64,000 nucleotides of DNA from Nitrospirota bacterium. Its GTDB lineage: Bacteria > Nitrospirota > Thermodesulfovibrionia > Thermodesulfovibrionales > Dissulfurispiraceae. Position 1 is the stretch's first letter, and the number at the start of each line of letters is the position of its first letter. The DNA lies in contig JAJYXI010000002.1 of assembly GCA_021791055.1 (NCBI GenBank), forward strand, positions 74,229 to 138,228. Direction: 5' to 3'. Made by a program: the position numbers and the translations under genes. The notes beneath the pieces are model-generated. The model was not told the DNA's origin. It was given only the letters and a program-made list of their open reading frames with translations, and ran no database searches. Positions 1-64,000 of this stretch are shown here, in pieces.

Positions 1-554
1 AACTTTTCGGTTTGGTCAATTAAAGCGTTAATGTCAATTCGTTTTCTATCAAGGTTTTCAAGTTTTGCTTTTTTTATTTTGTAGTTCGGCTCGTTCTTAA
101 AGGTGTTGTCAATGTTTCTTTTCAAATCAACAACATTCCTGATAGTGATTATTCCTATCTTCCTCAAAGCATTTTTAACGGCTCTCAGATAATTGTATTT
201 TCTGTTTTCATTGTTCTCTTGCAAATAGTAAAGAATGTTCTGTTTTACATTTTGAATATTTTCGTTGATGTATGATGTGTTGATTTCTTCATTTACCTCC
301 AACACCTGTTCAAAGAACTGCAAAAACTGGTCGTCAATTTCCAAGTAAGTTCCGTTCTGTCTTATTACTGAATGGTTAATCAGGTATTGAATTCTATCTT
401 CATTAAAGTCAACCATTGCAAGAGCAAAATCATATTTGTAAGAAAGTGATTTACGCTTCTCAAACATTTCTGCAAGAAGTTTATGCTCCCTGCTGAGAGT
501 GGATAATAATTCCTTTATTGAAGTAAAAGTATCCATCTTTTTCTGATGCGGCAT
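1..554 (-). CDS. Partial CDS running off the left window edge (MPHQKKMDTFTSIKELLSTLSREHKLLAEMFEKRKS...); possibly a kleisin/condensin-like (Wadjet/Mks-type) subunit, family not certain
   Basis: Manual minus-strand translation from ATG at 554 (or 536) stays open to position 1; not in the ORF track because it is truncated. Helical, charged protein; family is a guess. Confidence 0.55.
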   Translation of the reverse strand, partial: MPHQKKMDTFTSIKELLSTLSREHKLLAEMFEKRKSLSYKYDFALAMVDFNEDRIQYLINHSVIRQNGTYLEIDDQFLQFFEQVLEVNEEINTSYINENIQNVKQNILYYLQENNENRKYNYLRAVKNALRKIGIITIRNVVDLKRNIDNTFKNEPNYKIKKAKLENLDRKRIDINALIDQTEK

Positions 555-643
555 AATGTGTTTTCAGCAGCAGGGCTTAATTTATAAATAGGCTCTTCAT
601 CTTGTGCTTTGTTATTGATAAATTCACTCACCTTATTAATCAT
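515..643 (-). pseudogene. Short ORF MINKVSEFINNKAQDEEPIYKLSPAAENTL..., possible fragment related to DUF3375-type proteins, overlapping the next ORF
   Basis: Manual translation; 'EEPIYKLSPAAENTL' resembles the 'EPHF-LTPATEKAL' motif I recall from DUF3375 (JetA). Short and overlapping the downstream start out of frame. Confidence 0.25.
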
Positions 644-735
644 AAAGCTTAAGTTTGCCGTCAAATTCCGCCTCTGCAATAAGACAATGCCCTTTCGCTG
701 ACATCTTTATATATTACAGCCAAAAACCTTTTCCA

Positions 736-915
736 TCAAACTTTTTTAGAGCAATCAAGCTCCTTCATATCCGACAAAATAAAATCCGGTTCTTCGACTG
801 TTTGCAATACATCATCATAAAAGCCGGACATATCATCATGGTTTTCAACAATATGAAGCCATCTTTCAGGCGTCAATCGTATTGGTATTCGGTTTTTAGA
901 AAGTACAATATCCAT
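736..915 (-). pseudogene. Truncated BECR-fold (RelE/barnase-like) nuclease relic, MDIVLSKNRIPIRLTPERWLHIVENHDDMSGFYDDVLQTVEEPDFIL...
   Basis: Manual translation; 'IRLTPERW-HI--NH-DM----D-V--T---PD-I' matches the N-terminal pattern of small phage/TA BECR nucleases; in-frame TGA then similar coding (WKRFLAVIYKDVSE) continues, suggesting decay. Confidence 0.4.
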
Positions 916-918
916 ATG

Positions 919-1953
<1,035 letters not shown>

Positions 1954-2027
1954 TTAACATTATTAAAACCAAATCGTGCATTTGGAAAGCTTTTTGCCGT
2001 ATGCATGCCTGTTAATATTTCATAAAC

Positions 2028-2057
2028 AAAAAAGGCAGGTCGATTCGACCCGCCTTT
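2028..2057 (-). terminator. Rho-independent terminator downstream of rpmA
   Basis: Minus strand AAAGGCGGGTCGAATCGACCTGCCTTTTTTG: GC-rich hairpin followed by T run. Confidence 0.75.
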
Positions 2058-2082
2058 AAACCCTTTCTCTATTTATTTTCAG

Positions 2083-2367
2083 TTACACATTAACTGCTGC
2101 AGTCTGTACTTCCTGGACAGGATAAACGCTGATTTTCATCCTCGTTCTATCCTTCCTTTCGAATCTGACAACGCCATCTGTCAATGCAAAGAGCGTGTCG
2201 TCGGATCCCTTGCCTACATTGCTTCCCGGATGGAATTTTGTACCGCGCTGTCTTACAAGGATATTCCCTGCACGGACAACCTGTCCGCCAAATCGTTTTA
2301 CCCCGAGTCTTTTAGACTCGCTGTCGCGGCCGTTTCTTGAGCTTCCAACACCTTTTTTATGTGCCAT
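2083..2367 (-). CDS. rpmA: 50S ribosomal protein L27
   Basis: [32 protein letters not shown]27 signature. Confidence 0.97.
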
Positions 2368-2369
2368 CT

Positions 2370-2684
2370 CTATCCTCCAATGATCTCTTTAATTTTTAAG
2401 GTTGTATACTGCTGCCTGTGTCCCCTTAATTTTCTATGGGTCTTTTTAGGCCTTGGCCCAAAAACAAGAACCTTAGCCGTTTTGCCTGTTTCTACAATCT
2501 CTGCCTTTACACTTGCGCCTTCGATATATGGCTTGCCGCAAACTATTTTATCATCCTTGGAAACCATCAACACCTTATCCAACACTATCTCGGAATTAAC
2601 ATCTCCCTTAATTTTCTCAACACATACCTTATCCCCCGCAGAAACCCTTATCTGCTCTCCGCCTGTTTGTATAATTGCATACAT
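2370..2684 (-). CDS. rplU: 50S ribosomal protein L21
   Basis: [19 protein letters not shown]...[16 protein letters not shown]; adjacent to rpmA. Confidence 0.97.
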
Positions 2685-2828
2685 AATATCACCTCCGAAT
2701 TAGTTAGAGATTAATATTTAACCCGAATTTATATAAAAAAGTCAACATATTGCCTTTGTTTTCTTGACCTAAGAACCCCTGCTTGGTTATATTTATATGT
2801 TAATCTTAAGTTTGAGGAGGTATCAATT

Positions 2829-3107
2829 ATGCCGATATACGAATACGAATGTATTCAGTGCGGAAAAAACCATGAAGTAATACAGAAATTCAGCGATAAG
2901 CCGTTAAGCACATGCCCTGACTGCGGCGGCCAGATGAAAAAGCTTATATCGAATACATCTTTTGTATTGAAAGGAAGCGGATGGTATGTGACAGACTATG
3001 CATCATCTGAAAGAAAAAAGGGGATGGATTCGGAGAAAGGAACTTCGGAAAAGAAGTCGTCTGAAACAAAGACAGAGACAAAGAAAGAAGCAGTTGCAGC
3101 AAAATAA
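2829..3107 (+). CDS. FmdB-family zinc ribbon protein
   Basis: [34 protein letters not shown]... Confidence 0.9.
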
Positions 3108-3108
3108 T

Positions 3109-3888
3109 ATGATTTCTCCCCATATCCATCTCCCCTATGAAAAAATAGGGGACTATATACAATTTATCAAACAAAACAAACTGAACCTCGAAATCTATTT
3201 CAGCTCTAATGCCCTCGATTCGATTAACACAGACCCTCTGCCGAAACTAAAGAATACACTTGATTACAATCCTTCGCTGTCCTTTCATGCCCCATTTATG
3301 GATCTCTCGCCGGGGGCGATAGATTCAAAGGTAAGAGACGCTACCATCGAAAGATTCAATCATATCATTGACATTGCAGAAACCTTAAAACCCAAGAGCA
3401 TAGTTTTCCACTCAGGCTACGAAAAGTGGAAATATGCTCTAAAGGTAGAGGTCTGGCTTGAAAAAAGCCTCCAGACATGGAGGCCTTTAAATGAAAGGGC
3501 AAAAAACGTCGGCGTAAAAATAGCCATTGAAAATATATTTGAAGACGAACCAACAAATCTAAGATTTTTAATGGAACATATGAATTCTGATAATTTTGGA
3601 GTATGCTTCGACACAGGACACTGCAATCTATTTTCAAAGGTTTCACTGGAAAATTGGCTTAAAGAAATCAAGAAATACATTATTGAGCTACATCTTCACG
3701 ATAACGACAAAAGTGCTGATCTACATTATCCAATCGGGGATGGGAGTTTTGATTTTAACACCTTATTCTCCGAATTAAAGAACAATAATTGTATTTACAC
3801 AATCGAGGCACATACGCCGGAACGGGTGCTAAAAAGCATGGAGAGGTTAAAGGAATATTCACAGGTATTTCATCTGATTCCTGAATGA
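3109..3888 (+). CDS. Sugar phosphate isomerase/epimerase, xylose isomerase-like TIM barrel (AP endonuclease family 2)
   Basis: In-frame ATG at 3109 right after the FmdB stop (ORF track start at 2998 overlaps it); LEIYFSSNA..., CFDTGHCNLF, ELHLHDNDKSADLH. Confidence 0.8.
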   Translation: MISPHIHLPYEKIGDYIQFIKQNKLNLEIYFSSNALDSINTDPLPKLKNTLDYNPSLSFHAPFMDLSPGAIDSKVRDATIERFNHIIDIAETLKPKSIVFHSGYEKWKYALKVEVWLEKSLQTWRPLNERAKNVGVKIAIENIFEDEPTNLRFLMEHMNSDNFGVCFDTGHCNLFSKVSLENWLKEIKKYIIELHLHDNDKSADLHYPIGDGSFDFNTLFSELKNNNCIYTIEAHTPERVLKSMERLKEYSQVFHLIPE

Positions 3889-5007
3889 AAATCCTCTTAA
3901 TCCCGGCTCATCTTTCCCCTTATACTGAATCATCACTTTATGCGATTCGCCCATGCCCTGAGGCAAAATCAATCCCTTAATTTTAGCGACATCAAAGACA
4001 TCAGGGGAATCTCCATAAAGCTCCTTTATCATCTCATCAATTCCCAGCGATACAAGATAAGTGCCCTGGGGGCAAAAACCTATGGTTTTTAAACACAATT
4101 CATCTCCCCATTTTTTAAGAGACGAAAAATTCACATGGGCAGTCAAATCCTGTTCTCCAATATTCTGATAGGGATTTTCATTTATCTGGTGCTGATAATA
4201 ACAGAGCAGAGTTCCTCTGTTCCTGTCTTCACTGTAATAATCCTGTGCAGGATAACCATAGTCTATTGTCAAAATAAAACCTTCGGAAAGTTTAGCGTTT
4301 ATTTCTTTCAGCCAATCTTTGATTTTAAGATTGACCTCTGTTTTATAACCTTTAGGCAATTCGATACCAAATTCTTTAAAATATTCTTTAACATCATTAC
4401 TGCACGACATTTTTATTTCGACCAGACTATCTCCATCTATAGATACATAAATTTCTTTCAGCTCACCATTGGGACTATTTGGCGCCTCAATGAGCCTTAC
4501 AGGAAAAGCGTCCAAAAGCTCATTGGACAGAAAGCAGCCGGCGACAGGCTCCAGCTCATTTATGCTTGAAACCCAATTAACCTTATCTTTGAATTCCGAG
4601 AGTAGTTCCTGTTGTTTTGCTTTTATTGTTGGATTCAGTTCAACGATTGTGTATTGAATATGTTCAAAAATGCCCTTTGCCTCTTGCCCCTTTCCCCTTG
4701 CCCCTTTTAAATATTCCAGCATGTCCTTTGCAAGATAGCCCATGCCGGCGCCCATCTCAACAATCTGGAAGATTTCAGGCCTTCCTATGATTGTCCACAT
4801 CTCCTCCATCTGCCTGCCTACCATTGCGCCGAACATGGAGTGAAGATGCGGGCTTGTATAGAAATCCCCCGCCCTGCCTATTTTTGTAGAATCCTTTGTG
4901 TAATACCCAAGCTCCGGATGGTAAAGGGCCATTTCCATAAAGATTTCAAAATTGATGGGACCTTCTGATTTTATTTTTTCTATGATTTTTTGTTTAAGCG
5001 GAGACAC
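3859..5007 (-). CDS. Class I SAM-dependent methyltransferase, MidA/NDUFAF7 family
   Basis: GPINFEIFMEMALYHPELGYY, IVEMGAGMGYLAKDML, FLSNELLDAFPVRL. Confidence 0.88.
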   Translation of the reverse strand: MSPLKQKIIEKIKSEGPINFEIFMEMALYHPELGYYTKDSTKIGRAGDFYTSPHLHSMFGAMVGRQMEEMWTIIGRPEIFQIVEMGAGMGYLAKDMLEYLKGARGKGQEAKGIFEHIQYTIVELNPTIKAKQQELLSEFKDKVNWVSSINELEPVAGCFLSNELLDAFPVRLIEAPNSPNGELKEIYVSIDGDSLVEIKMSCSNDVKEYFKEFGIELPKGYKTEVNLKIKDWLKEINAKLSEGFILTIDYGYPAQDYYSEDRNRGTLLCYYQHQINENPYQNIGEQDLTAHVNFSSLKKWGDELCLKTIGFCPQGTYLVSLGIDEMIKELYGDSPDVFDVAKIKGLILPQGMGESHKVMIQYKGKDEPGLRGFSFRNQMKYL

Positions 5008-5993
5008 TACTTTATTTCAAGCATCCTGTCCAATGCCCTTTTGGCAGGAATCCTTATCTCTTCAGGAACCTTAATGATATTTTTCATCTCTTTCAGTGCA
5101 GACAGAATGCTATTAAGCGTAGTCTTTTTCATATTCGGACAAACCATATCTTTTCTGAGTGGATAAAATATTTTGTCGGGATTCTCCTTCTTTAGTCTGT
5201 GCATAAGTCCGGTCTCTGTCCCAACAATAAATTCCTTTGCATCTGATGACTTTGCAAACCTGAGCATTCCCGATGTGCTCGTTACATGGTCTGCAAGTTC
5301 CAAAACCTCAAGCCTGCACTCTGGATGGGCCATTAAAAGGGCATTGGGGTATTCCTCCCTCGCCTTTAGGACATCCTTCTTTGTAATCCTGTCATGGACA
5401 TGACAAAAGCCGTCCCATGCAATCACCTGTTTTTTGGTATTCTTTTGGGCCCACATCGAAAGATTCCTGTCAGGTATGCATATCACCCTTTCATCAGGCA
5501 GGGATTCTATTACCTTTACAACATTAGCAGATGTGCAGCATATATCGCTCTCTGCCTTTACCTCAGCAGTGGTATTAACATAGGCGACAACAGGCACGCC
5601 CGGATATTTCGCTTTAATATCCCTTAGAGTGTATTCATGTGGGAATACAAATACAGGCTGAGTCTCATATCCAGGGAATGTTTTCCATACCTTTCTCGGG
5701 GAACTGACCTGTACCATGTCTGCCATAGGACATCCTGCATCCAGTTCGGGCAGGAACACTGTCTTATTAGGAGAAAGAATGGAGGCGCTTTCAGCCATAA
5801 AATGAACTCCGCAGAAGACTATTACATCACAGTTTACTTCTGCAGCAGTCCTTGAGAGTTCGAGGGAGTCGCCGACAAAATCAGCGATATCCTGAACCTC
5901 GTCCCTCTGGTAGTTATGGGAGAGGATTATAGCGTTTTTCTCTCTCTTTAATTTTAAAATCTCTTCTACTATTGCTTCGGTCTCTTTTGGCAC
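5007..5993 (-). CDS. nadA: Quinolinate synthase
   Basis: AIILSHNYQRDEVQDIADFVGDSLELSR; conserved Cys for 4Fe-4S (MVCPNMKKTTL). Confidence 0.95.
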   Translation of the reverse strand: MPKETEAIVEEILKLKREKNAIILSHNYQRDEVQDIADFVGDSLELSRTAAEVNCDVIVFCGVHFMAESASILSPNKTVFLPELDAGCPMADMVQVSSPRKVWKTFPGYETQPVFVFPHEYTLRDIKAKYPGVPVVAYVNTTAEVKAESDICCTSANVVKVIESLPDERVICIPDRNLSMWAQKNTKKQVIAWDGFCHVHDRITKKDVLKAREEYPNALLMAHPECRLEVLELADHVTSTSGMLRFAKSSDAKEFIVGTETGLMHRLKKENPDKIFYPLRKDMVCPNMKKTTLNSILSALKEMKNIIKVPEEIRIPAKRALDRMLEIK

Positions 5994-6002
5994 CTGAAAT
6001 CC

Positions 6003-6704
6003 CTAATTTTCATTATATGAGCTGGCAAGATATGAATTTGTAAAAAGCACTGTACCGTCTCTTAAAACTATTTTTTGAATTCTGCTCTGTCTTTTTATTT
6101 CAGGTAAATCCATATTTACTACTGTTCCTTTACCTCTGGAATAGTAGTTTATGACTCTTCTAACATATGTAATGGTCTCTGGAATAGGCGGTATGTTTTT
6201 TATTCTATCTACCAGTTTTGGGCCTGCATTGTACGCAGCAAGGGCAAGAGTAATATTTCCATTAAACTTTTGGAGCAAATATTTTAGATACCTGATACCT
6301 CCGTCTATGTTATCCTCTGGATTAAAGGGATTGCTGACACCCATAATAGAAGCAGTTAAAGGCATCAACTGCATAAGCCCCTGTGCCCCCTTAGGAGAAA
6401 TTGCGTTGGGATTCCAATTTGATTCAGCCTTTATTACAGCCTTTACAAGCTGAGGGTCAATATTATGCCGCCTCGCTTTTTCTTCTGCTATATTATGAAA
6501 ATTCTCTCTATCAACATAAACATTCTTGTATTCTTTATTGGGCCTTTGATAAGACCTTTTCTCTTTCACCACAACAGTGCCATTTCTGTCCATAGGCGCA
6601 TTGGTGAAATATATTGTCCCATCATCTGATATGTACTTATAAATATCAGCATGGGATTCTAATCCTGTAAATAACACAAGCATTATGACTAATAAGGCAA
6701 CCAT
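6003..6704 (-). CDS. Lytic transglycosylase with N-terminal DUF4124 and SLT domain
   Basis: DIYKYISDDGTIYFTN; IKAESNWNPNAISPKGAQGLMQLMP; ALAAYNAGP. Confidence 0.9.
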   Translation of the reverse strand: MVALLVIMLVLFTGLESHADIYKYISDDGTIYFTNAPMDRNGTVVVKEKRSYQRPNKEYKNVYVDRENFHNIAEEKARRHNIDPQLVKAVIKAESNWNPNAISPKGAQGLMQLMPLTASIMGVSNPFNPEDNIDGGIRYLKYLLQKFNGNITLALAAYNAGPKLVDRIKNIPPIPETITYVRRVINYYSRGKGTVVNMDLPEIKRQSRIQKIVLRDGTVLFTNSYLASSYNEN

Positions 6705-6807
6705 TTGTTCAAATCATACCATGCAAATATGCCTTCATTCAAGCATTTTCAGCCTTTATCTTGACAAAAACAGGCCTTTTTGGTTTTAATGAATATCTTA
6801 ATTATGT

Positions 6808-6882
6808 AGGCGCGTAGCTCAGTGGGAGAGCGCTACCTTGACACGGTAGAGGTCAGGGGTTCGATACCCCTCGTGCCTACCA
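6808..6882 (+). tRNA. tRNA-Val (GAC), CCA encoded
   Basis: Cloverleaf read by eye: acceptor AGGCGCG/CGTGCCT, D-arm GCTC...GAGC, anticodon loop TTGACAC, T-arm AGGGG-TTCGATA-CCCCT, ACCA end. Confidence 0.93.
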
Positions 6883-6896
6883 TTTTATATCCCAAT

Positions 6897-7610
6897 TTAC
6901 TTGGTCTCAATCTTGAATTCAAAGGTCTTTATCATTTTCACGCCATCTATATCCGTAGCTGACGCCCCGAACTTGTATGTTCCTTCCTCTTTCTTTTCAG
7001 GTTTCCAGATTATCTTTCCCGTCTCTTTTTCAATAGTCATTCCTTCAAGTATTGGTTCCTCCAGAGAGAATATCACTTTATCACCATCCGGGTCTTTACT
7101 TATCAGTTGAGACTCTATTTTGTCGTTAAGTTTTTGGGTCGTCTCTTTCAATTCCAGAGAAGGAGGAGCGCTGTGGACAGCTATATATATGCTTTCCTGT
7201 GGACGTCCCTTTATTCCATCTGCAAAAAGCGTAATTCTTACATTAATCAAATCCCCTTTTTTAAACAAACCGGCAGGCAATATATCTCCTTTTATCCCAT
7301 TGATAACCGCGCCGTTTACCTTCCATTGATACTCATAAGTAATTTTTTCATCACCTTCGCAACTTGCTGATACCTCAGCTTTTATATTATCAAGTACAGT
7401 AGGTTGCTGAGGTATCAATTTTATAGACTTTATGGCAGGACGCCTTATCTCTTTTGTTGCCTCCTGTCCTTGCAGTCCTTTTATAGCATCTCTTTTCTCC
7501 ATTTCAAAGGGAGATAGAATTTTTTTCTGATCCATTGAGGGTTTACTTTTTTTGTTTTTCTGATCTGAAAAAACACCCATTAATAAGAAAAGAGAAAAGA
7601 CAATCACCAC
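6897..7610 (-). CDS. Membrane-anchored protein with cadherin/Ig-like putative domain
   Basis: N-terminal TM segment; 'DKVIFSLEEPILEGMTIEKETGKIIWKPEKKEEGTYKFGASATD' Ig-like (He_PIG) pattern; downstream of the pilin operon. Confidence 0.6.
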   Translation of the reverse strand: MVIVFSLFLLMGVFSDQKNKKSKPSMDQKKILSPFEMEKRDAIKGLQGQEATKEIRRPAIKSIKLIPQQPTVLDNIKAEVSASCEGDEKITYEYQWKVNGAVINGIKGDILPAGLFKKGDLINVRITLFADGIKGRPQESIYIAVHSAPPSLELKETTQKLNDKIESQLISKDPDGDKVIFSLEEPILEGMTIEKETGKIIWKPEKKEEGTYKFGASATDIDGVKMIKTFEFKIETK

Positions 7611-7690
7611 AAAAAATAGGAGAATGTATACTATCTTTTGTGTTTTTTCCCTTTTAAGTCTTTTTGTCCCCGCTGATTTTAAAGTCTTAC

Positions 7691-10600
7691 CTATTGCAAT
7701 CTCCTATCTTTCCAGTAAAGTATCTTGCCGCTTGGTGAAGGCAAAGGAGGTATTGGTAGCGAACCTTTGTACCCTCCGCTCAACCCTGCTCCTCCGCTTG
7801 TTACAATAGACATTTGAGTTATTCCAGCCGGCGAAATTGAAATAATAGGCCCTGTTGCAATGCCCACACCGACTTCGATGCTTCTCGCACCGCCTGTAAG
7901 TGCGCCGCCGCAATTCGTATAGTTTATTGCGTATAATCTTGATGTCCCTGCCTGCTCACAAACGCTGCTACCGCTTGCAGAAGGGATATATGTAGTAAAA
8001 TATACCACTCCGCCATATACAACTATATCGGATAATGCCTTTTCCCTGCCTGTAAAGTTTATATACCATCCATTGTCAGTTATATTATCGCAATGCTGTT
8101 GTTCAGAAGTAACATTATTTAGCCCTGCAAGGGTATAAGTTGCATTGCGATTGTTATCCTTAACACCCACCACCTTTTCATTTGTACTCGATGCTGTTGG
8201 GTCACTCTTATCGCCTGTTGCCCAGTAGATCCACAAATTGCCGCTTGTATCTTTTGCCATAGTTGGTGAGCTATAAATAGGCCTCGCTCCTTCACCGCCT
8301 CCCCTTGCATCAAATAATAAGCCACCTGTCCATTGGGATGTATTAGTGCAGGTCCCCCCTGTAATTTCCGATTTAGTGCAGAATTTTAACCTCCATACAT
8401 TGCCGCCTATATCGCCAATATATGCGGTGTCAATAAAACCGTCGTTATCAGTATCGGCAATGGCAGGGGATGCCGGAATGCTGTAGTTCATATCTATATT
8501 ATCAGCCCTTGTATAGCTCCATAAAATATCTCCGTTGTTTAAATCAACAACATAAAATCCCTTTCCTCTTGTATCACAAGTTCCACCGCCAGCGCAATTT
8601 GAGGCATTATAACCACCTCCTATAAAGCCGACCCATTTCTCATTTCCGCTGATTTTTACCCTTCCAATAATCATTTTACTCCATGGGTCTCCAAGATAAG
8701 GGGCATTGGAAGATGTAGGATTTATACGCCATTTATAAATAGGATTAGCTGATGTGTCAGTGTAATCAAAGGCATAGTATCCACAGAAGTAAGGGTATGT
8801 TGATGAATATGTTGAGTTAAAACCAGAATCGCAGGATGATGAAGAACTCCATAAATAAGAGCCTGCTCCTCTACCCTCACTAAACACCACGAGGGTTTTC
8901 CAGTCAGATGCAGACTTACTTGTGCCGCTGCCAGAACCAAGCCATACATCGGCAGCAGTTACAGGACCATCAACGAAATACTGATGGCTGAGCCCTGTAG
9001 GATGTGTGGAATGAGTAATAAGTTTTAATTTTGATAAGAAGTTCGGAGGGATAAAACTCCAAACTTCTGCTCCGGTGTCTGTCCTGAATACATGGAACTG
9101 ACCGTCATTGGCTCCCACAACTATACGCCTCAGGCCATTTGTCGATGTCCTTTGATGATTGGTTCTAAATGCGGCAAAGGCATTATTGGAGTCCAGTGTG
9201 TCACTAAAATAGCCAGAAGGCATTCCAATAGTTATTGGGTTGGAACGGAATATATCGCCCAATTTCCAGTTATCAGGATTATATGCAGATTCACCTCTGA
9301 TGTATCCAACAACAGCGTCCCTATTTGCTGCGGTGTCGTCGGGCGGTGTAAAACCTAAATCAGAAGGAGTAATATTGGCAGTTGTAAAGTCAATAAGTGC
9401 CCCTGCCTTGTAAGTCTTAATATTTCTGCTCGATGCAGATGTTGTCGACAGGACAGTTCCTGCATCCCATATCGGAGTGCTGCTTATGCTGCCATCATCG
9501 TTAATCTGAAATTTCTTTAAATGACCGAGCCAGAACGGGTCATTATTAACAGGCACAAAAGAAGCCTCATAAAGGTAATTTTCGTCTGTGGTTCTTGCCG
9601 CTGAAACAGAAGATACAGAAAAGGAATAGTTTGCCTCTCTTATAATGCTGAATGCCTGTTTAAGGGCAGTTGCAAGGTCATCGGCATTGGATGCCAAAAA
9701 CGCATACCCTGAAAGTGAGGTATTGCCAGGATCGTCAGATGTTGCATAGCAGGTCGGACACGAACCTGATGTCGTGGATGTAGAGCAGCTTGAAACGCCG
9801 CTCGGGTAAAGACTTCCGCTTGGAATGTTGTATCCGCTCGTGCTGCCTGAATTTGGGGCATCGGGATTATCGGTACCTCCGTAATAAGCAGCCCAGTTCA
9901 GTGTTTTTTCGAGATAGTCGGGCATGCCGGAACCAAAGCCTACGACAAAAACCTTATATCCGGCGTCTGCTAATGCCTTTGCTTTTGCAACGAGTTCACG
10001 CCTTCTCTTGTACTGATCGCTCTGGCCTTCGGTTCCGTTACCGCTGCATGCATATGTATCCGCGCCATCTGTAATAATTACAACAAATTTCTTGCGGCAG
10101 GCTGATGCATTATCCGTTGTTTTATGATAATCAAGGTATATTTTTGCCTCTGCCAATGCTGCTGCGTCTGGAGTTCCACCACGCGCGCCTTCCCCGTTTA
10201 CCGAAGACCATATAGTACTGTAATTGGGAGAATATGCAGCATCCCCTATTTCTTTATTAGTGGTATTTAGAGCGTTGATTATGGTATTACATCCGCTTGA
10301 ATATGAATAAGTTCCGTCCCTTTCCGGATTGCAGGCAGTATAACCGCTCGTGCCGTCGTAAAACCTCATGTATCCTATTCTTATCTTGAGGCTGCTCTCA
10401 TCCGATGTATCAATATTAGCGGTATTAATAGTTCCATCATTATCAGTATCAAGGCAGCCGTTATTTGTATCGTCAAGTACATTGCATATCGCCCTTTTTG
10501 CAATAGCAAGGCGGCTGCATCTATAGGTATGTCCCGTTCCTGATGAACTGTAAAAAGTCCCGGTGCATGAGGAATTTCCCCAGATATTACTTCCTCCCGC

Positions 10601-10771
10601 AGGATTCCATGCCATGCTGCCGGACAAATCCAACACTATCAAGGCATCAGGATTTACACTGGTGAAAAAAAGCGCTGTTTCATCAGAATAAGCATCAGAG
10701 ATGAAAATAAGACCGCATATCAACAATACAAATAAAAATTTATTTATTTTAATCATGCCGCACCTCCTCAT
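7691..10771 (-). CDS. pilY1: PilY1/PilC-like type IV pilus assembly protein with N-terminal VWA domain
   Basis: VWA MIDAS 'LDLSGSMAW'; C-terminal beta-propeller with Ca-binding 'DTDNDGFIDTAYIGDIGGNVWRL' and 'RIVVGANDGQFHVF'. Confidence 0.88.
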   Translation of the reverse strand: MRRCGMIKINKFLFVLLICGLIFISDAYSDETALFFTSVNPDALIVLDLSGSMAWNPAGGSNIWGNSSCTGTFYSSSGTGHTYRCSRLAIAKRAICNVLDDTNNGCLDTDNDGTINTANIDTSDESSLKIRIGYMRFYDGTSGYTACNPERDGTYSYSSGCNTIINALNTTNKEIGDAAYSPNYSTIWSSVNGEGARGGTPDAAALAEAKIYLDYHKTTDNASACRKKFVVIITDGADTYACSGNGTEGQSDQYKRRRELVAKAKALADAGYKVFVVGFGSGMPDYLEKTLNWAAYYGGTDNPDAPNSGSTSGYNIPSGSLYPSGVSSCSTSTTSGSCPTCYATSDDPGNTSLSGYAFLASNADDLATALKQAFSIIREANYSFSVSSVSAARTTDENYLYEASFVPVNNDPFWLGHLKKFQINDDGSISSTPIWDAGTVLSTTSASSRNIKTYKAGALIDFTTANITPSDLGFTPPDDTAANRDAVVGYIRGESAYNPDNWKLGDIFRSNPITIGMPSGYFSDTLDSNNAFAAFRTNHQRTSTNGLRRIVVGANDGQFHVFRTDTGAEVWSFIPPNFLSKLKLITHSTHPTGLSHQYFVDGPVTAADVWLGSGSGTSKSASDWKTLVVFSEGRGAGSYLWSSSSSCDSGFNSTYSSTYPYFCGYYAFDYTDTSANPIYKWRINPTSSNAPYLGDPWSKMIIGRVKISGNEKWVGFIGGGYNASNCAGGGTCDTRGKGFYVVDLNNGDILWSYTRADNIDMNYSIPASPAIADTDNDGFIDTAYIGDIGGNVWRLKFCTKSEITGGTCTNTSQWTGGLLFDARGGGEGARPIYSSPTMAKDTSGNLWIYWATGDKSDPTASSTNEKVVGVKDNNRNATYTLAGLNNVTSEQQHCDNITDNGWYINFTGREKALSDIVVYGGVVYFTTYIPSASGSSVCEQAGTSRLYAINYTNCGGALTGGARSIEVGVGIATGPIISISPAGITQMSIVTSGGAGLSGGYKGSLPIPPLPSPSGKILYWKDRRLQ

Positions 10772-11286
10772 TATTGATACTGCGTTCCAAATGGCGTGGG
10801 TCCATACCCCAAACCTGCATCTATCTGGACACTGCTTTCGTATCTTGTGTTTCTTCCTGTAACCTCTGAGTTAAATGTATTGTTTCCCATAGGAGGGGTT
10901 GAACCGCTTCCGTAAGAAAAGGTGTATCCTGTCATGGACACCCAGCCGGCACCGCTCGGAGCTGTATTGGCTATGGAATAGACAGTATCAAGATCGGTTG
11001 CAGCGTCAACCACAACATTTACCGTATCAGAAGCAGCAGAATTAAGGGGATTAAAATTCTGAATTAAGCTATGCACACCTGTCTCGGCAGCAGAAAATGC
11101 CTTTTTCTCGCCTGTAACCCTTGTGCTTACTCTTATATCCCGAGTTGTTACAGTAAAAACAAGCACACCAACTGCCGTAATGATTAAAATAGCAAGGAGC
11201 GCTGCAATAAGGGCAAAACCCTCTTTATTAAGTGACAAGTGACAAGTGTCAAGTGTCAAGTAAAAATATTTTTTAATTTTTTTCAT
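10771..11286 (-). CDS. PilX-like minor pilin
   Basis: KEGFALIAALLAILIITAVGVLVFTVTTRD prepilin-type N-terminus; position between PilW and PilY1. Confidence 0.75.
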   Translation of the reverse strand: MKKIKKYFYLTLDTCHLSLNKEGFALIAALLAILIITAVGVLVFTVTTRDIRVSTRVTGEKKAFSAAETGVHSLIQNFNPLNSAASDTVNVVVDAATDLDTVYSIANTAPSGAGWVSMTGYTFSYGSGSTPPMGNNTFNSEVTGRNTRYESSVQIDAGLGYGPTPFGTQYQ

Positions 11287-11316
11287 CTTTTAACTCCTAT
11301 CCCTTAATCCTTACTA

Positions 11317-12045
11317 TTACGGATTAATTGCATGGTTTCTGGGTATTACACTCGTTGAATAAATCATCCTTCTCCTCTGCCCTGTATTAGGGTCTATTGT
11401 TTCTGTCTCAACTGCAAGCGTAATGTCTATTCTTCTTATATTTGGTATGACTAATGGATTCGCATCAGGATAAAGCTCGGCGCCACTGCCATCATAGTAT
11501 CTGAATATAGCTGGCACTCCATTACCATTATTAATAGGAAGTGTGTTATTGACGACTCTGACAGTTCTAAGGGTGGTATTATCATCACATCTGCCATCAC
11601 CGTTTGCATCAGCACAACCTAAAAAGGGCTGCGCACCTCCAGCAACTCCTGCCCTTCTCGTTACACGTTGTTCGGCAGGGATATACTCATATCTGATATC
11701 TTCATTATTACCGACAACCGCACCATCTTCTGGGTCAATATCCATCTGTATGCGCAGGGCCGTGGGTGTTGCCTCTAATATCCCTTTGTTTGTAGAGCCG
11801 GGCCATGGATTTGTAACTCCAACCCCTCCATATCTATAATACGATGCCATTCCTATTTCCAATGACATCAACTCAAGCACAGCCCTCACATCCTGCTGTG
11901 CAGTTGTCTTTGCTTCAATAGCAACAGATGACCTCTGACCTGACTGGACAGCAACAAATATTGCACCAAGCAACAGAAGTCCTATTGTAATGGCGAATAA
12001 AACTTCTACAAGGGTAAAACCTTTTATATTTCTTGTTCTCCTCAT
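11317..12045 (-). CDS. PilW-like prepilin
   Basis: IKGFTLVEVLFAITIGLLLLGAIF class III prepilin signal. Confidence 0.8.
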   Translation of the reverse strand: MRRTRNIKGFTLVEVLFAITIGLLLLGAIFVAVQSGQRSSVAIEAKTTAQQDVRAVLELMSLEIGMASYYRYGGVGVTNPWPGSTNKGILEATPTALRIQMDIDPEDGAVVGNNEDIRYEYIPAEQRVTRRAGVAGGAQPFLGCADANGDGRCDDNTTLRTVRVVNNTLPINNGNGVPAIFRYYDGSGAELYPDANPLVIPNIRRIDITLAVETETIDPNTGQRRRMIYSTSVIPRNHAINP

Positions 12046-12046
12046 A

Positions 12047-12511
12047 TCAACACCCTTGTTTGAAATATTCCTGCCTTGTCACGACAAGGCTTTCACGAAT
12101 ACCAGCGTTGTTAGGCCATGCAACATTTACAGTTACTCTCCATGTAAAGGGAGCATTATCAATACAGGTAATGGTGGTATTTAGTGTAAAAGTTACATCA
12201 CCACTTTGTGGTGCCGCCATTCCGCTCGGTCTGACCTGAGTATTGTTATTAATTGAGTCACCTACATTTAATGGCAACGCTATCCCCCATGGAGCATTTG
12301 CATTACACTGATTCATGATATTCAATTCATTTATTTCAAGCTGCTCATGAAGCATCTCTGCTGCCCTGCCCAGATAGTCAGACCTGGCTGATAATAACCA
12401 TCCCTGCGGCTGCATGGAGATAAGCGCCATAACGCCAATCATAGTCAGAAATAGTGCTATAAGCACCTCTATCATGCTCAGGCCTTTTTTATTGCAAATT
12501 AAACTGAACAC
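12047..12511 (-). CDS. PilV-like prepilin
   Basis: KKGLSMIEVLIALFLTMIGVMALISMQ. Confidence 0.8.
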   Translation of the reverse strand: MFSLICNKKGLSMIEVLIALFLTMIGVMALISMQPQGWLLSARSDYLGRAAEMLHEQLEINELNIMNQCNANAPWGIALPLNVGDSINNNTQVRPSGMAAPQSGDVTFTLNTTITCIDNAPFTWRVTVNVAWPNNAGIRESLVVTRQEYFKQGC

Positions 12512-12956
12512 TTGTTCTCCCTGTGAGATTTATTCTTATGGTTGCAGTAGAACCTCTACTATTTGCGATGGTAACACTCCCTCCCAGTCCGCTCACTGTT
12601 CCCCTTGTCAAAAAGGTAACAGAAGGAGCGCCGCCAGCAAAGGCAGCAGCAGTAATCGTAATATCATTTGCAAAGATTGTAAGATTTTTCGTTTCCATTA
12701 CTGTGCCAGGTGGCTGCTCTATAGTATAAGTACTGCCGTTGACATTAAATGTTACCCCGTACTGTCTATTCTCCGCTATTGCCCTTTCCTTACAAAGAAA
12801 AATATCACCCATAATGTCTCTTGCTGCACTTTTAAGCCTTGAGTTGGTAGCATAACTCTGTAGTTGCGGTATGGCAATTGCAGCCACAATTCCTATAATT
12901 GCAATAACCACCAAAAGCTCAACGAGTGAAAAGCCTTTTTGTCCGATGTGTTTCAT
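12489..12956 (-). CDS. GspH/FimT family pseudopilin
   Basis: QKGFSLVELLVVIAIIGIVAAIAIPQLQSYATNSRLKSAARDI. Confidence 0.85.
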   Translation of the reverse strand: MKHIGQKGFSLVELLVVIAIIGIVAAIAIPQLQSYATNSRLKSAARDIMGDIFLCKERAIAENRQYGVTFNVNGSTYTIEQPPGTVMETKNLTIFANDITITAAAFAGGAPSVTFLTRGTVSGLGGSVTIANSRGSTATIRINLTGRTSVQFNLQ

Positions 12957-12968
12957 AAAATCAATTAT

Positions 12969-12984
12969 AGCAATTAAAATGCCA
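12969..12984 (-). promoter_or_regulatory. Putative sigma54 -24/-12 promoter (TGGCATTTTAATTGCT) upstream of the minor pilin operon
   Basis: GG and GC separated by exactly 10 nt, matching TGGCAC-N5-TTGCW; encoded near an NtrC/PilR-type regulator. Confidence 0.55.
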
Positions 12985-13086
12985 TAAGAATATAGTTTGG
13001 ATTATCTTTGATTTTTCAAGGAATTCTAAAAGGTATATCTTTAATTTGTGTAGCGCGATTCACAATGATATGTATTTCATTACATA

Positions 13087-14436
13087 TCAGCCGATCCCAT
13101 ATTCCTTTATCTTATTAAGAAGGGTTTTATAGCTGACCTTTAAAATCTCTGCTGCCCTGCTTTTATTTCCATATGTTTGTCTAAGGGCATTTTCTATTCT
13201 TGACTTCTCGGCAGATCTTGCTGCGGATTCTGCGACCTCATGCAAAGGAGCGTCTAAATTAATCCTTTCCTTCACATCCGTGCCAAAACTCAGATGTTCA
13301 GGCAAAAGGGCTGCGCCATCGCATAGAATAACAGCCCTTTCTATCACATTTTTCAGTTCCCTTACATTACCCTTCCATTCATTGTTTAAAAGAATTCTTT
13401 CTACCTCTGGTGAGATTAAAGGCTCATTTTTATTCATCTCTTTAGAAAACTGTGAAACAAAATAGCGTGCAAGAGGAATAATGTCTTCCCTCCTCTCCCT
13501 CAATGGCGGTATAACTATGGGAAACACATTCAGCCTATAAAACAGGTCTTCCCTGAAGCAGCCTTCAGCAACCTCTTTTTCAAGATTCTTGTTGCTTGCT
13601 GCAATTACCCTTACATCAACCCTTATAGTCTTAGTGCCGCCTACCCTTTCAAACTCGTTTTCCTGAAGCACCCTTAAGAGTTTAGATTGCAATGGCATTT
13701 CCATATCACCTATTTCATCCAGAAAAATCGTGCCTTTATCTGCGAGTTCAAACCTGCCGGGCTTTGTTTCGCCTGCGCCTGTAAATGCGCCTTTTTCATG
13801 CCCGAATATTTCGTTTTCTATTAAATCTTTGGGGATTGCTGCACAATTAACAGCCACAAAGGGATCCTTTGACCTCTGGCTCAGGTGGTGGATTGTCCTT
13901 GCTATGAGCTCCTTTCCAGTGCCGCTCTCACCTAAGATTAAAACAGTGGTTTTAAGGGATGCTACTTTTCTTGCCTTTTCCATCACTTCATTCCATGTCT
14001 TGCTGACTCCAACCATCTCAGGCATTTTTAGAAATCTATGAAATTCTTTCTTCAGGATGAGATTTTCTTTTTCAATGGTTCTCTCTGCCAATGCCCTTTT
14101 GGCTATAAGCAAAAGATGGTCGGGGTCAAAGGGCTTGGTGATAAAATCATAGGCCCCTTGTTTTACAGCCTTTACAGCAGTCTCAATACTTCCGTATGCG
14201 GTCATTACAATTACAGGGATAAGAGGGAAACTCTCTTTCGCCGCCTTAAGGATTTCCATACCATTGCCGTCAGGTAGTTTCAGGTCTGTAACTACTGCGC
14301 TCAAATCTGATGAAAGCAACGAAACACCATCCTTAACAGTATATGCTGCCTTGACGCTAAAGCCTTCGGACTGAAAGGCTTTAGTCAGCATGTCTGACAT
14401 GCTCTTTTTATCTTCTACTATCAGGATTGTTTGCAT
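13087..14436 (-). CDS. Sigma54-dependent NtrC-family response regulator (PilR-like)
   Basis: Receiver domain, GESGTGKELIARTIHHLSQR, GAFTGA loop, C-terminal Fis HTH. Confidence 0.93.
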   Translation of the reverse strand: MQTILIVEDKKSMSDMLTKAFQSEGFSVKAAYTVKDGVSLLSSDLSAVVTDLKLPDGNGMEILKAAKESFPLIPVIVMTAYGSIETAVKAVKQGAYDFITKPFDPDHLLLIAKRALAERTIEKENLILKKEFHRFLKMPEMVGVSKTWNEVMEKARKVASLKTTVLILGESGTGKELIARTIHHLSQRSKDPFVAVNCAAIPKDLIENEIFGHEKGAFTGAGETKPGRFELADKGTIFLDEIGDMEMPLQSKLLRVLQENEFERVGGTKTIRVDVRVIAASNKNLEKEVAEGCFREDLFYRLNVFPIVIPPLRERREDIIPLARYFVSQFSKEMNKNEPLISPEVERILLNNEWKGNVRELKNVIERAVILCDGAALLPEHLSFGTDVKERINLDAPLHEVAESAARSAEKSRIENALRQTYGNKSRAAEILKVSYKTLLNKIKEYGIG

Positions 14437-14438
14437 AG

Positions 14439-15305
14439 TCAGTCGTTCGGTAAGAAGATGCGAAAAGTGCTGCCTTTTCCCTCTATGCTCTCCACACTAA
14501 TATTACCACCGTGCCCCATCACTATCTTTTGCACAAGGGCTAATCCAATTCCTGAGCCTCCATCCTTTGTCGTATAAAATGGCATGAATATCCTGTTTAA
14601 ATCCTCTTCAGGTATACCCCTGCCATTGTCTTTGACATCGATAAATACACCATCTCTGTCTAAATGAATACCCCTCTCTATATTTATCCATACTTTCTCG
14701 CCGGCATCAAGGGCATTATGGATAAGATTCCTTATTGCCTGCTTTATCAGGGGCTCATCCGCCTTGATTACAACATCATCGTTAAAAGAAAAATTTATCT
14801 TGTGTCCGGACTCTCCCATTCCTTGAATTACATCCCTGATAGAGCTTGTCAGGTTTGTATCGGCTTTTTTCATCGGCTCTGACTTCGAGAATTTAAGCAG
14901 CTCCTCCATGACGAGATTCATTTCGCTGATTTCATTGATAATGTTCTGAACAATCTCTCTTCTGCTGTCGTTTTCGTCAAGACTTTTCAGGAGAAGCCTT
15001 GCATAGCCGACTATAACGCCCATAGGATTCCTGAATTCATGTGCAATCCCTGCAGACATCTCTCCGAGCGCAGCGAATCTCTCCTTTATTACAAGCTGGT
15101 CTTTGAGGGATTTTATTTCATCTCCGAGGGCCCGGAATGCATTTACAACGGTATTTATCTCCGCACTTTCTGTTTTTGCTTCTTCCTTCTTCAAAAGGCG
15201 GGGCAGGAATATTGCAACAATAAAGAGTAATATTAGAAATACCGAGGCTGTTAAGAAAATAATGAGGCTTTCCGGGGATGTTTTCATGTAATCGTTCACT
15301 GGCAA
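14439..15305 (-). CDS. Sensor histidine kinase (PilS-like)
   Basis: AALGEMSAGIAHEFRNPMGVIVGYARLL H-box; GSGIGLALVQKIV. TTG start at 15305 or ATG at 15287. Confidence 0.9.
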   Translation of the reverse strand: MPVNDYMKTSPESLIIFLTASVFLILLFIVAIFLPRLLKKEEAKTESAEINTVVNAFRALGDEIKSLKDQLVIKERFAALGEMSAGIAHEFRNPMGVIVGYARLLLKSLDENDSRREIVQNIINEISEMNLVMEELLKFSKSEPMKKADTNLTSSIRDVIQGMGESGHKINFSFNDDVVIKADEPLIKQAIRNLIHNALDAGEKVWINIERGIHLDRDGVFIDVKDNGRGIPEEDLNRIFMPFYTTKDGGSGIGLALVQKIVMGHGGNISVESIEGKGSTFRIFLPND

Positions 15306-15349
15306 ATGACAGGCAGGTGTCGTATAAAGTCAATCACCTGCCTGTCATT
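15305..15349. repeat. Perfect 15-bp inverted repeat AATGACAGGCAGGTG...CACCTGCCTGTCATT
   Basis: Both arms read directly; spans the dsb gene stop and the histidine kinase start. Confidence 0.85.
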
Positions 15350-16142
15350 CGCCTTTCCTGTTAATCATCTCTATGAGTTTATCTGCAGGCATTGCTCCGG
15401 AATAAATCTTGCCATCGGGCATTATCATTGTAGGGGTGCCTGTAATACCAAGGGATTCGGCCAGTTTTATATTATTATCTATTTCCTTTGTGTCACAATC
15501 GGTTTTAGGAATAGGTTTATTTTCAAAATTGTCTTCAAGCATATTTAAAGATTTGTTGCATACAATACTTTTGGATTTCCAGTATGCATCCTTATGCATC
15601 TTTAACGGAAATAGTTTTATATAAAAAACAATATCTTTTCTCTTTTCTAAAACCTTCTTCATCTCCTGATGAAGTTTCCCGCAGTACGGTCAATCGGGGT
15701 CTGTAAATACAATCACCTTTTTGGCCGCACTGGCGTTGCCCATGACCAATGCATTGTTCAACGGTATCTTCGAGAAATTAGTCTTCCCCAAGGGGATTTT
15801 CTGGACACTTTCCGCTGTTTTATTCGCACCTGTGCTTACCTCGATTATCGGGCCTGGCAGGATATACTTTTTGGAGAAATCTACATAAAACATGCCCTTT
15901 TTTCCATTGTCGTCTATGGATATTTCCCAAAGGCTCTTTACAGGACTCATCTGGATGTTTAAAACCTTCGCATGGGAAAGGTTCATCTTTTTAAGTATGC
16001 CGCTAACCTCCTGTTTGTTTAACGAATGGCATTTTCTGCAATCTCCCTCGCAGCCGCTGCTGCTAAAGGCATTTGCGATGTTTAAATCGAAATGCGGGAA
16101 CAAAAAATAGAAAGCAAATATAAGTGTCAATATAAATCTCAT
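15345..16142 (-). CDS. DsbC/DsbG-like thiol:disulfide oxidoreductase, candidate selenoprotein (TGA at 15690-15692 read as Sec; UPYC active site); N-terminal CxxCH motif
   Basis: ORFs 15690-16142 and 15345-15662 are in the same frame, separated only by TGA plus 9 sense codons: ...KKVIVFTDPD-U-PYCGKLHQE-MKKVLEKRKD... Confidence 0.85.
15657..15674 (-). promoter_or_regulatory. Putative bacterial SECIS hairpin CTTCATC-AGGA-GATGAAG
   Basis: 7-bp perfect stem, AGGA loop, loop begins 22 nt after the TGA. Confidence 0.75.
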
Positions 16143-16224
16143 AAGGGATACCTCCTTGTTTGCTTTATAATAACATAATATTTCCTTTCAATTTCAAGGC
16201 ATTTTTTGGTATAATTTTCTCGCA

Positions 16225-16776
16225 ATGGAAGAAATGGAAATACCTGACAACAAACGCATCCAGAAGGCATCGCTCGAGGCTTTGTTGTTTGCAGCCGGAG
16301 AGCCTGTTACAGTAAGCGCTATTGTAAAGACAACCGAAATACCCGAGCCCGAGATTAAAAAATTAATGGACGAATTAATCTCTGATTACAGGGAGAGAAA
16401 TTCAGGAATACTGGTTGCCGAGATCGCTGACGGCTATCAGATGGTTACAAATCCCGATTTTTCGATGTGGGTGAAGAAATTCAAAAATATAAACCAGACA
16501 AGCAAGCTGTCGCCGCCGACCCTTGAAACTCTTGCAATCATAGCCTACAAACAGCCGATAACAAAGCTCGAAATAGACCAGTTGAGAGGTGTTAACTCTG
16601 ACGGTACTGTCAAGAGCCTGCTGGACAAGAGACTTATCAGGATTGTCGGCAAAAAAGAGACTCCGGGCAGGCCGTTTCTCTACGGGACAACAAAGGAGTT
16701 TCTGCAGTACTTCGGTCTTAAAAACTTAAGCGATCTGCCGCCAATTAATGATTTTTTAAGGGATGAGGCAGCATAA
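16225..16776 (+). CDS. scpB: Segregation and condensation protein ScpB
   Basis: LEALLFAAGEPV..., TLETLAIIAYKQPITKLEIDQLRGVNSDGTVKSLLDKRLI, GRPFLYGTTKEFLQYFGLKNL. Confidence 0.95.
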   Translation: MEEMEIPDNKRIQKASLEALLFAAGEPVTVSAIVKTTEIPEPEIKKLMDELISDYRERNSGILVAEIADGYQMVTNPDFSMWVKKFKNINQTSKLSPPTLETLAIIAYKQPITKLEIDQLRGVNSDGTVKSLLDKRLIRIVGKKETPGRPFLYGTTKEFLQYFGLKNLSDLPPINDFLRDEAA

Positions 16777-16779
16777 ACT

Positions 16780-17949
16780 TTGAACACGAGAGGAGAAAAT
16801 AGTATGAAAAAGATCTATGCATTGTTGTTCGTTATCTTCCTTTTCTCATCATCTGCCGCTTATGCTAACACTTATACCGTTAAAAACGGCGACTCTTTAT
16901 ATAAGATCTCAAAAAGATTCAATATTCCCGAATCTGAAATAAAGAAAGCAAATAATCTGAAATCAAATAAACTGAGCATAGGGATGAAACTGGCCATTCC
17001 TAATGCCAAAAAGAAAAACAGCGAGAGCTCTAACAGAAATTATCACTCGGTCAAAAAGGGCGATACCCTAAAGAAGATTGCAAAGCAGTATTCGATACCA
17101 GAAAAGGAATTAAAAGAAATTAACAACCTCAAGACAGATAAACTGAAGGTTGGTCGGCAGATTTTAGTGAAGAAAACATCTCAGAGTATTGAAGATTCCC
17201 GTAAAACATTTTATAAAGAAAAATCCCCCCAGAATACAGAGGAAGAGAGAACATATACGGTTAAAAAAGGAGACAACATCTGGAGGATTGCAAAGAGGTT
17301 TGATATAAGCGTAGAAGAGCTTAAGGAAATAAATGGACTGCAGAACAACTCCCTGAAAACAGGACAAAAGCTTGTTGTTTCAAAAACAGCAGCAGAGCCC
17401 AAGGAGACCGAAGATATTAAGGCAATACAGGCCAGCTATGACAGAAAGGCAACACCTGTCATAACATCTGCGAGATTGGAAGAGGTAAAAGAGCTTTCAA
17501 ACTCAAAAGACCTCTCAAAGATGAGCATAAATGAAAGACTCATACTATTTGCAAAAAAGATGCTGCATCTGCCATATAAATTCGGCGGCAATGGCTCTTT
17601 TGGACTTGATTGCTCTGCATATGTTCAGAAGGTATACGGAATTGCAGGAATCAATCTGCCTCGTAGTGCAAGAGAACAGTTCGGCGTGGGAGAGTCCGTG
17701 GATAAAGATGAGCTCTCAACCGGAGACCTGGTGTTTTTCAGGACATATGCATCTTTTCCGTCACATGTTGGTATATATCTCGGCAATAATCTCTTCATTC
17801 ATGCATCCACAAGGTCTAAAAAGATCACTATTGACAGCCTTGAAAGCCCGTATTATTTGAAGCGTTTTATTGGCGCAAAGAGATTGATAGAGGAAGACGA
17901 AGTAAAAATAACCGAACCTCCGGAGGTTTGGTCAAAAGAAAAGAACTAA
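16780..17949 (+). CDS. NlpC/P60 endopeptidase with three LysM domains
   Basis: Three LysM repeats (YTVKNGDSLYKISKRF, HSVKKGDTLKKIAKQY, YTVKKGDNIWRIAKRF) and LDCSAYVQKVYG...HVGIYLG catalytic motifs. Confidence 0.93.
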   Translation: MNTRGENSMKKIYALLFVIFLFSSSAAYANTYTVKNGDSLYKISKRFNIPESEIKKANNLKSNKLSIGMKLAIPNAKKKNSESSNRNYHSVKKGDTLKKIAKQYSIPEKELKEINNLKTDKLKVGRQILVKKTSQSIEDSRKTFYKEKSPQNTEEERTYTVKKGDNIWRIAKRFDISVEELKEINGLQNNSLKTGQKLVVSKTAAEPKETEDIKAIQASYDRKATPVITSARLEEVKELSNSKDLSKMSINERLILFAKKMLHLPYKFGGNGSFGLDCSAYVQKVYGIAGINLPRSAREQFGVGESVDKDELSTGDLVFFRTYASFPSHVGIYLGNNLFIHASTRSKKITIDSLESPYYLKRFIGAKRLIEEDEVKITEPPEVWSKEKN

Positions 17950-17990
17950 CCTCTTAATACCTCCGGATTTGAGTGGTATATATATACATG

Positions 17991-18263
17991 AAAGTAAGGG
18001 CACATCTCTATATTTCCGGAAGAGTTCAAGGGGTTTATTACAGAGCATTTACTCAGGAAGTTGCCGATTCCCTCGGACTGACAGGATGGGTTAGAAACCG
18101 GCCTGATAGAAAAGTCGAAGCGGTCTTTGAAGGGGAAAAGGATTTAATCGAAAAAGCCATTATGAAATGTCATCAGGGACCTCCTGCCTCACGGGTAACA
18201 GACATTGATGTCACATGGGAAAACCAACTGGAAGACTTCAGCGACTTCAGGATAAGGTATTGA
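17991..18263 (+). CDS. acyP: Acylphosphatase
   Basis: KVRAHLYISGRVQGVYYRAFTQEVADSLGLTGWVRNRPD; the ORF track start is further upstream at 17973. Confidence 0.93.
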   Translation, partial: KVRAHLYISGRVQGVYYRAFTQEVADSLGLTGWVRNRPDRKVEAVFEGEKDLIEKAIMKCHQGPPASRVTDIDVTWENQLEDFSDFRIRY

Positions 18264-18325
18264 TTTGTAAACCATCCCAGTCGCTTTTAGTTGACATTTA
18301 GTTTGGATTTCAGAGAAAATAATCT

Positions 18326-19306
18326 GTGATTGACAGTCTGGAAGATAAGATCATCTTAAGCGGATATTCGATAACCAAAGAAGAAGCGCTCCAGCTTGTT
18401 CAAATCCAGCCTTCAGCCTTCAGCCTTCAGCATTTTTTTAATCTATTCTCTGCTGCCAACAGGATAAGAGAGACTTTCAGGGAAAATTCTGTTGACCTGT
18501 GTTCTATTGTCAATGCAAAATCAGGAGCATGTCCGGAAGACTGCTCCTACTGCGCTCAGTCGTCAAAGAGCAAAATCGAAGTTCTCGTTTATCCCCTCGT
18601 TAAAAAAGATATTGTGATTGACAAGGCAAAAGAGGCAAAAGACGCAGGTGTTAAAAGATTTTGTGTAGTAACAAGCGGCAGAAAGATCGGTAAAAATGAA
18701 CTTATAGAGATAGCATCGATGATTACAGACATAAGGAGTATAGGTCTTCTTCCATGCGCAACATTGGGACTTATGGATAAGGAAGAGCTTTCCTTTCTTA
18801 AAGAAAGCGGCCTTGAACGCTACCACCACAACCTCGAAACATCAGAGAGATTCTTTCCTGAAATATGCAGAACCCATACATATCACGACAAGTTAAAAAC
18901 AATTGATGCAGCAAAAGCTGTTGGACTTTCCATCTGTTCAGGAGGCATATTTGGCTTAGGGGAAACATGGCAGGACAGGATAGACATGGCCTTTGCAATA
19001 AAAGAATTAAATGTGGATTCTGTGCCTATCAATTTTTTAATACCTGTCAAAGGCACATCCATGGGTGACAGAGACTTCCTCCACCCGTTTGAAGCCCTTA
19101 AGATTATAAGCCTTTACAGGTTCATACTCCCGGAAAAGGAGATACGGGTCTGCGGCGGAAGGATGCAAATACTCGGAGAGTTCAACTCAATGGTCTTCAT
19201 GGCCGGTGCAGACGCCCTGCTCACAGGGAATTACCTCACAACAACAGGCAGGACATTCAAAGACGATCTGAGGCTTATAGAGCAATACGGATTAAGGGTA
19301 CTATAG
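18326..19306 (+). CDS. bioB: Biotin synthase
   Basis: KSGACPEDCSYCAQSS radical SAM CxxxCxxC; NFLIPVKGT; GTG start. Confidence 0.96.
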   Translation: MIDSLEDKIILSGYSITKEEALQLVQIQPSAFSLQHFFNLFSAANRIRETFRENSVDLCSIVNAKSGACPEDCSYCAQSSKSKIEVLVYPLVKKDIVIDKAKEAKDAGVKRFCVVTSGRKIGKNELIEIASMITDIRSIGLLPCATLGLMDKEELSFLKESGLERYHHNLETSERFFPEICRTHTYHDKLKTIDAAKAVGLSICSGGIFGLGETWQDRIDMAFAIKELNVDSVPINFLIPVKGTSMGDRDFLHPFEALKIISLYRFILPEKEIRVCGGRMQILGEFNSMVFMAGADALLTGNYLTTTGRTFKDDLRLIEQYGLRVL

Positions 19307-19317
19307 CAATTTATAGA

Positions 19318-19339
19318 TGTCAGCAGGGTGCGGCTGACA
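19318..19339. terminator. Small hairpin TGTCAGC-AGGGTGCG-GCTGACA between convergent bioB and ilvD
   Basis: Perfect 7-bp stem in a convergent intergenic gap; no clear T run. Confidence 0.4.
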
Positions 19340-19341
19340 AG

Positions 19342-21000
19342 TTACTCCATTATTGCGCCGCTGCTGGCAGAGCTGACGAGCTTTGCATATCTCGCAAGAT
19401 AGCCGTGCCTTATTTTTGGCTTTGGCTGTTTCCATTGAGAGAGCCTCTTTTTAATCTCTTCATCAGGAATCAAGACTTCTATCTTTCTTTTGGGGATATC
19501 TATTTTTATTTTATCTCCATTCTTCAATACAGCAATCGGTCCTCCCTCCATTGCCTCTGGAGAGATATGGCCTATGCATGGCCCACGCGTGCCGCCGGAG
19601 AATCTGCCGTCAGTTATAAGTGCAACAGATTCGCTCAACCCCATACCAGCTATCGCAGATGTTGGAGATAACATCTCTCTCATGCCAGGGCCTCCTTTTG
19701 GCCCCTCATATCTTATGACAACCACATCGCCCGCCTTAATATTTCCGTTCAATATAGCCTTCATTCCTTCTTCCTCTGAATCAAACACCCTGGCAGTTCC
19801 CTCAAATCTCATCATGTTCTTGCTTACAGCAGTCTGTTTAACAACAGCTCCTTGAGGTGCAAGGTTACCCTTTAGTATGGCAATGCCGCCCTCCTTGTGG
19901 TGAGCCTTATCCAAAGGTCTTATAACATCACCGTCCATCACACACGCCTGTTCAGCAATCTCAAGAATATTCTTCCCGGAAACTGTTGGATTTTGATTAA
20001 GCATATCCTTCAATCTCTTCAAGACAGCAGGAATTCCGCCGGCATAATCGAGGTCTTCCATGTAATGCTGTCCGCCCGGAATCATATTGGCTATATGGGG
20101 CGTTTTCCTGCTTAATTCATCAAAAGTCTCAAGGGGCAATTTAACTCCTGCCTCGTGGGCAATTGCAGGGATGTGTAAAACAGTATTGGTAGAGCCTCCA
20201 AGTGCGAGGTCAACCATGATTGCATTCTGAAACGCCCTGTCTGTCATTATCTTTCTCGGGGTAATATTCTTCTTTATTAACTCCACTATCTTTACTCCGC
20301 TTTCAAATGCAATTCTCTTCTTATGTGCCAATACAGCAGGAGATGTAGCACATCCGGGCAGGCTCATTCCAAGGGATTCCGTCACGCATGCCATTGTGTT
20401 GGCTGTGTACATTCCCTGACACGAGCCGGCGCCCGGACAGGCGCACATCTCAAGCGCCTGAAGTTCATCATCCTTTATCAAACCCTTTTTGTATTTACCC
20501 ACAGCCTCAAAGGTGTCGCTTGTAAGGTTAAGCCTCCTGCCCATATAGTGCCCTGATAGCATAGGGCCTGCAGTAACTACAATGCTTGGTATATTTAGTC
20601 TTGCAGCAGCCATAAGCATGCCGGGCGTTATCTTATCGCAGTTTGTAAGAAGAACAAGGCCGTCAAGCTGATGAGCCTCTGCAATTGTCTCTACCATGTC
20701 CGCAATAAGCTCCCTCGAAGGGAGGGAATAATGCATTCCCCTGTGCCCCATTGCAATTCCATCGCAAATTCCGGGAATGCCAAAAAAGAAAGGGTAGCCG
20801 CCTCCTGTATGTACACCCTTTTCTATAAATCTCTCTAAATCTCTCATGCCAATGTGGCCCGGAATAATATCCGTAAAACTGGTTGCAACACCAATAAAAG
20901 GCTTGTTCATCTCGCTCTTAGGAATGCCTGTTGCATAAAGGAGTGCCCTGTGCGGTACGCGCTCAAGACCTTCCTTTATAATCCTGCTCCTTTTGACCAT
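19342..21000 (-). CDS. ilvD: Dihydroxy-acid dehydratase
   Basis: [63 protein letters not shown]. Confidence 0.96.
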
Positions 21001-21055
21001 AAAAATCCCCTTTCCCTATTTTTTGGAATGAAAACAAAGACTAAAGAACTTAATT

Positions 21056-21286
21056 CTAATTCATTGAATGATGTTTTTTATACTCTCTTATCAGCTCCGC
21101 TATCTTATCCTTTTTGTAGAGCTTTTCCTTTTTAATCCTGTGCATTTCTGCTTCTTCTTCAGGCGTAAGATAGGGTTTTCTATTAAATTCCGACAGTTGG
21201 CTATCCAGTTCTCTGTGCTCCTGATAGATGCGTCTGAATTCCTCGTTCTCCCTTTTTAAGGCGTCTACGATTTCTTCTTCTTTCAT
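21056..21286 (-). CDS. DUF465/YdcH family protein
   Basis: FRRIYQEHRELDSQLSEFNRKPYLTPEEEAEMHRIKKEKLYKKDKIAELI. Confidence 0.85.
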   Translation of the reverse strand: MKEEEIVDALKRENEEFRRIYQEHRELDSQLSEFNRKPYLTPEEEAEMHRIKKEKLYKKDKIAELIREYKKHHSMN

Positions 21287-21363
21287 GGCAGCCTCCTATA
21301 TATGGCGAGATTTATAAAATAAATTTTACACCAAAATGATAAAAAAAACATTACTAAAAACAA

Positions 21364-21771
21364 CTACTCATCCTTAGAAAAGAGGGTAGCAAGCATATTA
21401 TAAAAGAACAGAAAAATGGATGCCACCTCCATAAGACCAAAGGCAACAGAAAGCCCTTTATATAATACAACTTCAGGGCTGTTTATCTGAAGGGCATAAA
21501 ACAAGAGCATACCGACAAGCCCGATATTGGCGAGATAGAACTGTACTTCACCCATTTTTACGCTCTTTAATCTCTTTCCTGCAAATCTCGGAAGTATATG
21601 ATACCCAACTCCGTATATCATCATGGACACCCATCCGAGCATATTAAGGTGGGAATGGATAAATTTGAGATAGAGATAAGACGGATTGGCAAGCATAACG
21701 ACTCCGAAAAAAGCTGCCAATGCAAGGTATACTATGCTCATCATGATAAAGTTTCTTACAAATCTGTCCAT
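21364..21771 (-). CDS. Small membrane protein resembling part of heme-copper oxidase subunit I (CcoN/NorB-like)
   Basis: Multi-TM, 'FIHSHLNMLGWVSMMIYGVGYHILPRF' with histidines placed as in cbb3/NorB-type proteins. Confidence 0.65.
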   Translation of the reverse strand: MDRFVRNFIMMSIVYLALAAFFGVVMLANPSYLYLKFIHSHLNMLGWVSMMIYGVGYHILPRFAGKRLKSVKMGEVQFYLANIGLVGMLLFYALQINSPEVVLYKGLSVAFGLMEVASIFLFFYNMLATLFSKDE

Positions 21772-21838
21772 AACTTTCCTCCTGTTGGATTCTTTATTTT
21801 AATATAATAAAATAATAAACCAAAACAATGTTTGATGC

Positions 21839-21877
21839 TATGATGGAAGTCATAAGGGCTATATGACCGGCGTCATA
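21839..21877. promoter_or_regulatory. Two tandem CRP/FNR-type palindromes TATGATGGAAGTCATA and TATGACCGGCGTCATA
   Basis: 6-4-6 inverted repeats at 21839-21854 (one mismatch) and 21862-21877 (perfect), centres 23 nt apart, in the divergent intergenic region. Confidence 0.5.
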
Positions 21878-21940
21878 AAATAAATCCGCAGTTTCATGTA
21901 TCTTAAAAATAAGAACTAAGCCTTAAAAAGGAGGTTACGA

Positions 21941-22156
21941 ATGGAAGCAACAAAAAAGAGGGTAACAAAAGATACCGTAATCGGCGACCTTATCAAAGAG
22001 AATCCGTCAGCAATGAAGATCATCGAAAAATACTTCGGGAATGGATGCTTTACATGCCCGGGCATAAAGGTCGAGTCAGTCGGCTTCGGGGCTATGATGC
22101 ACAATGTCGACCCCGAAAAGGTAGTGAAAGAAATCAACGAACTGGAGGAAAACTGA
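21941..22156 (+). CDS. DUF1858 domain protein (hybrid-cluster-protein-associated redox disulfide domain)
   Basis: TKDTVIGDLIKENPSAMKIIEKYFGNGCFTCPGIKVESVGFGAMMHNVDPEKVVKEIN. Confidence 0.85.
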   Translation: MEATKKRVTKDTVIGDLIKENPSAMKIIEKYFGNGCFTCPGIKVESVGFGAMMHNVDPEKVVKEINELEEN

Positions 22157-22157
22157 T

Positions 22158-22298
22158 ATGCAGGGAGCAAAAGAGATTAAATGCTTTGTTTGCGGGACGA
22201 CCGACAAAGAGAGGGTTTACCTTCCGTGTGTTCATGAAGGGGAAGAAAAACTCGTCTGCGTCAGATGCCTTCCCATATTGATACACGGAGCGCACTAA
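22158..22298 (+). CDS. 46-aa CxxC...CxxC small protein (MQGAKEIKCFVCGTTDKERVYLPCVHEGEEKLVCVRCLPILIHGAH)
   Basis: Manual translation; below the ORF-track size cutoff; starts right after the DUF1858 stop; two CxxC pairs plus terminal His. Confidence 0.8.
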   Translation: MQGAKEIKCFVCGTTDKERVYLPCVHEGEEKLVCVRCLPILIHGAH

Positions 22299-22300
22299 AT

Positions 22301-23614
22301 TTACTTCCCGATGTCTGGTACAATTGAAGGCTTTTTGGGTTTTACACCTAAATCAGGCACTACTGTATCCTTTTTCTGCTCTTGTTTAGTCGCGGGCTTC
22401 TCAGGTGCCTTTTTCACTGGTTCCTGTTTCTTAGGTGCCGGTTTTTTTACTACTGGCGGCTTTTTAACCTCTTCAACAGCAGGTTTAGGTTGTATTACTG
22501 GTTTAGGTTGTATTACTGGTTTTTGAGGCTCGGGCTTTTCTACCGACGGCTTTTTAGCCTTATCAATAGCAGGCTGTGGCGGAATGGCTTTTAGCTGAGT
22601 CTCAGGCTTCACGCCAGGCACATCAATAGGTTTCTTGATTTCAATGGGCTCTTTAGGCTTTATGCCAGGCTCTATGATACCCGGTTTTTGCTCATGAGGT
22701 CTTTCCTGTTTAGCCGCAGGCTTCTCAACTGATGGCTTTTTAATCTCAGGCTCAGGCCGTGGAGGCGAAGGTGGTGATGGTGGAGGCGTGGGCTGAACTG
22801 CTTCAGGTTTCGCCTCTGGTGCCTTAGATGGCTTCTCAGGCATTGGAACCTTGGATTGAAGGAGGATTATGCTTATTCTTCTGTTTCTTGGGTCATTTGG
22901 AGCATCCTTAAGCAACAGTTCAGTGTCAGCGTATCCGACAACCCTTGCAATCCTGCCGGGCTCTATACCGTTCGCTTCAAGCTCTCTCCTTGCCGAAGAT
23001 GCCCTGTCTGTGGAAAGCTCCCAGTTTGTGACCCGTCCTGCTTTCAAAGGCGCTGCATCCGTATGACCCTCAACTGCAATCCTGTTGGATGTATCCTTTA
23101 TGTTTTCACCAACTAATTTTAATATTTCTTTAGCACTTGGGGTAAGCTGCGCACTGCCGGGAAGAAACATAGATTTTCCTTCCATATCAACAAGCTGAAT
23201 CCTTACTCCGCCCTCATAAATATCCACAATGGCCTGGTCCTTCAATGCCCTCAATTTTTCTTCAATTGCCTTTTTCAGTTTTTCCTTTATATCCTCTGGA
23301 GAAACTGCTGAAGCGCCCTCTCCGAAATCAAAAGGGGATTTTTGTTCTGCGCCAGGTTGTTGCTGCATCACCTGTTGTTGCCCTTCCATCATAAAAGACT
23401 GACCTGCTTTTTCAAAAATGCTGAAATGCTTGAAATACTCTGACAGAGCAGCCCTCTTTTCTGGAGAAACCATTGCGAGAAGCCACATGAGCAGGAAGAA
23501 TGCCATCATTGCTGTCACAAAATCCGCATAGGCAACCTTCCAGCTTCCGCCATGGTGGCCTTCATGACCTTTTTTGATTTTTTTTATGATTATTGATTTA
23601 GATTTGTCTGCCAT
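22301..23614 (-). CDS. motB: Flagellar motor MotB-like protein with OmpA domain and long Pro/Lys-rich C-terminal extension
   Basis: GSWKVAYADFVTAMMAFFLLMWLLAM; OmpA motif GHTDAAPLKAGRVTNWELSTDRASSARRELEANGI. Confidence 0.9.
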   Translation of the reverse strand: MADKSKSIIIKKIKKGHEGHHGGSWKVAYADFVTAMMAFFLLMWLLAMVSPEKRAALSEYFKHFSIFEKAGQSFMMEGQQQVMQQQPGAEQKSPFDFGEGASAVSPEDIKEKLKKAIEEKLRALKDQAIVDIYEGGVRIQLVDMEGKSMFLPGSAQLTPSAKEILKLVGENIKDTSNRIAVEGHTDAAPLKAGRVTNWELSTDRASSARRELEANGIEPGRIARVVGYADTELLLKDAPNDPRNRRISIILLQSKVPMPEKPSKAPEAKPEAVQPTPPPSPPSPPRPEPEIKKPSVEKPAAKQERPHEQKPGIIEPGIKPKEPIEIKKPIDVPGVKPETQLKAIPPQPAIDKAKKPSVEKPEPQKPVIQPKPVIQPKPAVEEVKKPPVVKKPAPKKQEPVKKAPEKPATKQEQKKDTVVPDLGVKPKKPSIVPDIGK

Positions 23615-23626
23615 AACACCAAGTGG

Positions 23627-23722
23627 ATGAGTAAATGGGTCAATGAGTGTATGAGTTAATGAGTGTATGAGATTTTACCCATATACCCATCTACTCATTC
23701 ACCCATTTACTCATTTACTTCT
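23627..23722. repeat. Octamer-periodic inverted repeat, copy 1 (motA-motB gap)
   Basis: ATGAGTAA ATGGGTCA ATGAGTGT ATGAGTTA ATGAGTGT ATGAGATT | TTACCCAT ATACCCAT CTACTCAT TCACCCAT TTACTCAT. Confidence 0.9.
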
Positions 23723-24572
23723 TCAGCTCTCTTATTGCCTCTTCAACCTCTACAAATGTGGGTTTCACATTACCGGGAATAACCCTTCTGCCGAACTCAA
23801 CCGCTATCTGTGGGGCTGCACCGCCGACAAATGCAACGAGGGCAACCTTCAGGACATTCAGATATTCCTTATCTTCATTGGCAGTGTACTCCATATTTCT
23901 TGCCATAGGACCAACAAATCCGTAACACATCAACACTCCCAGGAATGTTCCGACGAGTGCAGCTCCGATGCTGTGTCCCAAAACTTCAGGAGGCTCGCTG
24001 ATCTTTGCCATTGTCAGGATAACACCTATTACTGCAGCAACAATACCGAGCCCTGGGAGGGCATCTGCCACATTATTTACACTTTTTGACGGTATCATCA
24101 GTTCTTCATGATGCGCCTCAAGCTCTGTGTCCAGCAGCGACTCTAATTCATGCGGAGCTATGCTGGTTGTCATAACAGTCCTTAGGGTATCTGTAACCAG
24201 AGCCACTGCATGATGGTTTTTCAGAAATTTGGGATAATTGCTGAAAATCTTGCTCTCTTCCGGATTATCAACATCTGCCTCTATAGAGACAAGTCCCTCT
24301 TTTCTAATCTTGGAAAATATCTCGCTCATTAACAGGAGGACTTCCATGTAATCTGCCTTGGAATATGCCTTGCCGCTGAGTATTCTTAGAACACCGCTTA
24401 TGACAGCCTTTATAACCTTCATTGGAGAGGCTATAATAAATCCTCCGATAGCTGCGCCTCCGATTATCAAATATTCCGAGGGCTGAAAAAGGACATGCAG
24501 ATTACCGCCATTCCATAAATAGCCTCCGATCACAGACGATAGAACTACCAGTGCGCCTATTATTGCAAACAT
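23715..24572 (-). CDS. motA: Flagellar motor stator protein MotA
   Basis: FAIIGALVVLSSVIGGYLWNGG...; GLGIVAAVIGVILTMAKISEPPEVLGHSIGAALVGTFLGVLMCYG. Confidence 0.93.
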   Translation of the reverse strand: MFAIIGALVVLSSVIGGYLWNGGNLHVLFQPSEYLIIGGAAIGGFIIASPMKVIKAVISGVLRILSGKAYSKADYMEVLLLMSEIFSKIRKEGLVSIEADVDNPEESKIFSNYPKFLKNHHAVALVTDTLRTVMTTSIAPHELESLLDTELEAHHEELMIPSKSVNNVADALPGLGIVAAVIGVILTMAKISEPPEVLGHSIGAALVGTFLGVLMCYGFVGPMARNMEYTANEDKEYLNVLKVALVAFVGGAAPQIAVEFGRRVIPGNVKPTFVEVEEAIRELKK

Positions 24573-24583
24573 CTAATTACCGA

Positions 24584-25147
24584 TTACCTCCGCTTCTCCC
24601 TGAGCATCTCCCTCTGTCTTCTGAAAACAAACTTTACTATCTCGTCTCTCATATCTTCATCCATTGCGATAAACTTGACAGCAATAGCATGGCTATTTAT
24701 CTGTTTGTCAACCTTGACCACCTCTCCATAAATATAAAGGGCTACAGGCGGCATCATGGGGAGTATCATCTTTATTTCAAGGACGTCCCCTCGATTATAG
24801 GGTTCCATGGAAGTAAAACCCAAACCACCGCCACTGATATTAATTTGTGCAAATGGCAGCGATCCAAAACCTTCCCTCTGAAAAGTAAGCATATTGATAA
24901 GTGAATCGAGCTTTGCATTGAGCATCTTCAACCAGTCGGAAAGAAGCTTGTCTTCCACATCTGTCAATGTCTGATACTCGGCTAAAACGGTCTCTCCAGA
25001 TATTTTGGACCTTATGCCCTGACGCTCTTCAGGAGGCACAAGGCGGACAGCAAAAGGAACATTAGCGTCTACCCTCGAAAATTCCCTCATTCTTGCATAC
25101 CTTTCATCACTATTTTGCATTTTTACATCCTTGCTTGGCACAGCCAT
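24584..25147 (-). CDS. PilZ domain-like protein
   Basis: RISGGGLGF-type motif (INISGGGLGFTSMEPYNRGDVLEIKMILP), located between two stator pairs. Confidence 0.7.
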   Translation of the reverse strand: MAVPSKDVKMQNSDERYARMREFSRVDANVPFAVRLVPPEERQGIRSKISGETVLAEYQTLTDVEDKLLSDWLKMLNAKLDSLINMLTFQREGFGSLPFAQINISGGGLGFTSMEPYNRGDVLEIKMILPMMPPVALYIYGEVVKVDKQINSHAIAVKFIAMDEDMRDEIVKFVFRRQREMLREKRR

Positions 25148-25168
25148 TATACCATAGTTTCATCATCA

Positions 25169-25804
25169 TTAGTTCGCTATTACAAGCTCAACCCTTCTAT
25201 TTTTGGCCCTTCCGTCTTCTGTATCGTTGCCTGTTAACGGCCTGTATTCTCCATACCCTGCTATGGAAAATCTATTCGGATCTACCCCTTTTGTAATAAA
25301 AAAGTGAAGTACACTTGCTGCCCTCGAAGTAGAAAGTTCCCAGTTGGAAGCGTATTTTCCACCCGATGTTGGAATATTGTCAGTATGTCCCTCTATCGTA
25401 ATTCTCCCCGGCGCATTGCTGAGAGACTTAGAAAGCTTTTCGAGCATGCCGAACGCCTCCTGCTTTATATCAGCAGAGCCTGAAGCAAAAAGCACTGCAT
25501 CAGAAAATGTTACTACCACTCCCCTTGGGTCGCTCTTTACAGACACTCCAGAAACATCCGTAATAAGTTTCTTTATATCCTCAATAACCGCCTTGTTCCT
25601 GTCCTCATAAAGCGGAATAGGCTCATCTATTACCTTGAAAGCCTGTTTAAGCGAGCCTGAAAATCTCTCGATCTTAGCCATATCCATTGTGGATAAGGCA
25701 TAAAGAGCAGCAAAAAAGGTGAACATCAGGGTGATAAAATCAGCGTATGATATCAGCCACCGCTCAACATTTTCGTGTTCTTCTTCTTTTTTGCGTCTTC
25801 TCAA
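25169..25804 (-). CDS. motB: MotB-like stator protein (second copy)
   Basis: WLISYADFITLMFTFFAALYALSTMD; IEGHTDNIPTSGGKYASNWELSTSRAASVLHF. Confidence 0.92.
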   Translation of the reverse strand: MRRRKKEEEHENVERWLISYADFITLMFTFFAALYALSTMDMAKIERFSGSLKQAFKVIDEPIPLYEDRNKAVIEDIKKLITDVSGVSVKSDPRGVVVTFSDAVLFASGSADIKQEAFGMLEKLSKSLSNAPGRITIEGHTDNIPTSGGKYASNWELSTSRAASVLHFFITKGVDPNRFSIAGYGEYRPLTGNDTEDGRAKNRRVELVIAN

Positions 25805-25827
25805 CTATTGCCTCCTAAATGCAGTAG

Positions 25828-25907
25828 ATAGGTATATGAGTAAATGAGTATATGAGTTATGGGATTAAAACCCATTTACCCATTCACTCATTAACCCTTT
25901 AACCATC
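25828..25907. repeat. Octamer-periodic inverted repeat, copy 2 (second motA-motB gap)
   Basis: ATAGGTAT ATGAGTAA ATGAGTAT ATGAGTT ATGGGATT ... TTACCCAT TCACTCAT TAACCCTT TAACCATC. Confidence 0.85.
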
Positions 25908-26666
25908 TCACTCTGTCTTTTCGTGTTCTGCAAGAAATGCATTCAGTCTTGTTTTAAGAAAATACGGGTTCATACCGCTCTCTACGCCTACTACTCCTTC
26001 TACAATCAGCTCTCTTATAAATACTTCTTCCTTCAGCCTGTTCATTATCTTTTTTGCAATCGGCAAAAATATAAGGTTCGCAGAGCCGACGCCGTATATT
26101 GTCGCAACAAAGGCCACTGCTATGCCGCTGCCTATTTTTGAAGGGTCGGTAACATTCTTCATAACCTGTATAAGGCCTAAAACAGCGCCGAGTATCCCTA
26201 TCGTAGGAGCATAACCTCCGGCAGACTCAAAGACCTTTGATGCGTTTTTCATCTTCTCCTCATATGTTGTCACTTCCTGATAAAGTATCTCCTTTATCAT
26301 TGCAGGGGCCATTCCGTCTACGACAAGATTCAGTCCCTTCCTCAGGAATGGATTCTCTATATTCTTGATTTCGGACTCAAGGGCAATAAGACCCATCTTT
26401 CTCGCTTTAACAAGAATTCCCAATATGTCTTCGATTATTTCCGAAGGAGAAGATGACTTTCCGCCGAATACCATGCCGAGGGCCTTAGTGGCATTCAAGA
26501 TATCCCTCATAGAAAAGCTTAGCAAAGTTGCGCCGAAAGTACCTCCAAATACAATCAATGCTGCAGCAGCCTGAACAAGATGGGTTGTGGTGCCACCCTC
26601 GATAATGTTGCCGGCAACTATTGCGCCTATGCCTAAAATAATACCTAAAAACGCAGCGATATCCAT
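25908..26666 (-). CDS. motA: MotA/PomA-like stator protein (second copy)
   Basis: MDIAAFLGIILGIGAIVAGNIIEGG; YAPTIGILGAVLGLIQVMKNVTDPSKIGSGIAVAFVATIYGVGSANL. Confidence 0.93.
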   Translation of the reverse strand: MDIAAFLGIILGIGAIVAGNIIEGGTTTHLVQAAAALIVFGGTFGATLLSFSMRDILNATKALGMVFGGKSSSPSEIIEDILGILVKARKMGLIALESEIKNIENPFLRKGLNLVVDGMAPAMIKEILYQEVTTYEEKMKNASKVFESAGGYAPTIGILGAVLGLIQVMKNVTDPSKIGSGIAVAFVATIYGVGSANLIFLPIAKKIMNRLKEEVFIRELIVEGVVGVESGMNPYFLKTRLNAFLAEHEKTE

Positions 26667-26784
26667 TTAATAATCTTCCACCCTCTCACATGAATATATT
26701 AATTTTACTAATTATTTTCAGGATTGTAAACTCACATACGCTGTAATGTTCGAGTTTATTGCTTATATCGCATAACCGTGAGGC

Positions 26785-26814
26785 AAAAAAAACAGCAGAA
26801 TCAATACCTGCTGT
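26785..26814 (-). terminator. Rho-independent terminator downstream of fliS
   Basis: Minus strand ACAGCAG-GTATTGATT-CTGCTGT-TTTTTTT. Confidence 0.85.
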
Positions 26815-26842
26815 CTTATCGAAAATCTTGCTAAGAACTTAT

Positions 26843-27223
26843 TTATACCGTTCCCTTAATCTGAACCCATGCCTCTCTTAATTCTTTTAGCAAGTTGGTC
26901 ACATGTTTAATCTTGTTCCCGTCATTCTTTGCATTTGCCAGAACAAGTTCCCTCATCATATGAAGATATAGATTTTGCAAATTAAGGGCAATCTCTCCAC
27001 CAACCTCTAAGTTAAGGGCATTAAGCAGTTCCTCGATGATTGCTATGGCTTTGTCTATATATTTTATCTTTATCGGCACTTCCCGCATGTTTATGGCAGT
27101 GGCAGCCTTATCGAGAAAGTCAATTGCGCCGTCATAAAGCATTATAACCAGTTCAACAGGATTATAGGCTGTTGTTACTTTTGTCTGAGTGTAGGCATTG
27201 CGGGCATATGCTGCATTAACCAT
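26843..27223 (-). CDS. fliS: Flagellar export chaperone FliS
   Basis: NAYTQTKVTTAYNPVELVIMLYDGAIDFLDKA. Confidence 0.94.
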   Translation of the reverse strand: MVNAAYARNAYTQTKVTTAYNPVELVIMLYDGAIDFLDKAATAINMREVPIKIKYIDKAIAIIEELLNALNLEVGGEIALNLQNLYLHMMRELVLANAKNDGNKIKHVTNLLKELREAWVQIKGTV

Positions 27224-28929
27224 TATTTACCTCCAAAGGTTTTTCCGAGTTTGTCCATCTGCTGCGTCAAATAACTGCTTGTTCCCTGAAGCTGGTTCAA
27301 CAGTCTATCGAGGGCAATAAATTTCTTTCTGAGGGCCACTTCGGTTGTCTGAAGTCTCCTCTCGAGGTTTTCTGCGTTTTTCTGAACATTTTTTACGCTA
27401 TCCTGATAACCGCTCTTCTTTACAGGGAGTATAGTGTTTACATAGTCTCCCAAAGACACATCGAGGGATTTCGCCATTGTATTTATCGTAGTAACAACAT
27501 TAGACTGACTGCTCGAAACCGCGCTGTCAAACGTAGTGCTGTTAAGGCTTAACACGCCGTTTTTATCGTGGGTTAAGCCTAAAGATACGAGGGTTGCATT
27601 GTTGTAAGTTCTGGTTATCACTGTACGGAGTTCATTCTGCAAGCTCAAAGATGTTGCATCTCCGCTTAAAATACCTCTTGTAGTGGCATTTCCTCTAAGG
27701 TCTTTTATCGTGCTCATCACCTGATTGTAAGATGAAACAAAGGAATTTACTTTACTCTTCAACGAACTTGGGTCGTTCTCGACAGTAAGCGTAAACTCTG
27801 TTGGATCGCTCTTCTTTATAAGGTTCATGGTAACACCTGTAATAACATCCGTAACAGTATTGCTTGACCTTGCAACAGTCAAGCCGTTAACCGTAATGCT
27901 CGCATCCGCTGCCGCCTGCGTCGTGGTCATGTTGCCTGATGCAAGGCTTGAAAGCCCTGCGGTATCTGTCTCTCCGGCACCTCCGTAAGTGCCGTCATTG
28001 TTTTCATCAACTGTTAATGAAATCGTATTTGATGCGCCTGTTGTATTGGATGTAAGAGTGAGTTTATATGTACCGTCAACCGTATCGTCCCCTGTTGTCG
28101 ATGAGCCTGTATTAACGGTATCGGTTGTAGGATCAAAGCCTAAAATCTGCTCTGCGGTTGTCGAAGTGCTCCCCCATAAGATATTGGCATTAGGGCCTGC
28201 GCTGTTGGTAATCTTAAATTTGCTTAAAGTAGTATCATATTCTACAGCAAATGTATTTGTAGTTCCCGGCGCCGAATTTAATGCCGTCTGGATTGCAGTT
28301 GCAAGCCCGCTGGAAGTATAGGTTCCTTCAGCTATCGTTGCAGTCCTGTCTGCAGTGCCGTCATTGAATACTATTGTTTTATTATTGGCGTCTATAACAA
28401 AACTGCTGCTCTCTTTTACTATGGAAGCAGTAACTCCTGCGCTTGCAGAGTTGATGGCATCCTTTATGCCTGAAAGGGTATTATTGGTAGAATTAATGGT
28501 TATCTCCTTTGCTGTACTGCTGCCCACCTGAATCTTTATCTTCTGCGTGGTATTTACGGAAAGATCGGCAACCTTCATTGTCTGAGAGCCGAACCTGAGA
28601 GATGAAAGGCTCTGTGCCGCAGCAAGAGAGCCTATTTTCATAGTATAGGTTCCCGCAGTGGCTGTGCTTGAAGCAGTGGCTGTCATATAAGAGGTGTCGG
28701 ACACTGTTGCCTTCATTCCCACAAGGCTTGAGTCTTTTAAAGAAGTAACAGCGCTCTTAAAGCTCGAAACGCTGCTTAACAATGCTGCATATGCGCTTAT
28801 CTTTGCCTGATAGCCCGCCTCTTTTTGCTTGAGCTTAAGCAGAGGCTGCCTTTCAACCTGCATAAGCTGCTGAACTATAGCGCTTGTATCAATGCTCGAA
28901 CCTGAAGTCCCTAAAGGGTTAACTGCCAT
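27223..28929 (-). CDS. fliD: Flagellar filament capping protein FliD
   Basis: SSIDTSAIVQQLMQVERQPLLKLKQKEAGYQAKISAY; C-terminal coiled coil. Confidence 0.94.
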   Translation of the reverse strand: MAVNPLGTSGSSIDTSAIVQQLMQVERQPLLKLKQKEAGYQAKISAYAALLSSVSSFKSAVTSLKDSSLVGMKATVSDTSYMTATASSTATAGTYTMKIGSLAAAQSLSSLRFGSQTMKVADLSVNTTQKIKIQVGSSTAKEITINSTNNTLSGIKDAINSASAGVTASIVKESSSFVIDANNKTIVFNDGTADRTATIAEGTYTSSGLATAIQTALNSAPGTTNTFAVEYDTTLSKFKITNSAGPNANILWGSTSTTAEQILGFDPTTDTVNTGSSTTGDDTVDGTYKLTLTSNTTGASNTISLTVDENNDGTYGGAGETDTAGLSSLASGNMTTTQAAADASITVNGLTVARSSNTVTDVITGVTMNLIKKSDPTEFTLTVENDPSSLKSKVNSFVSSYNQVMSTIKDLRGNATTRGILSGDATSLSLQNELRTVITRTYNNATLVSLGLTHDKNGVLSLNSTTFDSAVSSSQSNVVTTINTMAKSLDVSLGDYVNTILPVKKSGYQDSVKNVQKNAENLERRLQTTEVALRKKFIALDRLLNQLQGTSSYLTQQMDKLGKTFGGK

Positions 28930-28969
28930 CTTACACCTCTATTAAAATTCTGTAAATAAGCATACGTTT

Positions 28970-29058
28970 ATGAGTATATGGGTTTATGAGTATATGAGTT
29001 AACAGGTATAAGAAATTTTTTTCACCCATCCACCCATTTACTCATTCACCCATTCACA
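28970..29058. repeat. Octamer-periodic inverted repeat, copy 3 (flaG-fliD gap)
   Basis: ATGAGTAT ATGGGTTT ATGAGTAT ATGAGTTA ... TCACCCAT CCACCCAT TTACTCAT TCACCCAT. Confidence 0.88.
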
Positions 29059-29428
29059 CTTCCTTGCTGAAGAGGCTTTCTACATTGTCTTTGAATTTTT
29101 TAATCATGTTTATATATTCCTCGGGAGGAAACTGTCTTACGACCTCACCCTTCTTATCTAAAACCCTTATCACTACATTCTTTTCTTTATCAAGGGCAAA
29201 TACGGCCTTTAAATCAAGCAATCCATTTCCTGAAGTTACGGTCTGTTTGTCTCTGTTTTGCTGCTTATCCTTGAGCCCCTCTCTTATGGAGGGGTCTATG
29301 TTTAATGCACCCAATGATTCGGCTTTACCATTAGCAGACTTGCCGCTTGTGCCGGCATTATTATTGGCAGTGTTTTCTATCTGACCTTTAACTGCAGGCA
29401 TATTTATGTTTATGCCGTCAATCTTCAT
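29054..29428 (-). CDS. flaG: FlaG family protein
   Basis: DKEKNVVIRVLDKKGEVVRQFPPEEYINMIKKFKD. Confidence 0.9.
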   Translation of the reverse strand: MKIDGININMPAVKGQIENTANNNAGTSGKSANGKAESLGALNIDPSIREGLKDKQQNRDKQTVTSGNGLLDLKAVFALDKEKNVVIRVLDKKGEVVRQFPPEEYINMIKKFKDNVESLFSKEV

Positions 29429-29449
29429 CTTATTTGCCTCAACCAGTTT

Positions 29450-29535
29450 ATGGGTTTCTGAGTATATGAGTTAATGGGTAAAAGAAATTTTTTTTCACTC
29501 ATCCACCCATTAACTCATTCACCCATCTACTTATT
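29450..29535. repeat. Octamer-periodic inverted repeat, copy 4 (fliC-flaG gap)
   Basis: ATGGGTTT CTGAGTAT ATGAGTTA ATGGGTAA ... TCACTCAT CCACCCAT TAACTCAT TCACCCAT CTACTTAT. Confidence 0.88.
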
Positions 29536-29608
29536 TTGTGAATCCTGTTTTTAGTTGGGCGGCCCCCAAAATATGGAGGCCTGCCCTTTATCTGTTAATA
29601 CTATCAGA

Positions 29609-31153
29609 CTACCTTCCGCCCAGAAGTGCAAGGACATTCTGGGGCAGAGTATTAGCCTGCGACAGCACCGATATGCCTGCCTGCTGCATTATCATGGCCT
29701 TTGTCAGGTTTGCAGTCTCCACTGCAAAGTCTGCATCCATGATTCTCGAACGGGCTGATGTAATGTTCTCACGAACATTGTCAAGGTTTGCAATAGTTGA
29801 TGTCAGCCTGTTCTGGACAGCACCAAGTTTCGCCTTTTCACCAGTGATTGTGTCAAGTGCCTGCTTTGCAGCAAGCATGGTTACATTGGCAAGACCTACA
29901 TCAGTAACAGCAACTGCGTTCACAGAATTTGCCGTAAGGGATATGCTTGTAGTGTTGCTCGTAAGGCCAAACGCCGGAGCAGCGTCACTATGCACAGACA
30001 AGCTTGTCTTTGTCAATCCTGCATTGAAGATTATCTTTCCGTTATGGCCTGCGCTTACTGATGTGGAGCCTGAATCAAAGGGCTTTGCTGTTATAAAGCT
30101 TGCATTTGTCACATTGGCGTCGACAGATATATCGATACCCGCGCCTGTTGTATTTGTAAGAACCAGTCTCGAATCGGATGCGGCTGCACCATCCACCACC
30201 TCAACAGAAGCTGTTACACCTGTAGAGGCGCTCTTTGCATTAATCGCGCTGGCAAGATTGGCAATTGCAGTAATACCGCCGTCGGTTGCAACTGCTGTAG
30301 CACCGCTTGCAAGCACAAAACTGCCTATTGCAACACCATTAATTGTCAGATAACCGGAATTGACAAATGTTGTGCTCTGGGCAGTAGTTGCAAGAACCAT
30401 ATTATTCTGACTCGATACCATGGCATTTCCAAAGCTGAATGCAGTTACCCCATGGGAGGCTGTGTACTGGTTGATGCGGTTGATAATGTTGATACTATTG
30501 TTCTTATAGTCGGATGCTGTTGTGATAGCATCTCCGAGATCAACGCCTTCGAGGGTAGATGTGCCAAGAAGGCCGCCACTTACATAAGACTTTGCAGCAG
30601 CCCGTCCAACATCGCTTGCTGCCAGTGCAGATGAGTAAGTAGTCGATACACCCATTGATGTCGGTGTTACACTTGTTGTGGATATGTTGATTGTCTCATT
30701 GACATCAACACCGACCTGGATATTGAGACTTTTTGCCTGATTCAGGAATTGCTCGCCATTGTACTTTGTCTGGGTAACAATTCTGTTTAGCTCTGAAACA
30801 AGCTGGCGGACTTCCTGGTTCATAGAGCTTCTGTCAGAAGATGTGTTGTAGCTCGATGCCTGATTTGCAAGCTCGTAGATCCTCTGCAGGGCATTGATCA
30901 TCTCATCCATGGCGCCTTCAGCAGTCTGGGCAAAGGAAACACCGTCATTTGCGTTTCTCATTGCAACGGATAGACCATTGATCTGTGTGGTCATTCTTGT
31001 AGCAATGGCAAGGCCTGCTGCATCGTCCTTTGCTGAATTGATTCTTAAGGTGGATGAAAGCCTCTGCATTGCCTGGGCAAGAGGATTTTCTGATTTTCTC
31101 AGGTTCCTCTGAGCATTCAGAGCATATAAGTTGGTATTAATTGATAGAGCCAT
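29609..31153 (-). CDS. fliC: Flagellin
   Basis: MALSINTNLYALNAQRNLRKSENPLAQAMQRLSSTLRINSAKDDAAGLAIATRM; conserved C-terminus. Confidence 0.96.
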   Translation of the reverse strand: MALSINTNLYALNAQRNLRKSENPLAQAMQRLSSTLRINSAKDDAAGLAIATRMTTQINGLSVAMRNANDGVSFAQTAEGAMDEMINALQRIYELANQASSYNTSSDRSSMNQEVRQLVSELNRIVTQTKYNGEQFLNQAKSLNIQVGVDVNETINISTTSVTPTSMGVSTTYSSALAASDVGRAAAKSYVSGGLLGTSTLEGVDLGDAITTASDYKNNSINIINRINQYTASHGVTAFSFGNAMVSSQNNMVLATTAQSTTFVNSGYLTINGVAIGSFVLASGATAVATDGGITAIANLASAINAKSASTGVTASVEVVDGAAASDSRLVLTNTTGAGIDISVDANVTNASFITAKPFDSGSTSVSAGHNGKIIFNAGLTKTSLSVHSDAAPAFGLTSNTTSISLTANSVNAVAVTDVGLANVTMLAAKQALDTITGEKAKLGAVQNRLTSTIANLDNVRENITSARSRIMDADFAVETANLTKAMIMQQAGISVLSQANTLPQNVLALLGGR

Positions 31154-31294
31154 TTTTTCCTCCTTGATTTTTTACTTCCGGGCATCCTGCCCTTTTTGCA
31201 TCAGGAACAATGCCTTATTTGATTACCACCTCCTTTTTTCTTAATTTTGGCTTTTTAAACCGTTTCAGGCATTACCCTTTTGCTCTTGTCTAAG

Positions 31295-31322
31295 TTATCG
31301 GAGGGAATATTTAAAAACTTTA
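31295..31322 (-). promoter_or_regulatory. Sigma28-like flagellin promoter TAAAGTTT-N12-TCCGATAA
   Basis: Minus-strand reading close to TAAAGTTT-N11-GCCGATAA (spacer one longer), about 140 nt upstream of the fliC start. Confidence 0.7.
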
Positions 31323-31411
31323 GCGCCTGCTTTAAAAATATAAAGAAAATTTACGGCAGATATTTAGCTTGTATTTCAATGTGTTAATAAAATCAAGAGT
31401 GCTGTGCCACG

Positions 31412-33601
31412 TTAAACTTTCAACAAATCCCCTGCAAATTTTATATAATCGTCATCCTTAGGCAGTTTCCCCCACCATTTGGCAAAAAATCTTATTCTTT
31501 GCTTCCACTCATCTCCTGATTCTGCCGAAGGCGGTTGACTGTCGCTCTGTCGCTCTGCCGCTCTGCCGCTATCCATTGGCTCAGAGTTACCCCCCCTTTG
31601 CCCCCCCTTAGTAAGGGGGGGATGGGGGGGTATAAATGTCTCTCTAAACACAAATCCAAGGCAATCAGGCAAATATTTTACAGGATAGTCTTTATCCTTC
31701 GCAGAAAGACAAGCATCAACCTCTATGAGATGATTTGCAATACCCTCATCGAATCCGCCTATGGATTCAAACACCCTCCTGTGCATGCCAATCAAGCCTC
31801 CACCTACCGCATCTCGAGACGGGGACAGTCCCGATTCTACGACTCCGCTTTGCTCCGTCCGTAAATCTGGGACAGTCCCCTCTGTCGCTCTGTCGCTCTG
31901 TCGCTCTTCTTTTATAAAATAAGGCGCAAAGTTGAAATCAAATCCTATTCCAAGACAATACGGTGTCATGTCGGGATTTCTCAGCGGAATTCCTGCTACG
32001 CCGCCCTTCAATGCATCAAGCAATCCCTCGTCCTTAAAATAAACAATGCCCGGCTTCATAAAGATAAGATATTCTCCTGTTGACGCCTCGGCTCCTTTGT
32101 TATAAAGTGACGAAATATTATCGCCCTGTGAATCGACTATCCTTATATCTCCAGAAACTCCTGAAAGCATTTCCTTCATATTTTCATCATTTATTACTAT
32201 TACAACTTCCCAGTCAGGATATTTAACATTCTGGGAAAGAGATGTGAGGGTCGATAAAAGCGACTCTGCATCATTGCCGGAAGGAATAATAAAGCTCGCT
32301 CTTCCGTTAACCACTCCTAACTCTTGACTCTTAACTCTTGACTCTTGAACCTTTGCCTTTTGCCCTTTACCCTTTGCCTTGTCCTGCCTGCATTCAAGAA
32401 TATGACTTATTACTTCAAGCCCCCTTTCTACCGCCTTCCCGTCAAGCCGATAAAAAGATTGCCTTAAATATTCTTCCACATTCCTCTTTATATCCTCAGG
32501 CACGCCATTTTCTATTGTCTCATATAAATTTTTCCAGTTTCCCGGAGGAAACACCGACTGAGCAACCCCCATCTCAACATAGTAGTCCTTTTTCCCGTCC
32601 CTGCTCGGAATGGCGAATAAAGGCTTGTCAAATGCAACAGCCTCAAGAGCAAGGGTTGTCTTTCCGAGGGTAACGCAATAGTCTGCAATAGAAAGAAGGG
32701 CATAAGGGTCGTAAGTGTAAAGAACAACGGCAGACGGCGCCCGTTCTTTTATGCGCTCCTCTATCTTTAGATAGCTGCCGCGCATTATATTCGGATGCCA
32801 TTTAAAAACAGCAACTATATCATCGCTGAGCCCGTCAAGGAATTTCTCCCATACAACCCCGTCTATTATCGCTCCCCACTCAAGGTCAACCAGAAAGAGA
32901 AGCACCTTCTTGCCCTCCGGTATTTTCAGCTCAGCCTTAATCTGTTTTTTTCTGGCAGGTTCCAAATACATCTTCTTTGCATTGTCGAGATGAGTATTGC
33001 CCACAAGGACTATCTTATCTCCCGAGCATTTGTGAGACACAAGCATATTCATTGTAGCCTCGCCCCATAAGAGGTCGGCAGTGGAATATTCCGTATGGGC
33101 GCTGAAGCTCAGACGGCTTTCATGGTAGTCGCCTTCCTGCAGCGTAATAAAGGGGATACCGTGTTGGTTTGATAAATGACCTATAAGCTTCCCCCACCTG
33201 TTACGCTCATGAAGCGCAAGGAAGATATCGGGCTTTTCCCTTTTTATAAACTCTTCAAGACAAAAGTATTCCTCAAAACATGTGCTAAGCAGCCTCTCCT
33301 GCTCCAGCAAGCTCCAGTGCCTGAAACCGTCCCATGAGAAACATCTCTTGACCCATTCCTCCATAAACATGTCATATGATTTTTCGATCTTCTCCCTGCC
33401 TTCGTCATTAGTGTAATTGTTCAGATATTTGTAGGCCACCTTGTTTTTGACAAGGTCTCTTTCAAAGGGATAATCAGACATTGTAAGGAAAAAGATTACA
33501 TTTGCGCCGTATTTCTTTGAGGCCTCTGCAAGCGGCAGGAGAAACCTTGTATGGTGAGGCAAAGCGACAAAACATGCTATTTTCTTCCCTTTAAGCTTCA
33601 T
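31412..33601 (-). CDS. Large glycosyltransferase-like protein: N-terminal CDP-glycerol/surface-carbohydrate-like domain and C-terminal GT2-like domain, with several in-frame repeat insertions
   Basis: N-terminal 'KIACFVALPHHTRFLLPLAEASKKYGANVIFF'; GT2-like 'RASFIIPSGNDAESLLSTLTSLSQNVKYPDWEVVIVINDE'. Confidence 0.7.
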   Translation of the reverse strand: MKLKGKKIACFVALPHHTRFLLPLAEASKKYGANVIFFLTMSDYPFERDLVKNKVAYKYLNNYTNDEGREKIEKSYDMFMEEWVKRCFSWDGFRHWSLLEQERLLSTCFEEYFCLEEFIKREKPDIFLALHERNRWGKLIGHLSNQHGIPFITLQEGDYHESRLSFSAHTEYSTADLLWGEATMNMLVSHKCSGDKIVLVGNTHLDNAKKMYLEPARKKQIKAELKIPEGKKVLLFLVDLEWGAIIDGVVWEKFLDGLSDDIVAVFKWHPNIMRGSYLKIEERIKERAPSAVVLYTYDPYALLSIADYCVTLGKTTLALEAVAFDKPLFAIPSRDGKKDYYVEMGVAQSVFPPGNWKNLYETIENGVPEDIKRNVEEYLRQSFYRLDGKAVERGLEVISHILECRQDKAKGKGQKAKVQESRVKSQELGVVNGRASFIIPSGNDAESLLSTLTSLSQNVKYPDWEVVIVINDENMKEMLSGVSGDIRIVDSQGDNISSLYNKGAEASTGEYLIFMKPGIVYFKDEGLLDALKGGVAGIPLRNPDMTPYCLGIGFDFNFAPYFIKEERQSDRATEGTVPDLRTEQSGVVESGLSPSRDAVGGGLIGMHRRVFESIGGFDEGIANHLIEVDACLSAKDKDYPVKYLPDCLGFVFRETFIPPHPPLTKGGQRGGNSEPMDSGRAAERQSDSQPPSAESGDEWKQRIRFFAKWWGKLPKDDDYIKFAGDLLKV
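31543..31574. repeat. Octamer array (CGCTCTGY)n in CDS
   Basis: CGCTCTGT CGCTCTGC CGCTCTGC CGCTATCC. Confidence 0.85.
31584..31636. repeat. 53-bp palindromic element, copy 1 (inside glycosyltransferase CDS)
   Basis: GAGTTACCCCCCCTTTGCCCCCCCTTAGTAAGGGGGGGATGGGGGGGTATAAA; exact reverse complement at 38823-38875. Confidence 0.95.
31880..31909. repeat. Octamer array (CTCTGTCG)3 in CDS
   Basis: CTCTGTCG CTCTGTCG CTCTGTCG CTCTTC. Confidence 0.85.
32313..32382. repeat. Heptamer array, 10 degenerate units, in CDS
   Basis: ACTCCTA ACTCTTG ACTCTTA ACTCTTG ACTCTTG AACCTTT GCCTTTT GCCCTTT ACCCTTT GCCTTGT. Confidence 0.85.
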
Positions 33602-34779
33602 CCGATTATCCTCTCAACAATATCGCTTATATAAGTGCGTTTCTGTTTTTTCTCAAAATAAGCCATGACCGTCTCCATAATCGACTTTTTGTTGTTTAAA
33701 AACAAGACTCCGTCCTGAAATTGCACAGCCTTTTTCAAAGGATTATAGACTATCGCACATTTGTCATGCTGTACGGCAAAACTGAGCGGGATTATATACA
33801 CAGGGGCTATGATTATATCGCATGGCATAAGGACCTTTACAAGCGCACCCTCCTGAACAATATAATGTTTTCCTCCGGCCTTTGCGAGAGCAGGCCTTAT
33901 CAGCTCATCGACTATCTGGTCTTCTGAAAGCTCCCTGACATGGTATCCACGCTTCTGGAAATAGATGGATTTCTTTATATTCAGCTCTGACAATGCCTCG
34001 ATTATTTCCTTTATCTGCGGCCTGAACTTCGAGTGGTTCACAATTAATACGCCTATCTCATCTCTTTCAATAGATATCTGGTCGCTGAACATGAGATTTT
34101 TATAAATATCCTCCACCGTGGACAGGCAATAATTTTCTTCGTGTCCATCAAGTATAAAAATCCTACTATCTTCTATGCCATGATTAATGTAATACTCCTT
34201 TTCAAATTCCTCTTTCACTATAAAATAATCAAATGACCTCAGAAAGATTAACGGTGTATGGGAAATCGGGTATATCTGCAAGCCAGCAGTGGGAATATTA
34301 TTTTCTTTAGCAAAAAAAACAACCGTGGAATAAAAGACATCGCAGTCCGTGGAAGGCGGCTCGTCGCTTGAGGGTATCGGCATCAGCAGGAGGTCATAGC
34401 TGCCTTCGAGCCCGGAAAAAGCATGAGAGGAAACATGTCCTCTGAAGTCGTCAAACGCAGCGGTCTTCCAGTATTTCATGTCTGTTCCGGGCATGTACAG
34501 ATCAAAAGTATGCCTTATGAATATCTTGACAAAGTCGTCTCTCTGATGAGGAGGCCATACGAGAGGCACCGATTTCATAAGTTTAAGCGTTATATTGGCT
34601 GTGTTCTTAAAAAAAGACTCGGCCTTTTCGTATAAATCCTTTTTGTAGGTGACTACATCAACGCTGAAGCCTTCTTTTGCGAGTCTTAATGGAAGGTGTA
34701 ACAATCTTTCCTGAACAGAAGAATTTTCCTTTTCCCCTAAAGGGAAAAGTATCCTTTTAGCGCGGGCTTTACCTGCCAT
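33598..34779 (-). CDS. Conserved hypothetical, glycosyltransferase-like protein of the flagellin glycosylation island
   Basis: 'KRILFPLGEKENSSVQERLLHLPLRLAKEGFSVDVVTYKKDLYEKA' GT-B-like; context. Confidence 0.5.
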   Translation of the reverse strand: MAGKARAKRILFPLGEKENSSVQERLLHLPLRLAKEGFSVDVVTYKKDLYEKAESFFKNTANITLKLMKSVPLVWPPHQRDDFVKIFIRHTFDLYMPGTDMKYWKTAAFDDFRGHVSSHAFSGLEGSYDLLLMPIPSSDEPPSTDCDVFYSTVVFFAKENNIPTAGLQIYPISHTPLIFLRSFDYFIVKEEFEKEYYINHGIEDSRIFILDGHEENYCLSTVEDIYKNLMFSDQISIERDEIGVLIVNHSKFRPQIKEIIEALSELNIKKSIYFQKRGYHVRELSEDQIVDELIRPALAKAGGKHYIVQEGALVKVLMPCDIIIAPVYIIPLSFAVQHDKCAIVYNPLKKAVQFQDGVLFLNNKKSIMETVMAYFEKKQKRTYISDIVERIIG

Positions 34780-35322
34780 CTATGTCCTCTTGCTGTCGAT
34801 GTCGCGCATTAAATCGTATGCCTTCTTTATATATTCGTTTTGAGATGCATTAACTATCTTCTCAACAACACCCGTGATGCTTTTGTACTGCCCTGCCTTT
34901 TTATAAGCAAGCGGAAAAAGACTGTTAAATACTTCATTAATTGCATTCTGTCCTACAAACTCATAATCGTATCTATCCTTGTCAGGCCCGGTCAAGGTTA
35001 AAAGGTAACCGATAAGAACTGCAAGCATCTCATCGAACATTTTGTTATCAAGCAGGTAGAGCGCTTTTAAAAACAAGAGGTCTGAGTGGTCATCTTTTAT
35101 CTTGAGTCCTTCTTCAATATTTTTTATTGCCTCTTCGCCCTCTTTTTTCTCAAAATTAAATTTTGAGATGATGGTCAACATCTTGAGATATGCCGCGTTT
35201 TCCTTTGTTTTTTCATTATCGGGGATTTGGGCCATCGCCCTTTTCAGTGAATCTATTGCCAGATCTTTCTGTCCCAGTTTCATATAGGTTAATGCCGAAT
35301 TGAAATTAGACTGATAGCTCAT
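34780..35322 (-). CDS. TPR-like protein
   Basis: 'NFNSALTYMKLGQKDLAIDSLKRAMAQIPDNEKTKENAAYLKML' TPR-like helical repeats. Confidence 0.65.
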   Translation of the reverse strand: MSYQSNFNSALTYMKLGQKDLAIDSLKRAMAQIPDNEKTKENAAYLKMLTIISKFNFEKKEGEEAIKNIEEGLKIKDDHSDLLFLKALYLLDNKMFDEMLAVLIGYLLTLTGPDKDRYDYEFVGQNAINEVFNSLFPLAYKKAGQYKSITGVVEKIVNASQNEYIKKAYDLMRDIDSKRT

Positions 35323-35330
35323 CTCTCCTC

Positions 35331-36359
35331 CTATTGCAAATCGTCAAATTGCAGCAACGAATCTATTTTAATATTTCTCTTTGTCCTGCGTCCAATCACC
35401 TTTGATATGTCCTTTGGACTTATGCCTGTTCCGGGCCTCTTTAAGATCAGCATGTCTTCTGTTATTACATCGCCCTTTTTAATATCAACTTTAGCGACAA
35501 CGCTCTTTCTTGCCCAATCTTTGCTTTTAAGCTCCTTTTCGGAAGGTGTTTTGATGCCTGTTCCAAGCGCCTTTTCTATTTTCCTGATGCTGTTCACCAT
35601 CTCTATGAGGTCTCTCTCGTCGCATGAGACAGGGCAATCCTGAGAATTAGGTGCATTCTTGCTCACAGCAATATGTTTTTCGATAACAGAAGCGCCAACG
35701 GCGACAGCAGCAAGAACCATATCATTGCCGATGGTATGGTCTGAATATCCAACAGGACATCCGAATTCTTTCTGCAGCGTGTTGATAACCTTCAAGTTTA
35801 TATCTTCAGGCACAGGAGGATAGCAGGTTATGCAATGAAGAAGAACAAAATTAGTATTACCTTCGTCGAGAAAAATATTAACCGCATCCCTTACATCATC
35901 CATGTCATACATGCCTGTTGAGAGGATTACAGGCTTTTTCTTCTTTGCGATTTTTCTCAAATACGGCGTATTAGACACCTCGCCAGAGCCGATTTTATAT
36001 GCCAAGGGATTAAGAGAGTCGTAAAAATCAAGGCTCTCATCATCGTGGGCAGTAGCCAAAAACATTATGCCCTTTTGTTCGCAATATTCCTTAAGATATT
36101 TAAAAGCATCATATGGGAGTTCCTTTGGTTTAAGCCTCTCTATCCAGTCAGGGGCGACGGAGGAAACAAGATTTTCTGTCTTGAATATCTGAAATTTTAC
36201 AGCATCAGCCCTTGCTATAACAGCCATGTCGATAAGGTGTTTTGCAATCTCAATATTTCCAAAGTGGTTTACGCCGGCCTCTGCTATAACAAAAACAGGG
36301 TTGCCTGAACCAACAACCCTCTCTTCTATCCTTACATTATCGCCCAGTTTTTTGCGCAT
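35331..36359 (-). CDS. neuB: N-acetylneuraminate/legionaminate synthase family (NeuB/LegI/PseI) with SAF domain
   Basis: VFVIAEAGVNHFGNIEIAKHLIDMA; GYSDHTIGNDMVLAAVAVGASVIEKHI; C-terminal SAF. Confidence 0.93.
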   Translation of the reverse strand: MRKKLGDNVRIEERVVGSGNPVFVIAEAGVNHFGNIEIAKHLIDMAVIARADAVKFQIFKTENLVSSVAPDWIERLKPKELPYDAFKYLKEYCEQKGIMFLATAHDDESLDFYDSLNPLAYKIGSGEVSNTPYLRKIAKKKKPVILSTGMYDMDDVRDAVNIFLDEGNTNFVLLHCITCYPPVPEDINLKVINTLQKEFGCPVGYSDHTIGNDMVLAAVAVGASVIEKHIAVSKNAPNSQDCPVSCDERDLIEMVNSIRKIEKALGTGIKTPSEKELKSKDWARKSVVAKVDIKKGDVITEDMLILKRPGTGISPKDISKVIGRRTKRNIKIDSLLQFDDLQ

Positions 36360-36374
36360 ATTCTTAACATTATA

Positions 36375-37703
36375 TCAGGATTGCTGTTTTTTTAGAATCT
36401 TCCTGATTTCAGAAAGTCCTATATATGACAAGGATGTCTCAAAAACAAACCCTCTAAAGTCAAAAAATCCCTTTCTCTCAAGCTCCGCGAGATGCGGGAA
36501 ATCGTAAAATCTTGGAAGAAGCTCATACGCCTTTTCCATAAATTGTTTTGCATTTTCCATATCGCCATTTTTGAAACTTACAATGGCAAGCAGTCCGTAA
36601 ATATTGCCCTTCTGCACATTCGGGCTCTCTTCGTTAAAGTCCGACCTCAGGCATTCAAAAAGCAATCCCTTTCCTCCTGCTATATCGCCTTTGTCTATTA
36701 ATCTAAATGCTTCAAGAAATTTTATCACGCTATATTCCGGTATTGTTTCATTTATTACGGCCATTGCGGATTCATAGGAAAGACTTCCACTCTTATACTT
36801 TTCGAATGCAGAGTAACACTTGCTGTATCTGGAAACAAAATCTACAATAGCCGGAAAGTCATCCTTAAACTGCATCTTCTTTGCTTCGCTCTTTTTAGCT
36901 ATCACCCGCATATTCATGCAGTAGCCGCCGTATTCGAAGTGTAAAACCTCAAAACCTGTTATATTCAGCAGATTTTTGATACTATTGGGGCTGAAGGTAA
37001 ACAGATGGGCATTGGAAAAGAAAGTTAATACCGATTTATGAGGCTTAAAAATATCAGGAACCTCAATCAATACTATGCCGTCGTCTTTGAGCAATCCCCT
37101 TATTTTCAGAAGCGCCTTTTTGGGGTGGGGAAAATGCTCGAGGGCATCGCAGATTGTAATAATATCAAACTTTATATCCGTCTTAAGATCTTCAAATGGA
37201 ACCCTGAATATTGTATCTATTCCAAACAGTTTATTTGTATAATCTGCAAACTGAGATAGCTCAACTCCATAAGCATTACAGCCCTTTTCTTTTAAATAGG
37301 CAGGCAAAGCGCCGAGGGACGAGCCGATATCGAGGGTATTAATGCCTTTTTTCAGGTATACAAGCCTTTCCAAAAAATCATATCTAACAACAGCATTGTA
37401 GATTTCAATGCCGAGATGCAGATTTGGGAAAGGCAATTTCCATGACTCACTTTTTTCTCCGGCGGTAAATTCTTCCCTGTATTGCCGTTTATAAAATTCT
37501 ACCGTCTCTTCATCGGTCATTCTCGGATTGATATAAGCAAGACCGCAGGACTTGCAGCATACATTTCGGTAATTAACAGGAACGCCGTCAGAAAAAAGGA
37601 TTCGCCCTTCCTTTTTCCAGTTATACTTTTCGCACAGCCACAGTTTATCCAAAAGCAGATCATATTCGGCTGAACCGCATATCTCACAGGCAACATCTTC
37701 CAT
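36375..37703 (-). CDS. Class I SAM methyltransferase with N-terminal zinc-binding segment and TPR-like C-terminus
   Basis: CEICGSAEYDLLLDK; LDIGSSLGALPAYLKEKGCNAYGVE; ICDALEHFPHPKKAL. Confidence 0.82.
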   Translation of the reverse strand: MEDVACEICGSAEYDLLLDKLWLCEKYNWKKEGRILFSDGVPVNYRNVCCKSCGLAYINPRMTDEETVEFYKRQYREEFTAGEKSESWKLPFPNLHLGIEIYNAVVRYDFLERLVYLKKGINTLDIGSSLGALPAYLKEKGCNAYGVELSQFADYTNKLFGIDTIFRVPFEDLKTDIKFDIITICDALEHFPHPKKALLKIRGLLKDDGIVLIEVPDIFKPHKSVLTFFSNAHLFTFSPNSIKNLLNITGFEVLHFEYGGYCMNMRVIAKKSEAKKMQFKDDFPAIVDFVSRYSKCYSAFEKYKSGSLSYESAMAVINETIPEYSVIKFLEAFRLIDKGDIAGGKGLLFECLRSDFNEESPNVQKGNIYGLLAIVSFKNGDMENAKQFMEKAYELLPRFYDFPHLAELERKGFFDFRGFVFETSLSYIGLSEIRKILKKQQS

Positions 37704-37706
37704 CCC

Positions 37707-38402
37707 CTATGTTCTCCTCGACATCAGCCACTCAGCCATTTCCATATCAAACATATCATCAATATCAAATCCTTCGATATTATCGACTTCTATAGGAAAA
37801 GATTTATCTCCGTAAAGTGAATCCTTTTCAAATATCGCAGCCCTTTTTGACGCATAAAGGTTTCCGAAGAAATAGACAGGAGGCGCTGACTGGCTGTTGG
37901 GACACTTCTTCTTCTCTTCAGGAAACACGAAGGAGATTGTGCCGTCCTCGTTTATCTTTCTTGCATTGTAAGGATGGTGTTTAAACGGCGCCCTTGTAAC
38001 GGTTGTCACAGAATCAAAATCTCCATTTCCAGAAAAAGCCTTTATTGCCTTTTCTATGTTATCAACCGTAATGAATGGATAAGTTGGCTGTATAGTAAGA
38101 ATTATATCCGCATAAAAACCGGCCTTATCCAATTCAGTGATTACATGCTTTATTACAGGCAATGTCGGAGTATTATCCTGAGCCAGTTCTGCAGGTCTTT
38201 TAATAACCTCAATACCTTCTGATTGTGCAACCTGAGCTATTGCCTCATCTTCCGTTGAAACAACAAGCCTGTCAATTAAAGGGCTTTTCTTTGCTGTTCC
38301 CAAACAATGGCATATAAGGGGAATCCCTCCCAATGGATATAGGTTCTTATTCGGTATCCTCTTTGATCCTCCCCTTGCCGGAATTATTCCCAGGACTTTC
38401 AT
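37707..38402 (-). CDS. neuA: CMP-nonulosonate (acylneuraminate) cytidylyltransferase
   Basis: MKVLGIIPARGGSKRIPNKNLYPLGGIPLI; start placed at MKVLG because the longer ORF overlaps the next gene. Confidence 0.92.
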   Translation of the reverse strand: MKVLGIIPARGGSKRIPNKNLYPLGGIPLICHCLGTAKKSPLIDRLVVSTEDEAIAQVAQSEGIEVIKRPAELAQDNTPTLPVIKHVITELDKAGFYADIILTIQPTYPFITVDNIEKAIKAFSGNGDFDSVTTVTRAPFKHHPYNARKINEDGTISFVFPEEKKKCPNSQSAPPVYFFGNLYASKRAAIFEKDSLYGDKSFPIEVDNIEGFDIDDMFDMEMAEWLMSRRT

Positions 38403-39421
38403 TGGAATCTCCTCATATACTCGATAGTCTGCTCTATTACATGACGCTGTGTCAGATACCATGCGTCTTCTGTCGAGCCTGCAATATGAGGCGTAATAAT
38501 AAGATTATCATGCGTCTGAGCATATCTTATTAAAGGATGTGATAACATCCTATTTGAAAAGTCAGGCTCAAATTCGCCGTCAAGCACATCCAGCGCAGCG
38601 CCTTTGATAATCCCCTTCTCCAATGCCTCTATCAGTGCTTGGGAATCAACGATTTCTCCCCTTGCCGTGTTTATAAAATAAGAGCCTTTTTTGAATTTAG
38701 AAAACACTGCTTTGTTGAAAAAATGCCTGTTTTCCTCATTCATGGGAATATGCACTGAAATAATATCAACATCAGAAACCAGTTCTTCCACTGTGTCAGT
38801 TCGTCTATAATTCCATTCATCCTTTATACCCCCCCATCCCCCCCTTACTAAGGGGGGGCAAAGGGGGGGTAACTCCGAATGCGTAATAAAAGGATCATAA
38901 TAAGAAACTTTCATGCCGAATGCATCTGCATACCTTGCCACCATCTTGCCAAGCCGTCCAAGACCGACAATGCCAAGTGACATCCTTGAGAGCATCGCCT
39001 GCCCTCCGAATTCCCATCTGCTCCACTTGCCGTCAAGAACAGATTTTATTGAAGGGATTACATTTCTCGTGATGTTAATTATCAATCCCATTGTTAATTC
39101 CGCTGTGGGTGTAATTGTATTGAGAAATTCTTTTTCATCCTTTAACGAAATAACATGAATGCCTTTCGATGCTGTACGCTCAACATCAATATGAGGCACG
39201 CCGGTTGTATTGGTTGCAACCACCTTCAGATTGGGAGACATGCAAAAAATATCCTCTCCGAAGAAATAGCCTAAAGGTGCAAATATCACAGATACATTCT
39301 TCAGGATGTCTGGAGTTATCATTGATGGGTTATTCAGCCTTATGACCTCGAAATGATTGAATAAAAGGTCAAGATTCTCTTTCTTATAATTCAGTATTTC
39401 AAAATATAATGCCTTTTTCAT
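38399..39421 (-). CDS. D-2-hydroxyacid dehydrogenase (phosphoglycerate dehydrogenase-like)
   Basis: LGIVGLGRLGKMVARYADAFGMKVSYYDP; FINTARGEIVDSQALIEAL; ITPHIAGST. Confidence 0.9.
   Translation of the reverse strand: MKKALYFEILNYKKENLDLLFNHFEVIRLNNPSMITPDILKNVSVIFAPLGYFFGEDIFCMSPNLKVVATNTTGVPHIDVERTASKGIHVISLKDEKEFLNTITPTAELTMGLIINITRNVIPSIKSVLDGKWSRWEFGGQAMLSRMSLGIVGLGRLGKMVARYADAFGMKVSYYDPFITHSELPPLCPPLVRGGWGGIKDEWNYRRTDTVEELVSDVDIISVHIPMNEENRHFFNKAVFSKFKKGSYFINTARGEIVDSQALIEALEKGIIKGAALDVLDGEFEPDFSNRMLSHPLIRYAQTHDNLIITPHIAGSTEDAWYLTQRHVIEQTIEYMRRFQ
38823..38875. repeat. 53-bp palindromic element, copy 2 (inside dehydrogenase CDS; inverted relative to copy 1)
   Basis: Reverse complement identical to 31584-31636 over 53 nt. 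Confidence 0.95.
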
Positions 39422-39431
39422 ATAATTTCAA

Positions 39432-40517
39432 CTACTCTAACAACTCCAATATGTTATTCGCTATTGTATCTTCATCGAAGTCCATTGTATTGTATACACC
39501 CTCTGCAAGCCCATCCCTCGTTTTTCCCATGATATTCATAGCTATATCCACCATCATATCAGCATTGTCCACCCATTCCATCAATCCCTTGTCTATCAGG
39601 TATTTGTCATAATGAGAAATAAACGACCTCGTCGAAATTGTCGGTGTGCCGAAATATGTGGCCTCTATATTTATAGTCCCTCCGCCTCCGATAAACAAAT
39701 CGGCATAAGCGAGCAAGTGCTGTATCACCGAGGCATTGTCGAGAATCGTGGCAAACGGAAACAGGTCCTTTAACGGCTTGCTCTCATATCTCGGAATAAT
39801 TACAAAGTTTGCACCTATTTTTTTAGTTAATCTCACCAAACCATCATATAGAAGAGAATACTTTTCACTCACATAGGATGCCTTAAACTCCTCTTCCCTG
39901 ATAACAATCAGCGGTTTGTCCAGTTTTATTTTAAGCTCGCTCTCTATGTATTCTTTGCTTGGCTTGAAATTCCTGAGCCATACAAACGGGTCAATACAGT
40001 TATAGCTCAGTATCTGGTCATCTTCCAGCGCCAGCCTTAAAAAAATCTCTCTCGGAACAATAAACGGATGAAAAATAGCGGTCGAAAGCGGAATCGTCAG
40101 CCTCGCCTGCGGCAATGCCTTTTTAAAATTTGTAGTATGGTCTGATAACGGTATGTCATAAAAATTTATATTCGGGATATTGAGACCGAAAGCCACCCTG
40201 TTGGCATCAACAGAGCATCCTGATATGAGGGTCTTAACTCTGAAGTTCCGCAGCAGCTCGCATAGGGCAACCTGTCTCTCCATGCTCGCAGTTAATTTAT
40301 TCCTGAGCTTTTCTCCGCCGAAGCTGCCAATTTCGAAATATTCGATATGATGAATATTCAGAAGCTCTGTGACTTCCGTGTATCCCTCGCTCTTTCTGGC
40401 TGTAACGAGGGTTTCATATCCAAGTTCCTGGAATTTCTTGATCATATCTTTAAAAAACAGAACGAACTTGGGCGTCACTATATCGAACCAGATTGTATTC
40501 ATGCCTTCCCTTTTCAT
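39432..40517 (-). CDS. DUF354 domain-containing protein
   Basis: NTIWFDIVTPKFVLFFKDMIKKFQELGYETLVTARKSEGY; DLFIGGGGTINIEATYFGTPTIS. Confidence 0.85.
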   Translation of the reverse strand: MKREGMNTIWFDIVTPKFVLFFKDMIKKFQELGYETLVTARKSEGYTEVTELLNIHHIEYFEIGSFGGEKLRNKLTASMERQVALCELLRNFRVKTLISGCSVDANRVAFGLNIPNINFYDIPLSDHTTNFKKALPQARLTIPLSTAIFHPFIVPREIFLRLALEDDQILSYNCIDPFVWLRNFKPSKEYIESELKIKLDKPLIVIREEEFKASYVSEKYSLLYDGLVRLTKKIGANFVIIPRYESKPLKDLFPFATILDNASVIQHLLAYADLFIGGGGTINIEATYFGTPTISTRSFISHYDKYLIDKGLMEWVDNADMMVDIAMNIMGKTRDGLAEGVYNTMDFDEDTIANNILELLE

Positions 40518-42361
40518 TTATATATCCTAAACCATTTTGAAAATACAATTAATGACCAGACATGCTGCTTAAACATCCCCCTGCTGCCTTCATTATAAAG
40601 GAATTCGAGAAATTCATCACTAAACCACCCTAACTCTTTATTCATATCAAACCACTCTTTCAAGATTTTATCTCCGTAATGTTCGTAATACCACTCCAGA
40701 TACGGGCTCGAAAAACCTTTTTTTTGCCTGCGAACAATTTCATTTGGGATAAATCTCTCTGCGACAGGCTTCAATAATGCCTTGGTCTGGCCTCCCTCCC
40801 TCAATTTGCAGTCAATGCTTAATGCGAGCTCCACAAGCCTGTGGTCGAGAAACGGAGCCCTGCTCTCTATCGAATTAGCCATGGTCATCTTATCGACCTT
40901 CATCATCAAGACTTCCGGTATCCATATCTTAAAATCTATGTATGAGAGCCAGTAGGAAGGCTCTTTCAATCCTGAATCCTTAAACTTTCTCCAATGTCCT
41001 TCGATAAACTCGCAGGACATGTCATCACGAAGGTCTTTAAAGGCATCCTCAGCAAGCAGCAGCTTTTTTTGTCTGTCGGTAAAGTTTTCCCCGATGGTTC
41101 TATATATCGGAAAACCGCCAAGGCTTCTTTTAAAGTATTCCCACCTCTTAGAGAGATTGAAGTTATCGAGAAAATAAGACAGCAGGAACTCCTTTTCGCT
41201 AAAACGGCTCTGCAAGCTGTAATATTTGAGTATCTCAAAATAAAAATCGTATCCTAAAAAGTCTTCATCGCTTCCCTCTCCTGTCAAAATAACCTTTATA
41301 TTATTTTTCATGACAAGCTGAGACAGCAGATATGTAGGAATGCATGCAGGGTCATTTACTGGCTCATCCAGATGATATACGACATCATCGATAACATCGA
41401 TAAAATCCTCTTTGGATGCCGATTTATCATGATGGATGGATCTGATATGGCTGACAGCGCTATCTGCATATGCAAGCTCATCGTACTGCTTATATTCATT
41501 ATATCCTATAGAGAAGGTATGGATTGGGCTCCTCTTTTGCAGACTGTATATGGCGCTCACGAGTGAAGAATCTATGCCCCCTGATAAAAAGCTTCCCACC
41601 TCAACATCTGCTACCAGCCTGTGCCTCACGCTGTCTATTAGAATGCTCTCTATCTCCTCTAAAGCTTCATTCGGATTTTTTATCTTGTAGGGCTGTACAT
41701 TATCCAGAATGTCATAATACTCCTCTATCTTTATTCTTTTCCCGTCGAATATCAGGTAATGTCCGGCCTGCAGCTTATTTATGCCTTCAAACATGGTGTT
41801 GGGAGGCAGGCTCGATAAAAAACTTAAATATTGAAGGAATGCTGTCTTGTTTATCTGAGGCCTTCTGTCAAGTAAGGGCAAGATTGCCTTTATCTCTGAT
41901 GAAAATATAAAGTTTCCATTCTGAAAGGTATAATAGAGCGGCTTCTTCCCGAATCTGTCCCTTGCTAAGAGGAATATATTTTTTTCTCTGTCCCATATGG
42001 CGAATGCAAACATCCCGTTAATCTTCTTAAAGAAATCCAAGCCGTAATGCTTATACGCATAAATTAAAACCTCCGTATCTGTATTGCTTCTGAATTGGTA
42101 ATGCCTTTCCAGGTCGCTTCTTATCTCTTTGAAGTTGTAAATCTCGCCATTGAAGATAATCCAGATACTTCCTTCTCTGTCTGACATGGGCTGATTTCCC
42201 TTTGAAGACAGATCGAGTATCGAAAGCCTTGTATGCCCTAAGAAAGTATTGCCGTCTTTATAATAGCCGAGATTGTCCGGCCCTCTGTGATTTAAGAGAT
42301 TTAAAGACTTTAAGGCTAACTTTTCATCATAATTCCCTTTTATGCCGAATATTCCACACAC
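40514..42361 (-). CDS. asnB: Asparagine synthase (glutamine-hydrolysing)-like amidotransferase
   Basis: MCGIFGIKGNYDEKLALKSLNLLNHRGPDN; VGSFLSGGIDSSLV; LTGEGSDEDFLGY. Confidence 0.93.
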   Translation of the reverse strand: MCGIFGIKGNYDEKLALKSLNLLNHRGPDNLGYYKDGNTFLGHTRLSILDLSSKGNQPMSDREGSIWIIFNGEIYNFKEIRSDLERHYQFRSNTDTEVLIYAYKHYGLDFFKKINGMFAFAIWDREKNIFLLARDRFGKKPLYYTFQNGNFIFSSEIKAILPLLDRRPQINKTAFLQYLSFLSSLPPNTMFEGINKLQAGHYLIFDGKRIKIEEYYDILDNVQPYKIKNPNEALEEIESILIDSVRHRLVADVEVGSFLSGGIDSSLVSAIYSLQKRSPIHTFSIGYNEYKQYDELAYADSAVSHIRSIHHDKSASKEDFIDVIDDVVYHLDEPVNDPACIPTYLLSQLVMKNNIKVILTGEGSDEDFLGYDFYFEILKYYSLQSRFSEKEFLLSYFLDNFNLSKRWEYFKRSLGGFPIYRTIGENFTDRQKKLLLAEDAFKDLRDDMSCEFIEGHWRKFKDSGLKEPSYWLSYIDFKIWIPEVLMMKVDKMTMANSIESRAPFLDHRLVELALSIDCKLREGGQTKALLKPVAERFIPNEIVRRQKKGFSSPYLEWYYEHYGDKILKEWFDMNKELGWFSDEFLEFLYNEGSRGMFKQHVWSLIVFSKWFRIYK

Positions 42362-42373
42362 CTTCGATAGCTC

Positions 42374-42955
42374 CTAATTCAATTTCTTCAGTTTTTCATC
42401 AAGCCCAAGCCCCTTTATTACTCTAACCACACCGTGCGGCACAAAATGTTCCCATTTGCTGCTATTTGCAATAAGTTCTCTCACCTCAGTCCCGGTAGTG
42501 AATCTCTCCGACATATCCCTTACCCAAAGGATTTCCACCTGTAGCCCAAGTGACTTGAGAATATCCGCTTTTTTATATCCCCAATCATCATAGATCGTGA
42601 CAAACACAACTGCATCCATCGGGATATAGTATTTCAGGAGCTTCGGGAAATGTATTGGAAATGGAACTATTTCAAATGACTTTCTGTCCACTCCGGCCTC
42701 TAAAAGAGATTCCTTTATCATGAGCGCCCTTTCGTAAAAAGTAAAAGTGTAGTAGGGATATGAAACAGCCCTGAAGGGATCTCTCGAATCTTCCCTTTCA
42801 ATATCCGTTTCAAAAAATGACCTTGTTGGATCTGGATCGGTAATTCCAATTATCAAATGCTCGCACCTTTCCTTACATGCAAGGAGATACTCCATATGCC
42901 CCATATGGAGAATTTGAAATCTTCCGTTTGCTATGCCTACCGGATATCTGTCCAT
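42374..42955 (-). CDS. Nicotinamide-nucleotide adenylyltransferase-like nucleotidyltransferase
   Basis: VGIANGRFQILHMGHMEYLLACKERCEHLIIGI (HxGH); RFTTGTEVRELI. Confidence 0.82.
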   Translation of the reverse strand: MDRYPVGIANGRFQILHMGHMEYLLACKERCEHLIIGITDPDPTRSFFETDIEREDSRDPFRAVSYPYYTFTFYERALMIKESLLEAGVDRKSFEIVPFPIHFPKLLKYYIPMDAVVFVTIYDDWGYKKADILKSLGLQVEILWVRDMSERFTTGTEVRELIANSSKWEHFVPHGVVRVIKGLGLDEKLKKLN

Positions 42956-43656
42956 CTCATCAAGTCCTTTCCTATCACAATTCTTCCAATATAGCCCTTC
43001 TTCTTTGCCATAGAGTTAAGCCGATCTTCATCGAGATCTCTATAAAGGTGCGAGCAGACTATTGTTTTCACCTGTGTCAGAAAAGCTATGTCTATTATAT
43101 TTTCGTCTTTAAGTCCTCCAACATTTAAAACCGCACAATCGGAATCCTTTAAAAAATTTATTTCCTTCTCATCAAACGCTATATCCCCGGTAAAAGCATA
43201 TACCTTTCCATCATGCACAAATCTTAACCCACTATTGTTTTCATGGGATAACCGGATAAACTCGAATTCAAGATTGTTTATAGAGAATCTTTTATCTGTT
43301 ATCTCGTGAATATTCACCTTAAACCTTGCATTGGCTATACTTTGGGGGCCTACTATATCCAAAACAAGACCGATTTTTTCCCTGATGCCGGACGGTCCAT
43401 AGATATTCAAATCCTTGCTTCTCAAATCATCAGGCGAATAAAGACCTGCATGTAAAAACGGGATTAAATCGGATATATGATCCGGATGGAAATGGGAAAT
43501 CACTATATGTTGAATATCATCCTGCTTTAATGAAAACTCATAAATCCTCTGTGAAATGCCCCTGCCAAAGTCAAAGACAACCCTTACGGCATCAACCTCT
43601 ATGAGAATACTTGACGCCATCCTGTCCTTTTCTATCTGACATGTTCCTGTCCCCAA
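42937..43656 (-). CDS. MBL-fold metallohydrolase (RNase Z-like)
   Basis: HIVISHFHPDHISDLIPFL (HxHxDH); KVYAFTGDIAFDEKEI. Confidence 0.88.
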   Translation of the reverse strand: MGTGTCQIEKDRMASSILIEVDAVRVVFDFGRGISQRIYEFSLKQDDIQHIVISHFHPDHISDLIPFLHAGLYSPDDLRSKDLNIYGPSGIREKIGLVLDIVGPQSIANARFKVNIHEITDKRFSINNLEFEFIRLSHENNSGLRFVHDGKVYAFTGDIAFDEKEINFLKDSDCAVLNVGGLKDENIIDIAFLTQVKTIVCSHLYRDLDEDRLNSMAKKKGYIGRIVIGKDLMRWTDIR

Positions 43657-43666
43657 AAGAGTGATG

Positions 43667-44821
43667 TTAATTATAAATTACCTCCTCCCACTTTTTAAGC
43701 ATAACCGATATATCAAAATCCTTTGCCCTCTCAGCAGCCGCTTTCTTATAGAAAGACAACATGTCTCCGTCTTTGCAAAATTCTTTTATCACATTCGCCA
43801 ATCCTTCGATATTTCCTGTCTCGACGAGTTTGATGTATTTCCCGTTGTCCGCTACGGAAAAGCATGAGGCAAAATCATAGCTTATGCACGCACAGCCGCA
43901 GGCCATGGCCTCGATTAGAGTATTGGGAAAACCTTCGTAATATGACGGAAACACAAAAAATTTGGAGTTTTTCATGTATTTGTACGGATTTCTGGAAAAA
44001 CCCGCAACCTCGATTCTATTTTCCAAATTTATTCCCTTTATCATCTCCTCTAAGTATTCCCTGTCCGGCCCGTCACCTATAATAAGCAGGTCTTCTTTTA
44101 TCGAATCTTTTATCATTGCAAATGCCTTAATAAGGTCTTCCTGCCCTTTCTGCTTGTTATACAGTCTTCCTACATTCACAATATAATCTTTAAACCCTGT
44201 ATCTTCTCTTGCCAATGTATTTATTTCATTTATATCTATGCCGTTCTGTATAACAACCGACCCTATCCCCAGTTGTTGCAGTTCCAATCTCACTCCCTCG
44301 CTTACACTTATCACCCTATCGGCTTTTTTATACAATTTTTTGATATGGTTTACATAGAAATCATTGTGCAGCAAATGCACAAAGGCGCCCTTGTACTGGT
44401 TTTCTATGGATACCCTTGAGGAAATAATCAGTCTCTTGTCCTTAACCGCCTCTATGCTGATTAAATTGTTGTAATCTTCGAATGACACGAAGACATCTGC
44501 ATCCAGATATTTCACCATCTCTTTCAGATGAAAGACCCTATCGTTATATAGCTCTTCTCCTGCCTTCAGGGTCAGCCCTACATCTCTTTTTGACAGGACT
44601 AAAGGATCCAATATCTTCTCAGGTAGTATATGGATTTTTACCCTTTCATCAATATCAAAGGCTATAGGCTTTTTCTCAAACACGATAATGCTGACATAAT
44701 TATTTTCAGCCAAATGATTTGCCAATCTTGAGACAACCCTCTGAACACCGCCAAAATAAAGGTTCTGGGTGATAAAGGCGATTTTATTCATCTTACACAG
44801 CATGCATATATCTCTGCGCAA
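43667..44821 (-). CDS. Glycosyltransferase family 4
   Basis: FGGVQRVVSRLANHLAENNYV; NVGRLYNKQKGQEDLIKAFAMI; FPSYYEGFPNTLIEAMACG. Confidence 0.93.
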   Translation of the reverse strand: MRRDICMLCKMNKIAFITQNLYFGGVQRVVSRLANHLAENNYVSIIVFEKKPIAFDIDERVKIHILPEKILDPLVLSKRDVGLTLKAGEELYNDRVFHLKEMVKYLDADVFVSFEDYNNLISIEAVKDKRLIISSRVSIENQYKGAFVHLLHNDFYVNHIKKLYKKADRVISVSEGVRLELQQLGIGSVVIQNGIDINEINTLAREDTGFKDYIVNVGRLYNKQKGQEDLIKAFAMIKDSIKEDLLIIGDGPDREYLEEMIKGINLENRIEVAGFSRNPYKYMKNSKFFVFPSYYEGFPNTLIEAMACGCACISYDFASCFSVADNGKYIKLVETGNIEGLANVIKEFCKDGDMLSFYKKAAAERAKDFDISVMLKKWEEVIYN

Positions 44822-45519
44822 TACCCTCCAAAGAGATGAGAAATGCTATTCAGCGCTTCGATATATTCCACAGGAAATTTTGTCAACTGGCCATCTGTAA
44901 GCGGCTTAAATTGCACTCCCTGTATCGTTAATATAGACAGCCCTGCCTTTTTAATATCTGACTTCAATAAATTGACATCATAAACCCTTATATGGCCTGA
45001 TTCCATATCATTCCGGTTGAAGGAATAAGGTGTCTCCAGATAGCCCATCTCCGCCCCTAACAATCTGTGAACGCTTAATGCATTCGGGACTATGATGTGC
45101 AGTCTGCCGTTTTTTGACAACCAATCCTTTACCATGAATAATAGCTCTATAGGATTCTCCACATGTTCCAATCCATCTGTTAAGACTATGTCGGAATATC
45201 TTTCATCCGGAGTGTAATCCTCCCACCTTGAACGGATAAACTTCACATTAGCAAGTTTTTTATCCTTTAATATCTTTTTAGAGAATTTATCTGCCATATC
45301 AACAACAGTAACCTTTTCCGACCATCCTGCCAGTATGGATGTGGTTGGAGACTCATCGCTGCCCAGTTCCAAAACATTTTCGCCGATAAAATATTTACTG
45401 ATTAGCCGGTACCCGAACTTTTTTGTCATCAGATATGAACGGTAACCGCCCCTTGACTGCTGGAGCGCCTTAGCTATGATATTTGATAAAACAGCATCCC
45501 TCTTCGCATAATCAGCCAT
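44788..45519 (-). CDS. Class I SAM-dependent methyltransferase
   Basis: VLELGSDESPTTSILAGWSEKVTVVDMADKFSKK; DIVLTDGLEHVENP. Confidence 0.85.
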   Translation of the reverse strand: MADYAKRDAVLSNIIAKALQQSRGGYRSYLMTKKFGYRLISKYFIGENVLELGSDESPTTSILAGWSEKVTVVDMADKFSKKILKDKKLANVKFIRSRWEDYTPDERYSDIVLTDGLEHVENPIELLFMVKDWLSKNGRLHIIVPNALSVHRLLGAEMGYLETPYSFNRNDMESGHIRVYDVNLLKSDIKKAGLSILTIQGVQFKPLTDGQLTKFPVEYIEALNSISHLFGGYCAEIYACCVR

Positions 45520-45543
45520 TTATAATCACCGCCATCTCTATCA

Positions 45544-46377
45544 TTAAGCCCTCTTCATCAAAATCAATGACCTGTTTCTAAACATAGAATAAAAATATGT
45601 GTATAAGCGAATATATACATTCACAAGACAATTTCTTTCTGTTTTATTCTCGTGAGACTGTCCGACGTTCTTTAGTCCGAGAAGATATCTCATCAGGTCA
45701 GAAAGTGTGAACACCATATTTTTGTCAAAAATTATTTTCCTCCTGAAAAATGCAATGTCCTTAACATAAAAATATTTCAAAAGTATCGAATCCATTTCTC
45801 TATGGCCTCTGTAAAAAACCCCCTTTTTCAGATATTCGCTGTGAGATTCTCCATCGGCATGCGGATAAAGGCCGACACCTAATTTATAAAAGAAATTTAT
45901 ATATCTAACTCTGACGCCTGAATACGGCAGCCAATGAACAAATGGTAATTTTAGATGGGGCTCAACGATACTATAAGAGGACGGAAACTCGGCGAATATA
46001 AATCCACCCGGTTTCAGAACCCTGCCCAGCTCCTGCAATGCCTTGTCCATATCAGAGATATGTTCGAAGACCTGATATGCGTATATAAAATCGAAAAAGC
46101 CGTCTTCGAACGGTAATTTATAGTCTGATTTAATCTCAAAAAACTCCTTCCGCGAATCAATCAGTTGTATCCTTTCTTTCTCAAATTTATTTTCTGAAAA
46201 CTTATGCCTGACTTCCTCTACAGCCTGTTTATCTATATCAACACCGTATACATCAAAAGACAATTTTCGCAATTCCACAGCAATGTTCCCGGTTCCGCAC
46301 CCGAAATCAAGAATTTTGGGATTGACTAAATTCCCTCCGAACTCATCAAGGATTCTGAGAATTATTTTGTAATACAA
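45544..46377 (-). CDS. Class I SAM-dependent methyltransferase
   Basis: ILDFGCGTGNIAVELRKLSFDVYGVDID; YAYQVFEHISDMDKALQELGRVLKPGG. Confidence 0.88.
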   Translation of the reverse strand: MYYKIILRILDEFGGNLVNPKILDFGCGTGNIAVELRKLSFDVYGVDIDKQAVEEVRHKFSENKFEKERIQLIDSRKEFFEIKSDYKLPFEDGFFDFIYAYQVFEHISDMDKALQELGRVLKPGGFIFAEFPSSYSIVEPHLKLPFVHWLPYSGVRVRYINFFYKLGVGLYPHADGESHSEYLKKGVFYRGHREMDSILLKYFYVKDIAFFRRKIIFDKNMVFTLSDLMRYLLGLKNVGQSHENKTERNCLVNVYIRLYTYFYSMFRNRSLILMKRA

Positions 46378-46409
46378 GCTGCGATCTCCTGCAATCTGCT
46401 CTTATATGC

Positions 46410-47411
46410 TCAGACAGCATACAGAACCGTTTCGCCCATCCATATCCCATGCTGGTCAAGAAAGAGTTTATAGTCTTTTCTGGTCTCTTTTATTTTTATC
46501 GGAATATTCCATATATCCTCTCTCTTGTGGTACACACAGATAGCAAGGGCAGGCTTGAAAAGTCTTATTGTATCCTGAGCTCCGATTACAGCATCGAGTT
46601 CCGCACCTTCTATATCCATCTTAATAAAATCCACTTTCTCTATCTTATTCTCCTTCACGAAGGTATCAATGTCCACAACATTGATCAAAGCGTCTCCGCA
46701 TCCATCTATTTTGTTACAGCCAGAGCCTATAGTGGTGTTAAACCTTACAGCCGACCTTTCACTAAAAACCCCTGCATTAACCGTTACAACAGCTTTATTA
46801 TCCTTATATTGAGATTCGAGCCTGCTAAACAACACAGGATCGGGCTCAAATGCAAAAACCCTCCCTGTTTTGAGATGGGACAATACCCGTTGGGTAAACC
46901 ACCCATAAGCAGCTCCGCAGTCAAATACAATACCATCACCTTTTATCGCATAATGGAGAAAATACTGGTCATGGAGATTGACATAATAGCTTTTGTTTAA
47001 CTTTTTATGTTCAAGGATATTTTTATATATTAGTTTTGAATACTCATCCTCAAAGAGGGTCTCTGCTTCTCCGGCAAGGCTTTGGTCAATAAATCCATAG
47101 TCTATTTGTTTGCCGTCATCAATATAAGTCGCATAATGGAATATCCTGTAATTTTGGAAACCCGCTCCGATTAACTTCCTCTCCAGATCAAACCAGTATT
47201 GCTCCGATGCCACGAGTATTTCTATATTTCCTTCCTTGCACAACTCGACTGCATCTTCCATGGCTATAACCTTAATATTATTGAAATAGGTTCCCTGCTT
47301 TGACTGTGAATCGTCTATAAAATTGATACATTTATACCCGTAAGTTCCTTCGAGCACTAATTGTGCCACTGCTCCGCTCAATCCCGCACCGTATATCATG
47401 CATTCTTTCAT
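46410..47411 (-). CDS. FkbM family methyltransferase with N-terminal nucleotide-sugar-binding-like region
   Basis: VFDCGAAYGWFTQRVLSHLKTGRVFAFEPDPVLFSRLE; VDFIKMDIEGAELDAVIGA. Confidence 0.85.
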   Translation of the reverse strand: MKECMIYGAGLSGAVAQLVLEGTYGYKCINFIDDSQSKQGTYFNNIKVIAMEDAVELCKEGNIEILVASEQYWFDLERKLIGAGFQNYRIFHYATYIDDGKQIDYGFIDQSLAGEAETLFEDEYSKLIYKNILEHKKLNKSYYVNLHDQYFLHYAIKGDGIVFDCGAAYGWFTQRVLSHLKTGRVFAFEPDPVLFSRLESQYKDNKAVVTVNAGVFSERSAVRFNTTIGSGCNKIDGCGDALINVVDIDTFVKENKIEKVDFIKMDIEGAELDAVIGAQDTIRLFKPALAICVYHKREDIWNIPIKIKETRKDYKLFLDQHGIWMGETVLYAV

Positions 47412-47423
47412 TTCTAATCCGCT

Positions 47424-48539
47424 TTACTTGGCTATATTTTTTAATGTATTGACAATATACTCGGTTTCTTTATCTGTAAGTCCTGGATATAACGGGAGAG
47501 ATATTGTTCTCTCTCCGATATATTCTGCAATAGGAAAATCTCCATCTTTGTATCCAAATGTATCCTTATAATAAGTATGGAGATGTATCGGTCTGTAATT
47601 TACTGCCACACCGATACCCGCCTTTTGCAGCTTGACCAAAACCTCATCTCTATTATTAACCAACACGGCAAACAAATGCCTTGCCGATTTTGTATTTTTA
47701 GGAACCTTTATATAGTCTATACCTAACCTATCGAATTCTCTTTCGTAAAAAAATGCTATTTCCTCTCTTCTTGCAAGATTATCTTCTATTCTCTCTAACT
47801 GACCGATAAGAAGCGCAGACTGTATATCTGAAATATTATATTTAAATCCCAAAAGCTTCATATCCCAGTGGCTGTATCTCTTTGTATATCGGCTGCTTGC
47901 ATCCTTATCTATGCCGTGAAGTCTGAGCATGTAGAATTTTTCGGCCAATTCTTTATCATGGCATACAATCGCCCCGCCTTCCCCGGAAGTTATATTCTTA
48001 GTGGCATAAAACGAAAAACAGGCTGAATCTGAAAGCTCTCCAGGTCTTATATCTTCTCTCATGCCTTCGATACAGTGTGCAGAGTCCTCTATAACTTTTA
48101 GATTATATTTGTCCGCAATTTTTCTTATCCTTTTGATGTCAGTCATATTTCCATAGAGGTGTACAGGAATTATTGCCTTTGTCTTCCCTGTAATCTTCTC
48201 TTCAATTTTTGCAACATCGATATTTCCGGTTTCCTTTTCCACATCAATGAAGACAGGTCGTGCACCTGCATGAAGTATTGCATTCGCAGTGGCTACGAAA
48301 CTTAATGGAGTGGTTATAACCTCATCATCTTCGCCGATGCCTAATGCCAATAAAGACAAATGCAAGGCCGCTGTGCATGAATTAACCGCAACACAATGCC
48401 TTATTCCCAAATATTCTGCAAATTTTCTCTCAAATTCCTCTGTAACATGTGCATTGGTAAGAAAGATTGATTTTAAAACTTTATTAGCCCTTTCAATATC
48501 CTCATCGTTTATGCCGTGTCTGAAAAACTCTATTTTCAT
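47424..48539 (-). CDS. DegT/DnrJ/EryC1/StrS family sugar aminotransferase
   Basis: AVNSCTAALHLSLLALGIGEDDEVITTPLSFVATANAILHAGARPVFIDVE; CFSFYATKNITSGEGG. Confidence 0.94.
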   Translation of the reverse strand: MKIEFFRHGINDEDIERANKVLKSIFLTNAHVTEEFERKFAEYLGIRHCVAVNSCTAALHLSLLALGIGEDDEVITTPLSFVATANAILHAGARPVFIDVEKETGNIDVAKIEEKITGKTKAIIPVHLYGNMTDIKRIRKIADKYNLKVIEDSAHCIEGMREDIRPGELSDSACFSFYATKNITSGEGGAIVCHDKELAEKFYMLRLHGIDKDASSRYTKRYSHWDMKLLGFKYNISDIQSALLIGQLERIEDNLARREEIAFFYEREFDRLGIDYIKVPKNTKSARHLFAVLVNNRDEVLVKLQKAGIGVAVNYRPIHLHTYYKDTFGYKDGDFPIAEYIGERTISLPLYPGLTDKETEYIVNTLKNIAK

Positions 48540-48544
48540 ATTTA

Positions 48545-49566
48545 TTACCTTTTAAAATAAATCAGGTTAAAACTCCTGGAGAAACCGAACAATACAAGGA
48601 TTTTAACCAAAATGCCCGATATGCATAATGACAGGAATCTAAGGAGTTTGTTGCGGGTTAAACAGACAATAAATCTTCTATCTTTTATATCCTTGAGATT
48701 CAACTTTAAATAAAAATATACCCTTGCAACATTTCCCATGACTATGCCGTCCAAATGCGGCACAAGATAAAACTCACCCTCTTTCAGTACCTTCTCGGCT
48801 ATTCTTTTTATCATTCCCGGAGTGGTAAATATTAATTCATCAATAAAATAATCCTTCCTTCCTCTTAATCTGACATAAATTTTTGCAATTTTTTTACTCA
48901 TGAACAAATAAGGCATCCAAAAGATATCGTAATGTCCCTCATGAAATGAATTATAGTTTGGAATATTCATGTGCATAAACCCATTTTTTTCAAAACCCTG
49001 TCCGCTTCAGATAGAACTTTCTCGATATTCTTGACATGCTCAAGAACAGCAATGCTGTATACAACATCGAAAGAAGCGTCATGGAAACAATCCATATCCT
49101 CTCCGGTGCACTCGCGGATAGCATCAACATTTTCTATGCTATTAACTGCAAGAAGTTCTTTTGCTAACTCATATCTCCCCTCAAAGCCTTCTCCACTTCC
49201 AGGTTCTATGCCTATAACATTAAAACCTTTTTTAATGCAATCTATCATCGAAAAGCCATAGCCAGCACCTATCTCAAGATATTTAAGGTCAACAGCATTC
49301 CTTCCTAATTCATTTATAAACCTTATAAAAACATCGGCAACAGGACACTTTTGTCCTTCAAAAATAATATTAAAGAACCTTTCAGAATCCTGAATTCCTC
49401 TGATATCTTTCGCAAAATATTTATTGTCAGCAATTATTTTGTGCCTTATTTCAGCTGGAACAACAATAGAATTCAATGTATCACTCTCTGTCCGTTTTTC
49501 AATACGATCGGCACATGTCTCAGCCAGAGTTGTTTTTCCCACCATCCCCTGTTGTCCATATACCAT
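48545..49566 (-). pseudogene. Class I SAM methyltransferase split by a frameshift at an A7 tract (48984-48990)
   Basis: ORF 48967-49566 ends ...SEADRVLKKMGLCT*; one added A in TTGAAAAAAATGGG gives ...VLKKNGFMHMNIPNYNSFHEGHYDIFW, continuing into ORF 48545-48976. Confidence 0.75.
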
Positions 49567-50528
49567 TTTATTGTCTTTTCAAGACCACTCTCCCATAGAA
49601 CCTCTGGTTGCCAGCCGAAAGCTCTTTTTATTTTTTTTATATCGCCCGTATGCCTGAAGACCTGACCCGGTCTTTCTCCCACAAAGGTTATGATGGACTC
49701 ATCCTTATTCATCATCTTTACCACGTCCCGTGCAATTGAAAGAATTGTCCGGTGAACGCCTGATGCCACATTAAAAACCTCCCCTTTTACCTTTTCGATA
49801 TCATCATGAATTATCATATCAATCGCCCTGCATACATCTTCCACGAATATATAATCTCTCGCCGCACTGCCGTCGCCGTGTACCCTTAACGGTTCACCCA
49901 GGATGCAACTCGTTATAAATCTTGGTATTGCCTTTTCAAGATGCTGGTAAGGTCCGTAATTATTAAAAGGTCGTATAATCACAGCGGGAATTTCATATGT
50001 TGCCCAGTACGAATAGACAAGCCTGTCTGCTCCTGCCTTGGCAGCTGCGTACGGACTCATAGGCATTAAAGGATGGTTTTCATCCATAAGTTCTTCCATT
50101 GCGGTTCCGTATACCTCCGATGTGGAGATATGGATAAATCTTTCTATCTGGTTTTTATACTTCAAGACGGCATTTGCGATGATCTGGGTCCCGATAACAT
50201 CGGTTTCAAAAAATATATAGTTATCGTATATGGATCGCGTCACATGGGACTCAGCGGCAAAATGCACCACTACATCCGACTGCGATACGAGTGTGTCAAC
50301 CAGTTCGCCGTTTCTGACATTTCCATACCAGAATACGAGCCTATCGTCTTTGTTTTCATTAATATTAACCGGAAAGTTTTCAATACTACCAGCATAGGTA
50401 AGGGCATCAAGTATAATAAGTTTATAATCTGGATATTTATTATACATGTATTTCACAAAGTTGCTGCCGATAAAACCGGCCCCGCCTGTAATGAGCATGT
50501 TCTTTTGCATCTTAATTAAGCCCTCCAA
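49473..50528 (-). CDS. NAD-dependent epimerase/dehydratase (dTDP-glucose/GDP-mannose 4,6-dehydratase-like)
   Basis: MLITGGAGFIGSNFVKYMYNKYPDYKLIILDALTYAGS; SPYAAAKAGADRLVYSYWATY; KTIKWYMDNRGWWE. Confidence 0.93.
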   Translation of the reverse strand: MEGLIKMQKNMLITGGAGFIGSNFVKYMYNKYPDYKLIILDALTYAGSIENFPVNINENKDDRLVFWYGNVRNGELVDTLVSQSDVVVHFAAESHVTRSIYDNYIFFETDVIGTQIIANAVLKYKNQIERFIHISTSEVYGTAMEELMDENHPLMPMSPYAAAKAGADRLVYSYWATYEIPAVIIRPFNNYGPYQHLEKAIPRFITSCILGEPLRVHGDGSAARDYIFVEDVCRAIDMIIHDDIEKVKGEVFNVASGVHRTILSIARDVVKMMNKDESIITFVGERPGQVFRHTGDIKKIKRAFGWQPEVLWESGLEKTIKWYMDNRGWWEKQLWLRHVPIVLKNGQRVIH

Positions 50529-51252
50529 CAGTTTTTCTATTTGTTAAAATATCAAGGCTGTCATCTCCGTGATTGAAAAGCAAATCTATAACAGAGAGGA
50601 ATGGTATAAAGTCTCCGTATAGCTGGGTATATACGGGATGCCTGTAATCCTGATATTCTATCTCTATACCCTGTGCCTTAAAAAAAGAGTTATTGATGTA
50701 ATTTCTTCCAGAAGCGCCTTCATAGAAGATATCTGCATTAAAGAACTTGCATATTGCCGCAAGCCTTTCAAGCCTATCGCCCTTAATATCCAGCGATGAT
50801 GATCTGACTATTTCTTTATCTTCCATTCCAAGACATCCAGTTAATTTTAGAATGAAATACATGTCGAGTTCAACAAGAAGCTCCCACTCGGTTGCATATG
50901 CCTCCTCGAAGATATCTATATATTTCTTAAAAAAGGGTGCCTTTGAATAGTTTTGTCTTATTGAAAAAAGGTGCTTTTTTCTCCAGTTTGTTTTGTTGTC
51001 AATTTTGATGTCCTTTACGAGATTCTTTTCTTCAAAATTCACATGAACCGGAACGGTAAGCCATTGAATGCCGTTGGCTGTCTTAATCCTGTTTCTGTTC
51101 CTCCAGCCATCCCTGTCATACTGCACATCATCGTAGACAACAAACACATCGCATCTATACACCTGTTCAAAAAAGCCAAGCCATGGCAGGTAACCCGGCT
51201 GTAATATTCCGACCATCATCCCTGACTTTTCTCTCCGTTTTCGACAATGCAT
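50512..51252 (-). CDS. WbqC family protein
   Basis: VGILQPGYLPWLGFFEQVYRCDVFVVYDDVQYDRDGWRNRNRIKTANGIQWLTVPV. Confidence 0.9.
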   Translation of the reverse strand: MHCRKRREKSGMMVGILQPGYLPWLGFFEQVYRCDVFVVYDDVQYDRDGWRNRNRIKTANGIQWLTVPVHVNFEEKNLVKDIKIDNKTNWRKKHLFSIRQNYSKAPFFKKYIDIFEEAYATEWELLVELDMYFILKLTGCLGMEDKEIVRSSSLDIKGDRLERLAAICKFFNADIFYEGASGRNYINNSFFKAQGIEIEYQDYRHPVYTQLYGDFIPFLSVIDLLFNHGDDSLDILTNRKTVGGLN

Positions 51253-52358
51253 CCCTCCATGTCCTGCTCGTTCAGCGCAAACCGATGTTTTCTATTCTCT
51301 TCAGCGGTTTTCACTATTTTCCAGTAGTTATGCTTCCATGAGCGGTATTTCCAGTCAGGACAGTTTCTACAGATTTCTATATCGTTTCCCTTGCCTTCAA
51401 GGTGCATCTTCCTGTAATATTCAAAGCCTTCGCCATGCCAGATCTCTTTGATGGATTTCTCGTGGATATTGCCAATATCCGTAACAGCAGCTATGTCAAA
51501 GCCGCATACCATTATCTTCCCCCTTGAGTCAATATTCAGCCTTTCAAAGATGAACGGACAGGGTATTATCTCTTCTGGTGGCAGATAAGGCGTTGGATCT
51601 GCTGATTTTGATGGGTCATTTATCCCCCATGTAAGGTATTTCCTCTTCTGAAAGTTATCAACTAAAGGTTCCCAGAATCTTGCAACTGCATCAATATCAA
51701 CGCCAACCTGGTTTACCCCGCTAGCTATAATTTTGGTCGGGCTTTTTAAATGGTTTCTCAAGTCAACCATTCTTTTTATATTTTTAAGCAGTACATCCCA
51801 GTCCAGTCCTGCCCTTACCTTCGAGTATGTCTCGGGATCGGCAGCGTCAACGCTGAATTCTATCATGTCGACCCCGGCTTCAAGTAGCCGTCTGCTGTTT
51901 CCCTCATTAAATCGCGAGCCGTTTGTTATCAGTCCTATCTTTGCACCGACCTTCTTAGCATACTCCATCAATTCAACTGCCTTAGGATGGAGCATTGGCT
52001 CGCCGCCGCCGGACATCCTGATCCATGCACCGTACTCACCGCACTGGTCGGCTATAATCTTGAATGTATCCTCGTTCATTAATGGCCTGTCTTTGTAGTC
52101 GGCCCTTATCTCCGAATTAGTGTACGGACAGTTAGGACACTGTGCGTTGCACACATAGACAAACGAAATAACGCACATCATCGGGAATTCCATTGCTTCC
52201 GGCCTGATGCCGTATTGTTTCTGCTTATGTTCGACAGTTTCTTTCATTGCTGCTCCTTTTATGCGTCTGTTTAATTTATTAGTGAATTTGTAACAATAAT
52301 TTTTTGTATTTAACACCATCGTATAAAATGCCATCATGTTCCCTCGTTTGTACACCAT
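51216..52358 (-). CDS. Radical SAM protein with SPASM domain (true start probably about 52245)
   Basis: VCNAQCPNCPYTNSEIRADY; GGGEPMLHPKAVELMEYAKK; C-terminal SPASM cysteines CPFIFERL...CGFDIA...CRNCPDW. Confidence 0.9.
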   Translation of the reverse strand: MVYKRGNMMAFYTMVLNTKNYCYKFTNKLNRRIKGAAMKETVEHKQKQYGIRPEAMEFPMMCVISFVYVCNAQCPNCPYTNSEIRADYKDRPLMNEDTFKIIADQCGEYGAWIRMSGGGEPMLHPKAVELMEYAKKVGAKIGLITNGSRFNEGNSRRLLEAGVDMIEFSVDAADPETYSKVRAGLDWDVLLKNIKRMVDLRNHLKSPTKIIASGVNQVGVDIDAVARFWEPLVDNFQKRKYLTWGINDPSKSADPTPYLPPEEIIPCPFIFERLNIDSRGKIMVCGFDIAAVTDIGNIHEKSIKEIWHGEGFEYYRKMHLEGKGNDIEICRNCPDWKYRSWKHNYWKIVKTAEENRKHRFALNEQDMEGCIVENGEKSQG

Positions 52359-52731
52359 CGTTCAGAAAGCCGCTTTTTTCAAATACATGCTTTGCAATCT
52401 TATTGTCTTTCAATACCCATGCCCATATAAAGGGCAGATTCATTTTTCTTGCAATGTCTTCGATAATGGAAAGAAGCCGTGTACCCATCCCCTTATTTTT
52501 ATCTTTCGCAAAAAACGCTACCTCTCCTTCCCTGCCAAGATATAAGATTACCACACCTGCGAGCACATCGCCATCGACCACACCCCTTATTTCCACATCC
52601 CTCCTCTCAAGCCACTTCATAGTGTCGTCTTTATTTACCGGGGATGTCAACAGCATATCTATATGGCTGTTCCTCAGATGGATGTACTGCTCGATATATC
52701 CTGTTTCCTCTTTTAAATCTATTACTCTCAT
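52279..52731 (-). CDS. GNAT family acetyltransferase
   Basis: GVVILYLGREGEVAFFAKDKNKGMGTRLLSIIEDIARKMNLPFIWAWVLKDNKIAKHVFEKSGF. Confidence 0.82.
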   Translation of the reverse strand: MRVIDLKEETGYIEQYIHLRNSHIDMLLTSPVNKDDTMKWLERRDVEIRGVVDGDVLAGVVILYLGREGEVAFFAKDKNKGMGTRLLSIIEDIARKMNLPFIWAWVLKDNKIAKHVFEKSGFLNDGVQTREHDGILYDGVKYKKLLLQIH

Positions 52732-54596
52732 CGCTCACAAAAATACCTCTCCCACCACACCTGAAACATCATGAGGTTCCAGACCTTTCCTGCATAGCTT
52801 CTATTGCCATTGTGGTATTCATTAAGCAGGTTCTTAACATATTCTACATTCAATAAACCATGCCTTTGCAATCTTTCCTCTGAAAGCATATCCATACAGT
52901 AATCCCGAAGTTTCTCCAGCATCCAGTCAAAGACAGGCAAAACAAACCCCTCTTTTGGTCTTTTTGTTATTCCTTCCGGCAATATAGGCTCTACAGTCTT
53001 TTTCAGGATATCCTTCACATTTCCATCTCTTATTTTCATATTGCCGGGAATGGTTGCGGCTAATTCCACAAGCCTGTAGTCAAGAAACGGAGAGCGTATC
53101 TCTACCGAATGCGCCATTGAAAGGAGGTCAACAAAGGCAAGAACTTGGTCGGGAAGCTGGGTATTCCATTCCATTTCGAGAATTCTGTTTAATGGATCCT
53201 TTGATGTAACTGACTCAAAGGATTCCCTAATAAGTGATAATGAGCTTGTCCTGCTCGCTCTGTTCTTGAAATCTTTCGATAAAAGATCTTCTTTTTCATC
53301 ATCTTTAAAGTGATATAGATTATATCTCCATCTGATTTCATCGCCTCCAGATTTGTTATAAAGGTTGGAGAGAAAGTTGATATCACATGGTTTAAAGAGA
53401 CCCATTTCATCTTCTGTCAGCGAACTGTTTTTGAATCTCTCATTCAGCTTTTTAAAATGATACATAGGCTGTGCAACCCTGTGCGAGAGATAACTGCCAA
53501 ACAACTCATCTGCCCCATCTCCTGACAATGCCACCTTAACGTGTTTCTTTATCAGCTTTGAAAGAAAATATGTGGAGATTGTCCCTGCGAAAGGCTGGTC
53601 AAATGCCCCGATTACATTGTCTACATCATCAACCAGTTCCCTATAAGACATTATGTACTCGTAATGCTCTGTTTTATATGCCTCAGAAACCTTTCTGGCA
53701 TAATACAAATCAGCCTCTTTATTTTTAAGTTCGTCCTCATAGCCGAGGGAAAAGGTCTTTACTGGTTTATTTGCAAAGCGTGTCATCAATGCTACAACAG
53801 AACTTGAATCCACCCCACCGCTGAGATAAGCACCAAAAGGCACATCGCTTATCATTCTAAGCCTTACAGCATCCTCCAGGAAAAATAATATCCTATCTTT
53901 TAAATAGAATTCGTCATAACTTTCCTTTTCATCAAATCTGATCTTCCACCATCTGTGCTTGGTTATCTCTCCATTTGAAAATGTCAGCATCTCTCCTGGC
54001 AAAAGAGAGCAGATGCCATTGAAAGCTGTAAACGGAGCAGGTATGTTTTTAAAGGTAAAGTAGTGGTATATACCCTCGTAATCCATATCGCGGATATATG
54101 CAGGATGGGCAAGAATAGCCTTGATCTCCGAACCAAAAATCAGATTATTGCTTATGTTTGTATAAAAGAGAGGTTTTACTCCAATGCGGTCCCTTATCAG
54201 CAAAAGCCTACCTTTCTCTTTATCCCACAAGGCTATGGCAAACATGCCGTTTAACCTATGAACAAAGTCATTTCCGTATTCTTCATAAAGGTGGACTATA
54301 ACTTCGGTATCCGAATGGTCGGTATAGAACTTATGCCCCCTTTCTTTTAATTCCTTTCTCAACTTCTGAAAGTTATATATTTCTCCATTAAAAACCGTCC
54401 AGATACTTTTATCCTCATTATGGACAGGCTGATGTCCGGTTTCTAAATCAATTATGCTTAATCTTCTGATACCGAGATTTATTTTCCCATCAGAATAGAG
54501 ACCTTCCTCATCAGGGCCGCGGTGAGATATAGAATCAGTCATCTTCTTAAGAACGACTTTATTGGGTTTGCCGGTAAATCCACAAATGCCGCACAT
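52728..54596 (-). CDS. asnB: Asparagine synthase-like glutamine amidotransferase (second copy)
   Basis: MCGICGFTGKPNKVVLKKMTDSISHRGPDEEG; FGAYLSGGVDSSSVVALMTR; ALSGDGADELFGSY. Confidence 0.93.
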   Translation of the reverse strand: MCGICGFTGKPNKVVLKKMTDSISHRGPDEEGLYSDGKINLGIRRLSIIDLETGHQPVHNEDKSIWTVFNGEIYNFQKLRKELKERGHKFYTDHSDTEVIVHLYEEYGNDFVHRLNGMFAIALWDKEKGRLLLIRDRIGVKPLFYTNISNNLIFGSEIKAILAHPAYIRDMDYEGIYHYFTFKNIPAPFTAFNGICSLLPGEMLTFSNGEITKHRWWKIRFDEKESYDEFYLKDRILFFLEDAVRLRMISDVPFGAYLSGGVDSSSVVALMTRFANKPVKTFSLGYEDELKNKEADLYYARKVSEAYKTEHYEYIMSYRELVDDVDNVIGAFDQPFAGTISTYFLSKLIKKHVKVALSGDGADELFGSYLSHRVAQPMYHFKKLNERFKNSSLTEDEMGLFKPCDINFLSNLYNKSGGDEIRWRYNLYHFKDDEKEDLLSKDFKNRASRTSSLSLIRESFESVTSKDPLNRILEMEWNTQLPDQVLAFVDLLSMAHSVEIRSPFLDYRLVELAATIPGNMKIRDGNVKDILKKTVEPILPEGITKRPKEGFVLPVFDWMLEKLRDYCMDMLSEERLQRHGLLNVEYVKNLLNEYHNGNRSYAGKVWNLMMFQVWWERYFCER

Positions 54597-54598
54597 AA

Positions 54599-55546
54599 TT
54601 ATGAATTTATCTGATAATAATCAGCTCTTGCAGATTGCCAATCCTTGCAGTCTCTGCAGTTATCAGGTAAGTTTTCAAATTTTTTGGCAACATGTGACTG
54701 CCTTAGTTCTTTAAGCTTTCCATTCCAGACCTCTTTTAGGGATAAATCATTCAAATCTCCCGCAATAAATCTCGCATCTAAATCTACCGCACAGGTCACA
54801 ACCTTGCCTGTATTGGTAATAGCCATAGTCTGCATTGCCCAGTAACATGGCCACCTATAATTACTGCCGGAGACCAAGTTGGGGGCATCTATCATCCCTG
54901 CCCAACTTACCATCGGTCTTATTTTTACTATTGCACCATGTTCATTCCAGAATTCTATAAAGTCCTCTTTTTCGCTCATATTAATGTCTATCTCCACAAA
55001 TTGGACAAACACCTCTGGATGCCATGAGTTCATCTGTTTTTTAAGATTAATCAGATTAATTACATTGTTTACTGTTTTCTCATAATTTCCACCGACCCGC
55101 ACTTGAGCGTATGTTTCGGGGTTAAAGGCATCTATGCCGATATATATGGCATCAAGACCAGATTGGATCAGTTTTTCAGAGGCCTCGTGATCAAGAAGAT
55201 TTGCATTTGAGTTTAAAACAACATCCGAAAGACCTTTTCCTTTTGCATAGGCGATCATGTCAAATATGGAAGGTTTTTTCCTTTTAAGAATAAGCGCCTC
55301 TCCAAAAAACACCATCCATACTCTTGCCTTTCTATTATTCTCGGCTATTTCATCAATTATTTTTGTAAAAAGCTCCCATGCCATTACCCCCTTTTTTCTG
55401 GTCATTGTTTTATGAACACACATAGAGCATCTTAAATTGCAATAATTGATCGTATCAATCAATATCACCTTTGGAAAGTCTCCAGCATCTGCGAGTCTTC
55501 CCTGTTTTAACTGTGCCTCAAAAACTTTATTCAGTTTATCTGTCAT
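54599..55546 (-). CDS. Radical SAM/SPASM protein
   Basis: DTINYCNLRCSMCVHKTMTRKKG; CYWAMQTMAITNTGKVVTCAVD...NCRDCKDW. Confidence 0.9.
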   Translation of the reverse strand: MTDKLNKVFEAQLKQGRLADAGDFPKVILIDTINYCNLRCSMCVHKTMTRKKGVMAWELFTKIIDEIAENNRKARVWMVFFGEALILKRKKPSIFDMIAYAKGKGLSDVVLNSNANLLDHEASEKLIQSGLDAIYIGIDAFNPETYAQVRVGGNYEKTVNNVINLINLKKQMNSWHPEVFVQFVEIDINMSEKEDFIEFWNEHGAIVKIRPMVSWAGMIDAPNLVSGSNYRWPCYWAMQTMAITNTGKVVTCAVDLDARFIAGDLNDLSLKEVWNGKLKELRQSHVAKKFENLPDNCRDCKDWQSARADYYQINS

Positions 55547-55551
55547 TTTTA

Positions 55552-56835
55552 CTAAATCTTATTCGTTAAATGTGATATTAATAATTTATATGCCTTCTCA
55601 TTCTCATTAAGCATCTTTCGGATAAACTTTTCACTTTTTTTGCTGAATACTTCAAGGTTTTCTTTATTATTTAAAAGTTCTGTTATTTTATCCTTAAGAT
55701 TTGAGGAATTTACATTTATGATAGGTAATTCATCAAAAAAATTTTCATAATAGTTATAATTTAAATACTTATAAAAATCGATTAAGTTTTCACTCAGATT
55801 GGTTAATACGATCTTTCCTTTCAGCAAAGCTTCAACAGCAGAATAACTAAGAAATCCATCAGTAATTTGTTCAATAAAAATGTGAATATCGTCTAACTTT
55901 TTCAAAGCTATTTCTCTCGGCAAACCATAATAAGATTCAAACTCAAAATCGTCTCTTTCATTTCTTAAGTTATCGAATGTTTGCTTTATAAAATGACTCC
56001 CTTTCCTGATGCCATGATTCGCATAATGAATAATCTTAACCTTACCTTTGATTTCCGGAAAAGAGTAATCATATTTTTCTTTATTGTCGATAACATGCCC
56101 GTGAAAAGCCAAAACATCAATCCTCGGCAAAAAATCAATATAATTAACTGGTCCAAATATCAAATTTACATACTTAGACCAATAATATGTTCTCTGTATA
56201 CGCTTAAAATCTAAACTGAAATACCTGGGCATAAAAGCCATCTGTCCGAGCTTACTTAACCTATTTGTGTTTCTAAAAGTATCCCACACATCTGCGCCAT
56301 ACGGATATAAAATTACTTTTTTGTCGAATAGTTGATAAATAATCGGCTCTAACTTCCACCAAATAGTCCTTTCCAAAAAGCCACCATCGAAATACAGGTG
56401 GAAGATATCAAAATTTTTCAGTGCCCATATGAACGCCCAATAACTGCCAAAAAGATAAGGGTCTTTGCCAACAGCCCATTTCGGCATTATATCCTCTGCC
56501 ACCACTCCGTCATGGAAATTGCCCTTAGACCAATCATGAAAAACGAATACGGTGCATTCGTAGTCTTCTTTTAAAACTCCTTTCAGTAGTTTAAAACTAA
56601 TTATTGGATGAGTTCCAAATATCATTTTATTAGCACTATCGTTTTTAGGTTTGAATTTTTTATAAAAATAAAGAGCTATCAAAATTATAAGAAATGGAAA
56701 TACAGCTAAAATATCAACCAAATATCTTTTAAGGTAATACCTAAACTCCTGCTTGAAATCAAAGGGGGCTTTAAAATCTTCATTTGTTAAAATCCAGCCA
56801 TATCTGGCGAGATTGTCTTTAAGACCTTGTTTCAT
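55552..56835 (-). CDS. Glycosyltransferase-like (GT-B) protein with N-terminal TM segment
   Basis: LVDILAVFPFLIILIALYFYKKF; 'IIHYANHGIRKGSHFIKQTFDNLRNERDDFEF...VEALLKGKIVLTNLSENLIDF'. Confidence 0.65.
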   Translation of the reverse strand: MKQGLKDNLARYGWILTNEDFKAPFDFKQEFRYYLKRYLVDILAVFPFLIILIALYFYKKFKPKNDSANKMIFGTHPIISFKLLKGVLKEDYECTVFVFHDWSKGNFHDGVVAEDIMPKWAVGKDPYLFGSYWAFIWALKNFDIFHLYFDGGFLERTIWWKLEPIIYQLFDKKVILYPYGADVWDTFRNTNRLSKLGQMAFMPRYFSLDFKRIQRTYYWSKYVNLIFGPVNYIDFLPRIDVLAFHGHVIDNKEKYDYSFPEIKGKVKIIHYANHGIRKGSHFIKQTFDNLRNERDDFEFESYYGLPREIALKKLDDIHIFIEQITDGFLSYSAVEALLKGKIVLTNLSENLIDFYKYLNYNYYENFFDELPIINVNSSNLKDKITELLNNKENLEVFSKKSEKFIRKMLNENEKAYKLLISHLTNKI

Positions 56836-58837
56836 CGCTATTTCCTTCGACCTTATCTTGATATGTCAGTAGATTTTTATAAAAAGTCTCAAGCTGGCTG
56901 GCTGATTTTTGGCAGTCGTACAACCCTTTAATAATTCCCTGTTCTTTCCTGCCTACTGCTTCCCTGTAATCTTTGTTATTTATAAACTTGCCTGCTATAG
57001 CAATATAACCTTCTATCGAGTCAGCCCACATCTCTCCCCAATATTCTATAAGATTTCTTGTCTCTTCATCGAGTATATTTTTCATAGAAACCACAGGCTT
57101 GCCCTTTGCCAAAAGCTCATTGGCAGCATTGCCCATAGGGCTTGGAAATGGATTCAGGCCTATATCAATTATATGGCCATACACATGGGCGTTGACATGC
57201 CCTTCAAAATAAACCCTGTCAATGCATCCTGCATTCTCGAAATATTTTTTAATCGGCTCATTATCCCCTGCTCCGCATATTAAAAAGACAGCTTCGGGGT
57301 TTAACTTTAATATCTCTGATACGACAGAAAGATACTCCTGATTGTATAGCTTTGGTAAACGCCCGATAAATCCGAGGAGGACTTTACCGTCCGTAAATTT
57401 CTTTCTAAGGTTTTTTACTTCCTGCTTTGAAACCGGAGGATCTAAAAGCTCCATAGCAACTGGAGCTAAAAACTTATAATATTCAACGCCCCAGTATAGC
57501 CCTTTAGTTACTGATTCCATATTTCCATAATGTATTATCCTGCAATCAAGATTATTCACATTCCAGTAAGGATCGATATGCGACCAATATATCTGTACGG
57601 GTGCAACCCTCGATGAGACTAAAAAATTGCCTATCTGCGTGCCGGTTGTTATAAAAATATCTATTTCATCCTCAACAATCTGCTTTCTCAATGCCATTGC
57701 CTTCTCAATATGTGAATAGTAGGGGTTATCGAAACTTCCAAGACTTCCCGCGCTGATGCATTTAAATCCCATGCTTTTTATTGTATTTACTGTCTTATCG
57801 TCATCCCCGACCTTTTCCTTGTAATCGTAGCTGTACACATAAAATTCGATATCATGGTTTTTATTCATAGCGTGGCCTTTCAATAACGACAATAAGACAG
57901 ACACTGGAGAAGATGACGCAAGCTGCTGATACGCATAGCCGACCCTTATTTTTCCATTTTTAGCAGGAGGTTTTGCACATGGAGCTATATTATTTTTTTT
58001 GCAATACTCGAGGAAAAAATCGCTCATAGGTCTTTCTATTTCATCATCGAGCAGCTTATATGCTTCATTATTGACATTCAGATTTCCGTAAAAATATCTG
58101 GCATAAAAGGCGATATACAAAACAAGCTCGATATCCTCTGCGCTTATTGCATCGTAAATAAGCGCCTTCAAAGGCTCATAAAGCCTCGCAAAACTGTGGT
58201 GGTAGCTAAACTCTCCTCCCAAATGTCTCAACATCAGAAGGCTGCTTTTTTGGGCATTAATCGTTTTTTTCATAAATATGCGTGGAGGGAGGATTTTATC
58301 TATATAAATATCTATTATCTTCTCTGAGGTTATTTTCAAGAGATGAATTATCTCTACAAACTCTTTTACTTCAAAGATATAATCATCTGCAGAGTGTATA
58401 AGGAAATCGGCAAACCCTTTCTCTTTTTCATTATTCAGGATGTCTATGAGCAGAACAAAGAATGAAATTATTGCTTTGTTGGTACTGTCTGCAGTTACAT
58501 AATCAAACAGCAGCCTTCTTTTTATATCAAGCATGCCGCTATGAGGGGAAAGTCTATCTTCTTTTGAATCGAATAATGGATACAATTTAAAAAATGCCAG
58601 ATTAAGCTGAAAATTATTTAGAAATATGGAGAAAATCTTCTCTCTTAATAAATTTATTATTATTTTGGACTCATCTTTATAGTGATGTCTGCAAATTAAT
58701 TCACCGAGACCGTCAATGCCGGAAATCTTATCTGCTACAGCAAGGAGTGAGTTTTCATCTTCGGCCTTTTGGAGAGATTCACGGATTTCCTTTAAAAAAA
58801 TCTCAAGGTCATCTTTATAAACAGCAGTGCTATTCAT
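56819..58837 (-). CDS. GT41/SPINDLY/HMW1C-like glycosyltransferase
   Basis: IRVGYAYQQLASSSPVSVLLSLLKGH; PVQIYWSHIDPYWNVNNLDCRI; 'FEGHVNAHVYGHIIDIGLNPFPSPMGNAANELLAKGKPVVSMK'. Confidence 0.72.
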   Translation of the reverse strand: MNSTAVYKDDLEIFLKEIRESLQKAEDENSLLAVADKISGIDGLGELICRHHYKDESKIIINLLREKIFSIFLNNFQLNLAFFKLYPLFDSKEDRLSPHSGMLDIKRRLLFDYVTADSTNKAIISFFVLLIDILNNEKEKGFADFLIHSADDYIFEVKEFVEIIHLLKITSEKIIDIYIDKILPPRIFMKKTINAQKSSLLMLRHLGGEFSYHHSFARLYEPLKALIYDAISAEDIELVLYIAFYARYFYGNLNVNNEAYKLLDDEIERPMSDFFLEYCKKNNIAPCAKPPAKNGKIRVGYAYQQLASSSPVSVLLSLLKGHAMNKNHDIEFYVYSYDYKEKVGDDDKTVNTIKSMGFKCISAGSLGSFDNPYYSHIEKAMALRKQIVEDEIDIFITTGTQIGNFLVSSRVAPVQIYWSHIDPYWNVNNLDCRIIHYGNMESVTKGLYWGVEYYKFLAPVAMELLDPPVSKQEVKNLRKKFTDGKVLLGFIGRLPKLYNQEYLSVVSEILKLNPEAVFLICGAGDNEPIKKYFENAGCIDRVYFEGHVNAHVYGHIIDIGLNPFPSPMGNAANELLAKGKPVVSMKNILDEETRNLIEYWGEMWADSIEGYIAIAGKFINNKDYREAVGRKEQGIIKGLYDCQKSASQLETFYKNLLTYQDKVEGNSDETRS

Positions 58838-58843
58838 TTTCCA

Positions 58844-60028
58844 TCAATACATCAGCCTCTTCTGAACGCTTATTTTGCATGTGTTCAAAATATCCGCAAT
58901 CTTCTCCCCTGCACGGCCGTCGCCGTATAAATGGTTGCCTGGGTATTTTCCATGGGCAATCTGTTTTTTTATCGCATCTCTTATCTCATCCCTGCTGTAA
59001 TTCACATCTATTACATTTTCTCCCCTTTCCCTGTGGTTCTGCCTTGTGCCTATGTTCACCACCGGCACGCCGAGATATGCGGATTCCCTGATGCCGCTGC
59101 TCGTGTTGCCTACCAGAACAGCCGAGTTGTTTATCAGCTTCGCATAGTCCTCGAAGGCAAAGTTCTTGAAGAAGTGTATGTGCCTGGGCTGGTATTTCTC
59201 CCTGAACATTCTTATGCCCTTTGATATCTCGTCCGTTCCTGCATCCATATTCGGCCAGAGCCATAATGCAGGCATGTTTATATCATTGATAGCATGGAGG
59301 GTTTCCTGCACCTGAGCGCTTGCAGACTCGTATTCTGTCGTGACGGGATGCTGGGATACGACGATATAATTATTCTTTGCAACCGGAACCAAAGCGCCCA
59401 CTCCAGCATATTTTTCGAACACATCGAAATCGAGGTCAAGGCTCAAATCTCTTATGAGGTCGATTGTCGGGGAGCCTACTACATAGACATTTCCTGGATC
59501 CTCTCCCATCTTTATTACACGCTCTGCGCTTTTTTGAGTTGCGACAAAATGGATATGCGAGAGTTTTGTGATCGCATGCCTTATGGATTCGTCTATGGAG
59601 CCTGAGAGCTCTCCACCCTCAAGATGGGCAACAGGAATGTTCATATAGCTTGCTGCCACTGCAACGGCAAGGGCTTCAAATCTATCGGCAATTGCCATTA
59701 CAATATCAGGACGAAGGTTTTCAAAGACCGTTGAGAGCTCAACAACGGCAAGGCCTGTGGATTTCGCCATTGTTATGGGCTTGCCGCCCTCGACGAGAAA
59801 GTGCACCATCTCGCTTATCTCAAAGCCATCGGCTTCAATGATATTTATTGGATTGCCGAATTTATGGAGAATAACAGCGCCGCCCACAACAAGCTGCAAT
59901 TCGCAGTTATGGTGTTTTTTTACCTCTTTCATAATTGATTTCATTTTCGCATAATTACCGCGTACTGTTAACACAATACATATTTTCCTTCTCATATCGC
60001 TCCTGCCTTCTCCTCTGTCTATTGCCAT
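58844..60028 (-). CDS. UDP-N-acetylglucosamine 2-epimerase (hydrolysing), NeuC/LegG-like
   Basis: ICIVLTVRGNYAKMKSIMKEV; IADRFEALAVAVAASYMNIPVAHLEGGELSGSIDESIRHAITKLSHIHF. Confidence 0.92.
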   Translation of the reverse strand: MAIDRGEGRSDMRRKICIVLTVRGNYAKMKSIMKEVKKHHNCELQLVVGGAVILHKFGNPINIIEADGFEISEMVHFLVEGGKPITMAKSTGLAVVELSTVFENLRPDIVMAIADRFEALAVAVAASYMNIPVAHLEGGELSGSIDESIRHAITKLSHIHFVATQKSAERVIKMGEDPGNVYVVGSPTIDLIRDLSLDLDFDVFEKYAGVGALVPVAKNNYIVVSQHPVTTEYESASAQVQETLHAINDINMPALWLWPNMDAGTDEISKGIRMFREKYQPRHIHFFKNFAFEDYAKLINNSAVLVGNTSSGIRESAYLGVPVVNIGTRQNHRERGENVIDVNYSRDEIRDAIKKQIAHGKYPGNHLYGDGRAGEKIADILNTCKISVQKRLMY

Positions 60029-61182
60029 TTTGCCCTGCCGGGCAGTATTATGTCCTGCCTTATATTCTTTTTATTCTCCATCACAATCTCCATCATCTCT
60101 GTAAGAACCTTTTCTGTAAGATAATTGGGCTGAAGACCGAGGCTCAACAGATTGGTATTCTTCGCATTATAATAATGCTCCTCTGCCTCTTTCCTTGGAT
60201 TTGGATAATTTTTTATGGTTACATCAATTCCGAGGTTTTTGGCAGCAGCCTTAACCTTTTCAGCAAGCTCATTGACGCTGAATATCTCTGTAAACTGATT
60301 CATCACCCTGAACTCGCCTTTATTGGCAGGGTTTTGAACTGCAAGCCTTACGCATTGGAGCGTATCGACTATATCTAAAAATCCCCTTTTCTGCCCTCCT
60401 TTTCCGTAAACAGTCAGGGGAATTTCAACCACTGCCTGTGTGATAAATCTGTTTAATACCGTACCCCAGAACTCATCATAATGGAAGTGAGGCATGAGGC
60501 GGTTTTTTTTGTCCATTCTGCTTTCGTCTGTCTCGATTCCATAAACAGGCCCCTGATTTAAGTCAGTAACCCTAAGCCCCCACATCCTTACTCCGAGATA
60601 AAGCATGTCGCTGTCCTGAACCTTGCTCAGATGGTAAAATGAGCCGGGAAGCTTCGGGAATGGCAGCCTGTCCTTTCTTCCGCCTTTTTCAATTTCCATG
60701 AAGCCTTCTTCTATATCAATATTCGGTGTCCCGTATTCTCCCATCGTGCCTAACTTTATGAGATGAATATCGGGATTAATTGTCTTAATAGCCCACATAA
60801 CGGCCAGTGTGGCTCTGAGGTTATTCTGTATTGTCTCCCATGAGGTATTATGGTTGAGCATGGAATAAGGCGCAGACGGTATCTCCCCATAATGTATTAT
60901 TGTATCCGGCCCAAATTCCTTTACTACCTTGAAAAGGAAATCCTGCTCTCCTATATCACCGACATAAACCTTGATATCATGCCCTGTCAGCCCCTTCCAT
61001 ATGTTTGCCCTTTCTTCGAGGTTAGGGCAATCAATCAATGGTGTTATGCCGAGTTTATTGAATATCCATCTCTTGAGATAATTATCCAATACCGCAACGC
61101 TATAGCCAAGATTTGAGAGATTCATTGCAGTAGGCCATCCGAGATAACCATCACCGCCGAGTATAAGCACCTTGCCTTTCAT
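60019..61182 (-). CDS. UDP-sulfoquinovose synthase-like NAD-dependent epimerase (SqdB/SQD1 family)
   Basis: GYLGWPTAMNLSNLGYSVAVLDNY; IKLGTMGEYGTPNIDIEEGFM; FYHLSKVQDSDM; DLNQGPVYGIETDE; VYGKGGQKRGFLDIVDTLQCVRLAVQNPANKGEFRVMNQFTE. Confidence 0.88.
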   Translation of the reverse strand: MKGKVLILGGDGYLGWPTAMNLSNLGYSVAVLDNYLKRWIFNKLGITPLIDCPNLEERANIWKGLTGHDIKVYVGDIGEQDFLFKVVKEFGPDTIIHYGEIPSAPYSMLNHNTSWETIQNNLRATLAVMWAIKTINPDIHLIKLGTMGEYGTPNIDIEEGFMEIEKGGRKDRLPFPKLPGSFYHLSKVQDSDMLYLGVRMWGLRVTDLNQGPVYGIETDESRMDKKNRLMPHFHYDEFWGTVLNRFITQAVVEIPLTVYGKGGQKRGFLDIVDTLQCVRLAVQNPANKGEFRVMNQFTEIFSVNELAEKVKAAAKNLGIDVTIKNYPNPRKEAEEHYYNAKNTNLLSLGLQPNYLTEKVLTEMMEIVMENKKNIRQDIILPGRAKWQ

Positions 61183-61184
61183 AT

Positions 61185-62297
61185 TTAACAGACTTCCTCC
61201 ATTAATCTATGTTTGAGAATATATGATTTTAGATCTTCCCTGCTCATAAAAGGCTCATCGGAAGATATATATGGATTTTTCAGTGTTTTTGAAACTATCC
61301 CTTCATAGGTATAATCGACTTTGTACAAATCACGGAATGCAGGGAATATGACGAATAATTTTTCCAGTTCCATGGCCCTGCCCATCTCTTCGAGAGACAT
61401 AAGCTCTTCGTAAAGTTTTTCGCCGGGCTTTTTCCCTATCTCCACAATCTTTATGTTTTCTGGCTTATGCCCGTACATCGGCGATAGGATCTCTATCATA
61501 ACATCTGCAAGGTCAGCAATCCTGATTACAGGCATTTTTGTTACAAGAACTTCACCGCCCTTCGCTATTAATGCTGACTCAATTACAAGTCCAACTGCCT
61601 CGTCAATGGTCATTACAAACCTCGTCATTCTGCTGTCTGTCAGCGTAATAGGACCGCCGTTTTTAATCTGCTTTTTGAATATGGGTACAACCGAGCCCCT
61701 CGAACCCAATACATTTCCAAACCGTGTGCTCGAAAAAATAGTCTTTTTGTCATAGCGTATTGTATTCGCAGCAGTAATAAGTTTTTCAGCCATCAATTTA
61801 GAGGTCCCCATGACATTTGTTGGGTTCACAGCCTTGTCACTGCTTGTAAAAATAACCTTTCCTACATCATTCAGTAGTGCCGCTTCTATGATATTCTGGG
61901 TCCCGTTTATATTTGTCTGCACAACATCGAAGGGATTGAATTCAGACAGAATCACATGCTTGAATGCTGCTGTGTGAAAAATTACATCCACGCCCCTTGT
62001 TATCTTAATCAGCTTATCCCTGTCCCGTATATCGCCAAGGAAAAATACAGCCCTTTGGTCTCCGCGGTACTCATCTGTGAGATAAAAGAGCTCTGTCTCA
62101 TTATTGTCAAAAACCCTTATTTCTTCTACATCGGACAGCAGCAGTTGCTTAAGCAGCACCTTGCCGACAGTCCCTGCCCCGCCTGTAATCAGAACACTCT
62201 TTATTCCGTTATTAGAAATATCCTGCATCTTATCGAAAACCCCATTTAGACATAGACTTAAGGTAAGCAATAAGCATACCATTGGGCATAAAAACAT
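61185..62297 (-). CDS. UDP-N-acetylglucosamine 4,6-dehydratase-like (PseB/LegB/CapD family)
   Basis: SVLITGGAGTVGKVLLKQLLLSDVEEIRVFDNNETELFYL; IFTSSDKAVNPTNVMGTSKLMAEKLI; FGNVLGSRGSVVPIF. Confidence 0.92.
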   Translation of the reverse strand: MFLCPMVCLLLTLSLCLNGVFDKMQDISNNGIKSVLITGGAGTVGKVLLKQLLLSDVEEIRVFDNNETELFYLTDEYRGDQRAVFFLGDIRDRDKLIKITRGVDVIFHTAAFKHVILSEFNPFDVVQTNINGTQNIIEAALLNDVGKVIFTSSDKAVNPTNVMGTSKLMAEKLITAANTIRYDKKTIFSSTRFGNVLGSRGSVVPIFKKQIKNGGPITLTDSRMTRFVMTIDEAVGLVIESALIAKGGEVLVTKMPVIRIADLADVMIEILSPMYGHKPENIKIVEIGKKPGEKLYEELMSLEEMGRAMELEKLFVIFPAFRDLYKVDYTYEGIVSKTLKNPYISSDEPFMSREDLKSYILKHRLMEEVC

Positions 62298-62456
62298 AAG
62301 CCTTTGAAATACAAAACATATTTTTTATAGAGCGCACTTTCTGAGGAGCATTTTTGACATTCCCAAGGATGTCATGTCATAAAATTGACTCTATTTTGTT
62401 ATCGGATTTTTGATGACGAAACTTTAAAATCGGTGATGATTGAAGAGAAAAACAAG

Positions 62457-62528
62457 AGCCGGGAAAGGGATTCGAACCCTCGACCTGCTGATTACGAATC
62501 AGCTGCACTACCACTGTGCTATCCCGGC
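62457..62528 (-). tRNA. tRNA-Thr (CGT)
   Basis: GCCGGGA TA GCAC AGTGGTA GTGC A GCTGA TTCGTAA TCAGC AGGTC GAGGG TTCGAAT CCCTT TCCCGGC T cloverleaf; anticodon CGT. Confidence 0.93.
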
Positions 62529-62604
62529 AAACTTATTGATAAATCAGCAATCGTAATTACCAGACCAGTATTGTAGCACATCAACGTCATAAAATCGTAA
62601 TAAC

Positions 62605-63669
62605 TCACCCTGAAAACGCCTCTTTTTTGGCATCATTTCCAGCGGAGAAATTATCCAGGATTTTTACGTGATGTCTTAAGCTCTCCGGATAGTGGTGAGC
62701 ATAGCGCTGAGTCGTTTTAATGTCCTTATGCCCTAAAAGTTTAGCCACCGAGTAAAGGTCTACGCCTGCCTGAACAAGTCGTGTTGCAAAGGTATGTCTG
62801 AGATCATGGAACCGGAAGTTTTTAACCTCCGCTTTTTTTAAGGCAAGGTGAAAAGATTTGACGAGGTTTCTAAATTTCATACTCCTGCCCTGAGTGGTAA
62901 AAACGTGCCCGGACATACTCATAACCTTGCCCTTAGCTTTCAATAGCTCGACAACGGTCTGATTCATGGGAATAGTCCTCGGTTCTTTATTCTTGGTTTT
63001 GGTGATGATTATTGTTTTCCTGAAAAGGTCTATATTTTCCCATTTCAGATTAAGGATCTCTCCCTGCCTCATTCCCGCATGGAGGGCAATAGTTATTACC
63101 TCTGTTAGCTGTCCATCGAGGAGTCCGGCGGCAGTTCTCATAAGGCTATCTTCTTCTTCCTGTGATAGCCACCTCAAGACTTTGTTATTTTCCGGCTCCC
63201 TCTGAACCTTGATACAGGGATTTTCTTTGCACCATTCCCATTGTTTCCATGCAAGGTTAAAGGCTTTTGACAGGGTAGAAAAATCTCTGTTGCATGTAGC
63301 AATAGAAACACCGCCGTCGTGCCGCATCTGCATATACTCTGCTATGGTCTTCGGAGTAATACTCGCAAGCGTCATTCCACCAAAATACCGCTGTAATTGA
63401 TTGATTGAATTTTTGTACATCCTCTGTGTTGACGGCTCTCGTTTCGGCGCGTGTTCCCTCATAAACTTTTCCATCATCTCGTCAAACGTCCTGTTTCTCG
63501 CCTCGTCAATCTCAAACCACTTACCCTCTACAACTTGAGTCTTGACCTTTGCTAAAATATTTTCTGCAAGCCTTTTGTCGGCAGTGCCGGTTGACCGCTG
63601 GTACTGCCTTTTATTTACGCTGAATGACATCCACCATATAGGTGAATCCTTACGCCTGTAAAGTCCCAT
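62605..63669 (-). CDS. Tyrosine-type site-specific integrase
   Basis: HAGMRQGEILNLKWENID; FHDLRHTFATRLVQAGVDLYSVAKLLGHKDIKTTQRYAHH (R-H-R-H-Y). Confidence 0.95.
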   Translation of the reverse strand: MGLYRRKDSPIWWMSFSVNKRQYQRSTGTADKRLAENILAKVKTQVVEGKWFEIDEARNRTFDEMMEKFMREHAPKREPSTQRMYKNSINQLQRYFGGMTLASITPKTIAEYMQMRHDGGVSIATCNRDFSTLSKAFNLAWKQWEWCKENPCIKVQREPENNKVLRWLSQEEEDSLMRTAAGLLDGQLTEVITIALHAGMRQGEILNLKWENIDLFRKTIIITKTKNKEPRTIPMNQTVVELLKAKGKVMSMSGHVFTTQGRSMKFRNLVKSFHLALKKAEVKNFRFHDLRHTFATRLVQAGVDLYSVAKLLGHKDIKTTQRYAHHYPESLRHHVKILDNFSAGNDAKKEAFSG

Positions 63670-63883
63670 AAATTAACTATCCTCCTTTCTTGTCTTTAAA
63701 AGACGGGACCCAACAAGGCTTGAAAATACCGTTTCAATTTTAGCATATTTCAGCCTTGCTGGTTATTCTGATAGATATTACTTCTATATTTCGGCATCAT
63801 TTACCGCAAGGCAATATTGCGATTGGAAAGAATCTCAATTTTGAAGTGAAAGTCTCATTGAGATTTCACTTCCGTTGGTAGTG

Positions 63884-64000
63884 TCAAGATTTATGTGTAA
63901 ATTCTTTTAAGGGTTTTCTTCCCCATGTATCATTCAAGTGGCTCATAACAGCATAGACTATCCTTTCAATGCTTTCAGTGTTATTGAAGCAACTCATCGG
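63884..64000 (-). mobile_element. C-terminal fragment of a transposase-like ORF (SCFNNTESIERIVYAVMSHLNDTWGRKPLKEFTHKS*), IS256-like, cut by the right window edge
   Basis: Manual translation; resembles IS256-type C-termini (SIERI-YA---LN--W--KPLKEFTQ) from memory; flanked by an inverted repeat at about 63844-63871. Confidence 0.45.

Follow-up and report, generated by a model that had tools for sequence, protein, structure and literature searches.

An in-frame UGA in a DsbC-like gene of Nitrospirota is most probably decoded as selenocysteine at a disulfide-exchange active site

Results

A single reading frame with UGA at the active site

On the minus strand of the window (the whole 64,000-nucleotide stretch of Nitrospirota DNA analysed here), two open reading frames, 15690-16142 (150 aa) and 15345-15662, are split by a TGA codon, which raises the question of whether they represent two genes, one broken gene or one gene whose UGA is translated. 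The apparently broken gene is almost certainly intact, and its stop codon would be decoded as selenocysteine (Sec, U) in the catalytic motif of a protein that exchanges disulfides in the periplasm. In the favored reading, to which we assign a probability of about 0.93, the locus is one gene, whose exported product is a DsbC-like thiol:disulfide exchange protein with Sec in place of the nucleophilic active-site Cys (UPYC). The features of the locus are collected in Table 1.

Table 1 Features of the locus and of the predicted protein, with window coordinates.
Feature	Position	Strand	Details
Predicted selenoprotein gene, whole	15345..16142	-	265 residues including one internal UGA; ATG at 16142
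In-frame UGA, predicted selenocysteine, residue 151	15690..15692	-	First position of the UPYC active site
Predicted SECIS hairpin, CTTCATC-AGGA-GATGAAG	15657..15674	-	16-33 nt past the UGA
N-terminal C-x3-C-x2-C-H, residues 31-39	16026..16052	-	Conserved in alignments; CxxCH, haem-c-like, at 35-39
DsbC_N (dimerisation) domain, residues 50-109	15816..15995	-	PF10411, E 4e-7, 30.0 bits (cut-off 25)
Thioredoxin_2 catalytic domain with UPYC, residues 140-259	15366..15725	-	PF13098, E 1e-20, 74.4 bits (cut-off 27)
Sensor histidine kinase (HisKA, HATPase_c)	14439..15287	-	Next gene, same direction
Sigma-54 dependent NtrC-type response regulator	13087..14436	-	Same order in relatives

In agreement with the initial annotation, which had placed both open reading frames in one minus-strand frame, read-through translation of 15345-16142 yields one frame of 265 codons with a sole in-frame TGA at 15692-15690. 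The 265-aa product reads ...KKVIVFTDPD-U-PYCGKLHQEMKKV... and ends at a terminal TGA (15347-15345), and an AAGGAGG sequence is found upstream of the ATG start. In a thioredoxin-fold CxxC motif (here FTDPD-U-PYC), the internal TGA occupies the position at which the first Cys would be expected. Elsewhere in the window, at 36375 and 58844 on the minus strand, two further pairs of long frames are joined across a single TGA and most likely correspond to neighbouring genes.

Exchange of Sec and Cys among homologues

Homologues were searched for in 60 genomes, comprising that of the organism itself and those of relatives. They were recovered from 55 of these, including a UGA-containing homologue in each of the three other genomes of the genus. 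The matching records derive from uncultured Nitrospirota, many of them Thermodesulfovibrionales, and the Cys homologues also include sequences from Desulfuromonadales/Geobacteraceae and Syntrophaceae. Every recovered sequence that has the motif carries either U or Cys at the active-site column, as anticipated from the proposal that the TGA replaces the first active-site Cys of a Dsb-type CxxC. Of the homologue records, 95, representing 88 distinct sequences, have a Cys codon (UGC/UGU) here, and these include orthologues at the same chromosomal place. Over the remainder of the span the homologues are open, such that relatives show neither a TGA at a non-Cys column nor multiple other disruptions.

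The shared chromosomal place is defined by scpB on one flank and by the sensor kinase followed by the NtrC-type regulator on the other, and it is occupied by UGA versions at loci L105, L106 and L113 and by a Cys version at L111. Neighbouring scpB and kinase genes are also found beside the Cys version at L107. In a quick tree of 131 sequences, at least 16 changes of the Sec/Cys label are required, 7 of which are forced by well supported branches; these counts do not distinguish gain from loss of Sec. Because Sec and Cys versions share a chromosomal place in close relatives, and because at least seven Sec/Cys changes are forced, this family offers a good natural experiment on the use of Sec in bacterial periplasmic disulfide exchange.

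To compare the region past the hairpin described below, the gene was aligned with two UGA orthologues of the same genus. Relative to L028 (genome G001), changes at the first, second and third codon positions number 4, 1 and 24, and relative to L029 they number 3, 2 and 30. This predominance of third-position changes indicates that the stretch past the UGA is translated in frame and constrained. The 36 nt directly past the UGA are unchanged in both orthologues. Two variants of the family were also observed: a paralogue with a UPFS motif (L210:613-660), in which the UGA and SECIS are retained and the resolving Cys is replaced by Ser, and a locus (L052) at which the gene is present in two tandem copies, one with UGA and one with Cys.

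A SECIS hairpin that accompanies the UGA

The sequence past the TGA contains the 18-base hairpin that had been described initially, and its perfect 7-bp stem and AGGA loop were both recovered. The hairpin starts after 15 nt and its loop begins after 22 nt. Its loop sequence (AGGA), stem length (7 bp), spacing (22 nt) and predicted ΔG (−11.9 kcal/mol) all agree with the four published criteria for bacterial SECIS elements (PMC13188914). The hairpin exceeds chance expectation: among random synonymous recodings of the same peptide, an equal or lower ΔG arises in 0.75% and all seven pairs arise in 4.9%. The comparative evidence is far stronger than these recoding statistics: the complete hairpin, CTTCATC-NGGN-GATGAAG, is present in 39 of 40 distinct UGA sequences vs 3 of 88 distinct Cys sequences. 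Counted by records rather than by distinct sequences, the Leu codon of the hairpin is CTT in 49/49 UGA versions vs 23/72 Cys versions, and the Lys codon is AAG in 49/49 vs 36/84. Third positions in the hairpin codons thus do not vary among UGA versions but are free in the Cys versions. In two UGA versions (L054 and L190), a compensatory change from a T-A to a C-G pair maintains the stem; the other six of the seven pairs are invariant and are therefore uninformative on covariation either way.

An ordinary pseudogene, created by a sequencing error or by a nonsense mutation in a Cys gene, would fit a frame in which one TGA is the sole disruption. This explanation was rejected and is considered negligibly probable, since at least one homologue with a TGA at the same column is found in 35 of the 60 genomes, purifying selection extends past the TGA, and the UGA-linked hairpin is absent from nearly all Cys versions. 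The recurrence of the UGA and the conserved SECIS likewise support the earlier view that the locus is one selenoprotein gene, neither two open reading frames nor a pseudogene.

Two Cys-codon homologues (L134:2028-2078 and L215:712-762) retain an intact CTTCATC/GATGAAG hairpin. In L134, the 48 nt past the codon are identical to those of the UGA genes L186 and L189, with TGC instead of TGA. Judged from their sequences, both probably represent recent replacements of Sec by Cys.

Selenocysteine machinery and the missing tRNA-Sec

The genome assembly of the organism (G000) comprises 2.55 Mb in 87 contigs and is 99.75% complete. The initial annotation had proposed a search for selA, selB, selC (tRNA-Sec) and selD, and had held that lack of selB or tRNA-Sec would refute the selenoprotein reading. 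The three protein genes were found: selA on contig C39 (633 bits), selB on C64 (381 bits, with SelB winged-helix domains) and selD on C28 (329 bits, with one in-frame TGA). A canonical tRNA-Sec is absent from the draft assembly but present in near relatives. An RF01852 search of the assembly returned no clear tRNA-Sec, the best matches being tRNA-Ser and a tRNA-Cys-like gene, and a pattern search for a tRNA-Sec with a UCA anticodon gave a single chance match. Additionally, fdhA was located on C49 (886 bits, one in-frame TGA). The selD and fdhA genes, together with another fdhA-like gene (L224, L227 and L232), each have one in-frame TGA and are further selenoprotein candidates in this genome.

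A tRNA-Sec of about 94 nt scoring above 60 bits is found in 49 of the 60 genomes, and those of the same-genus genomes G001 and G002 have the anticodon UCA. Over the 60 genomes, the association between UGA homologues and tRNA-Sec is not significant (Fisher test, p = 0.17; 31/18 vs 4/7). The UGA genes that lack a clear tRNA-Sec belong to four genomes with fragmented assemblies (G000, G003, G006 and G021), and a contig break is seen in G000 and G003. In G001, the tRNA-Sec gene sits between two blocks, one located on contig C5 and the other on contig C27 of G000. Contig C27 terminates in an IS, no more than a few hundred bases from where the tRNA-Sec gene would be expected. Given this break in a multi-copy IS and the presence of tRNA-Sec in most of the genomes searched, including two of the same genus, the tRNA-Sec is most likely missing owing to an assembly gap.

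A real loss of tRNA-Sec through the IS is also possible. The gene would then be a selenoprotein gene by descent and a young pseudogene at present, with its UGA terminating translation, as the missing tRNA-Sec and the IS at its expected place could suggest. However, the same IS occurs at 15 places in the assembly, every one at a contig end, so the assembly breaks there regardless; no decay is seen in selA, selB, selD, fdhA or the SECIS, each of which is intact; and the same-genus genome G003 also lacks tRNA-Sec, its contig ending at that place. Loss is accordingly regarded as unlikely. A copy of this IS also forms the end of contig C19 within the window (63877-64000).

The genome encodes a second tRNA-Cys with Sec-like arms (G000:C71:61270-61392), and the UGA might be read as Cys by such a selC*-type tRNA; a UCA anticodon has been reported for some selC* tRNAs (reviewed in PMC7609411). 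The anticodon of this tRNA-Cys is GCA, however, which reads UGC/UGU and not UGA, and the relatives have a standard UCA tRNA-Sec, making decoding as Cys very improbable. The second tRNA-Cys (G000:C71:61270-61395; L002:1501-1626) has U73 and adjoins a YeeE/YedE transporter gene, and it was missed by ARAGORN. Similar genes occur at L243, L244, L245, L246 and L248. Sec-like features include an 8-bp acceptor stem, a long D-stem and, in most copies, a short D-loop; the variable arm is about 50 nt in G000. It resembles the selC* tRNA-Cys reported for Nitrospirae (PMC7609411), but its T-stem looks 5 bp long (8/5 rather than 8/4).

Domain architecture and predicted fold

Domain searches, in which Cys was substituted for U, place both PF13098 and PF10411 above the Pfam cut-offs. 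The DsbC equivalog model PRK10877 is matched at 1.6e-23 vs 2.6e-12 for DsbG. Its score of 83 bits falls far short of the equivalog cut-off of 215 bits, and the protein is therefore classed as DsbC-like rather than as a DsbC equivalog. A profile built from 21 homologues matches DsbC structures over almost the full length (4npb, 3.9e-19; 1eej, 4.9e-18). In an AlphaFold2 model (mean pLDDT 90.5), the best Foldseek matches are likewise to DsbC (4npb and 1eej, E 1e-13 to 2e-13). Over the whole chain, TM-scores are only about 0.46-0.58 with a large rmsd, as would be expected if the hinge between the domains differs, and the isolated DsbC catalytic domains 3gv1 and 9dcg superpose at 2.5 Å. Of the original DsbC/DsbG-like assignment, the DsbC part is borne out by domains, profile and fold, whereas the protein is less close to DsbG.

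Behind the hydrophobic N-terminus, the CxxCH motif at residues 35-39 is present in 41/49 UGA and 83/95 Cys homologue records. Based on its sequence, this motif could bind haem c. A tentative and rather doubtful extension of the favored reading is that the protein represents a new selenoprotein type, an isomerase of the DsbC kind with catalytic Sec plus a covalent N-terminal haem c; if true, electron transfer between cytochromes and the disulfides of proteins could take place.

Relation to known selenoproteins

UxxC thioredoxin-fold selenoproteins are already known. Predicted bacterial selenoproteins include a thiol:disulfide interchange protein (PF13098, UxxC, WP_011366075.1) and a DsbG-like protein (UxxC, NF041057) (PMC13188914, PMC9312934), and the organisms reported to have the former include Geobacter species (PMC1794560). 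Compared by domain and motif only, the present protein shares the Pfam domain and UxxC with the PF13098 family. It differs in its additional DsbC_N domain and CxxCH, and the Geobacteraceae homologues recovered here all have Cys. It is Dsb-type with UxxC like the Sargasso Sea DsbG-like selenoprotein (PMC1088965), yet it does not match profile NF041057 at E up to 1. E. coli DsbC (PRK10877; PDB 1eej), among the closest solved structures, likewise combines DsbC_N with a thioredoxin domain and a CxYC/UxYC-type site; it comes from a different phylum, has Cys in place of the Sec and lacks the extra CxxCH near the mature N-terminus. The full DsbC architecture and conserved N-terminal CxxCH are the less usual features here.

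A literature search found no paper describing this Nitrospirota family. The gene adds a well-supported, widespread selenoprotein family, common to many related uncultured Nitrospirota, whose UGA genes automatic annotation would split or truncate.

Proposed mechanism and gene neighbourhood

From the single reading frame, the UGA/Cys exchange at one column, the conserved SECIS and selA, selB and selD, all of which are apparent in the sequences, we infer that Sec is incorporated. The tRNA-Sec gene would lie in an assembly gap. SelB with Sec-tRNA-Sec would bind the hairpin, which starts 16 nt past the UGA, and Sec would be inserted during translation. As a homologue of DsbC, the exported protein should work outside the cytoplasm, where Sec151 would attack wrongly paired or oxidised disulfides in periplasmic proteins and Cys154 would serve as the resolving residue. 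The protein is predicted to dimerise and to have isomerase or reductase activity, and it may assist the folding of exported Cys-containing proteins.

The order of the gene and the kinase is also seen at L105, L106, L111, L113 and L114. Further downstream lie genes for prepilin-like proteins, for PilX and for a PilY1-like protein containing 22 Cys residues; these proteins are possible substrates, and the PilY1-like protein may be one whose folding is assisted. Comparable pilin-like genes lie downstream at L106, L111 and L113. Finally, a perfect 12-bp inverted repeat (GACAGGCAGGTG/CACCTGCCTGTC, window 15308-15346), without a T-run, overlaps the stop codon and precedes the kinase gene.
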